DNA from: Pteria penguin
Lineage: Eukaryota; Mollusca; Bivalvia; Pterioida; Pteriidae
Reading direction: 5' to 3'
Length of the DNA stretch: 64,000 nt
Assembly: GCA_035048485.1 (NCBI GenBank)
Contig: CM068581.1
Location: 61,228,893 to 61,292,892, forward strand
Both the position numbers and the translations under genes were made by a program. The notes under the pieces are model-generated. The model was not told the DNA's origin. It saw only the letters and a list, made by a program, of their open reading frames with translations, and did not search any database. The stretch's first letter is position 1; the number at the start of each line of letters is the position of its first letter. Of this stretch, positions 1 through 64,000 are shown one piece after another.

Positions 1-329
1 TAAAAACAAAAATGTTTTGAATATAAATCGATTTGAATATCTGCTTGATATTGTGTTGTTGCGGTAACTTTCATGCTATCGGCGAGACAAATTACTCAAC
101 TATAACGTAATACTACTCACCCGTGCGCTTTTCAAAAAGTACTCGACCACGTGCTCTACATTGAGTCTTTTGTTCAGAAATAACGTATACTGGTACCTAG
201 TGCCTTTATCTATCCTGATTTCAAACTTTGCTTCATTAAAACTAACGCGTGAAATGCCGAGACTCTGAGCAACGCGTAACGTCAAGACGTTTTCATAAGG
301 CAACGTCATCTACCTGACAGGTTTGCGAC

Positions 330-860
330 AGCCGTAAGCACGTCAAGAGATGTGATAGGTCGTCACTGTAGGCAAATCCACCCCAGGACAGTAAGCCGAG
401 GATTGAAAGAGCAAGGTTTGCAAACTGCATAATTGCGCGTGACAAATTTGGCGGTGGTGGCGTCATGGTTTGGGGAGCCTTCCATAAACATTTCAAGTCA
501 TCACTGGTTATTTTGAGGAACACTCTTACTGCGAGGCGCTACATCCTGCCATTAATTCAACGTCATCAAACTGTCAACAATTCGTTGACGTTTCAACAAG
601 ACGCACACGGCTAGAGTCACCTTAAACTTTCTAAACATTCAGGGAATTAATGTAATGGATTTCCCAGCACGTTCACCCTACCTCAATCCTATAGAGCACA
701 TGTGGGATGGGTAGGGAGACGCTTACGTAAACGTCACCGTCAACCAAGAACTGTGGATGAGTTGGCACGAACTCTCTAAGAAGAGTGGAATAATATTCCT
801 ATGAGAAAAATTCTAACTTTATGTCAACCCATGCGGTCCAGATTGCTTGCATGCGTTAAA
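330..860 (+). pseudogene. Tc1-like transposase remnant
   Basis: Conceptual translation in shifting plus-strand frames gives pieces typical of a Tc1/mariner transposase. A helix-turn-helix-like piece (HPRTVSRGLKEQGL) lies near 390-430. A GGGGVMVWGAF block follows near 450-480, then FQQDAHTA (second catalytic Asp at about 600-602) and SPYLNPIEHMW (third acidic residue) at about 670-710. The part between the DNA-binding region and the catalytic core is much shorter than normal, and several stops and frame changes interrupt it, so it is dead. I did not find terminal inverted repeats with confidence. The family assignment is strong because the spacing of the QD and NPIE blocks is characteristic. 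Confidence 0.8.
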
Positions 861-904
861 GCAAACGGGGAGGGGGGACATACTCGTTACTAAACAAAAC
901 GCAT

Positions 905-1739
905 GAAATTTTGGACGTGATATACATAACATAAATCATTTTTAAAAGAAGCGTGTGATAGTATCAATCATATTGTCAAATATAATTCAAATTTTCGAAA
1001 TAAATCAAGTTTGATGCAATTATTTACCCTAGTTGCTGATTAAACTAGTATAATGATATTAGATAGGCGTTTTTAAAGTCCCTGAGTATAAATCGATTTC
1101 CCGATGTACACTTATACTCAGAGTCCCCATAAGTCATATCCTACTATTATTACTGTCATACTCCACGAAGCCACCTGGTGAAACAAATGTTATATATCAA
1201 GAATAATCGACGTACAATACAACTAGTAAGAGTTTACTACAGTCTATCATAGCAGAGTCTATTGACCATGGTTAAGAGTTCACATGAAACTTAAATAATA
1301 GAGTCATTCGATCACACTGACCACTACAGGTACACAGCTTTCGGTAGATCAATGGGTGGATCCAGAGGTGGCGTTCCTGAAGTAACGACGGTCTATAGGT
1401 AGCGTCTCCATAGGTAGCGTAATGCCCCGCTTCTTTACATTATGAACAGATACTGAATAAACAACGAAGTACCGATCAGTTATCCAGGTTTGAAGTCTAA
1501 AGTGGGGGAGGTTAAATTATTGAATTGTCCCATACAAACCGTTGCCGGGGTAAGACCAGGTGCCCGGAGTGAAACCAGGTGCCCGAGGTGAGACCAGGTG
1601 CAGGGGAGAGTGAGGGTCTCCTGCTTGCATAAAACACTCGTGACAAGTCATATAGAAACATGTCGATGAAGGTCCCAATGCACACAGAAATGTACATAAA
1701 TGGCGAATGTGACGTCATAATAGGTATATGTCGATCAGT
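905..1739. other. intergenic stretch, no feature recognised
   Basis: AT-rich sequence with short direct repeats around 1545-1605 (a GGTGCCCGGAGTGAAACCA-type unit repeated about three times). I see no convincing coding region. Confidence 0.4.
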
Positions 1740-2563
1740 CATTCAATCGCCCTCCAGAGCGTTATAGATCATTCTGCAAAATGGGATCTCATATACTCTT
1801 ATGAGATCACCGTAGCGACCGTAGAATTTCCTCAGTGACGATTTCAGGCCATCTACATGTGTCAAGGAGATGCACTGCGTAAACTTCTCTCTCTCCTGAA
1901 CTGATTGCATTCAAAGGTCGCGCGGGTTTTGATGGTGCCGGCTAGCGAAAAGTATTTAATATAGTACTAAACAAATTGACCAATGAGATTAAGTCTGACT
2001 TAGCCAACTTTAATACGAAGAAAAACAATAATAATGGTAACAATCGCCTGCTCTTTTTATCGTAAAATTTATGAAGCGTTTTCTGTAGACAGCTGAAAAG
2101 ATATTCAATCCAAAGGCACAGAGGCTTTAATGAAAGGGAAAGACACTTTCATTTTGTCGATCACATGCGCTAGATCTATTATTTTCGTTTTGCCACACGA
2201 TTTACTTCAAGACTTCTGATTCGTTCATGTACCGAGCAAGTGTACCAATCACGAATTGGCCCACGATCTAGGAATGCAATCAGTCAAGGGGAGAGAGAAG
2301 TTTACGTAGCACATCCCCTTGACTCGTGAAGATGATTTCAGGCGTTCTATATCATAACCCTGAACGAAAAGCTTATCGGTCAGCCGTTTAGCCCTTGTGA
2401 CAAAACCGTTGTATTTCGAGCATGTACTGGCGTACCATATAAGCTGAGATACAAAAACGCCATAGACAGGAGAGGAAGGAATGTTGCTAAAATAAAAAGT
2501 GAGTAAATTTCTAAAGAGACACATTACTTTGCAAATGGAATGAGGTGCACGTATGTTTATCAT
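1740..2563 (-). pseudogene. LINE reverse-transcriptase C-terminal fragment
   Basis: The minus-strand frame from 2563 down reads through NIPSSPVYGVFVSQLIWYAS and then CSKYNGF...LTDKLFVQGY. This pattern (YGVYVSQLIRYAR...LT.KLL.QGY) is well known at the end of reverse transcriptases of invertebrate non-LTR elements. A second block at about 1910-1740 (minus) reads GLKSSLRKFYGRYGDLI, the segment that normally follows. Between the two lies an inverted copy of the same sequence (about 2272-2345), which shows local rearrangement. Stops and frame changes mean it is not functional. The exact clade cannot be named from this fragment. Confidence 0.65.
1852..2345. repeat. imperfect inverted repeat inside the LINE fragment
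   Basis: The sequence at about 2272-2345 (GAATGCAATCAGTCAAGGGG and onward) matches the reverse complement of about 1845-1917 at roughly three bases in four over some 75 bp. Part of the retroelement end has been duplicated in inverted orientation, or two copies inserted head to head. Confidence 0.6.
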
Positions 2564-2583
2564 GTCCTTCTTAGCTGTTCTCC

Positions 2584-2799
2584 AGGAGTGAGTTTAACTA
2601 AAGGTAGTAAGCCCAAACGTAGACGTAAAGGTAAACTTTGCTATGAAATATTGGTCTCCTCCCTAAAGAGTTCCAAACGTAACATACACCGTTTATAACA
2701 TTTATCAATGTAATTACGCATGAACATAGACTTCAAGAAAAATTCAATTGACGTGTACGTAAAGTTAGACGTAAAGACCCTTAGTAAAACTCACTCCAG
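2584..2799. mobile_element. MITE with terminal inverted repeats
   Basis: The left end GGAGTGAGTTTAACTAAAGG is mirrored at the right end, whose reverse complement reads GGAGTGAGTTTTACTAAGGG. The body is about 216 bp and non-coding. I could not fix a target-site duplication, so the superfamily is open. It abuts the LINE fragment. Confidence 0.6.
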
Positions 2800-3580
2800 A
2801 TGTGTAGATCTATATAAATGTAATAGGCTAGTAGATTAAAACATACAATGTATTATTTTATCTCTAGTCATCTAGATTATTTATCAAGCAAGTTTGCATA
2901 ATTATGTCATCCCTCTTCTTGAAAAATGTTCTGTTCCTTATACATACCAGGGGCAGATCTAGCTTTTGGAATTAAAGGTGAAAGGCGAGGGGTCTGGAGA
3001 CCGCCAACGTCCCCAGCTGGTCCAGGGCTGAACCCTTCGGATGTTGTTGCTATTTGACGGTTTTGGCGCAATTTCACACTCTCAAGTCAGTATAGTAGCT
3101 GCAGGATAATCAAAACATATGTTACGTTATTCATGTCTCCTATACCTTGTTACTATGGTTGTACCTGTTGTGGATTTTGTCATACTGTTACAGCTATGCT
3201 CAGATCTGATTTGCGAATAAATCCGACTCTGCTGCACATCGCAAAATCCGCCGTAATCTCTTGCCCCCTTTCACGCACATTATTTCTGGTGGACAGTACA
3301 GAGGCATCTATAGGCGGAAAATGTTTAGGTAACCATATAGTTTTAGTCAAGAAAGGGAATTCGTTGGGGTTTAAGTCCTAAACTTGGCCAAATTCAATTA
3401 TTTTAGGTAAAATTGCGACCAGGTACTTATTTTCAGTAAGGAAAGGGAATTCGTTGGAGTTAAAGTCCTAAACAACCAAATTCTATGATTTCACGTATAT
3501 TGTAAAGGCATCAGTCATCAGTGACTGACACTTTGCAGAGAGATTTATACCTTTTACAACAGACTCGTTATGTATCTTTA
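2800..3580. other. intergenic stretch, no gene recognised
   Basis: Near 2950-3000 there is a degraded end of a common invertebrate MITE type (AGGGGCAGATCTAGC). Two near-identical short segments (AAGAAAGGGAATTCGTTGGGG-like, near 3350 and 3440) form a local direct repeat about 90 bp apart. An open frame at 3133-3381 has no recognisable domain and I do not call it a gene. Confidence 0.4.
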
Positions 3581-3584
3581 CATG

Positions 3585-3692
3585 TCATGCCTAACATGAC
3601 ACGGAGCCTAGGTTTACAGTGTCCACGGCAGTAGTCGAACCCAGAACCTCACAGTCATGAGCCGACAATTTCATCCACACCGGCTTCGAGTA
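3585..3692 (-). mobile_element. partial SINE (tRNA-like head)
   Basis: The minus strand shows a tRNA-like start (GCCGGTGTGGAT...), a B-box-like GGTTCGACTAC and then ACCTAGGCTCCGTGTCATG. The last piece corresponds to the conserved central part of the full SINE at 57843-58119. This copy is 3'-truncated and diverged. Confidence 0.55.
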
Positions 3693-4033
3693 TATTTAAT
3701 TTGTTCTGTCTGTTATTAATGAAATGCATGATGTTTTTCCCGGCATAGACTTAATGGTCATATATTTTTGATTGCAAAGCTTATGATTTCCATTTGAAGA
3801 ATACATGTTTTCAAAGTGCCAAAGCTATTGACAAAATCAACTGCCACCAAAAAGGCCCGGAAAGAATCGGTTAACTTCATTAAGTTGCAAAACGAAATTC
3901 AAGAGACTTTTCTTGATCATCAGTGTAAATCATCAGCGCTTCACTATAGGCTATATACCACGTGACTATATACCCACATAGAATGGTAAGGGCATGTCTA
4001 TGGATAAAGTTACAACCCTGTTTATCTATGACT

Positions 4034-4102
4034 TCAATAAAAGACAATAGAGAGGACCCAAACAAAAAAAAAAAAAATAAATAAATAAATAAATAAATAA
4101 AA
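4034..4102 (+). repeat. poly-A/(AAAT)n tail preceded by AATAAA
   Basis: An AATAAA at about 4034 is followed about 25 bases later by a run of A and then a TAAA-type tetranucleotide run ending near 4102. This looks like the 3' end of a retroposed sequence. No matching body was recognised upstream. Confidence 0.5.
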
Positions 4103-5943
4103 ATCGGCAAGACACATCAGCTCTGTTACATTTGTATGTGCAGTGTGATCTTTTCACTACATTATTTTCAAAATATCGTTTGAGTACATGGCCAGTTCTT
4201 ATGGGTGCAAGACCATTGAAGTTAGGTAAGCCTTTCGGAAAAAAAAAATTATACACGTCATAAATCGATATACTCCAATTTTTGTTATACTACGGGTTAT
4301 CGTCATTACGTCGTACCGTTCACCCAGAACACTTGGCTCTTTTTTCTTTATTACCTAGGTCAACTTTCATTTTCGTCCAAATAGGGAATATCAAGTGAAC
4401 ATCTTCATATGTTTAAATCTTTCACGCCTTGTACAGCAAGAGATAGTTCGCTCTCAAGTGCCACACTCCGTAACTATGTTGAACGCTTTTGAGCAACGTT
4501 TGGGATGGATAAATTTGAAATAAAAGAAATTTTCCGCATAAACATGTATAAAAAGAATTCTGTGTTCATGAAAATATGTAAAGGACTGGGGACAACACGC
4601 CCGAGTGGGCCTATAACGATCACCTGAACACAGGATGAAAACATCAACACTTGCAAGCGACCATGAGTACTTCATTCCCACAAAGTTTCATCAAAATCCT
4701 TCCGATGGTTCTGCAGAAAAAGTTGAAATCGTGGAACCCCCCCCCCCTTTTCTTCAACCGACTTAAAAATTCATAAAAAATATTGACACATCTACGTTCC
4801 TTACCATAACTATGATTAAAAGAAACCAATTTAAAGCAACAGTATCAGCTAATTTAAATTACACTTTTCTGCATTGAAATCAGTAAGTCCAAAAAGATGT
4901 TGAGAAAACGTAAAAACTTTGATTTTGAATAACTTCAACTTAAATGAATGTTGAAATACCCAATACATTAAAAATTTTCTCAGAGCTGTACATGAAGCAT
5001 TGAATATCAAATAATTGTTTCCGAAAATAAAAGGAAAATCAATGACATGCAATTAAATCATTGTAATGTATTATTAGTTAGAAAACTAAAAACTAATCTT
5101 TCAATGGAGCATTCAGACTATCAGATAGGTGGTTTAAAGAATAAACTAGAGTTTTATTGGAAATGAACTAACTTGGAAAAATTCTAAGTAAGTTATCTTC
5201 AGAAATAATTGTATTTCAATGAAAACTGAATAGACAGAAAGTTTGCAATAAGTGATGAATAGAAAAAATCAATTTTTTGGGGTCAATGAGTATCTTTATC
5301 CTCCACCACTAATAACACTGGCCACCACTATATAGGTGAAATAATCTGTAGTTGGTGTTAAGTTACTGAAGAAGAAACAAACTACAATTTGTAATGACAT
5401 TAATTTTGTCTGTAAAATACCTTTTACAATGGGCTGTATAATTAAGAGAAACATTTTCTGTAAAATTTCACAGGAGAAGTGCATGGAGAAATACATTACA
5501 GTATGTCATTCAGAAACAAATTTAATACATATTTATGCATGAAAAAAGTACAATTTCCAACATGTTATTTACAATGTTCATTTATAACAAATCAACTATA
5601 TCCAATCTATCACAAGCACTGATATACTTGGAGAATTGATACATACATATATTTTACGTAAAACTTTTTTTTTTAATTTGAAGCTGCATGTCTTACAGTA
5701 ATTGTTTAAATGTGGTACTGGACATAATCTGTCAATATTATGAATTATACTTACAATGATCACATTAGTATAAATTCTACATTTAAATATATATTGGTAG
5801 AACACATTAAAGAAAAAAGTCTAAGAAACCGGCTGTGCTTGGTGCCTCTTCCATCAGGATGATTAGAACAAAGACAGATTGCCAAATGAATCTTCTTATA
5901 GTATGGTGTTAGGCTGACCACACATTTCAATACTTTGATACCA
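4103..5943. other. AT-rich intergenic stretch and CFAP53 3' flank
   Basis: No coding region, RNA gene or repeat unit was recognised. The part just below 5944 should hold the CFAP53 3' UTR. I could not pick one polyadenylation signal with confidence on the minus strand. Confidence 0.4.
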
Positions 5944-8900
5944 TCAATGTCTATTCTGCAGGACCCGCCTCATGGGATGTGGTTTCTCATATTCAGGGTC
6001 ATCCAGGCATTCCTTCAACTTCAGTTGATATTCCCTCTCTGCTTGCATGCCAAGCAGAAATTCCTCTTCATTTTGATGTCTTTCTAGCTCTCTTAATTTG
6101 TGGTTATACTCAATCTGACCCTCCAGATCACGTTGGTAAGTAGCATTTTTCTCCCACATTTTGTAAGCCTGTTTTTCCTCCAGAATTCTATTTTTTTCTA
6201 TGGTTTCTATGAGCTGTAATCTCTCCCTCTCAGCTTCTCTCTGTCTCTCATCATTTTTCAACACTGCAAAACATTTCAATATTGATTACTGTACTGGCCA
6301 GTTTCAATTATATTTACCTTATGTATATACAACTGAGTTACCTGAGTAAATATAATATATTTATTCCTTTTCATACTTACGTCTTTCTTGGATCTGTTGA
6401 TTTCTAACTACTAATACATCCTGTAGTAATTTTTTACGGGCTTGTCGTTCTAGTTGCCATTGGTGAAGTCGTTTTTGCCACATCTTTTCCACTTCCTCAT
6501 TGACCAGACGTTCAAGGTCACGTTCTTTTATCCTCTCCTCTTCCATAAGGTGTTTGAGATATTCTCTATACCTACGATCTTCTTCACGTAACTCTCGCTG
6601 TTAATTTGAAAGAATTAAGTTATTAGTTAATATAAAATAAGAAAGAATATATTAATATAATGCTACAAAATATAATTATATGTTGTCACATATCTTATAT
6701 TGCTATATGTATTTACATACAATGGTAATTCTTTTCAGTGTTCAAAGCTAGAAATTCTTATACTTGTCACATTAGAAAATGAAAATGATTATTCTTTAAA
6801 GTTGATATTAAGTTTTGTGTGGGATCAATAATTAAGCAGATTATTTGTGATAATCTGTCACAGGGTTAATAAACCAATTTATAAAACTTGAATTATAAAT
6901 GTGTTATAAATTATGGCATTTTCAATTTTTACAATTTCAAAAATATATGGTTTATTTTGTTCCAAAAATTAGCATTTTTCCAGATGATAATTGTAATTAT
7001 ATGCCATTGAAAATGATATCATAAATATGGTAACTCATTATATATATGGGTTTAAAATAAATTTATACCAAAAATGTATCACTTATGTGGTGCTTTTTGC
7101 TTAATTTTCAGTATTTTTTGTTTAATTTCAATTGGTTTTGCTCCTAAACTCCCAAACACCTCAACTACTAAACTGCTTATTAATTTCTAACATTGCACAT
7201 TTTGTAAGATATTCAATAAACTAATATAGAAAACTAGAATACTGACAAAGGCAGAAAGGATGCCGTAAAAAAATAATAGGCTTTCCGTCAATGTTGGGAA
7301 AATAGTTCCCAAGTGCCATAACACTATAACAATTACAAATCCAAAAAATGTTACAAATTAAAAAAATCTGAAGATAAAATGGGCCGTCTTCCTAATAATC
7401 CTAATGTATTGCAAAGTAGATTTCTACAAAAGTCTTTTTAAATAATCTGACATTTTCTAATGTATTATCAAAATTTATTGCTGGTATTAGACAGTGCTGT
7501 AATCCTGTTATTATAGGGGGGTTGGGATTTGGGTTGGGTTGGTAACAGGGGTTACTGGAGGATAAATGTCTAACAGATACAACTCCAAAAACTATAATCT
7601 CATTATTATATTAGTACATACATATATGTGATACATTGAAATTGAATAATAACTTAACAAACCTTTCTTTGAAGTTGTTCCATGGCTTCGTTTCTTGATT
7701 CCTCAAGCAGCTGTTCTAGAATCTTAAGATCAAAGGCTAACTGTTCTTGCTCAGCCTTAGCTTTCTTCTTCATTTTGATCTTGAGAGAAAGGTCCAGTAA
7801 ATCCCTGGTCTCTTGCTGATTTCTTAGTTTCTCTTCATAGGCTCTCTGTTCCTCCAATCGGCGCAGTGCGTTCTGTTCTTTCTACATTAAAATATTCAAG
7901 AAGTTTTTGTGAATTTTTAACACAGTGGAATGAAAATTCACACTTATAGTGTCAGAAATATCATATTACAGAGTAAACACTTATAACTGCTGCATGCTAA
8001 CAGAATGAATTATATCTGACAATTTCAAATATGATAATAATAGACTTTGCAATATAATAAAATGGGATAGGTATGATATAAATTTGTTTATAATAGCTAT
8101 CTACCAGAAGCTGAGCTTCCTCCTCCTTCAGCCTTACTGCTTCCTCCTTCTGTTCCTCCAATGCTGCCATTTGTTTCCTGAGGACACCCAGCACTTCTTG
8201 GTTTCTCTCGTGAGCAGCAGCTGCATCTCTTTCTTCACGTGCAGCTTTGGCTAGCCTGTAATAAGTATATCATGTATTATTCTTTAGATTTTTATCTGTT
8301 AAACTATGTCATATTAGTTAATACATACAAACATGTGTTTACAATTGTACCTGAAACTTGCATGCTTTCTAATGAGATCTTTAACTTACATGTCTTGTTC
8401 CCATAGTTTGGCATACATAGCTTCTTCTTCTTGTTTATCTCTCTTCATCTCATCTTTCATTCTTAGCTGTTCAAGCCTCTCTACACAAACCTCATCTTGT
8501 TGGCGCTTTGACAGTGTTGACCTCAATTCTTCGCACTGATTTCTGTAAAAAATATAAATTCTAATGATGAATTCTATTAGCTAATTTAATTTTGTAAAAA
8601 AAAAATCAGGGTCCAACATCAACTGTCAAAAATAGGGCACTGCTAAACTGCTTGAGGTGCATGATATGCCCACATTTTGACATGATTTTCTACCCCCAGG
8701 GCCAGACCACAGTTTAAAACCCACTCTGCTGCCAGTATGTGCATTTGAACTTCAAGATAGATTCAAATTCATATAACCACCACCAAATCATTTGCTTCTG
8801 TCATGGTTAAGGAAAACATAAGTCTGGACAGGGTTTTTTTTTTTTAAATGCAGCCCATTTTTTCCATAGCCCAGGGGCCAGACCAAAATTTAATTTTATT

Positions 8901-11900
8901 CAGGTGCACAACTTCAAGTTAAACCCTTTCATATACCACAACCAAAGTATCATCTGCTTCTGTCTTAATTAAGGAGAAGAAGCTTGGACAAGTTTTTTTC
9001 AACTGCTGCACCCATTTTTCCCTACCCCAGGGGCCAGACCCCAGTTTAAAACCCAGTTGCACAACTTCAAGTCAGACCCTTTCAAAAACATTTGTGGCTG
9101 TCATGGTGAATGAGGAAAAGCAGTGTCAGACAAGATTGTGGAGACAGATTACAGATGGATGGACAGCAACAGTGGTATAGCATGCACCCACATTTCAATG
9201 TGGGCATATAAAAAGACATTCATGATATAATCATTTTACAACAGAAGAGCACTGATTCACTGGCTCTTACCTGAACTGCTGATCATATTTTTCTTGCACA
9301 AACTTCAGTCTTTCTTCTTCACGTTTATCTTTAAGGAATTTTGCTCGATCTCTCATTTTAGCCTGTCTCTCTATTGTTGTCTCCTCCATGGATTCCATTT
9401 CTTGCAAATAGGTTGCTTCTTCTTCCATGAGCATTGTTCTTAATCTAAACAAATTTAAGATCAATTAAATATAGACTTAAATCAATGTTTCTTAATTTAA
9501 TCACAGTATATGATAATTAGCAGTGTAACAATGTATAAAAATATTAAAGCTATAAATTATTGTTATGTAATATAAAGAATCTAGAAATAATCATGAATAA
9601 AATAAAATTTGGTGGACTGAATTATCTCCACTTGGTTGATTAACTTAATTGGTAAAGTATCAACATGGGAAGATTTTACATTTAAAGCACAGTTGGGTGT
9701 GTCTCAGTCCCTGATTAATCTCATTATCATTTATTCGACTGCCCCTTAAAATAATAGGACCTAACAAAATATAGTATGAGTATTATTGGATTGTTTAGTG
9801 CATTTCTCATGAAAGCTCAAAGTATTAGGGAAGGACTATGGTAATATTACATGGTTATCAACTAATGGCTGCATGACCATATTGAATCGACCGCATTACG
9901 CTAAGGGTAAATCCTGTAGACATTCTTATTCTGATCCATCAATTTTTTCACTAATTATACTGCTTAGTGTATCTGCATTTCATTTATTTATAAAAAGTAA
10001 GAGACTTTACTCAGACAGGAAGGAATGGACAATGGTAATATTACTTGGTTATCAGGTGATAGCTGATGATTTTTTTAATCTGGCCATCACGTTAAAGGGG
10101 AAATCCTGTTGTTACAGTATTAAATTATTCTGATCCATCAATTTTTTGCTTATGCTGCTTAGTATATATGCATTATATCTATTTATAAAATAATTATGAG
10201 GATTACTCTTACTTCTAAGGCCAAACAAAAAATATGCATGTTTCCTGTAACAAGCTGAAAGAATCAGGCTTAACTGGTATATAGGTCAGCAATTTTCTTT
10301 TGTAATATTTTGTTTACTACTGAATCAAATTGTTAGATGGCAACTTAAGCTTACATGTAACAATGCATTTGGACCGTGCAGTCATGAGTGAAAATTACTT
10401 ATTTTTTGTCCATTATTTAACAATTATCCCAGTGGATATCAAAATCTACATTTTAAGGCAAATATTCAATATTGGAATAATTTTCTACTGCATAAAAGTG
10501 TAATGAAAATGTCGGGGTCAGGGCCAAAAATTAGGGTCAGTTGACTCGGCTGGGTTACAGGAAACAAGCACAATTTTCTTTTGACCTAACTGCATAGTTA
10601 CATTGTTTTGATTTCAAATTTTGTAAATCCTCAGTGGATAAAATTTTCTGTATCAACATAATTTATTCAGTATCAGTAGATATATTAATAGCAAGCCAAG
10701 ATGACACTGGTTTGTAGCTGCTTGAGATTTTAATCAGGACATTTGTAATATCATGCTTAGCCTCTGAGTCATAGACTGATATATTTAGGATTGACAGATC
10801 AGTCCATATGGACTAATATCTATATCTTTTGGTACATTATTAAAAGAATGTTTTAGGAAATTCTTAGATGGACTTTCCTTCAATTTATGACTCTTCCTGC
10901 AAATAAATATGGCCCAATGTCATTTACTTACATTTGGAAGTCAGGTAAAAGACAGCCTATTTTAAATGTATAAACCTCAGGTAATATGGAATGGTCATTT
11001 AAGGAGCTGTTTTGCCAAATTTAGTGCAAAAAGTTTGAATAAAATCATTGAAATGTGACTTTTATTTCTAATATATATAATAACATGTTCCATAACAAAA
11101 CAAATAATTTAATTATGGAGAAGAACATACTAAACAGCTGTATAGGCTAAAAAAGTCAATCTGTAAATTAAAAAAAAATTATGATGATTAAGTGAATGTG
11201 AAATCCTGTACTACAGTGTGAAATTGCCAACTTGGCAACTTTACATAATATAAAAATATCAAAGAAGTAAATGTGAAAAACAAATTATTTAACATCATTT
11301 ACCTCTGGCGACGCTCTTCCACTGTGAACTGATTTATTTGCATTAGACCATCTACACGTCGTTTCACAGTATTAAGCTTTATTTTTCGGTCAGTTGATCT
11401 CTCCCACTCATTTTTCAAGTCATTGAATTCCATATAATGTGTATTCTTTCTATAATTATCTAACATGTCTTCCTTCTTTCTTCTTTCCAAAATCAAATAC
11501 TCTGGGGGACGTATATTTGGGGGCCTTGCTTTCTGTAATATATAGATATACTGGAGTCTTGGTACTACATATTTTGAAAGAAAATAAGTAGAGCAAGAAA
11601 ATGTGCATTACTTCCAGACTTCTTCAGATTATCCTCAATTCTTTTATTTTCATGCCCAGCGGGAAAGGTGCCAATATTTTAGTGTATACTTATATATGAA
11701 ACTATTAAAAGTGTATATTTAAGTAAGAATTTCTATCCACTTCTGTATCACTGTTTTAATATATATATATATATCTCATTTGAGAGAAAATATTTGAAAT
11801 GTGTAATAATCTCTGTATTCAGTGATCAGTTTAACTGAAGTGTAATCAAACACTGAAAAACAGAAATTCTTACATAAATATACACTTTTAATAATTTCAT

Positions 11901-12038
11901 AACTACATACTAAAATATTACAAAATATGTATGAATAATAAATTAGAAAAACAAGTAAAGAAAACTTACAATAGCAACCGAATGAGGCGTAGGACCCGTG
12001 ACCTCCCTGGTCCTACGTGGTCTTTGTGATACCATCAT
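5944..12038 (-). CDS. CFAP53: cilia- and flagella-associated protein 53 (8 coding exons)
   Basis: Coding exons on the minus strand are 11970-12038, 11303-11532, 9271-9444, 8390-8542, 8105-8255, 7663-7881, 6381-6597 and 5944-6263. All introns are GT-AG and all phases join without a stop, giving 510 residues; I recall human CFAP53 as about 514. The protein is highly charged, Glu/Lys/Arg-rich coiled coil over nearly its whole length (trichohyalin/plectin-homology type). Family landmarks are an N-terminal REVTGPTP, EERLKFVQEKYDQQFR at about 142-158, MYAKLWEQD near 200 and a C-terminal HPMRRVL. Two ATG codons stand in tandem at the start and I use the first. The family is a microtubule inner protein of ciliary axonemes, needed for motile and nodal cilia and left-right asymmetry. 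It is transcribed away from SKA1. The function is taken from the family, not shown here. Confidence 0.93.
8610..9212 (-). mobile_element. pearl/Helentron-like element in a CFAP53 intron
   Basis: Three diverged copies of a core unit of about 160-190 bp lie in tandem. Each carries a CAGGGGCCAGACC-type start, near 8697, 8871 and 9027. A short GACAGATGGATGGACAG run follows (about 9143-9166), then a hairpin with perfect 8-bp arms, CCCACATT and AATGTGGG, at 9187-9204. Core tandem repeats next to a tetranucleotide run and a terminal hairpin match the published layout of bivalve pearl elements. The name is an inference from this architecture. Confidence 0.6.
9832..10190. repeat. two-copy tandem duplication (~195 bp) in CFAP53 intron
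   Basis: The segment starting at about 9838 (ATGGTAATATTACATGGTTA) recurs from about 10034 (ATGGTAATATTACTTGGTTA). Both continue through a matching GGTAAATCCTGT / GGGAAATCCTGT block and then TTCTGATCCATCAATTTTTT. The copies are clearly diverged, so the duplication is old. Confidence 0.7.
10217..10589. mobile_element. MITE in CFAP53 intron
   Basis: The left end (TGTTTCCTGTAAC at about 10239) and the reverse complement of the right end (TGTTTCCTGTAAC, ending about 10551) form inverted repeats. They extend outward through GGCCAAAC / GGTCAAAA for about 35 bp. The interior is about 300 bp and non-coding. No clear target-site duplication was fixed. Confidence 0.65.
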
Positions 12039-12039
12039 T

Positions 12040-12365
12040 TTGTACGATTTCAAAAGCTATCAACTTAGCAGTAAATAAATAAAAACAATTCTTCTTTTCA
12101 AAGATCAAACAAATAATCGTGTCCTTCGCACAGAAATAGGAGTAGGCCTGTCCTGTTTACATTATCCAAACCATCGATTCACTGCAGCCATGATTTGTGC
12201 AAAGTTGACATCGTTGCCAGGAAGTTTGTGTCCATTTGTAAAGGACAAAACCTATACGTTCCCGGATTTTTAGGCGGACATTTCGAATTTAAAATATTCA
12301 CATTCGTTGTATTTGTCATATTTTAACACAGCTGAGATCAGATATTACAAATTTATTATACTTAG
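12040..12365. promoter_or_regulatory. candidate bidirectional promoter, CFAP53 / SKA1
   Basis: The region lies between the CFAP53 start codon (12038, minus) and a strong splice-donor match for the plus strand (TTAG then GTAAGTG; GT at 12366). That donor would end a non-coding first exon of SKA1. The stretch is less AT-rich than its surroundings and holds few repeats. It contains TGTTTAC at 12154-12160 (GTAAACA on the other strand, the FOXJ1/forkhead core) and GTTGCC at 12213-12218 (an RFX X-box half-site followed by AGGAAG). Both factors are established activators of motile-cilium genes. Start sites are inferred. Confidence 0.5.
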
Positions 12366-13997
12366 GTAAGTGTATTTGTTTTTGAATAGACAATGATAAC
12401 TATAGCTTCCGGTACAGTACGTAAACTGACATATATAATTATTATACTGTACAGAAATTCAGAATAGTGTACAGTGTCACTGTAAATAACTGAGTAAACC
12501 TGAAAGGCAGTTGTAGGCCCTATGGTAATTTGGTAAACTAAAAACTAAAGGGTAAACTATTAGTTTAACTAAAGCTTGTCATGGTGATCCAGTGGTCATT
12601 AAATGACGTTAATGGCAATTAATGACCTGTCGTTCTGAATCAGACTGTGCTGATATCTTAATTTTTTGAAGACAATTGTCAATTTAGCCTAAATTTTAAA
12701 ATTTTAGGATCTGCAGATGGTAAGAAAAAGTTGGCCAAAGATGTCATTAAAACTCGATCTATCATGCTCCTAATTTTTATCATGTTCACTGTGGTAGCAT
12801 GGACCATTATCAGTGTCCGTTTACAGGTTGTAGACAATGACTCTGTACAGTGTACCCCAATGACAATGTGTATAAAATGATTGGTGCACTGGGTCATTGC
12901 GTTTACGATCTGTGCATCCGCTGTGCGAAGCTGGCCAATTCTTTTTTCCATCGCTCTCTATAATGATTCATATTTGAACCTACAAATTGCCAAACGAATA
13001 GGTTTTTTGAGGTGCATGCTGCCAATTGAAATATGGGTGTAGCCATATATTGTTTACACATATTGACATGGAATTCCTTTTGCTGGCCAGCTTCCCATAG
13101 CAGACACTGATTGGTCAGTGAGATCTACCACAGCGAAAATGTGAAAAACTAAGGAGCGTGATAGATCGGGTTTTGATGAGATTCAGGACAAAGTAACAAG
13201 ATCCTGTAAACTTGTTCCATGCCTTAATTGCATCCATATACACTACAATTATGCATCTTGCATGTACATCCAGGACTGTATGGACAATATTAAGCTCTTG
13301 TCATGAAGAACCTATGTGTGAAGTATCAGAGCTCAACCACTATACTGAATTGAAAGATATATCCCAGGTTAAAGTTTTTTGTGCACAGTTAGATGCAGAC
13401 TTAATTCGAAGTGCATGGTACTTGTATGAAAGTTATAGCTCTCCGGACATTTTGTCCTGGCGAGCTAAAATTTCAAATATCAATGCAGTACTTGTACTAT
13501 AGCCAGTAAAACCCAATTACAGTTAAATTAAAGTAATGTATAGCTTCATAACAGTGGATGCAAAATAAAAATATTGCACATTCTTCACATAAATGAAAAC
13601 ATTCTCAGTGTCAAGATCTGAAGTAAGATTAACACACATATAACTTGAAGGAGGTGCCTTTGTCAAAAAGAGGAATTTCTGCAGATCAGTTACATAAAAT
13701 AAAATGAATCAGAGTGATTTAGAAAGATGTATTGTTGTGTTTGGTTTTATTCTAAACGAAATTACTGATTTAAATTCGAGAAAATCATGATACTTTCTAG
13801 CTTTTCATGTGCTTAAAGTGCTTATATGAGCAATATAATCCATGTAAACCTTTTGTTATCAATAGCACTTAAAGTATACCAGTAATTAGCAAATTAGTTA
13901 GAGTTTGTTCCACGAATACACATGTACATGTGTTTAAAGATCAAACTGATACAAATTACAATACAATTTAAAACATATATATATATATATATAGATA
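12366..13997 (+). other. probable SKA1 5' UTR intron and leader
   Basis: A donor at 12366 and an acceptor-like run (alternating TA ending in TATAG near 13994), four bases before the SKA1 ATG, fit a single 5' UTR intron. The rest of the interval is the foldback element and unassigned sequence. The frame at 13212-13502 has no family resemblance and is not called. Confidence 0.4.
12705..13210. mobile_element. old foldback/MITE element in SKA1 5' intron
   Basis: The segment at about 12745-12840 (CATTAAAACTCGATCTATCA and onward) is mirrored at about 13100-13185, whose reverse complement begins CATCAAAACCCGATCTATCA. Similarity continues through CACTGTGGTAG / GCTGTGGTAG and ATCAGTGTC for roughly 80-100 bp. 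The arms are clearly diverged. The element lies between the two divergent genes. Confidence 0.7.
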
Positions 13998-16900
13998 ATG
14001 GAGACAGCAGCAGGAGTACTTCTGAAGCTATCAGATTGTTTCCTGTCAAAGTTATCAGACATTAGTACCATTCTGGACCTTAGTCAAGCAAGTGACCCGG
14101 AGAAGGATTCGTATCTACAAGTTATCGAGCAGTGTATGGAAGAAACAGCTGGTCTGGCGCATATTGTAAGACTTCTAAAACTAGAGGTGGATAAACAGAA
14201 AAATGATCTAGAGAGATTCAAGGTTAGAATTCTATCACTGAATACTGAAAAAAGATTGTTTTTGTTGTAGTAGCAATTTACAAAACTGTTTATAGATAGA
14301 TTAATACTTATGAAATAGAATAAAGTGTGACTTTAGGGGACTGAATCATCAAATAATTCAGAGGGCTGTAACAAAACTAATCGGAATTTTCACCTCTGAC
14401 TAGCTGTAATGGTTTCTTCAAGGGCACTTGCCTTTGATTAAGTATAATATATTATGTACAGTTCTGCATTCTCCAGTTTTCTCTACTTCAGAATACTGGC
14501 TGCTATCATATTGTTCAATTATTCTTAAGTGTGGCTAAAAGTGATTCAATTACCGTATGTACATTATTTATAAGAAATTTTCTGTTTTAAAAAGTTCATT
14601 GGATGATATAATTCTCCAAAGTTTACATACATGTAGGTCAACAATAGTCTATTAGTCAACAATAATGAAAAACAAATCATTGTGCTGTTTAGGACATCAA
14701 AGAGAAATTCATAGAAAGGAAAGCCATCATAGAATTTTGTAGTCAGAGTATTCCAGATCATTTACCAAAGCCAAAGCATGAGCATGCAAGGTAGGTAGTA
14801 ATCATAAATAATTTGCTCTGCCACTTCCTTTACATTAAATCTAACACCACACATACAAAGTATCAATAGCATGTCATTAATTACGATTTGTTAGTCTCTT
14901 ACCTGTAAAAATGGAGGGGACTATAGGTCTCCACTCCATCTGTCTATCCATCTGTCTGAGATGGTTTGGTTTTCCAGACTTTTTTTGCAACCATTATTAA
15001 AGTTATTGACTTGAAATTAAAATTGGCATGTAGCTTTATGTCAAAAAGTTACAGATCAAGTTTGAGTTTGGTCATAATTGATAAATTGTTGTAATACATG
15101 TAGTTATGGCAGAAAGTGGTTGGAGACACATACTGATTCTACATTGTACTCACATACTGATTCTACATTGTACTCACATACTGATTCTACATTGTACTCA
15201 CATACTGATTCTACTTTGTACTCACATACTGATTCTACATTGTACTCACATACTGATTCTACATTGTACTCACATACTGATTATACTGATTCTACATTGT
15301 ACTCACATACTGATTCTACATTGTACTTACATACTGATTCTACAATGTACTCACATACTGATTCTACATTGTACTCATGGACTGATTCTACATTGTACTC
15401 ACAGACTGATTCTACATTGTACTCACATACTGATTCTACATTGTACTTACATACTGATTCTACATTGTACTCACATACTGATTCTACATTGTACTCATGG
15501 ACTGATTCTACATTGTACTCATGGACTGATTCTACAATGTACTCAAATACTGATTCTACATTGTACTCACATACTGATTCTACATTGTACTCACATACTG
15601 ATTCTACATTGTACTCACATACTGATTCTACATTGTACTCACATACTGACTCACATACTGACTCACAGACTGATTCTACATTGTACTCATGGACTGATTC
15701 TACATTGTACTTACATACTGATTCTACATTGTACTCACGGACTGATTCTACATTGTACTCACATGCTGATTCTTTTGTATGCTGTATAAGTTATTTAGTT
15801 TCTTTTGATGATCAAATTACCGTTACATTTTTAAATTTGTCAAATGATTTAGGTCCCCATTGATTCAAATACCCTGTAGGACTAGAAATCACTAGAAATC
15901 TGTCTGTTGGTCAAAACTTTGGTTGTGATGTAATAAATCAAAATGTATCTCAGAAAGTTTTCAACCCACAGTTTTCATATTTCACTTACAGATTCAGAGT
16001 GACAGGGCTCGAAATTCGCAGTCGTCCAGTCATCAAAAACAACCTCAAACCTCTTCAGGCAACCTAAAATTTTAGTAATTATAATGGAAATCGTCTGAAT
16101 TTCCTTTAAAATTGCCGATTTGACAACCTAAAATTTTTGTGAATTTCGAGCCCTGGAGTGATGGGAGGAATCATTAACATATTTATAGATTTAAGAGTCA
16201 AAGCTCAAGGTCAAACAGCAGGGCTTTTCATGACTTTCAGTATTCTAGTTTCATCCAGAATTTCTTAAAATTTTGCATCAGTTTCAATTAATAACAGGAT
16301 TGGGTTTTTAAGGGGACTGAAAAATTAACAATGTATCTATACTGAGCTATATTTTGTGGAATGTAAAATAAAACAAACTGTTTAAAAGAGGAGGGTGTAT
16401 GCCAATCTGAACTTGTTAACCATTACAGAAAGGAATAAAGAAAAATCTCTGATAAATACAGCAGCCACTTAAGTCTGATGACAAGCAGCAGAGAAATATG
16501 GTGCTAATTCATGTTCCATCATTCAAGTTTTTATGCCTCTGACAAACCTACAAATACCCATTTGTCAAATGGTATTGAATTGTCTTATAGTTTCTGTGGC
16601 ATAAAGTTCCTGTGCAACTTGCTATTAGAATTTACCATCTGTATTTATATACGGGTACTCCATAATGCATTATTTTTTGATAAATCATGCTGAGGAGTCA
16701 TCACAAATAAATTGTGACCAAAACAGGAATGATGAGTTGAATGCTGTTGTATTATGTGATGTACCACAGACAACTCTTTATAGCAACTCCTTCTTGGGGA
16801 ACAAAATGTACTTCCATAATTCATTTGTTACAAATTTTATCATGACATGTATTGGGGTGGGTTCCCCAAAAACCAAATTTTGAAAAAAAAATTGATCTAG

Positions 16901-19900
16901 GATTAACAGTATGAAATATATATTTCAAAAAAGGCTTTATAAGACAGTTATTTTATATACTGGCCATTATTGGGTTAAAATCAAATCAAATTTTTATGGT
17001 CCATGGTGTTGGAATTGGGGATTTCACAGCCCTTTGCTATGTATTAATTTAGGAATTTTAAGCAAAAATATATATGAAGAAATTTATACATATAGTGTCT
17101 GTTGTATGTGACAATCAGTACTAGTATTACTACAAAGCAATTTTCCTTGAATCTAATTATACAAAAATTGTGTTTAACAACACATTTACACATGCTGAAA
17201 TAGGTTTCTGTCATGATTTTTCCAAAAATGTACCTAATTGCATGATTGATTCAGGCTATCTCAGGACTAATTTATGTAATCAAGGATTATGTTTTATTGT
17301 AAATCTCATCAAGGATAAGGCTTTATTATAGAGGAAACCAAAGATAATGTTTTATTATAAATGTAATCTAGGATCAGGCTATAAATAAAATCAAGGATTA
17401 GGCTATTTTATAAGAATGATTAAAGATTAGGCTATGTTATAAAGATAATCAAGGATTAGGTTATGTTATAAATATAATTAAGGATTAGGCTATGTTATAA
17501 AGATAATCAAGGATTAGGCTATGTTATAAATATAATTAAGGATTAGGCTATATTATAAGTATAATCAAGGAATAGGCTAAGTTATAAATATAATCAAGGA
17601 TTAGGCTACATGTATGCTATAAATATAATCAAGGATTAGGCTACATGTATGTTATAAATACAATCAAGGATTAGGCTATGTTATAAATATAATCAAAGAG
17701 TAGGCTATGCTATAAATATAATCAAGGATTAGGCTATGTTATAAATATAATCAAGGATTAGGCTATGCTATAAATATAATCAAGGATTAGGCTATTTTAT
17801 AAATATAATCAAGGATTAGGCTATGTTATAAATATAATCAAGGATTAGGCTTTGTTATAAACATAATCAAGGATTAGGCTATGTTATGAATATAATCAAG
17901 GATTAGGCTATGTTATAAATATAATCAAGGATTAGGCTATGTTATAAATATAATCAAGGATTAGGCTATGTTATAAATATAATCAAGGATTAGGCTTTGT
18001 TATAAACATAATCAAGGATTAGGCTATGTTATGAATATAATCAAGGATTAGGCTATGTTATAAATATAATCAAGGATTAGGCTATGTTATGAATATAATC
18101 AAGGATTAGGCTATGTTATGAATATAATCAAGGATTAGGCTATGTTATGAATATAATCAAGGATTAGGCTATGTTATAAATATAATCAAGGATTAGGCTA
18201 TGTTATGAATATAATCAAGGATTAGGCTATGTTATGAATATAATCAAGGATTAGGCTATGTTATAAATATAATCAAGGATTAGGCTATGTTATGAATATA
18301 ATCAAGGATTAGGCTATGTTATGAATATAATCAAGGATTAGGCTATGTTATGAATATAATCAAGGATTAGGCTATGTTATAAATATAATCAAGGATTAGG
18401 CTATGTTATGAATATAATCAAGGATTAGGCTATGTTATGAATATAATCAAGGATTAGGCTATGTTATAAATATAATCAAGGATTAGGCTATGTTATGAAT
18501 ATAATCAAGGATTAGGCTATCCTATAAATAAAATCAAGGATTAATCTATGTTATAATATAATTAAGTATTAGGCTATGTTAAAAATGTAATCAAGTATTT
18601 TGCTTTATTAGAAATTTTCAATATGATCTGCACCAAAGTATTGTATTTTATAATTTCTCAGCATTTCTTGATAGTTGGAAAGAAAGTGCTCAATTGTACA
18701 TCAGTTACCTTAAACAAGGAAAAGATCATGGTAATCATGGAACTTGGGAAATCAGTTTTTTATGTTTTAAAGAAAGTTGTGGAATTGAAGCTTAATTGGC
18801 GTATAGTACAATATAGGCACTGCTCTAAATTGTGGAAGTATAACATTGTATAATGTATATAGCTACCTACTTTCAGTGAGATATTCTGATTGTGGAGAGA
18901 AATGAGAAATGATACATGTATATATTTACCAACCTGTATCTCCATTATTCGTGTGGCAAAGATTGTACAAATAATATTTCAATTTTGGCCTTGTTTATTT
19001 TTTTCAGTGAGGTACCAAAGTCAAAACCGAAAATACTTCATCAAGAACCACAAGTAAATCCAGCTCATCTCCAGGCTTCTAAGATTCAGAGCAACCAAAG
19101 AAAACCATACAAGTCTGTATATGTTCCCACTGTAGAGTACATCACTGTGGAAGACTTTGATACAGTTCCAAAGTAAGTACAGTGAAATCTAATATTACCT
19201 ACATGTCTATGTCTGTGTGAACTATCTGGGAAATTTTAAGTGTGTATTGTAGATATAAATAAAAACTGTACAGATTTGAGTGTGATGGGCTGCACTGAAA
19301 TCACCTTATCTGTCTGTGGAAATTGAGATGATAAGGTAATTGTTTCGATCATATAACAGTATTTACTTTTTTCCTTTCATTATTCGTATTTGGTTTGGTA
19401 TTATGAGACCTGATTACACAGGACGATACCATTAAGCATCAGTAAGGTAGGGGTTAGGAGCTGAAGATGTGCCCTATTGATTTTGAGATTGAAAAGTCAA
19501 AGATCAAGGTCATAGAACCTTGATGGGTGAAACGTTTTCCGGGTTATAACTTTACATTCCACTTGTTGTTATGAAACTTCACATACGTACTCCCCGTGGG
19601 TCTTGGATATGTCCTGTTGATTTGAGGATCAAATGGTCAAAGGTCAAGGTCATAGTGAAAAAAGGTATAAAATCTACAGTAAGAAAATGTTTTGCAACTT
19701 GGCATTTTGCATCTTTGATGCCACTTTCCATTTACTCTATTGATTTACAGTAGTATCATTTGTAGGAGTGTATCCTCATTATAAGTTATGAAAATGAATG
19801 AGAATTTTTACAGGTATATGAAAGGACGCATAAACTACAACCAAATTAACCATGCTGTTGATGAATTAAATAAAGCCTATAAAGAAAAGTATAAAATCTT

Positions 19901-21298
19901 AGGAATGAAGAGATCTGCTTTAAATGATGTAAACAGAAAAAGAGTGGAAGTTTATAAACGACAAGAGACAAATAACACGGCAGGTAAGACCAGAGTTTCT
20001 TATTAGTTATATAACATAGATAGTGAGAGGAGAGTTTATTACTGTCTAGGCGTGGTCCCTTCTGTCAATGAATTTTCTTAATATTTCAACAAATCAATAT
20101 AAATGAAGAAAACTTGATATGCACCTTTCCAATTCATTTTGTTGTAACTCCTCAGCATATTTTCGCAAGAAGAAAAGTATACTTTAATTACAAAACTATG
20201 GAAGATTTAAAATTTAGATAGGGCCTTTTCTGTAGTAAATATTACACAAAGTAAACGTCACACGCACTATGATTTATCTGGAACAGTCAAGGATTATTTA
20301 AAAAGTGGAGAGCTGAAAGTTTTCTGAGGCGTAACCTCAATAAACACTATGTAGGAAAAGAAATTGGAAATAACCCCAGAGGTTAGGGAATGCATCAGGC
20401 GGCTATTTAGATCATTCTTAAAATAGAGAACTGAAATAGAAAGCTTCTAAAGTATTGAAGTTCTTTTATTTGCAAAGAAATAACACCCCTCTGATAATGG
20501 ATTTGTCAAATCTGACATTGTTACCCACCATATATAACTCAATGTTTTAATATTAGAAGGTTCCTATATCTAAATATATTTTCTATTAGTATTCAACACT
20601 AGTGTGCTTATTTGAAGAATTTTACACAGAAAGAGTCGCAACAAAATGAAAATAAAGCAAAGGACGTATAATTCTTACCTTGAATTCGGATTTTAAAATG
20701 TATTTAACTGAGAAAACTCAGTGGCGGGAGGGACCGCTCCCAGATGGTAAATATATATGTTTTATGACATGGAAAACTATTCATTCACAATAATCTTCTA
20801 TATAACCTCTGGTTGTCAGTGAAAGCTCAGCATAGTTAAGTAAGTAGCAGAGTGTTCCCATACACCAAAGATCCCAGTTTCTTTCACTGGATTCATGGTC
20901 ATTTGGTTGTATATGCAATGGCTGGGACATAAAACTCCAGCTTGTGTAGGACTTAATTGATATGCTAAGTCCAGCCTATAGTTCTGGGCAGCCGGTCAGC
21001 GTTTTACCCATATACTGAGAAATAGTGTCACAACAACAGAAGTGAAAAAGTTTCGATTTAGTATTATTTTACCTCAGTGCTTCAAGCACAGTTATTGAAA
21101 AGTACTGTAGATTACACAAGGTTTTTTATTCTTATTTCAGATGAACATTTCATTGTGGATGGAGACATTAAGGAATTTGCTAATTATAAACTAGACAGTG
21201 TTGGTCGAAATATTCTCACAATACTTCGTCATTGTGGTCGCATTAAAGAAATCAGAGGAGGAGGACATACACGCTTTGCTGTTATTGATGTATATTAG
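13998..21298 (+). CDS. SKA1: spindle and kinetochore-associated protein 1 (5 coding exons)
   Basis: Coding exons are 13998-14222, 14693-14790, 19008-19172, 19814-19983 and 21141-21298, all GT-AG with consistent phases, giving 271 residues (human SKA1 is about 255 by recall). Residues 1-95 form the helical N-terminal part used by the family to assemble with SKA2 and SKA3. A Lys/Pro/Gln-rich linker follows at about 100-145. The C-terminal winged-helix microtubule-binding domain covers about 145-271. It has clear family signatures: YMKGRINYNQIN at the exon 4 start, FIVDGDIKEF, and ILRHCGRIKEIRGGGHTRF near the end. The Ska complex couples kinetochores to spindle microtubules in mitosis. Intron 2 (about 4.2 kb) is swollen by two minisatellites and a MITE. 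The gene is divergent from CFAP53. Confidence 0.94.
15118..15775. repeat. 24-bp minisatellite in SKA1 intron 2
   Basis: About 27 units of CATACTGATTCTACATTGTA + CTCA (24 bp) with few variants (GG for AT, ATGTAC for TTGTAC) and a few deleted units near 15280 and 15640-15670. Because 24 is a multiple of three, two plus-strand frames stay open for over 220 codons (a TDSTLYSH-type octapeptide). This is a consequence of the repeat and not evidence of coding. Confidence 0.95.
16003..16155. mobile_element. 153-bp hAT-type MITE in SKA1 intron 2
   Basis: It begins CAGGGCTCGAAATTC and ends with the inverted form GAATTTCGAGCCCTG. GAGTGA directly flanks both ends (15997-16002 and 16156-16161) as a likely target-site duplication. 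The CAGGG termini point to the hAT group, although hAT duplications are usually 8 bp. Confidence 0.75.
17260..18600. repeat. 29-bp minisatellite in SKA1 intron 2
   Basis: About 46 units of 29 bp with consensus AATCAAGGATTAGGCTATGT followed by TATAAATAT. Two alleles of the unit (TTATAAATAT and TTATGAATAT) alternate in the well-conserved core at about 17880-18520. The edges are degenerate, as expected from unequal crossing-over. Confidence 0.95.
19430..19660 (+). repeat. degraded GACCTT/AGGTCA-rich dispersed repeat in SKA1 intron 3
   Basis: It contains two diverged units of the same dispersed family as 23345-25140. Each runs through '...ATGTGCCCTATTGATTTTG' or '...GTCCTGTTGATTTGAGGATC' and then a cluster of AGGTCA-like hexamers. 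At 19634-19652 three half-sites stand in one direction: TGGTCA, one base, AGGTCA, AGGTCA. Confidence 0.55.
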
Positions 21299-22300
21299 AT
21301 TATCATATTGTTATTGAAGCGTTTTAAAGGTCTTCAAAATGTATTACGTATTTGTTTTATATTGAGTATAGGTAATGAATAATATTTCATTAAGTTTATA
21401 AGTATTTTTAGTTTTTCATCACAGAATTCATTATGATATGCTTTATTTTTGAAGTTCATATTTATCACCAGGAAAATTGAAATTTAAAGAATTTTATATA
21501 TCATTGTATGAGGATTTATTATTAGCTCACCTGAGCCATAACCTGACATCTGTCATGCTTCCGTAAACTTTTACATTCTTGACTTATTATCTTAAAGCTC
21601 CTGACAGATTTTGATAAAACTTTGTAAACTTGTAGTACTAGCGAGTCTTTACAAAGTTTGTGATTTTTATTCAGATTTTTGAACAGGTGACCCCTCTTTA
21701 GACTGAAGTATGCCCCAGATAGAAGGTACCCACCTTTGAAAAATCTTAAAATTATCCTTTAGAAAACTTAGATTCTAATAGTATCTTGGTGTTCTAGAGT
21801 GATGTAAAAATCAAGTGTGCACTTTTCATTTTTTATTGCCTTTTTGGACTCAAGCCCAAGATGATACTGTCCTAGTTTGATAAAGTACTTCTTCAGATAC
21901 AGCTGTATACATCATCAAACGGAATGCATCAGTCAGTGATCTTTTTTTTTCTATTACACAAAAAGTGATCTTTTTTTTTTTTTATTATACAAAAAACTAC
22001 ATTGATAAATATATAAATTGCACATAGACGAAACACAAAAGTACACACTTACATTCACCACTCACTCATGGTATAAATACATGTATATATTGAATAACAT
22101 ATCATGATATATAAGTATATATGGTATAATGGTAAGTATCCATATAATATGTACATGTAAATTGACTGTAAAAAATTTTGCAGAGGTATTTACTTATTGA
22201 TATTACTAATTGATATTTATAGCATTGTCTATTAATTACAAACAATATTTAAAATGTACATTGTATAACATTAAGAATTAAAAACATAATGTTATATATA
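21299..22300. other. SKA1 3' flank, AT-rich, no feature recognised
   Basis: It presumably includes the SKA1 3' UTR. No single canonical AATAAA stands out within the first 300 bases. There are two near-identical T-rich segments at about 21945 and 21965 (AAAAGTGATCTTTTTTTTTT-like). Confidence 0.4.
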
Positions 22301-23320
22301 TAGATATAATTCGATATGATCATATAGTTTAAGATTTAAAAGAGGTCTTCTTTTAAAGTATTCCATTTTCTTCAAAGTTTTGCACGTTCCCATATATTAC
22401 AATATATATTTTTAAGTAATATAGTAATCATATTTTATTATAAGCATTTATAGAAATAACACCCTGTTATCTAGACTGTGCATATATAAAGTACATGTAT
22501 ATGGTAAGAAGAATTATAAGGTTTGTCACATCAAACTTTTCATCAGTACTTAGTACATGTATACCAAATATTATATTTTCATTTGATAAGGAAATAAGAA
22601 AACTGGTATACATTATATGTTAATCCAATTTTCAAGTTCGTTCAAAACACTTTTGCAATTAATAAATAGATGCAAAAAAGTTTCTTCTGTTGTTTTGCAA
22701 ATATTACATAGAGGCAAATCTTTTATATGTATCAGATTTAGAAATTTGTTTGTTGCCAAGATTCTGTGTGTTAGTCTCCAATGAAACTAATCTTAAATGG
22801 GTGTCCTCAGTAATATTGAAAGGTAAAGTGTAAATCAGTTTCCAGTCAATTGCTTGTTGCAGTGTAAAATCGTTTTCCCATTTGATTTCATGCTTTTATT
22901 TATTCGAAAAATTATTTATAGAAATATCATACATTTGTCTACAGCCTTTATTAGAAGAGTAAATTATCTTTAGAAATGTTGGAATGACTGTTGAACTTTG
23001 TTGATTTCATTTATATCTTTAAGACATGGCCATGTGGTTAAAATAGAAAGGTTAAGGCCAAGTAAATGGAATATTAATCGAGAAAAAAATTTGGAATTCC
23101 AAAAAAGGAATAAATTCTTTTTTTTTTCATTAGATTTTCAGTATAGAAAAATCCTTTCTTATACAAGCTTGGTAAATACAGTGATTTTTAATGACTCCTA
23201 TATTTTAGTAATACCAGAGGAGGAAATATAAGAATATCATGTGTAACTTTGAGAAGAAATTTTGACATAAACTCATACAATGAAATGTACAGAATGTTGG
23301 TGATTTTGGTTCCATTATGA
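22300..23320 (-). pseudogene. LINE remnant, RT/zf-RVT C-terminal region
   Basis: Minus-strand translation near 22890-22620 gives KWENDFTLQQAIDWKLIYTLPFN in part, then HRILATNKFLN, LPLCNIC and ETFLHLFINC. This is the zinc-ribbon-like segment (CNIC...H.F..C) at the end of L1-type LINE reverse transcriptases. Upstream (about 22900-23300) are weaker matches to the preceding region. Many stops occur, so the copy is dead. A second copy of a similar type lies at 49600-50770. Confidence 0.65.
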
Positions 23321-23344
23321 AATCAATTTTGTATGCTTTTTCAA

Positions 23345-25140
23345 TTTTTTATGCCCACAGATTGATAGATAAGGGGCATATTGTTTTTTGCCAGTTTGAC
23401 CGTTTGTTTGTCTGTCTGATTGCTTGTCTGTTTGTCCGTCTGTTTTTGTCAACTTTATGCTTCACCATCACTTTTGAACTGTGACAGACTTCATATTTGG
23501 CATGAATTCTCCACTAATAAAGCTTTTTTAAATTATGCCAAAGTCACTGACCTTGTGACCTTTGATCTACATTTCAAAATTTGCCTTATTTGGACTTTTT
23601 GCCCATAAGTTTTGAACCGTGAGAGATAGACTTCATATTTTCCATGCATACTCTACTTATAAAGCCCTTTCAAATAACACCAAGGTCATTGACCAGGGGA
23701 CCTTGACCATGACCTTTGACATATATTTCAAAATTTGCCATATGTGGACTTTGTTGCTGCTGGGGGCATTCATGTTTCACAAACAAATGTTGTTTAAATT
23801 CCCATTTTGTCTATTTTCTGTTAAACCCTTGAATTTTCACCTTGGAGGATTGAGTTTTTGTATTTTAACTGATTTTATTGTAGTGAATGTAATTCAAAAG
23901 AAATGGAGTATGAAAAATAATTTCTGGGATTTTTTTCAGAGAGGTATGGTGGGGAGGGGAACAAGATGAGCTTTGATTGGCATCTGCTTCAGACCTGATC
24001 ACATATTTTGTCGAAACTTAGTAGGAATAAAATACTGGAGTGCCTATTTAAATGTGGATTTTTTGGACAAGATCAGTAAAGCGGTGGATCCTTGGCTGGA
24101 TGACATTTCCCTCCTTTAACGAACTACTTCTTTAGATTGTAACTAAGATTATCAAACTTAATGCATTAGAGTGGTCTAAAAGGGTACAAGTATCTTATGA
24201 GGTGTCATTTTTGGTTTCTTTCTGAAATCAAACTTTTTCTTTTTTTTAATATCTATTTGGACTTTCCACAATACTGGTGTCAAGGTGTCAATATAATATA
24301 TCATATAAGGTGTCAATTCAACATATTTCATTTTATTAGCTTGCCAAAACAAACGTCCTGGGAGCTAATATCATGCCCCCAATGTCCGCATCCCCCGTGC
24401 GCAAAACTTTAAACTGACCGTTAACTTTTGAACCATAAGAGATAAGACTTAAATGTTTCATAAATAGATTCCTCGTGCCATCAATTTTTACCTCATGACT
24501 TTGACCTTGGTATTTGACTTACTTTTCATAAACTTTAACCTAGACTGTATCCTTGAATTTTTAGAGAAAGGACTTTGATATTGGAGATGTAGATTCCTTA
24601 TGACCAGACCATTTAGTGCCATATCTTTTGATGTTGTGACCTTGACCTTGGACTTTGATCTACTTTTCAAAAACTTTAACCTGGGCTATATCTTTTGAAC
24701 TGTTATAGATAGGACTTTGATATTTCACATAAAGATCCTGTATAACCAGAAGTTTCATTTGGTGCCATCACTTTTTAGTTTGTGACCTTGACCTTAGACC
24801 TTTACTTACTTTTCAAAATTTTAACTTTGACTATATCTTTTAAACCATAAGAGATAGAGCTTTGACATGTAGATTCCTTTTGACAAGAACTTTCAATTGG
24901 ACTGTGACCTTGGACTTTGACCTACTTTTCAAAAATTATGTTCTGGTTTAATCGTTAGAGCTGTTAGACGTAGAGCTTTGATATTTCATATGGATATTCC
25001 TTCTGCCCATAGCTTTCATTTTGTGCCATCCCTTTTGCCCTTGTGATCTTGAACTTGAACTTTGACTTACTTTTCAAATCACATTACAGACTTTACTTTT
25101 AATGTCCATGACATGATTATGACCAGCATTGGCAAACTAT
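23345..25140 (+). mobile_element. pearl/Helentron-like element with tandem GACCTT-rich core
   Basis: It starts with a hairpin (TATGCCC at 23350-23356, GGGCATA at 23374-23380). A GTTTGTCTGTCTG-type run follows at 23402-23450, then a series of diverged units of about 180-200 bp. Each unit reads roughly '..CATAAGAGATAG.. TTTCATATGGATTCC.. TTTGGTGCCATC.. TGTGACCTTGACCTTGGACT.. ACTTTTCAAAAACTTTAACC'. The units are clearest at about 24490-25080. An unrelated block (about 23930-24400) interrupts the series. The type is assigned from layout only. Confidence 0.6.
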
Positions 25141-25745
25141 GTTGTACTCTGACAACTCGTGTTGATGTATTCAATACAGAAAAGCAATAAGGCATTTATT
25201 TGCCAACATTTTTTTGAAAATATCTATTTCAAGGTTTATTTGAGAGTGTCATTTAAAAACTTAGTTCTCTTTATTTCTTATGACTTTTTTTTTACTGATT
25301 TTGATATACCATAGTTCTGGGGAGTGGTTCAAACTCCCCAAAAACCAAATTTTCATTGTTTCATTTGAAAGACAGGACACCATGTAGTATTTTACTATGT
25401 GACATTCTATGTAATTGGTAATGACAGTCTTATTAGAAACAACGATTGTTCAACAATAGAATATTCAAAGTCCTCCAAAGGGAAGTCCAATACAAACACT
25501 CAGACAAATTTTCACACAAATTTGTATACCTGAGTGTCTGTGTTTTATTATGTAACGTTTGTTTACCTTAATGATGTTGCAATAATTGGCTTGACACTCA
25601 TTAGTGTTTTATTGCATGTGTATGCTATAGTAGTCAGTTGTTAATATTTTTGTTGAAACAGAGAAAACGTGTTTTTAATAATGGTACTTTGAACATGGGC
25701 TACAATATACAGTAGTATATTACACACTGGTGTGCCCCTGGTTGG
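25141..25745. other. intergenic stretch, no gene recognised
   Basis: AT-rich, with short perfect direct repeats around 25503-25520 (ACACAAATTTGT palindrome). No coding signal was seen. Confidence 0.35.
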
Positions 25746-25747
25746 TA

Positions 25748-25919
25748 GGGGCAGGCTTGGTGTAGTAGTTAAGCGCTTGGCTTGTGGCGCCAACGATCCG
25801 GGTTCGATTCCCGGGTTGCGCCACTACGTTTAAGAGGTTGGTTACCTCCTGCTTCCATGTCACGATATAACTGAAAAATTGTTGAAAGCAACGGAAAACA
25901 CCAAATAACCAACCAACCC
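25748..25919 (+). mobile_element. SINE with tRNA-like head (family of 54647-54810)
   Basis: It begins GGGGCAGGCTTGGTGTAGTA (A-box region), has a perfect B-box-like GGTTCGATTCCCGG, then a body shared with the minus-strand copy at 54647-54810 (GAGGTTGGTTACCTCCTGCT, CCATGTC.CGATATAACTG). It ends in a CCAA-type tail (AACCAACCAACCC). The tRNA-like part cannot be a functional tRNA because its ends do not form an acceptor stem. Confidence 0.8.
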
Positions 25920-25990
25920 ATGGCGGGAATAGAACCCGGGTCCTTTAACTCGTGAGCCGAGCAATTCATCCACTGAGCTACACCGGCTCA
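25920..25990 (-). mobile_element. second tRNA-like SINE head, inverted next to the first
   Basis: On the minus strand it reads GCCGGTGTAGCTCAGTGGAT then GACCCGGGTTCTATTCCCGCC, a tRNA-like A and B box pair. It directly abuts the tail of the SINE at 25748-25919, so one probably inserted into the other. The body of this copy is missing. It is not a tRNA gene, since no complementary 3' acceptor strand is present. Confidence 0.6.
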
Positions 25991-26239
25991 CTTATTTTGG
26001 AGTGATATTATAGCTGAGTAAGTGCTATCCATTCATGATGACACTTAGAGATCTACATCTTATTCAAAGGAAAAAACTAAGGGACCATATAGATCTCGTT
26101 AATTTATATTTTACAAGTATATTACATACTTTATCACCATCTTCAGGAGCAGGTTGGTCCAGTAGTATCACACTGAATTTTAATCTTATAATCTGGGTTT
26201 CAAACTTTACGTTTCGGATATTTTAAGGTGATGTATCAT

Positions 26240-26430
26240 TTTCAGGTACGGAGCCAGGAATTTTGTCGAGAGGGGTCCACCCCGATGGTTTTTTTCCGAG
26301 CGGGGGAGGGGGGGGGGTTGTTTCACCCAAGTTTTTGTGTGTAAAATTACTTATTTCACACTTTAAAATAACAAGAAAAGTACTTTTCGCCGAATCTCTG
26401 GGTGGGCCCCGACCCCCACTCCACCGCTCT
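26240..26430. mobile_element. probable MITE with G-rich/C-rich ends
   Basis: The block opens with ACGGAGCCAGGAATTTTGTC and a G-run near 26305 and closes with a C-rich GGGCCCCGACCCCCAC. This resembles common invertebrate MITEs that start GGCGGATCCAGG. The ends are degraded and no duplication is visible. Confidence 0.35.
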
Positions 26431-26509
26431 TGATCATTGCATGATTTCCCTCCATATTTGTCCCTGGGTAGAACAGTATAAACAGATTCCCCGTATCATA
26501 GTAAACATT

Positions 26510-26580
26510 GCCAAAGAAGATACCCTTACTGCTTCTGATGGGTCTGTTGCATACATGTATGTACTTGTAAATGTTATGAG
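26510..26580 (+). mobile_element. fragment of SINE central domain
   Basis: ACCCTTACTGCTTCTGATGG followed by GTCTGTTGCA matches the conserved central block (CCCTCACTGCTTCGGGTGGG, GTCCGTTGCA) of the full SINE at 57843-58119. It is a short diverged relic. Confidence 0.6.
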
Positions 26581-26789
26581 GTCAGGTGCTGTTCCCTCTT
26601 AAATGAGATAATCTGGCTACTAAATATGACTTCGGGGATTTTTAGCTCAAATAAGTCAAATCCTCAATCGATCTTTTGCCGTAGTGTAGCTCCTGTCCGT
26701 ACGTAAAGCACAAGAAGAGATTTGATGAAACTTGACTGAGATGTAATATTCAAAATCCCATTAAGAGTTGTTGTTTTAGGACAGATTCG

Positions 26790-27260
26790 CCAAGAGACTG
26801 ATCCAGGGCGAGGCGGGGCTCCCGAGGGTATCCATTATTTGACAATTTTTTTCCTCAGACTTGCTCAATAAATATCAACAAACCTAATGCATCAAAGTGA
26901 TAATTCCTTTCCGAATTCTAATTGTTGACACTTTTCTTTCAGACTTTGTTATTTTTTCACATTTTCAAGTAATCTGTTTATTTCCTCATTCTAAAGGTTT
27001 ACGACAAATCATATATATTTTTTGTTTTCTTTGTTATTTTTTTTTTATTCGGAGGAAGGGGGAATCCTTCACGGGGTGAATCCAGGATGAAGTGACACAG
27101 GCCGTACAGGATACCCTCATTTGGCAAACTTCTTCCTCGGACAAACTTACTGTGTAGATTGTTTGACCAAATGCACAAAAGCAGAGACACACAACGATAT
27201 AAGTAATCTAGAGGAGTATTTTGAAAATTATGCTGTTTTGTTTCCTTTCTGCAATAAGAT
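26790..27260. repeat. diverged direct repeat pair
   Basis: Two blocks about 260-300 bp apart share GGGTATCC..TTTGACAA..TTTTTCCTCAGACTTGCT / GGATACCC..TTTGGCAA..CTTCTTCCTCGGACAAACT and a later TTTGCACATTTTC-type end. A third related piece lies at about 24140-24240 (AAACTTAATGCATTAGAGTG). This is an unnamed interspersed family. Confidence 0.45.
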
Positions 27261-27385
27261 ATTTTAAAGTCTGTAATTTTTGCACATTTTCATATACATG
27301 TATATATATTTGATTTTCTCGCTATTCATGTTCTCTTATGCATTAATTTTGTGTAGATTATCAGACTTCAAGTATATAATGTCAT

Positions 27386-27545
27386 TATACCCCCGCAAAC
27401 GGAGTTTGGGGTATATAAGAATCATCATGTCAGTCTGTTCGTCTGGTTCAGAAGTTATAAAAGCTCGTGTCTTTAGTGCAGATATGGATTTGATATTTCA
27501 AGCATATGGAACTTACGATAAGTACTATCTATTGTCGCCTTAATG
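27386..27545 (+). mobile_element. truncated pearl-like hairpin element
   Basis: A long hairpin (TATACCCCCGCAAAC at 27386-27400, then GTTTGGGGTATA at 27404-27415) is followed by a TCAGTCTGTTCGTCTG run. No core tandem repeats follow. This is the same hairpin plus GTCT architecture as 23345 and 33490. Confidence 0.55.
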
Positions 27546-29100
27546 AATGACCTCAAGACCTTAAACGTGAGTTTTACCTCGATGTTTAAATCTTCTCTCC
27601 CGGGCAAGGTATCTCCTTCAGATAGAAAGAAACACTAAATGTAAAATGTTTTAGAAAGATGCAGTGTTGTTTTGGATAGATTCTGAATTGAGCTTTTTAT
27701 TTGAAAAAAAATTGATACCTTCATGGTGCTAAGGCGAGTGATATAAACCAACTTGGACCTCTTGTTTTCTCATTTAATACTCACCCATGACGTACATACG
27801 CTATCCATTCTCTGAACAGAGGGATCATCTGATCTTTTTAGCTGCCTCCTAGTGATACACGGAATACCATAGGTTTCCCCTTTGCCTGTCAATGTGACTT
27901 GTTTCAGGAATGCTTATAATGTTATTTGATTAAAATTTAGTAAATTGTTCTATATGGTTTTTTCTGGATTATGGCCGAGAATTACTTGAATTTTTTTAAC
28001 CGAGTTGTGACCATTTACATACATGAATTCAATGAAAATGCGCCATTATGCACTTTTTTTAAAATTTAAAAATCAAGATACGTAATTAAACATTATTATA
28101 ACAGTTTTGGGGATTTGAATTACAATGTCTCTAGATATCGAGTTTAAGTTTCATGGTGATTTGCCTCCTAAGTAAGATTTTAAAACTTTTAAACTTTCTC
28201 GCACAGTTTTGTTGACATGATGCCAAATTGTTTGAATGATATGGTCTTAGAAAGAGATCATTTCAAATTATCCTTTATAATATTATATATTTATGAAATA
28301 TAAGATGGCAGTCAAACCTGTAACCATGGCCATTTTGTTTGAAGGTAATCTTGAGAAAGAGGTACAATGTACATATGTAGCATAAATGTACATTCTTTGT
28401 GACTAGATTTAAAACTTCTGATAGAGTATTTTCTTGCTTCATAAGTTAAATCTTTTAAGAATAATAATACCCCTTCCACCCATTATGTCCTGGTCGCTGA
28501 ACTATGTTGTCTTCAGTCAACCCTTGTTATGATAATCACATATTTATAAATATCAGTGTCATCATATCAATAGACCTTTCCCCAGTTGATATTATATATT
28601 TCATTTCATGTCAGATACACGATACTTTCTCCTAAAAATGTGTCATTTTATTGTGATGACACATCCTACATGTACTAGCCCTAACGCCATGATGGAAATT
28701 CTGGGAAAAGTAGCATGTATAGTTTAGGGCCCCTTAGATGTATATTCAACACACCGATCCACTTCTTCATGAAGAAAGTAACATTTAGCGGATTATCAGT
28801 CGTTATTCTTGTGGCCTTATAATCAAACGTTGATTTACATTAGTCAAATTTAGCGCTCAATGCCGCGACATCTATGTATTGGAAAACGTCTATAACTCTA
28901 TTCAGTTAGCTTCTCATATTGAAATTCTAAATTTTTATAACTTATATATTTTTTTAATTTTGGTGATTTGGGGGGGGGGGGGTGTAGACAGAGACAAATC
29001 ACTGATTTTGTCAAGTCAGGTCACAATAGAATGCAATAATATTTGTACATTATTATGAAGAGTACTAATTAAATCTATAATAATATGCCAATTTCTTATA
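27546..29100. other. intergenic stretch, no gene recognised
   Basis: AT-rich and unassigned apart from a G-run at about 28971-28981. Phrases such as CCCGGGCAAGGTATCTCCTT near 27600 and TGACCATTTACATACATGAA near 28010 look like ordinary interspersed repeat sequence. No supported reading frame. Confidence 0.35.
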
Positions 29101-29109
29101 CATTTACTA

Positions 29110-29110
<1 letters not shown>

Positions 29111-29181
<71 letters not shown>
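29111..29181. repeat. (AT)n microsatellite
   Basis: An essentially perfect TA dinucleotide run of about 70 bp ends in GTAAGTATGTATGTATATTG. Confidence 0.97.
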
Positions 29182-29183
<2 letters not shown>

Positions 29184-29620
29184 AGTATGTATGTATATTG
29201 TTATATGTATGCTGATGAGCTGTAAGGCTAACCAGCAAATAAACAGTACAATACAAAGAAATTAACAAATGATTGGAAATACCATTTTTATTTTTCTAAT
29301 TGTAATTTTCAATACATATATATCAATCTAAGGAATTTAAATCAAATTGTACAAAAATATATTCTACTATATATGTAAATTGTAAAGAGAGATTTACTAT
29401 ATGCAGTAAGAATTTGTCAAATATTTATTCAACACAGTCTAACAAATGTTTTTACCTTAGGAGGTGCAACCAATTTGTATAGTTACCATTTATCCACAGA
29501 CTACATGATTTTATTGCTTCTGATGAACTTTTTATCATGAAATACATTAAATATACCCTGTAGACATTATATTCACCTGTAGCTGCCGTGTATGTATTGT
29601 CTCTATAGCAATAGGCTGGC

Positions 29621-29621
<1 letters not shown>

Positions 29622-29664
<43 letters not shown>

Positions 29665-29690
29665 GTATATATATATTTATTTATTCTTTT
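29622..29690. repeat. (AT)n microsatellite and polyadenylation-like site
   Basis: An AT dinucleotide run at 29626-29660 is followed by TATTTATTTATTC, which reads GAATAAATAAATA on the minus strand. That is a plausible polyadenylation signal about 290 bp downstream of the stop codon of the minus-strand gene ending at 29977. Confidence 0.6.
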
Positions 29691-29976
29691 TCATTGAAAA
29701 AAGAGAATTTCAAATCCTCATAAGAAAATGAAACAATTGCTTTTGTTAGCCATGTGAAGTTTTGTTACAAATATGTCACCTTAAAAAAATGAACTGGACT
29801 TTGAGTGTATACTATCAAGCGAAATGAATAACCCATTTCAATGTTGTTATAACCATATTTTTGAAACGAAATAAAATATGCGCATTTAGTTTTAACCACT
29901 CAGAATAAATGACTAGATTACAAAATAAAAATTGTTTCCTTCCTGCAACAAATGAAATGGAATTGATTATGACACA

Positions 29977-32900
29977 TTAGTCTAACTGAGCTGATTTAGA
30001 AGAGAAACAGGATAGCATTTTGCGGAAAGAGTTTCTTTTCTTATTTTGTTTTCTTGATGGAATTTCTTTATTATCAGCTGCCTTCTTAAGATCTTCTTTC
30101 TCTTTAGCATTCTGATCAGAATGATCACATTCTATTTCTGCTTTGGTATCTTCAGGCTCTTCCATTGTTTCTACTGCTGGAGTTGTATTCTCTGGATCCT
30201 TAGAGGGTATTGTCTCATCTTGTGTATTTCGGCAAGTATCCCCATCTATGTGTTTACAAAAATAAAAAAGATTTTACTTAATCCTTTTATTTGTTACTAG
30301 TTTTCACTTAGTTGATAAAGTCTAAACTGAATTGCATGTTCTTCAGTCTGTCTATTTATATATCTGACAATAAATAATCAAACAATAAATATACAATCAT
30401 CTTCTAAGTCATTATCATAAGCCTTAATGAAACATGCTCAGGCAGTAGCTGACGTGACCTTGGTACGAGTCAATAGCATGCTCGGGCAGTAGCCAACGGC
30501 GCCTGGGTACGAATCAGTAGCTGACGGGCCCTGGGTACTAGTTAGTAGCATGCTCGGGGCTGCGTACGAGTCAGTAGCATGCTCGAGCAGTAGCTGACGG
30601 CGCCTGGGTACGAATCAGTGACTGACGGGGGCTGGGTACGAGTCAGTAGCATGCTCGGGCAGTAGCTGGCGGCACCTGGGTACGAATCAGTGGCTGACGG
30701 GGGCTGGGTAAGAGTCAGTAGTATGCTCGGGTGGTAGCTGACGGCGCCTGGTCCGAGTCAGTGGCTGACGGGGGCTGGGTAAGAGTCGGTAGCATGCTCG
30801 GGCAGTAGGTGACGGCGCCTGGTCCGAGTCAGTGGCTGACGGGGGCTGGGTAAGAGTCGGTAGCATGCTCGGGCAGTAGCTGACGGCGCCTGGTCCGAGT
30901 CAGTGGCTGACGGGGGCTGGGTAAGAGTCGGTAGCATGCTCGGGCAGTAGCTGGCTGCGCCTGGTCCGAGTCAGTGGCTGACGTGGGCTGAGTACGAGTC
31001 AGTAGGATGCTCGGACAGTAGGTGACGGCGTCTGGGGACGAGTCAGTAGCATGCTCAGGCAGTAGTTGAGGAGGCGTAGGTACAAGTCAGTGGTATTCTC
31101 GGGCAGTAGCTAACGGCGCCTGGGTACGAGTCAGTGGTTCACGGCGCCTGGGTACGAGTCAGTGGCTGACTGGGGCTTGGTACGAGTCAGTGGTGACTGG
31201 GGCTTGGTACGAGTTAGTAGCATGCTCGGACAGTAGCTGACGGCGCCTTGGTACGAGTCAGTGGCATGTTCGGGCAGTAGCTGACAGCGCCTAAGTACGA
31301 ATCCCACCGACGGTTTTCTTGTGCCCTGTTCTTCAGACGAGACAACAAAACCGTTGCCACGTCACAGACCATACTGGCATATAGACGATTCCTCACTGCT
31401 TCCAGTGCCTCTGTTACATAGGGCTTCATTTCTGTACAACACATCAGATAGAGGCAGTCAACTTATAAATAAATAATCCTGGTGTGATGTAAAACAAGGT
31501 TGAGCAATAATAGAAAACGTATTTCATAAAAAGAACATCATTATATTCTATTTTTACCCAAGTTGCTAGTTTCTGTTTTTTCTTCTTGTGTCTTCTCCTC
31601 TTTTGTTGTACTTTCCTTTGACTTCCCTCTCTGTATTAATTCATAACATCTCACAATTAAAACAATACAATATCAACAATAGAGAAAGAGGAATTATTCC
31701 ATGCCTATCAAGAATTCAGTGTTGTGTATTTTATATATCGGACATCACGGAATATAGAAGTCCGTCCTCCACAGGACGCACAATTTCGTGAGAATGCTTG
31801 TCATGAATTACTTCAAACTTCACGCAGTTGTTGGTTGTAATAGTCTCAAGATCTGTATAATTTTTTGGTTAAGTTTCCATATTTCGTTTTTGAGTTATTG
31901 GACTTTATTCGTCAAATTTTGCCAATTTTTTACATATCGCGTTATAACTGCTGAGCATCTAGTATTGATTGATTGATTGACTGATTGTTGTTTTACGTCA
32001 CGCCGGGAATATTACACCCATATAGCGACGGGAGCATCTAGCAACCTACTTTAACATACAAACATTTTTACTTTGCGGGATGCAAACGTTATAATCAAAT
32101 ATATCGAGTTAAGAAGGCGAATTTTCTCTTATATCGCAGTGTGTATCATAATACATGTGATAAACATAAGCCGGTGTGGCCTAGCGGAAGAGGTGCTTCG
32201 CTTGTGACCGAAAATCCGAAGTTCGACTCCCACCCTGGGCACACCGGTGTTCTGTATTTCGGATGAAACAGTAAAAATCGAGGTCCTGTGTCACGGTAGT
32301 TGTGGCACGTAAAAAATCCCTCACTGCTTCGGATGGGTCCGTTGCAAATGTAAAAATGTCTATGCAATGTATCATGCTGATGCCGTCACCATATACGTGA
32401 AATAATCGCGGAGTGATATAAAACAATAACCAAGCAATCAATGTGCTAACTATAGGTATAAGGTTCTTATCTACACCTAATATTGAACATTATTTTACAC
32501 ACATACTCTGTAATAACTTCTAAACGTTGTACTTACATTAAAAATCCTGTTAAATACTTTCGACACTGAACTAGTTCGTTTCATTTTCCCACTCTTCTGT
32601 TTCTTGCAGCTATTACAATCTTTTTCTTCGGCTGTGGCTACTAAAAAAGTGAATTTTACCGTCATTATAATGTATATGAAATGAGAAAAGCAACAAAACA
32701 ATACATTAAAACAGTGACTGATAAAGGTAATGAATAGCAATAAAGACATAGGTTAACCCACATATAACCCATATATAACCCACCTATAACCCATATATAA
32801 CCCACATATAACAAATATATAACCCATATACCCGGTATATAACCCATATATATAACCCACATATAATCCATATATAAACCATATCTAAGATACTAGACTT

Positions 32901-35900
32901 TTACGTCTTCTATATATCTTATCTTTTCATGAGTCATGATTTAAACGAGGTTGAATAAAAAAAAAAAGGAAAATAGTTTCTTATCTTGTGTACATATAGA
33001 TTCTATAATTATTTCCAATTTAATAATTATAAAAAAGATACATCGAGATAATGTCCATTTGTAATCATATCATGTATGTCAAAAACTATAATCTAAACTT
33101 TTTAAATTTTAGAGGGATGTGCCCGACCTGTTATAATATACGCCATTAACATACACTGGTCAGCTTTTGACTTTGTGACCTTGACTTTGGACTATGACCT
33201 TTTTATCTACACAGGTTGAATATTTTTAACCACAAGAGAGAGTGTTTAATGTTCCACATATAGATTCTTCATACTAGAACTATCAGTTGATACTATGACT
33301 TTATGACCTATAGTGACCCGATGTGCGATTTTAAGTTTCAGATCAAAATTATAAATTTTGATTTTTCACTTCTTAGGAACTCATGCATTAAAGGTTGAAA
33401 ACATCCCTCTTTAGAGAAACATTTTTAAATGCCAGCTAAATGTCTTTCTAAACAAGGAATATCTCTCTTTAGACACAAATCCTTCTACAATTGTCCCCCG
33501 CATTCAGCGAAGCGTGGGGACATTAAATCTCATTCGTCTGTCCGTCCGTCCGTCTGTCTGTCCATCTGTCACACAAACTTTAACCTTAACTTTAACTTTT
33601 TAACCTTAAGACGGAGGGCCTTCATATTTGGCATGTGTGTCTCCAATTGCAATACTTTTCCGTTGGTACCAACATTTTTTATCATGTGACCTTGACCGTG
33701 ACCTTTGACCTACTTCAATGTAATTTTTTAACCGCAAGACGAGGGGCTTTCATATTTGGCTTGTTTGTCCCTTACGGTGCTGCAGATACATGTAGACATG
33801 CACAACCATGACAGTATGTCACAGATCACTGCACCCTTACTGATAGAACCCCCGATAGCAGGGGACAACAATTCTCTGAATTTGCTTGTTATATTTTGTT
33901 AACAAAAGACATTCTAATATAAGATAAACTCAACAAATAATTTGCAAACACTATTCTAATTACATAGGTCTTTATTCTACTAGTTTCTATAGTGAAGTGT
34001 AAATAGTCTTTCTCAGTCTCTGGTATCCAGGGGAAGAATTTCCATTTATCACTATAGAAGTATGTGTGAGGAAGTCTTGCTGCTTTGGCTTCCTGTCCGA
34101 ATGATAATATTTTATTCGTTTTTGACTTACTTTGAACTATGTTACTTTAATGGAAAAATCATTTCATAAATATTTTTGATATATTGATTTTTCACATTTC
34201 TAACTTTGTCTTCACTACTTCTAGATTGGATTTGAGAAAGCTTGGTAGATATTAAGCAAAAGATGTTCTTCATGTACAATTTTATATGTTTTAATAGTTT
34301 GAAAGAAACTAAAGACTTATGGCTATCTACAATCATTGTTCAATATCATTGTGCAATGTTTTCTATTTCTAAGGTGAACAATATAGGCCCATTTGGGAAA
34401 TCTTTTACTTTTGTTTTCATGTATGTTAAGTGAAGATATACATTGTTGTTAGTTTTACTTTTGTTCTCATTTTAAAGTTATGTTTGTGATTGTTTTACAT
34501 ATAAATAAATGTGTTAAAATCATTTGACGAATGTCCTGTTGCACTGATTTGGATGAAACTTAAAAGGAATGAAACACTGTCAACAAATATGGCCACCATA
34601 AATTTTGAAATGCACATGATTTGATTTAAACATCAACTTTACATATGTTCTCAGATGAGAGATGAGACAAAATCGGTTAAGACCCCTTTTGGCCACTCGT
34701 TTTAATATAAAAATATCGGTGTGCCTGGCATATAAATGAGGGACGGACAACACAAGGGGAAGTTGATGAAAGGGATTGGAAATTGGCGGCAAGGGAACGC
34801 AAATGACACTATTCCGAACAAGAATTTGAAACAAAAATCTCTCAGAAAGTAGATGACAGAGCCCTTGTCCCCTGTCTGCCCCTCAAAATGGACATGCAAA
34901 TATATTTTTTAAAAAGCAACAATTCTAATAAGTTTTGTTTAAAATATTGAATAGCACGATTTGTCCATTGCTATAAATTCCGCTGAAATATGAGTTGTAC
35001 AATTTTAAAAACTGCTACACATTATAGTATAGGGAGCAATCTGGCGCGCGAACTGAGCCAGAAAAAATCAGCATGTTTTCTATAGAACATTCAGCTTTAT
35101 ATTTGCATGATCTGGTATATTATGTACAGGGTAGTAGCCAGAATATTTATTTTAATTTCAGTCAAAGCCAGATTATTTATTTCCAGTATTTTCAGGGTCT
35201 GAAGAAGATTTATTTCCAAAAAGTGCCAGCCCCCGCCCCCGAATCAAATGGTCATCCCCTTTTAGATACATTTCGTCAATAAGGAACACCAAATGCCCCG
35301 ACATATATATGTAACATATGCAAGTGAATGCGATTTCACGCGACACGAATTCCTCCGATTCACGCTTACTCAATGAGGACAGTTAATATACAGTGCCAGG
35401 TCACGACTTTGTTATACTTGTGCTACATAGACGGCGATATCTGTAAAAGTTTACGTTAACTGAAGACGTATCCTTTTTCTCTTCCTTGAAAATCAGTCAC
35501 CGTCATAAGACAAAGCGCGGTAACCTTACCTTCTGGTGTGATTTCCAGTGCAGCGTTAGGGTTATCTTTCTTGATTTCTGCATAATTTTCCAACAAGCCC
35601 GTATGATCTTCCTGAATCTGGGCACTAGCGTCTTTGATAATAGTAATGATATACTCCTCTACCGTCTGTATGCTGCCGTCTGGCAAACGTATCATAACTG
35701 ACCCCATTCCTGAAGAACAGACACATAGAATGTACCCTATCCACGGAACGATATACTACAATATATTGATTACCTTTCAATTGATACTACGTACAGGTCA
35801 CATATGTTTAATATGGAAGTCGATGCGAGTTGAATCATACATAACAATGTCAGAATAACACAAAAACTGTTGTCTGAGTAAGAATCGCTGGGTAACAAAA

Positions 35901-36743
35901 GTTAATATCCCAACCTCAGAAAACTGCACGTCTGTAACATATATACCTACCGGTGGAATATTAAAAGCAAACCTTTGGCGTCCTGCGTCTACAGTGACGT
36001 AGCTAAGCTTTTTGTAGTGTTCATACCACAAACCAAATGCAGACTAACTGCAGCGATTTGAATCAAATCTGTACGATATTGAAGTACATATCGATAAAGA
36101 AAAAGGCTTGCTTGTGCAATCGGGTATACATAGGTTACACGAAAGTTTAAATCAATTATTATTGTTAAACTTAATTATAACAATAATAAAGTTTAAAAAT
36201 CATACATGATTTAAACTTTAGTGTAACACATGGTAGCTACGCCACAGAATCTATAGTATGTTTTTATTAAATCAGTTAAGTGAGGTGGTCAGTGAGTCCA
36301 ATATTCCTAAAGTCCGAATCAATAGTCGGATCATCAGTACCTTCGACAAAACACGCATCACTCCGTACGATCGATCCAGCCTTAGTCGACAAATCACTTA
36401 TGCAGCGCAAAGCTTGACTTCCCGTGGACCACTTGAGTACATTTATTGAAAATTTCTTACCAGCAGAATCCGTAGATGGCGCACTAGGAATGCAGTTACC
36501 GCTTGGAGTTTCTTCTCTGGATTGTGGATCTACTGGTGTGCCATCTTTCGATGTTGACTCCTGAATAGTAACATCTTGAGTAATTGTTTCAGTTTGTAAC
36601 ATCATGACGTTATCCGTGCTATATCCGTTTATGCTCTGTATTACTGCAGTCTGCTCTCTCTCTATGATTTTGCGGGCCGTCTCTATGATAAGTGTCGCAT
36701 ACTCTGTGATGGTTATCGTCTTGCCATTGAGTGTAATCGACAT
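29977..36743 (-). CDS. unrecognised protein with two related N-terminal modules (5 coding exons)
   Basis: Minus-strand coding exons are 36461-36743, 35530-35709, 32537-32637, 31558-31630 and 29977-30245. Every junction is GT-AG and the phases (1, 1, 0, 1) all join in frame, giving 301 residues and one stop. Residues 1-45 and about 96-140 align with each other: an I-x-L-x-G-x-x-I...T-x-E-Y...I-I core followed by a helix ending in an E-x-x-T motif. Each module has its own exon. Between them is a Ser/Thr/Pro-rich spacer (50-94). Residues 156-301 are charged and low in complexity, with a CNSC pair (about 162-165) and two short basic stretches, KRTSSVSKVFNRIF and KKRNSFRKMLSCF. There is no signal peptide or membrane segment. 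I do not recognise the family. The tail suggests a phosphorylated or calmodulin-like-binding peptide, but that is a guess. Confidence 0.72.
30430..31310. repeat. ~70-bp GC-rich minisatellite in an intron
   Basis: About 12 units of 70-72 bp, each built from TAGCATGCTCGGGCAGTAGC, TGACGGCGCCTGGGTACGAG and TCAGTGGCTGACGGGGGCTG. It lies in the last intron of the unrecognised gene and is far more GC-rich than its surroundings. It runs directly into a SINE relic at about 31300, and the GGTACGAATCCC at that junction looks like a B box. The array may have grown from the SINE head. Confidence 0.9.
31300..31445 (+). mobile_element. SINE relic (central domain) in an intron
   Basis: GTACGAATCCCACC is followed by TGCCCTGTTCTTCAGACGAG, AAAACCGTTGCCACGTCACA and CCTCACTGCTTCCAGTGCC. 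These match in order the SINE at 57843-58119 (GGTCATGCCGGTGT, GGACGAGACAG, AAAACCGAGG, CCTCACTGCTTCGGGTG). It lies in the last intron of the gene above. Confidence 0.7.
31960..32040 (-). mobile_element. SINE 3'-tail fragment
   Basis: A TTGATTGATTGATTGACTGA run followed by TTGTTTTACGTCACGCCGGG is the reverse complement of the 3' end of the SINE at 57843-58119 (GTGACGTAAAACAAAAATCA plus ATCA repeats). The 5' part is missing. Confidence 0.6.
32168..32440 (+). mobile_element. full-length tRNA-headed SINE (old copy)
   Basis: The tRNA-like head GCCGGTGTGGCCTAGCGGAA has an A box and a B box (AGTTCGACTCC). It closes on itself through GGGCACACCGGTGT, so an acceptor-like stem is still visible. The central domain (CAGTAAAAATCGAGGTCCTG, CCTCACTGCTTCGGATGGGT) and the 3' end CAATAACCAAGCAATCA follow. 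Flanks ATGTGATAAACATA and ATGTGCTAACTATA match at 11 of 14 positions, a decayed target-site duplication. It lies in the third intron of the unrecognised gene. Confidence 0.82.
32755..32885. repeat. ~10-bp AT-rich minisatellite
   Basis: Imperfect tandem copies of ATAACCCATAT / ATAACCCACAT over about 130 bp, intronic in the unrecognised gene. The open frames across it are repeat artefacts. Confidence 0.85.
33115..33890 (+). mobile_element. pearl/Helentron-like element(s)
   Basis: A degraded core unit at about 33160-33330 (TTTGTGACCTTGACTTTGGA) precedes a better-preserved element. The latter has a hairpin TGTCCCC (33492-33498) / GGGGACA (33516-33522), a TCCGTCCGTCTGTCTGTC run at 33540-33566, and two core units carrying TGACCTTGACC and CATATTTGGC. 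A terminal CCCCGATAGCAGGGGACA hairpin lies near 33850. TGACCTTTGACCT at 33699-33711 is a perfect DR1 arrangement. It is intronic in the unrecognised gene. Confidence 0.6.
33891..35520. other. intron sequence with unnamed interspersed repeats
   Basis: The part at about 35040-35260 (AGCCAGATTATTTATTTCCA, AAGTGCCAGCCCCCGCCCCC) reads like a dispersed repeat. The rest is unassigned. Several short open frames on both strands have no recognisable content. Confidence 0.35.
36134..36227. repeat. nested palindrome / foldback
   Basis: The outer arms GTTACACGAAAGTTTAAATCA and TGATTTAAACTTTAGTGTAAC pair almost perfectly. Inside, TTATTATTGTTA and TAACAATAATAA form a second stem. The whole ~94 bp could fold into a long hairpin. 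It lies in the first coding intron of the unrecognised gene. Confidence 0.85.
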
Positions 36744-36894
36744 CGTGTCTTAAGGAAATCAACATGTACAACAGCACTTCAGTATATATGTATATATTTT
36801 ATATATATTTACATACACAAAACAAATATTAAAAGACCAATTTCAACAAACCTGGGAAACAAATTGTAGTAATTCTTCAAAACATAAAATGCGT

Positions 36895-36955
36895 AAAGTC
36901 TGTCTGTCTGTCTGCATACGTACGTTCGTGTATGTATGTATGTATGTATGTATGT
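36895..36955. repeat. tetranucleotide microsatellite (GTCT)n/(GTAT)n
   Basis: GTCTGTCTGTCTGTCTGC is followed by GTATGTATGTATGTATGTA with a short mixed spacer. Confidence 0.9.
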
Positions 36956-37718
36956 AAAGCATTTCAAAATTGGGGTGCCAAACTTGAATTTTATTTGGTT
37001 TCGTAGAACAACCAGGAGATTAAGTAAAAATTAATGAAAATGAAATGATACTTAAACTGACATACATATTTTCGATTTGGCCTCACAGTTAAAAAAGTAT
37101 AGTTGTATGCCAGACTTTTAAACAACATGTCCTACTGCACATTCAGATATCATAAACATTTCGAATACATATGCGCCGTATGACATAACAATGCATTCAG
37201 TTTGGCGGGAACATCAGTTTTATATTTTTCATTAAACAGAAGCAAAACAAACCAAGGTTCATAAGTCCTTGAGCAAACTAAGTTAAGCTCTATCACGTCC
37301 GATGTCTCTTTCAAATGGAGTAAATGATATATAGTACGGAGTCCGACTGCCTTGCCGATAGCTCTATCGATCTGCAGACCATGGGCAATCTTATTTCCTA
37401 TGGGATATGCCATTAGGTTTGGATAATCCGTTCAAATGCAACTTTATTCACGGTGTGTTAACATTAGTCATTTAACTTTCCTATCGACCTGTGATGTCTA
37501 TTGGCTAATATTACTGGTTTATTCAACTAATCGGATAAAACATATGTCAATTGAAAGGAAAGCGGTAGATTTACCATTCTGTCGAAAATAAACAACTCTC
37601 GTGAATTGCGAAAAGAGTGCATGATCAAAATTCGTCTGCCTTAGAGAGATTAATTTGGAGTGCGGGAGATAAAAGACAATACTCTTCATAACACGTATAC
37701 TTAATTCTTTTAAGCTTA

Positions 37719-37800
37719 CCTTCCTTCTCAATATTTCTGATACACGTCCAAACTGAATGCTTCGAGTCAAACGAATAACGCACAGTGCGATGTTTATATC
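37719..37800 (-). promoter_or_regulatory. candidate promoter and non-coding first exon of the unrecognised gene
   Basis: On the minus strand a TATAAA-like GATATAAAC lies at about 37792-37800. About 75 bp further on, AGAAGGAAG is followed by a strong donor GTAAGC (near 37718). The exon between has no ATG. An acceptor-like TTCCTTAAG just upstream of the ATG at 36743 could receive it. This is speculative, but donor, TATA and orientation agree. Confidence 0.35.
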
Positions 37801-38929
37801 ACAAACTGTGAAACAAAAATTTCCAGTCTAAGTTAACTAGTTAAACACTTCCTTATCTCCGTGGATGATAATGATGTACTTAATGGACGCTTGAGGGCAA
37901 TGACCCCTGGCGTGCCATGTCACTCAACACATTCCTGACCTTACTGGTAGGCTACAAAACATGCAGTATTTTTTATCTACAAGTTACATCTGTATGTCCT
38001 TGAGCCATGCCACACACATGAAAACCTGCATGTCAGAAAAAAACTTCATATCTGGAAGAATAGCATCAACGTTATTAAAAACGTTTTATGAAGGGTATTG
38101 GGATCTATATTCCCATACCTTGTTGATTCTAATGTCGAGAAATGACATTTAGATGACAAGATGGCGCCACGTATGTCAATTTAATACGGCGCTCGCTGGT
38201 AGTGCGCGCAGGTTGTGCAGTGCGACTTTCTCTTGCTTCTCAAAGTTGCAGAAATGCACTACAGGAATATATTTTTAGCTCAGAAATCGTATTCATTACA
38301 TATAAACAAAATTCCATGTGCTCGTCAGCTTTTATATGAATGCCAGGAAAATCAATTTAGACATGCATACCTGACCCGATCCGAGTTTGAAATCCGTTAG
38401 TGGATTGACGTGTTTGCATTCCACACCAATACTTACCTCTACAGAACACACACATGTATGTCTATTACTCACTCACGCATTGTAAATTACGATTCAGAAG
38501 TATATATATATATGACCGGTTCATAATATATACATGTTACGATGATCGGATTATACAAGTATATTACACTGCGCGCTTTAAAGGAATGAACGGCGTCTAC
38601 ATCTTCCTTTATTATGTTTAATCTAGTATATCACCCTGGAATGCATAATGCTTATACCTTACCTACTTTTCCCCTTTCCTCTGAGAGAGTTGCTGGATCT
38701 GAAAGCAACTTATCCAACAAAATTCCCCTTTTGTATGATAGTAGATATTTATTTTGTAATTAGATAGATCTGTGAGGTTCAAGTTATGATATATATTTTT
38801 AGAACGTATGTTCTTAGAGATGCACTCTTTACTCGAACTAACGACTGATTTGGCACAATTCCGCTCTCCCCGTAGTAAAAATAAGAAACATATCGAAATG
38901 TGGGTTTCCATATCCAGTGCCGCCACTAC
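37801..38929. other. intergenic stretch, no gene recognised
   Basis: Contains a short (TA)n run near 38500 and a TGCGCGCAGGTTGTGCAGTG stretch near 38200. No coding region is supported. Confidence 0.35.
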
Positions 38930-41280
38930 CGGTACCTACTAACTAAACAAAGACGAGGGTTACCAGCTAACTAAAGTCGAGACTTACTCGAGTCGAGACC
39001 TAAAAAGTCGAGACATCCGCTGCTGCTAACTAAACCAACAAAAGATTGGCCTTACCAGCTAACCGGCTAAGTCGCGACTTACTCGCTACATAAACAAGTT
39101 GAGATTTAACTGCTAATTAAACGAATAATGACAATGCTTAACGAACTTAACAAAAAGTCAAGTCTTACCCGCTAACTGAAGAAAGACGAGGCTAAACTGC
39201 TTCCCAAACAAAGTCGAGACTCTCCTGCTAGGTAAACGAAGTCGAGACTTACCCGCTTTCTTAACAAAGTCGAGGTAAACTGGTAACTGAACGCACCTGA
39301 CAACGAAATAAATTCGAGGCTTACTCGTTAATAAAAACAAAGTCGAGTCTTACCCGCTAACAATGTCGAGGCTTACCCGCCAACAATGTCGAGGCTTACC
39401 CGCTTACGAAATGAAATCGAAACTTATCCTCTTTGTGCATGAAGCTGAGGCTTAGCCGTTCAGCAAACAAATTTTAGGCTTAACTGTTAACTTAATGAAG
39501 TCGAAGCTTAACCACTAACTAAATAAAGTCGAGACTTACTCGTACATCTAACAAAGTCCAGTCTTTCCCGCTAACCTTACAAAGTCGAGGCTTATCTGCT
39601 AACCTAACAATGTCGAAGCTTTACCACTAACCTAACAAAGACGAAGCTTATCCTCTAACCTAACAATGTCTAGGCATTCCCACTAACTTAACAAAGTCGA
39701 AGTTTTACCGCTAACCTAACAAAAACGAGGCTTATTCACTAACCTGACAAAGTCGACCCTTTTTCAGTAACCTAACAAAGGTGAGACTTATCTGCTAACC
39801 TAATAATGTCGAGGTTTCACTGTTAACCTACAATGTCGGGGCTTATCTGCTAACCTAACAATGTCGAGGCTTTCCCGCTAACCTAACAATGTCGAGGCTT
39901 TCCCGCTAACCTAACAATGTCGAGGCTTTCCCGCTAACCTAACAATGTCGAGGCTTTCCCGCTAACCTAACAAAGACGAGGCTTTCCCGCTAACCTAACA
40001 ATGTCTAGGCATTCCCGCTAACCTAACAAAGGCGAGGCTTATCTGTTAACCTAATAATGTCGAGGCTTTACCGCTAACCTAACAAAGATGAGTCTTATCG
40101 GCTAACAAAGTCGAGACTTTCCCGCTAACCTAACAAAGACGAGTCTTATCGGCTAACCTAACAATGTCTAGGCATTCCCGCTAACCTAAAAAAGTCGAGT
40201 CTGATCTATCTGCTAACCTTACAATGTCGAGGCTTTCCCGCTAACCTAACAAAGACGAGGCTTATCCGCTAACCTAACAATGTCGATGCTTTCCCGCTAA
40301 CCTAACAAAACCGAGGCTTATCCGCTAACCTAACAATGTCGATGCTTTCCCGCTAACCCAACAATGTCGAGGCTTTCCCGCTAACCTAACAAAGACGAGT
40401 CTTTCCCGCTAACCTAACAATGTCGAGGCTTTCCCGCTAACCTAACAAAGACAAGGCATTCCCGCTAACCTAACAATGTCGAGGCTTTCCCGCTAACCTA
40501 ACAATGTCGAGGCTTTCCCGCTAACCTAACAATGTTGGGGCTTTCCCGCTAACCTAACAAGGTCGGGGCTTTCCCGCTAACCTAACAAAGACGAGGCTTT
40601 CCCGCTAACCTAACAATGTCGGGGCTTTCCCGCTAACCTAACAATGTCGGGGCTTTCCCGCTAACCTAACAATGTCGGGGCTTTCCCGCTAACCTAACAA
40701 TGTCGAAGCTTTCCCGCTAACCTAACAATTTCGAGGCTTATCCGCTAACCTAACAAAGTCGAGGCTTATCCGCTAACCTAACAATGTCGGGGCTTATCTG
40801 CTAACCTAACAATGTCTAGGCTTTCCCGCTAACCTAACAATTTTGGGGCTTTCCCGCTAACCTAACAATGTCGAAGCTTTCCCGCTAACCTAACAATGCC
40901 GAGGCTTATCCGCTAACCTAACAATGTCGAGGCTTATCCGCTAACTTAATAATAACGATGTTCATCTGCTAACCTAACAATGTCGAAGATTTCCCGCTAA
41001 CCAAAACAAACACGAGGCATGTCCACCAACATGACAAAGTTGAGGCTTACCCACTAACTTAACAAACTTCAGGCTTACCCATTAACCTAACAATTATCAG
41101 GCTTATCTGCTAACCTGATAAAGTCGAGGTTTACCCGCTTACTAACAAAGTTCAAGCTTACCCGCTAACCTCACAAAGTCAAGGCTTAACTTCTAACCTA
41201 ACAAAGTCGAAGCTTAACATCTTAAGTAACAAAGTCAAGACTCACTCGATAACTAAACCAAGACAAGACTTACCTATTTT
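38930..41280. repeat. 28-bp minisatellite, about 80 units
   Basis: Consensus unit CTAACCTAACAATGTCGAGG + CTTTCCCG. The centre (about 39830-40960) is homogenised with an exact 28-bp period. Both flanks (38930-39800, 40960-41280) decay into longer, variable relatives such as AAGTCGAGACTTACTCGCTA. Variants AAAGACGAGG and TGTCGGGG occur in short blocks, a sign of local unequal exchange. Confidence 0.95.
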
Positions 41281-41999
41281 TCGAGATATCCAGTAAAATC
41301 ACAAGAATAAAATCTATAACTTTTCACTTTAAAATAAGTAAAGATGCTGCAGTAGAGGTACGTTCCTTGGTTTTATACTCATACTTACAGGTTAATGTCA
41401 CGTGACTGTGCTCCAATGCTGGTCTTTATTATGTTGGAGAAGGGATTTTTGTCGTCGTGGTAATTATCGTCATTAAAACATATCCTTAAGATATCATCAC
41501 TTGTTATCATGTATGCTGCAACTATTATATGACAAGATGACACAAGTATTTGGCATAAAATCAATGCTTAATAAGTTGATGTGACGATGTATGAAGCACT
41601 TCGCAATCCACACGGCTATAAACAGTGAAATGTGGGAGTGAAATTTATCTCATTTGAGTGTTTTACGTGTAACGAGTTAAGAATGGAGTTACTTAGCTCG
41701 TATGTTCAGCATGGACTTATACATGTAGTTAAAACAGATATATTTATGGATTTTTTTTTGTTTGGGAAGGGGTGTGTGTGTTTACTTTCAACAGCTTCAA
41801 AGCCGAGTTCGTTTGAAATCTGTGTTTTTGTGTACCATCACCATGCACTTGAGAGTTGTAGATCTCGGTGTATTCATTTAAAAAAAAAGTATTTGTAAAA
41901 GCATCACAATTTAAAATTTATGATGAAATCAAATCTATGACAACTATTTGCATTCCAACACACAAATAAATTCAATGTGTCCCTAGGGGAAACGAAATT
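41281..41999. other. intergenic stretch, no gene recognised
   Basis: The open frame at 41632-41898 has no recognisable domain and no supporting context. Nothing else was identified. Confidence 0.35.
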
Positions 42000-42840
42000 C
42001 ATAGTGAGGAGATTTTAAAATGTAGACCAAGGTCAAAAGGTCATAAATTACGACATCAATGGAAAGGTTTCCCAACAAGGTACACGCATGTCAAATACAA
42101 AATAAGCCATGGCGTTGATAAATATTTTTCTAGATGTAGTTGAAACTTGACGGTCAATTTTCCCAAGATATCTAAAAAAAAATATCTTGCCACAAAGAGC
42201 ACAGTCAAATGAAATATGAAATTCGTATGGTATGAAAGTGAAGGCCAAAGTAAAAGTATTTTACTGTAGGTCAAAAGGGAAATACACGTTAAATATGAAA
42301 ACAAAATTCATGGTTGAAAAGTTGACGCCAAAGATCATTTTTTTAAATATAGGTAAAAACGTAAAGTCAAGGTCACAGACTTATAAATTATGGTATCAAT
42401 GGAATCACAGGAAAACACATATGAAATATCAAACCCCTATCACTTATGATTCAAAACCCCTATCACCTATGGTTCAATATTAAATGCCCAGGTAGGTAAA
42501 ACTTGTCAGTCAATATCACAGGGTAATAAATTATGGTACTAATAGAAAGAAAACACCCATGGGAAATATCAAACCCTTAATTTCCATTGTTGAAAGAACA
42601 TGCCAAGGATTAGGGGTTTTTTATATGTAGGTCAAACGTGAACACCAAAGTCAAAAGTCATAAATTTTTATTATCAATATAAAGGTCTCCCCACAATGAA
42701 CATACATGAAATATGAAAACACTGGCTAGCATGGTTGAAAAGTTATGCCCAAAAGTTATCCCCAGTGTATGTAAAATCTGTCAACAGAAGAACACACAAA
42801 CAGACAGACAGATGGGATTAAAAACAATATGCCCCGATCT
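42000..42840 (-). mobile_element. degraded pearl-like element with AGGTCA-rich core
   Basis: Core units run on the minus strand (plus strand shows GACCAAGGTCAAAAGGTCAT, CAAGGTCACAGACTTATAAA, AAATATCAAACCC, repeated about every 150-200 bp). They are followed by AAACAGACAGACAGATGGGA and a TATGCCCCGATCTATCTATC hairpin-like end. Same order as the other pearl-like elements, reversed. Confidence 0.55.
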
Positions 42841-42970
42841 ATCTATCGTTAGTCATGATTAAATCATTCATTCAATGATACTTAAATATATACCAAGACA
42901 TCCAAAACAATTATCCCTACACAATACTATGGTCAAAACTGATATATATGATTTTCCATGTCACTGTTCT

Positions 42971-43760
<790 letters not shown>

Positions 43761-44450
43761 GATCATTTTCATGAATTATTTCATTATTTTTCAAAATAAA
43801 TTTAATAATTTCATTCCAATTTACAAATTTTTCCTAAACAAAGTTTACTCATTCTCTAATTGATGTACCTCATCATTGCATAGTGAACTTTACCACTTGT
43901 TAATTTACCCCTGCATTTTTCATATAAATAAGATAATTAATATACATATCTTGGAATTTGTAAATAAATAGTTATTACATTTACATTTAGTTATTACATG
44001 GGTACACTTCTGTCAAAGAAATAATTGTTTTTAATATATCTTAACATTTTTTGTAGCATGTCAGTTGCATGTTTATGTAAATAACACATTATTTGGTTTT
44101 ACGCATTTTTTACTTCTGATAATGGGAGAATTATAACACGCCATTTCATTTTCTAAGTTTATTCTATTTCAACGAAAGACGTAAACTGAACATATATTAA
44201 TTATGTCTTAGTCCACTTTTTTTTAAATAAATATCACCACAACAAATGAGGAAATATAAAGGTAGATCTACTAAATGACCCGGATATACATGTATATCTA
44301 TGAAGTAGTTACAACATTCTGTTTTTAAATAGCGAGTTATGAATTTTCCTTGTATCATTTTACATGTATAATGGCGTCACATGTTTTGTGTTAATGAATG
44401 TAATATATATACATAAGTGGTAAGGATCATATGAGTATTATCTCTACTAA
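43761..44450. other. AT-rich intergenic stretch, no feature recognised
   Basis: No coding frame, repeat unit or structured element stands out. Confidence 0.35.
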
Positions 44451-44603
44451 CAGTGACGGATTTAGAGGGGGACCCGGGGGGCTCCCCCCCCCCCCTTTGA
44501 TCAAATATCTACTAGTAAAAATCTAGATTTAGCACCAAAAATGGCCTAGTCGTTTGGCTAATACACATGTGGGCCCCACTTTTCGGAAACCCTGGATCCG
44601 CCA
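44451..44603. mobile_element. 153-bp hAT-type MITE with target-site duplication
   Basis: It starts CAGTGACGGATTTAGAGGGG and ends with the inverted partner CTGGATCCGCCA. The flanks TCTACTAA (44443-44450) and CCTACTAA (44604-44611) match at 7 of 8, as expected of hAT insertions. G- and C-runs lie just inside the left end. Non-coding. Confidence 0.75.
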
Positions 44604-44766
44604 CCTACTAAGATACAATAATAATGAAATGACTTAATATCAATACACTTTCCATAAGTTATTAAAAATGGTCACATTAGATTCAGTAGCATTTAGCATT
44701 TATGTTAGACAGTGAAGTATTTAACCTGTATGTTAGATAGTGATTTATTCAGCATGTACGTTGTGT

Positions 44767-45907
44767 GGCTTTCATGCTATATAACGAATTAGCTCTGTGT
44801 ATGCGCTGTGTATGGCGACACTTTGGCACTCGCTGTCGTAGGCGGTGGTACGTTGACAGTACGTCGGTAAAACGTTGCGCAAACGTTTTGAGTTCGTTGT
44901 CGTTCACACTCGTACGTCGCAGCTAGTTCCGTACGTCGAGAAATTTTGTGCATGCATAAAAATTCTCGACATATGCCGACGGACAGCCCGTACGTAGCGA
45001 ACGCGTTATGCATACGCTACGCAAACGTTCCGCATGTCTGTAGTACGGTAGAGGTACGTTGGAGGTACGTCCACAGCACGGTCCTTTTCGTCGACGCAAT
45101 TCACAACGTGTTTTCAGCGAACTTGTAACGAGTACTAGACTTTCTGCAAACGTACGCTTTGCGTGCTTGCGACGAATGCTTAGCGCATCGAATGGGTTCT
45201 TATTGTGATCCGTCAGCATATCATTGGCGTTTCCACTGCGCACTCTCACCGTATGCTAAACGTATAAGTAACGTTCGCTTAGCTTACGCCCACCGTGCTA
45301 TAAACGAACAGATTATGTACTAGCTGTGAGTTCTTGAAGGAGTAGTCGAGGCATCCCGTCGACTGGTAGAATCATCTGTTGGCAGTGATACTTGGGACTG
45401 TGAGGCGCCGATGGGGATCTTTCACACCGTGCTTTTTTGCCTCTTCCATCGTCATATTTTATTTATTATTATTTTTTTTTTGCGGGGAGGGTGAGTCTGT
45501 TTCCGTCCTCGTGGCATTGTGATCGGAAACTTCGACTGAAATTATGGAGATGTAGAAACAGATTTATTGAGTAATGTATAAATAAGCCACGTGATGCATT
45601 TCAATGTGCACAGCATACGCAGACGCACGCAAACCATACGCAGAGCGTACGCAAGTCACGCACACAGCGTACGCCAGCAATACACAGAGAGTAAGCACAT
45701 CTCAATGCTCGTTCGTTGAGGGTAAAATTGATATTCGTTATGCATTAGCACTAGTTCATTATGCGTAAGCTACTCGTACGTCAGTGGTACATTATTAATT
45801 CATTGCAAGTTCGTTTGTTCCACCCAATAAAATCTATACGTCGTGAAAGTTGTGGGTGGTCGGACTTAGCATACGTTACGTCAATTTGTTATAGTGTGAA
45901 AGGGGCT
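44767..45907. mobile_element. CpG-rich TIR element, ~1.1 kb, non-coding
   Basis: The left end GGCTTTCATGCTATATAACG and the reverse complement of the right end (AGCCCCTTTCACACTATAAC) share a CTTTCA..CTATA.AAC..AATT core, so they are likely terminal inverted repeats. The interior is crowded with TACGT, GTACG and ACGC motifs, in contrast to the AT-rich flanks. No transposase is visible, so it would be non-autonomous. Short open frames at 44789-45249 on both strands are probably by-products of this composition. Confidence 0.55.
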
Positions 45908-45929
45908 TAAAGTTGTGAACTACTGAGTA

Positions 45930-48900
45930 TGTAAGTGATTAACCTGGTGTCGCCAACATGTGGTTATCATGGTGTTGTCATCATGTAAGTGATTATCCTG
46001 GTTTTGCTATCATGTAAGTGATTTTCCTGGTGTCGCCATCATGCGAGAAATTGTCCTGGTGTTGCCATCATGTAAGTGATAATCCTGGTGTCGCCATCAT
46101 GTAAGTGGTTGTCCTGGTGTTGTCATCATGTAAGTGATTGTCCTGATGTCGCCATATGTAAGTGATTGTCCTGGTGTCGTCATCATGTAAGTGATTATCC
46201 TGGTGTCGCCATCATGTAAGTGATTGTCCTGGTGTCACCATCATGTAAGTGATTGTCTTGGTGTCGCCATCATGTAAGTGATTATCCTGGTGTTGTCATC
46301 ATGTAAGTGATTATCCTGGTGTTGCCATCATGTAAGTAATTGTCCTGGTGTCGCCATTATGTGGTTATCATGGTGTCGTCATGTAAGTGATTATCCTGGT
46401 GTCGACATCATGTAAGTGATTGTCCTGGTGTCACCATCATGTAAGTGATTATCCTGGTGTTGTCATCATGTAAGTGATTATCCTGGTGTTGTCATCATGT
46501 AAGTAATTGTCCTGGTGTCGCAATTATGTGGTTATCATGGCGTCGTCATGTAAGTGATTATCCTGGTGTCGACATCATGTAAGTGATTGTCCTGGTGTCG
46601 CTATCATGTAAGGAACTGCCCTGGTGTCACCATCATGTAAGTGATTGTCCTGGTGTCGCCATCATGTAAGTGATTATCCTGGTGTCGAAACCATGTGGTT
46701 ATCATGGCGACGTCATCATGTAAATGATTATCCTGATGTTGCCATCTTGTAAGTGATTGTCCTGGTGTCGCCATTATGTAAGTGATTATCTTGGTGTCGC
46801 TATCATGTAAGTGATTATCCTGGTGTTGTCATCATGTACGTAATTATCCTGGAGTCGCCATCTTGTAAGTGATTGTCCTGGTGTCGCCATCATGTAAGTG
46901 ATTGTCCTGGTTTCGCCATCATGTAAGTGATTATCTTTGTGTTGCCATCATGTAAGTGATTATCCTGGTGTTGCCATCATGTAAGTGATTATCCTGGTGC
47001 TACCATCATATAAATGATTGTCCTGGTGTCGCCATCATGTGGTTATCATGGCGTTGTCATCATGTAAGCGATTATCCTGGGGTGGTTATTATGTGGTTAT
47101 CATGGTATTGAGATCATGTAAGTGATTGTCCTGGTATAGTTATATGTAAGCGATTGTCCTGGTGTCGCCAACATGTAAGTGATTATCCTGGTGTCGCCAT
47201 ATGTAAGCGATTGTCCTGGTGTTGCCATCATGTAAGTGATTATCCTGGTGTCGCCATCATGTAAGTGATTATCAAGGTGTTGCCATCTTGTAAGTGATTA
47301 TACTGTAGTCGCCATCATGTAAGTGTTTAACTTGGTGTTGCCATCATGTAAGTGATTATCCTGGTGTTGCCAAAATGTGGTTATCATGGTGTTGTCATCA
47401 TGTAAGCGATGATCTTGGGGTCGTCATTATGTGGCTATCATGGAGTTGTCATCATGTAAATGATTATCCTGGTGTCGCCATTATGTAAGTGATTATCCTG
47501 GTGTCGCCATCTAGTAAGTGATTGTTCTGGTGTCGCCATTATGTAAGCGATTATCCTGGTGTTGCCATCATGTAAGTAATTATCCTGGAGTCGCCGTCAT
47601 GTAAGTGATTATCCTGGTGTTGCCATCATCTAAGTGATTATCCTGGTGTCGCCAACATGTGGTTATCATGGTGTTGTCATCATGTAAGCGATTATCGTGG
47701 TGTCGTAATTATGTGGGTATCATAGTGTTGTCATAATGTAAGTGATTGTTCTGGTGTCGCCATCATGTAAGTGATAATTCTGGAGTCGCCATCATGTGAG
47801 TGATTATCCTGGTGTCGTCATCATGTTAGTGGTTGTCCTGGTGTTGCCATCTTGTAAGTGATTGTCCTGGTGTCGCCATCATGTATATGATTGTCCTGGT
47901 GTCGACACCCTGTGATTATCATGGTGTCGTTATCATGTAAATGATTATCCTGGTGTTGCCATCTTGTAAGTGATTGTCCTGGTGTCGCCATCATGTAAGT
48001 GATTATCCTGGTGTTGAAATCATGTAAGTGATTATCCTGGTGTCGCCATCATGTGAGTGATTGTCCTGGTGTCGCCATCATGTAAGTGATTATCCTGGTG
48101 TCGACGTGATGTAAGTGATTGTCCTGGTGTCACCATCATGTAAGTGATTATCCTGGTGTTGCCATCATGTAAGTGATTATCCTGGTGTTGCCATCATGTA
48201 AGTGAATATCCTGGTGTCGACACCATGTGGTAATCTTGTGGTTATCATCATGTAAGTGATTGTCTTGGTGTCGCCATCATTTAAGTGATTATCCTGGTGT
48301 CGCCATCATGTAAGTGATTATCCTGGTGTTGTCATCATGTATGTGATTGTCCTGGTGTCGCCATCATGTAAGTGATTATCCTGGTGTCGCCATCATGTAA
48401 GTGATTATCCTGGTGTTGTCATCATGTAAGTGATTGTCCTGGTGTCGCCATCATGTAAGCGATTGTCCTGGTGTCGCCATCATGTAAGTGATTGTCCTGG
48501 TGTCGCCATCATGTAAATGATTATCCTGGTGTCGCCATCATGTAAGTAATTATCCTGGTGTTGCTATCATGTAAGTGATTGTCCTGGTGTCGCTATCATG
48601 TAAGTGATTATCCTGATGTTGCCATCATGTAAGTGATTATCCTGGTGTTGTCATCATATAAGTGATTGTCCTGGTGTCGCCATCATGTAAGCGATTGTGC
48701 TGGTATCGCCATCATGTAAGGAATTGTCCTGTTGTCGCCATCATTTAAGTGATTGTCTCGGTGTCGCCTTGATGATAGTGATTATCATGGTGTTGCTGTC
48801 ATGTAAGTGATTGTCCGGGTGTCGTCATCATGTTAGTGATTATCCTGGTGTCGCCATCATGTAAGTGATTGTCTCGGTGTCACCATCATGTTTTTGATTG

Positions 48901-49165
48901 TCCTGGTGTCGCCATCTTGTTAGCGATTGTCCTGGTGTTGCCATCATGTAAGTGACTATCCTGGTGTCGCCATCATGTAAATGATTGCCCTTGTGTTGTC
49001 ATCATGTGAGTGATTACCCAGGTGTTGCCATCTTGTAAGTGATTATCCTGTTGTTGCCATCTTGTAAGTGATTATCCTGGTGTCGCCACCATGTAAGTGA
49101 TTATTCTAGTGTCGCCATCATGTAAGGGATTATCCTGCTGTCGCCATCATCCAAGTGATTGTCCA
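45930..49165. repeat. 29-bp minisatellite, about 110 units
   Basis: Consensus GTAAGTGATTATCCTGGTGT + CGCCATCAT. Variants include GTC for ATC, TTG for TCG and GTCATCAT. A shorter variant (ATGTGGTTATCATGGTGTCG) recurs irregularly, especially at 46350-47700. No unique spacers are present. Each unit holds a perfect GTAAGT, the 5' splice-site consensus, on the plus strand. Confidence 0.96.
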
Positions 49166-49599
49166 AGTATGGCATATAAAGCAATACACAAACCAGGAAT
49201 TCTTTCAATGCATACATGTATAACGTTTGCATGCAAGGGTTTCCATTAATACAGCCTCAATCCAATCAAACATACCATTCTCAATGTCCGTGCATGCATA
49301 ATCTGAAAATGAACCACAGAAAGAACATGAAGTGTTTTATGAATTTTCTGCAGTAAAACTTGACAAAAGTATGATTGCCTCATTTCAAAGTTTGTTATAA
49401 AACACCGCGCTCACAACGAGCGGTGCAGTGAAGATGGTTTAATAAACTGGAATCAACTTCTTTGTGTACAATAACGAATTACGTAATATCAGGACTACTG
49501 TGAATTACGTGTAAATATACTAAATATGGTTATACAAAGCGTGTAGGGAACACATTGATGTGCTTATAATGCCCAGTTTTTGCATTGAAGTCGCATTAG

Positions 49600-50770
49600 T
49601 ACGGAAGCGTATATGTGCCTCGTTGATTTTGTTTTTCGTTTTTCCAACATCAATATTGGAAATTCCAACTTAAATCTTGGAAATCCAGCTTTTTTGTTTT
49701 ATGTTGATTATGTTTTGAGTATTATTATTATTACGGACCCGTTTATCTGCATGGCCTCTTATCATTCTTTTTTTATGTACGCTGATGACACTTTTTTGTT
49801 ATTTGAAAGTCGTGATATCTTGCTACAACATTAAGATTGACAAGAAGGAGATTGTGCTTTGTAGAAATGGCGGCAGATTAAGTAATGTTGACAAATGGTC
49901 GTATAATAGATCTGTTATTGAAGTTGTCTCCTCTTTCAATTATTGGGGAATGGTCCATAATTACAATCTGAAATGTATTACAACTCAAACTGTCATTGCT
50001 ATGCAGGGTAGGAAATGCGTGTACACTGTTTAAAAATCTGTAATGAAAATGTTTTAAATGTACTAACTAAACTTAATGTGTTTGATACATACGTTTATTG
50101 TATTCTAAATTATTGATAGAAGTATGGGGAAATCACAATGGAAAAGATATAGATAATAAAAGTCCTTTGCAGCCTTGCAGCTAATATTTGGTTATCTAAT
50201 GTTCGTAATATTTTATGTAGTTCTTGGTTTAACGATGTTTGGAATGATCAAGGTGTGTGTAATGAAATATATTTTTTTCATTCATTTTGAAACAACGTCT
50301 TACAGATATTATTATTATTATTTTTTTTTTTTGTCTACAGGAGAGGATATTTTTTTCTCTTTCACCAAAGTGTTTGCTGTATAAATACCTGCTAGATTAT
50401 CTTTCAATTCGGTATTATTTCGTACATCTGTACCAGATAATTTGAATGCATTTATATCTAAGTTTACGTTGTCTTCACATAAACTTGATATTGAAAAAGT
50501 CGCTATAATAGGGTAGAAAGATATAAAAGAGTATGCCATTTTTGTAATCATGAACAAGTTTCGTTTTGTACATGTATGTCCTTTGTATATTGATATTCGG
50601 AAATTGTTGCGGAACACTAATTGTATAAGTGTGAAGATTGTATTATATGCGATATTGGTTGAATCTCGGGCGTATATTGTTTGTATATGTATATATATAT
50701 ATCACATTTTTTTCCGAAAATTTAGAGAATATTGAAATCAAAATCATAATAAAACTTGAACTAACGGCTC
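49600..50770 (+). pseudogene. LINE remnant with RT catalytic YADD and C-terminal zinc-ribbon region
   Basis: The plus strand encodes YADDTFLLF (YADD at 49778-49789), the reverse-transcriptase active site. Then comes RNGGRLSNVDKW...SFNYWGMV at about 49865-49960, the next conserved block. After that are weaker NVRNILCSSWFNDVWNDQG (about 50195-50250), CHFC and CPLYIDIRKL (about 50530-50610) pieces of the zinc-ribbon-like end. AATAAA at 50749 could be its polyadenylation signal. Several frameshifts and stops are present. The pattern is that of invertebrate jockey/L1-like non-LTR elements, with the 5' part missing. Confidence 0.75.
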
Positions 50771-51780
50771 GACAGAGTTAGGGTTTGATCACATCATCCC
50801 ACTTTCGTTTTCAATGATAATGAGAGAAATATGCCAACCTGAGAAATTAAGATTTATATGTAAAATATGAATACAGGGTGAGCGAATACTTCACGCCTTT
50901 TCCAGAAAAAAAGGGGGAGGGGCATAATTTGTATGTAGAGAACAGAGTTCAAAATTGTATAGTTTTTGTGTTTTAGGTGGTGAAAAAGCCTAATCCCAAA
51001 ATAGTTTTTCCTGATGGATGTATTTTGATAATAATTTGTTGTCATTTTGAGTTACCTCTCCGACAATAGTTGTTTTTTTTTTTTTCGTGCCAGAAAGAAA
51101 TGGGTAGTTTCTCCCTGTGGTTTATTTTATCTCCAATTCTAGTACTTATTTATAATGTGAATATTCTGTCGTATTTTGTGAAATTGATAAATTGATAAAT
51201 TTAGTGAAGAAACACTTCAATAAACACCTTTACACGAAAGGAATAGAAATTAATGAAAATAACATTCCTTTGCATACTTGTTGGATCCGGATCTTATTGA
51301 CCATTTTGACTGTGACTCATGATAATTAAAATGTATACAATGAAGATCGGTAGAAAATGCTTAAGATTGATCTCTCGCAATTTGATATAAGGAACTCGAT
51401 CGCAAAAAGTCATCTTAATGGTGCAGAATATTAAGGCAGTCCCTCTTTTTTCCTTACTCCATCTCTGTCTTTTCTTCCCATCAGATTGAAATATAAATAT
51501 GCAAGCATGTGCATTAAGTCGATTATAGCTTTGATAAATCTATGCCAAAATATAGCAACATAATCTATTTTTCTAAAATCCCCACTCCGCACCTGGTCTT
51601 TTTCGTAGATCTGTAGTACAACTTGTCCATTCTCCCAAAACGAAATGCTACTTTTACATAGTGTTTATATTATAATAATGTTTTCTGGTTTTATAAATTG
51701 ATCGAATGTACGTCACTCGATGATTAGTTCACGTATATGATGTCATGCCCATCTGCCTGATATATTGCATAAGAAGTTAT
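50771..51780. other. intergenic stretch, no gene recognised
   Basis: AT-rich, with a poly-T run near 51070. No coding frame or repeat unit was identified. Confidence 0.35.
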
Positions 51781-51784
51781 ACCT

Positions 51785-51840
51785 TTGCAACGGACCCCAC
51801 ACGAAGCAGTGAGGAATCTTTCTTATTTGGCCTCGGACTA
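51785..51840 (-). mobile_element. SINE central-domain relic
   Basis: CGGACCCCACACGAAGCAGT + GAGGAATCTTT is the reverse complement of the conserved SINE block (AAAGATCCCTCACTGCTTCG, GGTGGGTCCG). The piece following it (TTGGCCTCGGA) also fits the CCGAGGCC block. Confidence 0.65.
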
Positions 51841-52039
51841 GTTTGACTCAATGGAAATGTTTGATTTTGGTCATGTGACTGACTTACAAATTCTTGTGTA
51901 GAGTCAGTCGTAAAAATTTGTACGGCAATGACGGACAAGCAAAATGGCGGTAGAAATCATTATGTCTGATGTCTGTCTGTAATGTCTGATGTCTGTCTAT
52001 AATGCCTTAAAATTGTCCTCGACCAAATAGAAAAAAAAT

Positions 52040-52128
52040 ATTAGGTTTGTTACTGACCTTACACGGTATAGAGAGCGAGTCTTTATCAACCCGACATATT
52101 TCCGTGTAAGGTCAGTAACAAACCTAAT
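52040..52128. repeat. perfect 27-bp inverted repeat (hairpin)
   Basis: The left arm 52040-52066 starts ATTAGGTTTGTTACTGACCT and the right arm 52102-52128 ends CAGTAACAAACCTAAT. The arms are exact reverse complements over 27 bp with a 35-base loop. No target-site duplication was found. Perfect arms in a region full of decayed repeats suggest a young insertion or a constrained structure. Confidence 0.92.
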
Positions 52129-52144
52129 AACTAATAATGTATTG

Positions 52145-52275
52145 TGCCTACCTAACATAACTGTTATCTGGTTTTATAGATAAGAATAAGACATAACTGC
52201 TGTCTGGTTTATAAGCACGAGTATGACACAACTCATATCTGGTTTTATAAGTAAGAATATCACAGAATTAGTATC
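52145..52275. repeat. three-copy ~45-bp tandem repeat
   Basis: TATCTGGTTTTATAGATAAG, TGTCTGGTTTATAAGCACGA and TATCTGGTTTTATAAGTAAG recur about every 45 bp, each followed by an ACATAACT / ACACAACT piece. Confidence 0.75.
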
Positions 52276-52279
52276 TGGT

Positions 52280-52425
52280 CTGCGTCTCAAGCTCAAGCTC
52301 AATCTCAAACTCAAATAATTTTGCTCAGCTGAGATTTGTGAAAAAAAACCCCGCGTCCTACGAAACAACTTTGAGTTCAGCTCAGCTGAGCTGAAAAGCT
52401 GAGCAAATTGTCACTGTTGTAAGCG
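52280..52425. mobile_element. foldback element with AGCTCAGCTGAGCT core
   Basis: TTTTGCTCAGCTGAGA (about 52319) and AAAAGCTGAGCAAATT (about 52393) are inverted partners, with CAGCTCAGCTGAGCTG inside. A CTCAAGCTCAAGCTCAATCTC run precedes it. Short non-coding MITE-like element. Confidence 0.6.
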
Positions 52426-52799
52426 GCCTTGCCTACTTTCGTTTTCCATGAAGATAAGTAAAGAAATAAATTTTGGACATCATTTCCGTGCCTTTATTGT
52501 TTTTTGTTTTTGAGTTTTCACAACTCCTGTGTCAGATTTCAATTCTATTTACAAAATCAGGTGCACCTTCATTTATAAACATTTTCTTTGATAATTAAAT
52601 CTTGATTTTTGACGGTGAACCCCGGTACACTGCTCATCTGAATGACAGTGTTCCGTTATCTATCTCATTTTCTTAATGTCATGTTTAAAGTTTAAAAAAA
52701 TTTTCCAACGATTTAATGTATCTTTCACACAATAACACCACTGGTTTGTCTCTTTTTCCCTATTTCATTCAATATGACCAATACTCAAATACATTGACA

Positions 52800-53950
52800 A
52801 AACGTTCATAGATAAACAAATCTGAATGCAAAACTGAAAACCATGAAAAAGACCAAGGTCAAAAGTAATAGCACCAGATGAAAGCTCTCGTGATATGAAA
52901 TCCACATGTGAAATATCAAACATACATATACGCGTACATAGACAGGAGACATAATATACACAGAGATATTATGCAGTAGGGGAATCCCCCTCCCCCTACT
53001 TCTCTAGACATAGCCCCAAACACAGCTCGCCGGTACAGAATAATATCATCTCAAAGACTTTAAAATTAAGATTTATAGGACTGTAATGTGTTTTGATATT
53101 AAAGAAAACCATGAAAAAGACCAAGGTCAAAAGTAATAGCACCAAATGAAAGTTTTCGTGATATTGAGTCCACATGTGAAATATCATAGTCGTATCTCTA
53201 ATGGTTGAAAAGATGGCCAAAGTTAAAGGTTATGAAAAGCAGGGCAATGTCCAAGTTACGGTCACAAGGTCAAAAGTGATATCATCAAATGAAAGTTCTG
53301 GTAATGAGCAGTCTACATGTCAAATATCAAAGTCCTATCTCTAATAGTTCAAAAGATATAGCCATAATTATAGATTTTGAAAAGCAGATCAAAGTCCAAG
53401 GTCATGATCCCAAGGTCAACAGATATGTCAACAAATGAAAGTTCTGGTCATAAGAAATTTGCATGTGAAATACCAAAGCTATATCTCTAATGGTTGTAAA
53501 GATAGCCAAAGTTAAAAGTTATGAAAAGCAGGTCAAAGTCCAAGGTTAAGGTCACAAGGTTAAGAGTGATGACATCAAATAAAAGCTTTCGTAATGAGAA
53601 ATCTACAAGTCAAATATCAAAGAAAGTCCTATCTCTAATGGTTCAAAAGATATAATCCAGGTTTAATTTTTTGAAAAGTGGGTCAAATTCCAAAGTCAAG
53701 GTCAAAAGTGATGGTATCAAATGAAAGCTCTCTAGTTAAATATTAAAGTTATATCTCTAATGGTTCAGAAGATATAGCTTAGGTTAAAATATTTTGAACA
53801 GTAGGTCAAAATCCAAGGTCAAGGTCACGAGGTCAAAAGCGATGGCTCCAAATTAAATCTCTGTCATGAGGAATCCACTTATGAAATAACTTAAGTCCTC
53901 TCACTTATGGTTATAAAGTTACAGCCCAGGTTAAAGTTTTTCGTACGGGT
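52800..53950 (-). repeat. tandem AGGTCA-rich dispersed repeat (about six units)
   Basis: Units of about 150-190 bp contain, on the plus strand, CCAAGGTCA.GGTCA.AAGGTCAAAAGTGAT, CAAATGAAAG, TGTGAAATATCAAAG and ATCTCTAATGGTT. These are the reverse complement of the core units at 24490-25080. Two longer segments (52840-52900 and 53105-53160) are nearly identical to each other. No hairpin end was found, so the element is incomplete. Confidence 0.7.
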
Positions 53951-53999
53951 GACGCCAAGGGTATGCCATTAGCTCCCCGCACATTAATCCCGGCGAAGT

Positions 54000-54633
54000 A
54001 AACAAATTTTAAAACATTACGGACATAATCTATATATTAGCATTTGTATTGCTATAAAGCTCGATTTCATACCGCTGAGATAAAGAACTATACTACTTCA
54101 TGCTCTCTCTAAATATGCATTCACTCTCTTGTTTAATATAATCAAGGGTAGAGAAGGTTGTGATCCACGCCTCGAGCTCCATGGTGGCAGAAGTAATGAA
54201 ACAGTGAAATAAATGTATTCCCGTTATCCCTCCAAACATTAACAACAATTGATCATATAGTTCTCAAAGATAGTTTATGTTTAACGTAACCCTACGACGG
54301 AAGATGCGTTACGCAGGACATACTACAAGGGATGGTGAACATTCGGAATAGGTCGTCCGAGTGTCTCAGGTGACATTAAAAGCGCATGTGTTAATTAGTA
54401 TAGATATAATGGATAGCATGAACTCAATCACACTAGATCTATTTTAAATGCATATTGTCCGTCTGTGCATCTATCAGTATTATATATTTATGTCACTGCT
54501 AAACAATGAACTGGAAATAAGTGCCCGTCCATTACCGTATCCCTCCATCAATCTGCACCCTTTTTTCTGTCATTACGTCATGTACATGGTTAAAGAATGA
54601 TGATACAAGTATATTACAGTATATATGCTGGTA
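54000..54633. other. intergenic stretch, no gene recognised
   Basis: Nothing identifiable beyond AT-rich unique sequence. Confidence 0.35.
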
Positions 54634-54823
54634 CTTATCAAGAGGGTTGTTGGTTGGTTGATTGGTGTTTTACGTCGCTTTCAACAATATTTCAGTTATA
54701 TCGCGACATGGAAGCAGGAGGTAACCAACCTCTTAAATATAGTGGCGCAATCTGGGAATCGAACCCGGATCGCAAGCCAATCGCTTAACCACCACACCAA
54801 GCCTGCCCCTCTTATCAAGAGGG
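54634..54823 (-). mobile_element. complete SINE with 13-bp target-site duplication
   Basis: The body 54647-54810 reads on the minus strand GGGGCAGGCTTGGTGTGGTG, then B-box GGTTCGATTCCC, then GAGGTTGGTTACCTCCTGCT and a CCAACCAACAACC tail. CTTATCAAGAGGG stands at both ends (54634-54646 and 54811-54823), a perfect duplication. It belongs to the same family as 25748-25919. Perfect flanks imply a recent insertion. Confidence 0.92.
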
Positions 54824-54829
54824 AAATAT

Positions 54830-56230
54830 GGTTTTTGACTTTGGATCAAGGTCACACTTAATGAAAATCGAAGGTTCATCGGGGTTGATGAGAGGTCAAT
54901 AGATCAAGGGCCGTGCAAAGTGAATAATTCTTTATATTCACTGAAATGTATGGACACAGAATGATTTCTCAATTTTTTATTATGTATTTTTAATGCACAT
55001 GTCCGCTTACATTTAAGAAGAGGAGATCCCTTTTGATTTTAGAGTTAAAAGACCAGCGGTCAAGGTCAATATTTTTATAAATAGAAAATACCTTAGCTGG
55101 GACACATGATTCAGAAATATGATGTAATGTTACGAATTTGATGCTTAATGGTAAAATATCGCTATTGTCACTATTACTACAATACATCATTATATTAAGG
55201 ATGTATAACCCTCTCCATTTTATACAATGGTTATAAATGTATCGGATTTAGTTTATGCAATATTTAGTTTACTAAACGATGGTTTTATTCATGAAATCCT
55301 TAAATGATTGCCCTAGCAAACAGTTGATTGTTTTGACATTTCTTTTATTATAGTATTACATTTTATCAAAAATTTTGGAAAATGGATTTGACAACAGTGA
55401 AAAACGTACTAGTGACGAAATGGTGAACATTAGGTGATATAACATGTGGCATAGTACATGTATATTCTAGCGTAACTGAAGCTCTAACTGCCAGGTTTCA
55501 GTTTCTTACAACGTAACTTTATCACTTTGAAACTTGGCATTGAAGCAGGGCTTGTTTCCCACTGTAGTGTGCGATTGAATGAATTTTCAGAAGTCTTTAT
55601 ATCTACGTAACTTTTCATACACAGTCTATCAATTGATTCTTATATATAATATATACTAGCGAAAACAGCACACTAAAATTTAAATGAAAACATCAAAGAG
55701 AAAACAGAAGACATCTGACCAAGCTATATGCCACAAAACATCAAGGACATGCACATAAACAAGATAATAGTAAAAAGCACAGAAAAAGTATTCTTTGGTC
55801 GCCATTTATTCTTAAAGGCATAAATAGATATTCTAGACGCTTGTTTGAGTACTCAGATTGTTAAATATCGCTTTCGATTTGCCTTGATGGCCACAGAGCG
55901 CTTTTCTGGAGTTTCGGGTCTAAGCGACACGTTGTTAGCGCTCGATTAGAGTTTCTTGTATTCATTGTCAGTCTTCAATGTATTGAAACAGAGAAAAACA
56001 TTGTTTTTTGGAATAAAAACGATAAGGGGGCAGTTGTTCTAAACTTTAACCTCTCGTTAAGGTAACCAGTGGTTACAGTTTGAGAGACAATTGATTTCAT
56101 TTTTAAGTTTTTCTGTATAAAAATCTAAATTACTTTACCAAGCTTGTTTCATATGCTACAAATCAATACACAGATTAAGTCTTAAAGTCTTCTCATTGCA
56201 AAGATATAGTCAGGTGAAATTAAACCATTG
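54830..56230. other. intergenic stretch, no gene recognised
   Basis: A few AAGGTCAA-like hexamers lie near 54845-54905 and 55057-55070 and may be a worn relative of the dispersed AGGTCA family. Otherwise unassigned. Confidence 0.35.
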
Positions 56231-56269
56231 GCTAGCTTAACCAATGGTTAAAGTTTCGAACAAAGGCCC

Positions 56270-56960
56270 CCAGGACGCCCGCGTGTGACGTCACGTCGGC
56301 AAGATACGTATATAGGACGTCACATTTGCGCAATCGATTACAATCGGCTTCTTTGACAGTTAGAAGCATCCCTGGGCATCGAAGGATAAATCTTTGCACC
56401 ATAAAGAACAGATTGCGAGAGGACAGCATCCGTTCTCGATAGCATGTTATTCGTCCTGTTCTGCTCATGCGTCACCGTGTTGCCAGGCTAGCGTGGTGTA
56501 GGAGGCAACGGCCTTTCAATAACAGAGATTGGGCGGAATCTCTGTTTACCGAGGGGTTCAGATATCATTCCGACAGCAGTGACGGTCGTGTTCTGGCTTC
56601 CCTTTGTGCCTGAAATGGTTACATTGACACATGCGTTATTCAGCGCTGCCAATTTGGCGGAGGAAGCGTTATGGTCTTGGGCGGAATTACAACACATGGA
56701 AGGACCCCTTTGGTGATAGGGGAGAGTTTAAACGGGGCACGCTAATGTGACGAGATTGTACGTCAGCATGCCATTCCGTTCATTCACAACTATCAGCGTA
56801 ACGTCATTCTGCAGTGGGACAACGCGTTACCGCACACTGCACGCGTTGTTATTGACTCTCTATACACAAAGAACATGAATGGTGAATTTGCTACCCTGGC
56901 CTGCAATGTCACCGGATTTATCGCCTATACGGATGAAATGGAACGACATCTATGTTAAGA
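56270..56960 (+). pseudogene. Tc1-like transposase remnant
   Basis: Plus-strand pieces appear in the expected order: VTSRQDTYIG (about 56286-56315), DWAESLF (about 56527), FRYHSDSSDGRV (about 56558), QFGGGSVMVLGGI (about 56650), TPLVIGESLNG, and WDNALPHTARV (catalytic Asp codon 56818-56820). The final NPIE block is decayed. Several frame changes occur. It is a separate, less truncated copy than the one at 330-860. Confidence 0.82.
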
Positions 56961-57025
56961 GCCATAATGCACATTATTCGTGATTTGATTTTTGGATTGA
57001 AAGACACTGCATTATATTTAATAAT

Positions 57026-57469
57026 CAGGGTCGTAGCTGCCTATACGCCAGCACGCCATGGCGTGCACATCACGGGGACAAAAACAATTAAGGTGTGACT
57101 CAAAGACATCCATATCATATGACAACTCGTAACTGTCAAATCAATTTGTGAAAGCATTAATCTTCAAAGTTCTCAAAATTAAAAAGACTTTAATGTTAAG
57201 AGGTAGATTCAAGTTCAGCTTTTATTGTGTTCGACATATATTCTTCAATATTAAACGTCATTTCTTATTAAAAGAATAGTTTCAATGTTATCAAGATGTA
57301 GTCCAGAAAGCACGACTTTGCATAGAATTTCACAAAATTTTCTCGGGGGAGACCCGGCGTCGAACCCCCACTTGCAAGAGAGGGTAATCCCATCCCCCTC
57401 TCAGAGCTGCGCCCGCCTCGTGAGAAGCTTTCTTTGCGTGCATATTGAATATTTCTAGCTACGCCCCTG
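57026..57469. mobile_element. hAT-like MITE, 444 bp
   Basis: The left end CAGGGTCGTAGCTGCC and the reverse complement of the right end, CAGGGGCGTAGCTAGA, are inverted repeats of a kind common in marine invertebrate genomes. The flanks share only ATAAT, so the duplication is decayed. Its right third holds G/C-rich stretches (GGGGGAGACCCGGCGTCGAA). Confidence 0.65.
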
Positions 57470-57828
57470 ATAATGATATACACAATGCAACATAATATTT
57501 TGTATATGAATTTATAAATCAAATAATTAAACTACACAGTTTCTTTTCTTTCCTTTTTTCCGCTAGTATATGTATATATAATCTAAACGGGACATTTTCA
57601 AATAGAACTTGGTAGTGTTGGTCAAAGAAAGAGCAATAACCCAATTTGTAACTCTCAGTATGTTTGCATGATTTTTGTTTTGGATTTTTTTGGGGGGTGG
57701 GGTGTTTTTTTATTATTGTTGTTTTTCATTTCGTTCTTAAGTTTTTTTTTCTTATTACTTATATACTTCTCAGGGAAAATAGGACAACATTTTAGTACTA
57801 CTATTTTAGTTTGCATTCTAACTCATCT

Positions 57829-58133
57829 TTAAACAAGTATTGAAGCCGGCGTGGCCTAGTGGTATCGCGTCGGACTCCTGATCGGGAGGCCGGGGTTCGA
57901 GTCCCGCTCTGGTCATGCCGGTGTCATGTCTTTTGGACGAGACAGTAAAAACCGAGGCCCCGTGTCGTGGTATGCATGGCACGTTAAAGATCCCTCACTG
58001 CTTCGGGTGGGTCCGTTGCAAAGGTCAAAATTTGGATGCCCCGCATCAGGCAGATGCCGTCACCATATACGTGAAATATTCGTGGTGTGACGTAAAACAA
58101 AAATCAATCAATCAATCAATTAAACAAGTATTG
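57829..58133 (+). mobile_element. complete tRNA-headed SINE with 14-bp target-site duplication
   Basis: The body 57843-58119 has a tRNA-like head (AGCCGGCGTGGCCTAGTGG, B box GGTTCGAGTCCC, closing CATGCCGG). The central domain follows (GGACGAGACAGTAAAAACCG, GGCACGTTAAAGATCCCTCA, CTGCTTCGGGTGGGTCCGTT), then the 3' part GTCACCATATACGTGAAATA and an ATCA-type tail. TTAAACAAGTATTG stands at 57829-57842 and 58120-58133. The conserved middle recurs in at least eight other places here and fits the Meta-type (BivaMD-like) SINE superfamily of molluscs; that name is from memory. The mid-SINE open frame is not a gene. Confidence 0.93.
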
Positions 58134-58344
58134 CAATCTCCATATACGTGTATGCTATTACATGCCCTTGCCCCGTGTAGAATTACTGGACTTACAAAAT
58201 ACAGATTTGTATATATTAAACGTGTACGTGATTTTCTTTTTGTGAGGAGTCTCGACCTGTGGATAAGTGGGTATCACTGTGACATTGCCGTCTTTTATTT
58301 TCGTATTTAACATAAAATAGGCATAGTGTCCCCTTTTTATGCAT

Positions 58345-58980
58345 CCGGATCGACAGGTCAGGGCATACTGTTATTATCCTGTCTGTCTGTTTTTTATGTT
58401 TTGTCTGTGGACAAGTTGAATATCGGACACACTTGGTTATTTTTCAACCATGGCAGCTAGTGCTTTCATATTTCACAAATGTCCCTATTGGCAAGGCGTT
58501 TCCATTGGTACCCTAATTTATGACCTTGTAACCTTTAGATCTTCATTTAAAAAGTCCTTGGCTGTAACTTTTAAACCATGAGTGTTAGGGCATTCATATT
58601 TCCCATAAATATGTTCCTTGTAGTAAGAATTTTCTAATGGTAGTTGAAGTTATTATCTTGTGACATTGAACTTCACGTTTGATCTACATTACAAAAACTT
58701 AACCCTTACATGTAGCTTTAACTCTTCAACTATGGCTAGGACTTTCGTATTTCACACATACCTTCTATTGAAACCAGAAAGTATAATCTTGTGACCTTAA
58801 CCTTTATGGTTTATCTAGAGTTATGCTTAACAAAGCCATAGCGTTTGAGTCGTAGGACGCTGGGCTTTCTTATTTCACATGTGTGTTCCTTGTGTAAAAC
58901 TTTTCCATTAATACCTTAATTTTTTACTTTCTGACCTTGACAGTTAACTTTGACCTACGTTTAGAAAAATGCTTACAATG
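58345..58980 (+). mobile_element. degraded pearl-like element
   Basis: A worn hairpin (TATGCATCC...GGGCATA, about 58339-58369) is followed by TCCTGTCTGTCTG. Three or four core units come next, with CATATTTCACA, TTGTGACCTTAACCTTTATG and CTGACCTTGACAGTTAACTT. Same order and strand as 23345-25140. Confidence 0.6.
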
Positions 58981-59350
58981 CTCATCGAAAATCCTTCCTT
59001 ACATTTTGTAAACAATAAACACATGGTATTAAATGAATAAAACAAAATGATCTTTAAAAATAATATGTTAAAATTATAAAGTAGATTTCGAAAGCACATA
59101 TAAATGTTATACATATGTAATCGTACAAGTAATTAACTTGTCTTTCCTCTTTTTTCTTGTTGAATTATTCCTTAGATATGATAATTTGTTTTATTTTCCC
59201 CCTCTCCACTTTTGACTCATTGTCTTAACGATAATAATGTACCCTTAAGTCACATAAACGAAAGCAGTTGTAAATTTTCCAGTAAGTATTTGAGCTTTCC
59301 CCAGTAGCACTGGGGCTTTTGGTATTGAATGATGTTACTATTTAAATAAT
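58981..59350. other. intergenic stretch, no feature recognised
   Basis: AT-rich, non-coding as far as can be seen. Confidence 0.35.
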
Positions 59351-59357
59351 GTATATG

Positions 59358-59488
59358 ATGGCACGGGACCTCGGTTTCAACCGTCCCATTCGAAAGACAG
59401 AACACCTGTGTGCCAATAGCGGTAGTTAAACTCTGGATCTCTCAGCCACGAATCGAGCACAATACCCACTGGGCTACATAGGCTTCAA
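59358..59488 (-). mobile_element. partial SINE (head and start of central domain)
   Basis: The minus strand reads AGCCTATGTAGCCCAGTGGG, then CAGGTGTTCTGTCTTTCGAA and GGTTGAAACCGAGGTCCCGT, in the same order as the SINE at 57843-58119. The 3' half is absent. Confidence 0.65.
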
Positions 59489-59879
59489 CCATTCTGAAAT
59501 ACAACATATCGTATGTAACAATTACTTCATGAGAAAATTCAGTCTGCGTCCCTGAATCAGGGAAACATATAAAGAATAAATAAATATCAAATAATCAAAT
59601 AGAATTAATCATTCCATTTTTTCTGCGTGCTTTACATGTTTTTTCCATTCTCTGCTGCCAATTCACACTAATAAAGCACAAAACATAAATCAGTCCTTAA
59701 ATAATTTGCCTCTTAAATTTAGGTCGAGTTGGTAATGAGTTTGCTGTTCAAATATTAATTCTTTCGACTGTTCACACTTCAGGTTTTGAGCATCACTAAA
59801 GAGACATAAGTTGTCGAATGCGCATATGCCGCACTATACAATGTACTGGTATTGAGTAATGATTCTTATTTTAGGATAA

Positions 59880-60960
59880 GATAGAAAATTAATACAAAGG
59901 ATGAGATAGAATATTAATACAAAGGATGAGATAGAATATTAATACAAAGGATGAGATAGAATATTGATACAAAGGATGAGATAGAATATTAATACAAAAG
60001 ATGAGATAGAATATCAATACAAATGATGAGATAAAATATTAATACAAAGGATGAGATAAAATATTAATACAAAAGATGAGATAGAATATTAATACAAAGG
60101 ATGAGATAGAATACTGATACAAAGGATGAGATAGAATATTAATACAAAAGATGAGATAGAATATCAATACAAATGATGAGATAAAATATTAATACAAAGG
60201 ATGAGATAAAATATTAATACAAAAGATGAGATAGAATATTAATACAAAGGATGAGATAGAATACTGATACAAAGGATGAGATAGAATATTAATACAAAAG
60301 ATGAGATAGAATTGTAATATAATGGTAAGAAGAAGCAGTAATACAAAGGATGAGATAAAATATTAATACAAAGGATGAGATAGAATATTAGTACAAAGGA
60401 TAAGATAGAATATTAATACAAAGGATAACATAGAATATTAATACAAAGGATGAGATAGAATTGTAATATAATGGTAAGAAGAAGCAGTAATACAAAGGAT
60501 AAGGTAGAATATTAATACAAAGGATAAGATAGAATACTAATACAAAGGATGAGATAGAATATTAATACAAAGGATAAGATAGAATATTAATACAAAGGAT
60601 GAGATAGAATATTAATACAAAGGATGAGATAGAATATTAATACAAAGGATGAGATAGAATACTAATACAAAGGATGAGATAGAATATTAATACAAAAGAT
60701 AAGATAAAATATTAATACAAAGGGTAAGATAGAATTGTAATATAATAGTAAGAAGAAGCAGTAATTCAAAGGATAAGGTAGAATATTAATACAAAGGATA
60801 AGATAGAATATTAATACAAAAGATGAGATAGAATATTAATACAAAGGATAAGATAGAATAGTAATACAAAGGATAACATAGAATATTAACACAAAGGATA
60901 AGATAGAATCGTAATATAATAGTAAGAAGGAGCAGTAATACACAGGATGAGATAGAATCT
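59880..60960. repeat. 25-bp minisatellite with higher-order structure
   Basis: About 43 units of AATACAAAGGATGAGATAGA + ATATT. A block of six units (150 bp, marked by the variant ATATCAATACAAATGATGAG) is repeated at 60011 and 60161. An extra segment, GTAATATAATGGTAAGAAGA + AGCAGT, interrupts the array at about 60314, 60462, 60737 and 60911. Period checked at 59891 and 59916. Confidence 0.95.
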
Positions 60961-61003
60961 CTGTCTATCTATCTTTCTTTCTATCTATCTATATATATAT
61001 ATG
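60960..61003. repeat. (TCTA)n/(TA)n microsatellite between two arrays
   Basis: CTGTCTATCTATCTTTCTTTCTATCTATCTATATATATAT separates the 25-bp array from the 49-bp array. Confidence 0.9.
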
Positions 61004-61009
61004 ACATTG

Positions 61010-62040
61010 CAGGTCTTTATCAGTGCTAGTGGGATAATGAGTTATTCTCACATTTATTTAGCATTGCAGGTCTTTAATAGAGATAATGAGATATCCTTAC
61101 CTTTATTTAGCATTGCAGGTCTTTAATAGAGATAATGATATATCCTCACCTTTATTTAGCGTTGCAGGTCTTTAATAGAGATAATGAGATATCCTCACCT
61201 TCATTTAGCATTGCAGGTCTTTAATAGAGATAATGAGATATCCTCACCTTTATTTAGCGTTGCAGGTCTTTAATAGAGATAATGAGATATCCTCACCTTT
61301 ATTTAGCGTTGCAGGTCTTTAATAGAGATAATGAGATATCCTCACCTTCATTTAGCATTGCAGGTCTTTAATAGAGATAATGAGATATCCTCACCTTCAT
61401 TTAGCATTGCAGGTCTTTAATAGAGATAATGAGATATCCTCACCTTCATTTAGCATTGCAGGTCTTTAATAGGGATAATGAGATATCCTCAACTTTATTT
61501 AGCGTTGCAGGTCTTTAATAGAGATAATGAGATATCCTCACCTTTATTTAGCGTTGCATGTCTTTAATAGAGATAATGAGATATCCTCACCTTCATTTAG
61601 CATTGCAGGTCTTTAATAGAGATAATGAGATATCCTCACCTTTATTTAGCGTTGCAGGTCTTTAATAGAGATAATGAGATATCCTCACCTTTATTTAGCG
61701 TTGCAGGTCTTTAATAGAGATAATGATATATCCTCACCTTTATTTAGCATTGCAGGTCTTTAATAGGGAAAATGAGATATCCTCACCTTTATTTAGCATT
61801 GCAGGTTTTTTATAGGGATAATGAGATATCCTCACCTTTATCTAGTGTTGCAGGTTTTTAATAGGGATTTAGCATTGCAGATCTTTAATAGGGATAATGA
61901 GATATCCTCAACTTTATTTAGCATTGCAGGTCTTTAATAGAGATGAGATATCCTTATCTTTATTTAGCATTGCAGGTCTTTAATAGGGATAATGAGATAT
62001 TTTCAGGATCGTTTAGCATAGCAGGACTTCAACAGTGATA
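61010..62040. repeat. 49-bp minisatellite, about 20 units
   Basis: Consensus TTTAGCATTGCAGGTCTTTA, ATAGAGATAATGAGATATCC, TCACCTTTA. Period checked at 61155 and 61204. A GCGTTG / GCATTG dimorphism is mixed along the array; the last third carries GGGATAATG variants and is more degenerate. Confidence 0.95.
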
Positions 62041-62294
62041 GTGAGGTATTCTCATCTTTAATTCGAACCACTCTCCGTCGTTGCTACGTACGTGTCCGAT
62101 GAGCTGCGGAAGTAACCACATTTCCATCACGCATGCGCATATGAACAAAAGCTTCACAACAAATCAGTACAAATTTCACAAGCGCCATTTTGTTGCTGAT
62201 TTGTTCATTTGTTTGATTCTTGTTAACGTTACACATTGTACTCTCAATGGTGACGACATCTGTCTGATATCATTGAACAGAAAGTTAGGCATGA

Positions 62295-62430
62295 CAAGAA
62301 CCCATCCGAAGAAGTGAGGAATTCCTTACGTACTACGTCTAAGATGATACGAGGCTTTGGTTTATACTTTCTTATCCGAAAGTCAGAACCTATCGGTCCT
62401 GAATCGATCATCTAACCGGTTTGACTACGT
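62295..62430 (-). mobile_element. SINE relic (central domain)
   Basis: ACCCATCCGAAGAAGTGAGG + AATTCCTTACGTAC is the reverse complement of the SINE block GTGCCTTAAAGATCCCTCAC / TGCTTCGGGTGGGT. It is followed by a worn CGAGGCTTTGGTTTATACT piece and a tRNA-like end (TCGATCATCTAACCGGTTTG). Confidence 0.55.
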
Positions 62431-62525
62431 CTACTCCATTTCGTAACGGAAAATACCGAATAATCGCACAACCTTCAATTATACCGCAATTATCTATTTA
62501 GAAAGCGAACTCTTAAAGGTAAATG

Positions 62526-63101
62526 TACTAGGTGTGATCAAAAAGTTCTCTGCCAGATATGCTTTGATACAATGAGTATAAAACCCCAATTAAACCATTA
62601 TTCAATTATACTGAAGGTTGGGGGAAAGATAGTAGGATTTCAAAGCTTTTCATTATACACGGAATTCGCTGTTAAAAACTGAAGGGTACCTCAAACCGCC
62701 AACTGATGATGGAGCAGTGAAAGGAGAATATGACAAAGAGGAGAAGAAAGCTAGCCGGAGGTGTTGCAGGAAAATGCGTCTGCTTACACTTCTCTATATC
62801 CAATGACGGCTGCAACGGAATGCAACTTTGAGGTTCTTCTTCATTCCCCATACTCTCCAGATTTACATGGAACTTCATCTGACTACTTATCTCTTCCTAA
62901 ACCTGCAATTTTACCTACGTGGTAAGGAAGCTGTATATGAGTAATGAGGGGGGCCAGAATGAAGCATTCTATTTTGTAGGGATTAAAAACTGGAACAGAG
63001 ATGGAGAAAATGCATTAAGATGAAGGAAAATAATGACAATTCTTTCAATCCTGGGTATTCCTAAGTACATGGGGCCGAGAACTTTATGGTCGTACCTCGT
63101 A
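62526..63101 (+). mobile_element. internally deleted mariner-type element with both TIRs
   Basis: The left end TACTAGGTGTGATCAAAAAG + TTCTCTG and the reverse complement of the right end, TACGAGGTACGACCATAAAG + TTCTCGG, are inverted repeats of about 27 bp starting at a TA. Inside, plus-strand pieces of the transposase C-terminal half survive: CNFEVLLHSPYSPDL (about 62822-62868), YLRGKEAVYE-like, and the KNWNRDGE end. At about 576 bp it is less than half a full mariner, so it is non-autonomous. It shares its 3' end with the remnant at 43111-43760. Confidence 0.82.
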
Positions 63102-63767
63102 TGCATTACCTACGTCATTATGCCGTCTGAAAAAAATTGACCTATGATATCATGTATACAGAATTTCATGAATATTTCGCCCCCATTTGTACTATTATCT
63201 AGTGACTTCCACTTTAGGTTTTTGGGACTTTAAACCTTGAACCAAAAGTCATTCCAGAACGCCTAAACATTCTAACAATACCCGGATTTTTTGTTTTTCA
63301 ACATAAATTCTAAAAACGATATTCTTGAGGTTATTCCGAAAGGCATTGCCACATTTTGAAATCTGTAGCGTCTACGTGAATTTGCATTGCAAGGATGTGT
63401 GTACAGTTTTGCTGTTTGTTTGATTTGCAGGTCGCATGGAGGTAGAAGGCAACCAATGTATTGGTAATGAATCACTGAACAAATATGGCAACCTTTCCAA
63501 TATCCTCTAATGCTATACGTTGTTTTAGATTCTTTTAAAATTATTTATCCATTTTCCTGCTCACAGAAAAACAATGAAAAGTATCTTATTGATTTCATTT
63601 ATGTACCAAATGTCATTATATTGAAAGTTACCGGTAATCAATTCTACAAGATGGGTGCTGTATAATAGACAATGGTGTAAGTAGGTTAAATTGCTAAATG
63701 ACAATTTTAAATATGAAGGTCGTATTTTCATCATTTCACTCATTTAAAGTTACATAAAGTTTTTAAC
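63102..63767. other. intergenic stretch upstream of the right-edge gene
   Basis: No feature recognised. It should hold the promoter and 5' UTR of the gene at 63768, but I see no convincing TATA or initiator. Confidence 0.35.
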
Positions 63768-64000
63768 ATGAAGGTCGCACTTTTGTTATTGTTGGTCATT
63801 TTGGACAGAAATGTATCTTCGTTGATTTCAAATTATGCCGTTCAATGGAACACTGCGGACTACAATGACCATTTGATGACGAAGTGGGTATTCTCAACAT
63901 TGTACGGAACAAGTCTGATTGAATGTGCGGTTGTATGCATTGGTAATGAGAGTTGCTCTGCCTTTTATTACTCTTCATTGACCACAACCTGTCATACCTA
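63768..64000 (+). CDS. secreted PAN/apple-like protein, N-terminal part (runs off the window)
   Basis: An ATG at 63768 opens a frame of 77 codons that is still open at the window edge. Residues 1-17 (Met-Lys, then a run of Val/Ala/Leu/Ile) form a typical signal peptide. The mature part continues with a Trp/Tyr-containing segment, then ECAVVCIGNESCSAFYY and TTTCHT. The spacing C-x3-C-x5-C-x-A-F-x-Y...C is that of PAN/apple domains, extracellular protein- or sugar-binding modules common in mollusc secreted proteins. What follows the domain, such as a lectin or fibrinogen-like module, cannot be seen. An overlapping minus-strand frame is a shadow. Confident that it is a gene; the domain call is moderate. 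Confidence 0.7.
   Translation, partial: MKVALLLLLVILDRNVSSLISNYAVQWNTADYNDHLMTKWVFSTLYGTSLIECAVVCIGNESCSAFYYSSLTTTCHT

Follow-up and report, generated by a model that had tools for sequence, protein, structure and literature searches.

Gene structure at the locus

The window, a 64-kb stretch of the genome of the bivalve Pteria penguin at 61228893-61292892 of contig C2, carries on its minus strand, at 36743-29977, five exons that join into 302 residues plus a stop codon with no internal stop, across 4 introns that are all GT-AG and have phases 1, 1, 0 and 1. Five minus-strand exons in compatible phases had been proposed in a first-pass annotation, and this is borne out; the count of 301 residues given there would follow from the exon-3 acceptor, a pair of adjacent TAGs, since the second of them (32637) is equally possible and makes the protein 1 residue shorter. 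A weak possible acceptor (36748) lies 5 nt before the ATG and, if used, would make exon 1 a phase 1-1 exon as well. At the exon-5 end of the gene, AATAAA occurs at 29685 and 29681. Two neighboring genes were recognized: a TPH-domain gene at 5.9-11.5 kb (minus strand; PF13868, E 3.8e-19), which we take to be CFAP53, and SKA1, chained from four open pieces at 14.0-21.3 kb (plus strand; Pfam E 2.9e-47). The features of the gene are as follows.

36461..36743, minus strand: exon 1; 283 nt (94 residues plus 1 nt), with the start codon, module 1 and then a Ser/Thr-rich linker
36609..36743, minus strand: module 1; residues 1-45, aligned ungapped to module 2 (40 residues) and modeled with AlphaFold
36276..36460, minus strand: possible alternative 3′ end; exon-1 frame continued past its donor, 61 codons up to a stop; AATAAA at 36268
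35530..35709, minus strand: exon 2; 180 nt, a symmetric exon (phase 1-1) with module 2
35564..35707, minus strand: module 2; similar to module 1, modeled with AlphaFold as part of exon 2
32537..32640, minus strand: exon 3; 104 nt, Cys- and Lys-rich, net charge +6, holding the basic stretch KRTSSVSKVFNRIFN
31558..31630, minus strand: exon 4 (doubtful); 73 nt, Lys/Glu/Thr-rich
29977..30245, minus strand: exon 5; 269 nt with the stop, an acidic and Lys-rich tail ending in KKRNSFRKMLSCFSSKSAQLD

Coding signal and splice sites

To score codon usage, a model was trained on 11,018 codons of the same genome, namely the longest ORF at every one of 30 kinase loci; some intron ends may be included. The kinase matches in this genome lie on contigs C1 to C14. 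In all five exons the claimed frame comes out with the top coding score, for a total of 57.6 bits. Exon 1 scores +15.9 bits in frame versus −55.6 and −42.1 in the other frames, exon 2 scores +14.8 versus −23.7 and −23.5, and exon 5, the highest of the five, scores +20.3 versus −27.4 and −93.0; exon 3, at +1.2 bits, is the highest among its three frames, and exon 4 reaches +5.4 bits in frame. Among the ORFs in the window, 208 of which reach 60 codons or more, those with exons 1, 5 and 2 come 1st, 4th and 8th by score; the CFAP53-like exons and a transposase piece rank alongside them. Of 25,907 simulated ORFs with 60 codons or more, taken from 60 sequences, a single one reaches 11.9 bits, the score of the exon-2 ORF, and the reversed real sequence yields 5 of 450 ORFs at or above it, the best at 19.1 bits. 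Hence no single ORF is decisive, but the whole set is.

The splice sites are uneven along the gene. Those of exon 2 are excellent, its acceptor ranking among the best 0.4% of AGs and its donor among the best 0.6% of GTs; for the donor of exon 1 the corresponding figure is 1.1% of the strand's GTs. Exon 3 has a donor in the top 2.3% and an acceptor in the top 15%, exon 4 is weak at both ends (acceptor top 33%, donor top 16%), and 34% of the AGs on the strand equal or better the exon-5 acceptor. The acceptor scores of exons 4 and 5 (−2.24 and −2.43) may be set against −2.12 for one nearly as weak acceptor of the CFAP53-like gene, a yardstick whose boundaries were predicted with the same gene finder.

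That gene finder is home-made, with approximate splice matrices, and was run with flanks that include 2,500 N. An initial setting was discarded: it produced chains of 37 and 39 exons on the two strands and also built chains on the reversed sequence (score 142.5). At exon costs 10 and 12 it recovers 36743-36461, 35709-35530, 32637-32537 and 30198-29977, so that exon 3 is found 3 nt shorter, exon 5 is found in most part and exon 4 is omitted; exons 3 and 5 are chosen in phase with exon 2 at both costs. At cost 12 the gene scores 23.7, versus at most 3.2 on 120 simulated 164-kb strands and at most 10.6 on two reversed strands, and at cost 10 it scores 29.7 versus 16.9 for the reversed sequence. 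At cost 8 the real strand fuses into a single chain of 54 exons, with a score of 26.4 for the reversed sequence, and at cost 16 exons 1 and 2 are the part of the gene retained, linked to a minisatellite piece instead of exons 3 to 5. A coding exon upstream of the ATG was considered and rejected: acceptor 36748 scores −1.12 (23% of AGs are as good), and none is joined at costs 10, 12 or 16. Codon bias, exon phases and the gene finder's result against simulations all mark the locus as protein-coding, as an orphan gene has to be, and we consider the gene very probably real in some form. Within it, exons 1 and 2 are secure, exons 3 and 5 probably belong, and exon 4 is doubtful.

A shorter product may also be considered. 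Past its donor the exon-1 frame stays open for 61 codons and scores +4.9 bits there, the two alternative frames scoring −15.7 and −74.7. The stop codon at 36276 has an AATAAA 8 nt beyond it; since 15 AATAAA occur in the 7.9 kb scanned, this one is a hint, no more. The read-through extension matches no Pfam family.

A predicted hairpin-helix module in exons 1 and 2

The first-pass annotation had noted that exons 1 and 2 encode one related small module each, and the likeness holds: 28% identity and 50% positives over 40 residues ungapped, with a BLASTP E of 6e-4 for the pair. Scores as high came from 2 of 5000 shuffled versions of exon 1 and, when its first 45 residues alone were shuffled, from 1 of 5000. 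In AlphaFold models, each made for one exon separately, with just the two modules in the alignment, module 1 is predicted as a beta-hairpin (2-5/8-11) followed by a helix (12-50), and module 2, in exon-2 numbering, as a hairpin (5-7/13-15) followed by a helix (16-48) at a mean pLDDT of 83.9. The block means of the exon-1 model, with its alignment of 2 sequences, are 91, 94, 93 and 81 over residues 1-40 and 45-51 thereafter. Nonpolar residues occupy the same ten helix positions in the two modules (shuffle p 0.0018), and these positions gather on a single side of the helix (p 0.0015). Such clustering is what one would see if the helices packed on something, most simply each other, although the conserved nonpolar face may instead pack onto another protein.

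The same annotation had seen exon duplication in this arrangement. The module begins at most a few codons into its exon, exons 1 and 2 both end in phase 1, and the two exons are, as a tandem exon duplication calls for, adjacent, related in sequence and compatible in phase, exon 1 being of the 1-1 type only by way of the weak acceptor 36748. With the shared predicted order of hairpin and helix, this makes tandem duplication of an exon the most likely origin of the two modules, the route itself being our inference; the event cannot be dated, since no relative was found.

Two comparisons with known folds deserve mention. Against PF14453, the ThiS-like ubiquitin profile, module 1 scores 16.3 bits (E 0.01), short of the Pfam cut-off of 26 bits. 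A profile search with the two modules aligned, which the first-pass annotation had proposed as a check, gave no clear match to a known domain; it matches a redesigned ubiquitin at E 0.13, over the hairpin. Like the beta-grasp domains of PF14453, the modules have a predicted N-terminal beta-hairpin, similar to theirs in sequence, that leads into a helix. Unlike them, they have no strands after the helix, which is 33-39 residues long, in either model, so that the strands that complete a beta-grasp sheet are absent from both, as far as models resting on 2 sequences go. The weak ThiS-like and ubiquitin matches reflect the predicted hairpin. The DG...EEY stretch of module 2 raised the possibility of an EF-hand, whose hallmark is an acidic loop of 12 residues between two helices; no EF-hand family is among the Pfam matches up to E 10, and neither model has a helix ahead of the loop to make a helix-loop-helix.

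The charged tail

The tail had been described as carrying two similar short basic peptides, and this does not hold up. As many as 4033 of 5000 exon-3 shuffles score as high against exon 5 as exon 3 itself does, 2580 of 5000 do so against the last 30 residues of exon 5, and the top alignment of the two exons leaves the two named peptides unpaired with each other. The basic stretches are no more alike than shuffles, so the remark comes down to composition. Individually, KRTSSVSKVFNRIFN is amphipathic (moment 0.576, shuffle p 0.011) and KKRNSFRKMLSCFSSKSAQLD is not unusually so (p 0.25). As a side observation, 64 of 5000 shuffles reach the likeness of exon 4 to exon 5; both are rich in Lys and Glu, and nothing is concluded from it.

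The nearest comparison for such a tail is with the basic effector peptides of the MARCKS type. The resemblance lies in Lys/Arg placed beside Ser and Phe, within a charged tail that would be flexible, and it would be a functional analogy at most. N-myristoylation of MARCKS needs a Met-Gly N terminus, whereas the protein of this gene starts with Met-Ser, and any binding by its tail is a prediction.

Search for relatives

No relative was found in the protein database with the whole protein (730 candidates, none at E ≤10) or with residues 1-154 (128 candidates). This search relies on exact 5-residue words, and relatives below an estimated 45% identity or so can be missed. As a positive control, the neighbor SKA1 finds 35 proteins at E ≤0.001 in the same database, namely, 18 named molluscan proteins, 1 from a brachiopod (Lingula), 7 from other named animals and 9 nameless; mollusc proteins, including those of Pinctada, are therefore present in it. 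The match of SKA1 to the Pinctada imbricata protein is 73% identical over 136 residues. Since SKA1 is no closer than this, over its conserved part, to its nearest annotated relative, a faster-evolving protein could well drop below detection.

The bivalve DNA searched was the species' own genome (838 Mb, 49 contigs). There the whole protein gave 22 scored candidates and 5 matches, all 5 of them the gene itself, and each module singly gave 1 match, itself; PF14453 gave 3 matches at E near 7 and none above the cut-off. A microbial or viral origin was considered and set aside, as none of the 139 pattern matches of the module alignment in viral contigs and none of the 212 in prokaryote genomes encodes a relative. 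Nothing beyond noise came from Pfam, PDB and fold libraries, and the best Foldseek matches of the two modeled modules in the PDB have E 3.0 and 6.4. The earlier statement that this layout belongs to no recognized family thus stands for the protein, Pfam, PDB and fold collections searched. Orphan here means not found in those collections, which is short of proven absent, and it is quite possible that other bivalves carry an orthologue that has diverged or lacks annotation.

Interpretation

The DNA itself shows the gene structure, the coding bias and the similarity of the modules, and searches of the species' own genome found no second copy; the hairpin-helix shape is predicted. On this basis the reading that we favor, as a tentative one, is of a fast-evolving or lineage-restricted bivalve gene for a self-associating adaptor with duplicated hairpin-helix modules and a flexible charged tail. 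The N-terminal half would consist of two copies of the module, one per exon, each a predicted beta-hairpin running into one long amphipathic helix, the exon having presumably been duplicated in tandem. The helices would pack together, within the chain or between chains, and the protein would thereby self-associate. The Ser/Thr-rich linker and the charged tail would be flexible, and either acidic membranes or a calmodulin-like partner could be bound by the basic tail segments, perhaps with tuning by phosphorylation. A stronger version, in which the gene founds a new protein family of pterioid bivalves, with a new hairpin-helix module doubled via a symmetric exon, a self-assembling scaffold and a membrane- or calmodulin-binding tail, we regard as improbable.

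The most serious rival concerns the 3′ half. The gene could be real and yet be mis-joined there, exons 1 and 2 (perhaps with the read-through end at 36276) encoding a short protein and exons 3 to 5 belonging to another transcript or being joined differently. The weak acceptors of exons 3 to 5 are consistent with this, as are the skipping of these exons at exon cost 16 and the 61-codon read-through with its positive coding score and an AATAAA 8 nt past the stop. However, exon 5 has the top coding score of all five exons, the gene finder at costs 10 and 12 links exons 3 and 5 to exon 2 in phase, and the predicted CFAP53-like acceptor is about equally weak at −2.12, and so we consider a mis-joined 3′ half unlikely, while granting it a real chance. 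There is a distinctly smaller chance that the protein belongs to a known family from which it has diverged, for instance with a remnant ubiquitin-like (beta-grasp) domain changed beyond recognition. The match of module 1 to PF14453 (E 0.01, 16.3 bits) and that of the two-module profile to redesigned ubiquitin (E 0.13) point that way, but the former is under the 26-bit cut-off, the similarity is confined to the hairpin, both models put a long helix after the hairpin and then no strands, and Foldseek offers nothing better in the PDB than E 3.0 and 6.4.

The locus might, lastly, be nonfunctional, either the remains of a gene in decay or open frames that happen to chain together. The protein database holds no homologue that we found, 5 of 450 ORFs in the reversed real sequence reach 11.9 bits, and exon 4 and several splice sites are weak. 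On the other hand, the frame is intact across five pieces and is the best one in all five, the sites around exon 2 are strong, the related modules sit in separate exons, and the simulations give at most 3.2 where the gene scores 23.7; a nonfunctional locus is, on these grounds, very unlikely.

The favored reading, an adaptor gene restricted to its lineage or evolving fast, resembles other lineage-specific (orphan) animal genes in being spliced and in having no second copy found and no detectable relatives. It differs from them in its internal module duplication and in a module fold predicted at good confidence. The gene adds an example to a known kind, that of orphan genes, here one with an exon duplicated internally. 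According to PMC7660931, lineages in general have many lineage-specific genes, and many of these can be explained by failure of homology detection, which may apply to this one; since such genes are many, it changes no established picture by itself. If transcribed, it would neatly illustrate how exon duplication can double a small foldable module in a gene without recognizable ancestry, and with relatives from other bivalves it would permit a test of whether the gene is newly born or seemingly new through fast divergence.

Repeats and a read-through within the five-exon gene

Three features lie inside the minus-strand five-exon gene, two of them in its introns and one running on from exon 1:

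30433-31300, minisatellite in intron 4 (between exons 4 and 5)
33111-33410, likely fold-back element, intron separating exons 2 and 3
36276-36460, minus strand, open-frame read-through of exon 1, with a positive coding score and an AATAAA near

The minisatellite contains 7.4 copies of a 71-base unit (30515-31047), shows sub-units of 28 and 44 bases, and a DNA search of the animal's own genome matched it at its own place only. The second repeat, which is probably a fold-back element, carries inverted arms of 24 bases each (75%, spacing 252); its end at 33320-33400 has dozens of matches in the same genome, and many of these have a second match on the opposite strand about 230 bases off. The read-through could represent a short isoform of the gene.

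Predicted genes in the flanks

Among the predictions of the home-made gene finder, two lie beyond the window (window numbering extended):

about -13.3 to -3.8 kb, plus strand, gene predicted by the finder (L017-L018)
about 85.5-95.9 kb, minus strand, predicted ankyrin-repeat gene (L021 and L022)

The ankyrin-repeat prediction (Ank_5, E 8.9e-8) lies upstream of the five-exon gene on the same strand, and the finder joined the two into one chain at its loosest setting; this chaining was taken as an artefact. L017-L018 was the top plus-strand prediction by finder score at exon costs of 10, 12, and 16 (53.8-74.2 bits). Its 576-residue product (costs 10 and 12) was without a family match in Pfam up to E 1, and the predicted protein contains a GDGSPGILGIG repeat.

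Other elements of the window

15078-15863, plus strand, tandem array (HTDSTLYS and similar), free of stops in several frames
25759-25824, plus strand, tRNA-His called by ARAGORN
43276-43575, minus strand, mariner-like transposase piece (PF01359)
63717-63998, plus strand, start of an apparently secreted PAN-domain protein (PF00024)

Since pieces of the neighbouring gene SKA1 flank the tandem array on either side, the array probably sits in a SKA1 intron. An Rfam scan of the window at the gathering threshold returned no entries, including none at the tRNA-His, which may therefore be a tRNA-derived repeat. The transposase piece scored 23.8 bits (E 4.2e-5) against a cut-off of 24. The PAN-domain piece, which is truncated by the end of the window, matches its profile marginally below cut-off (E 6e-4).
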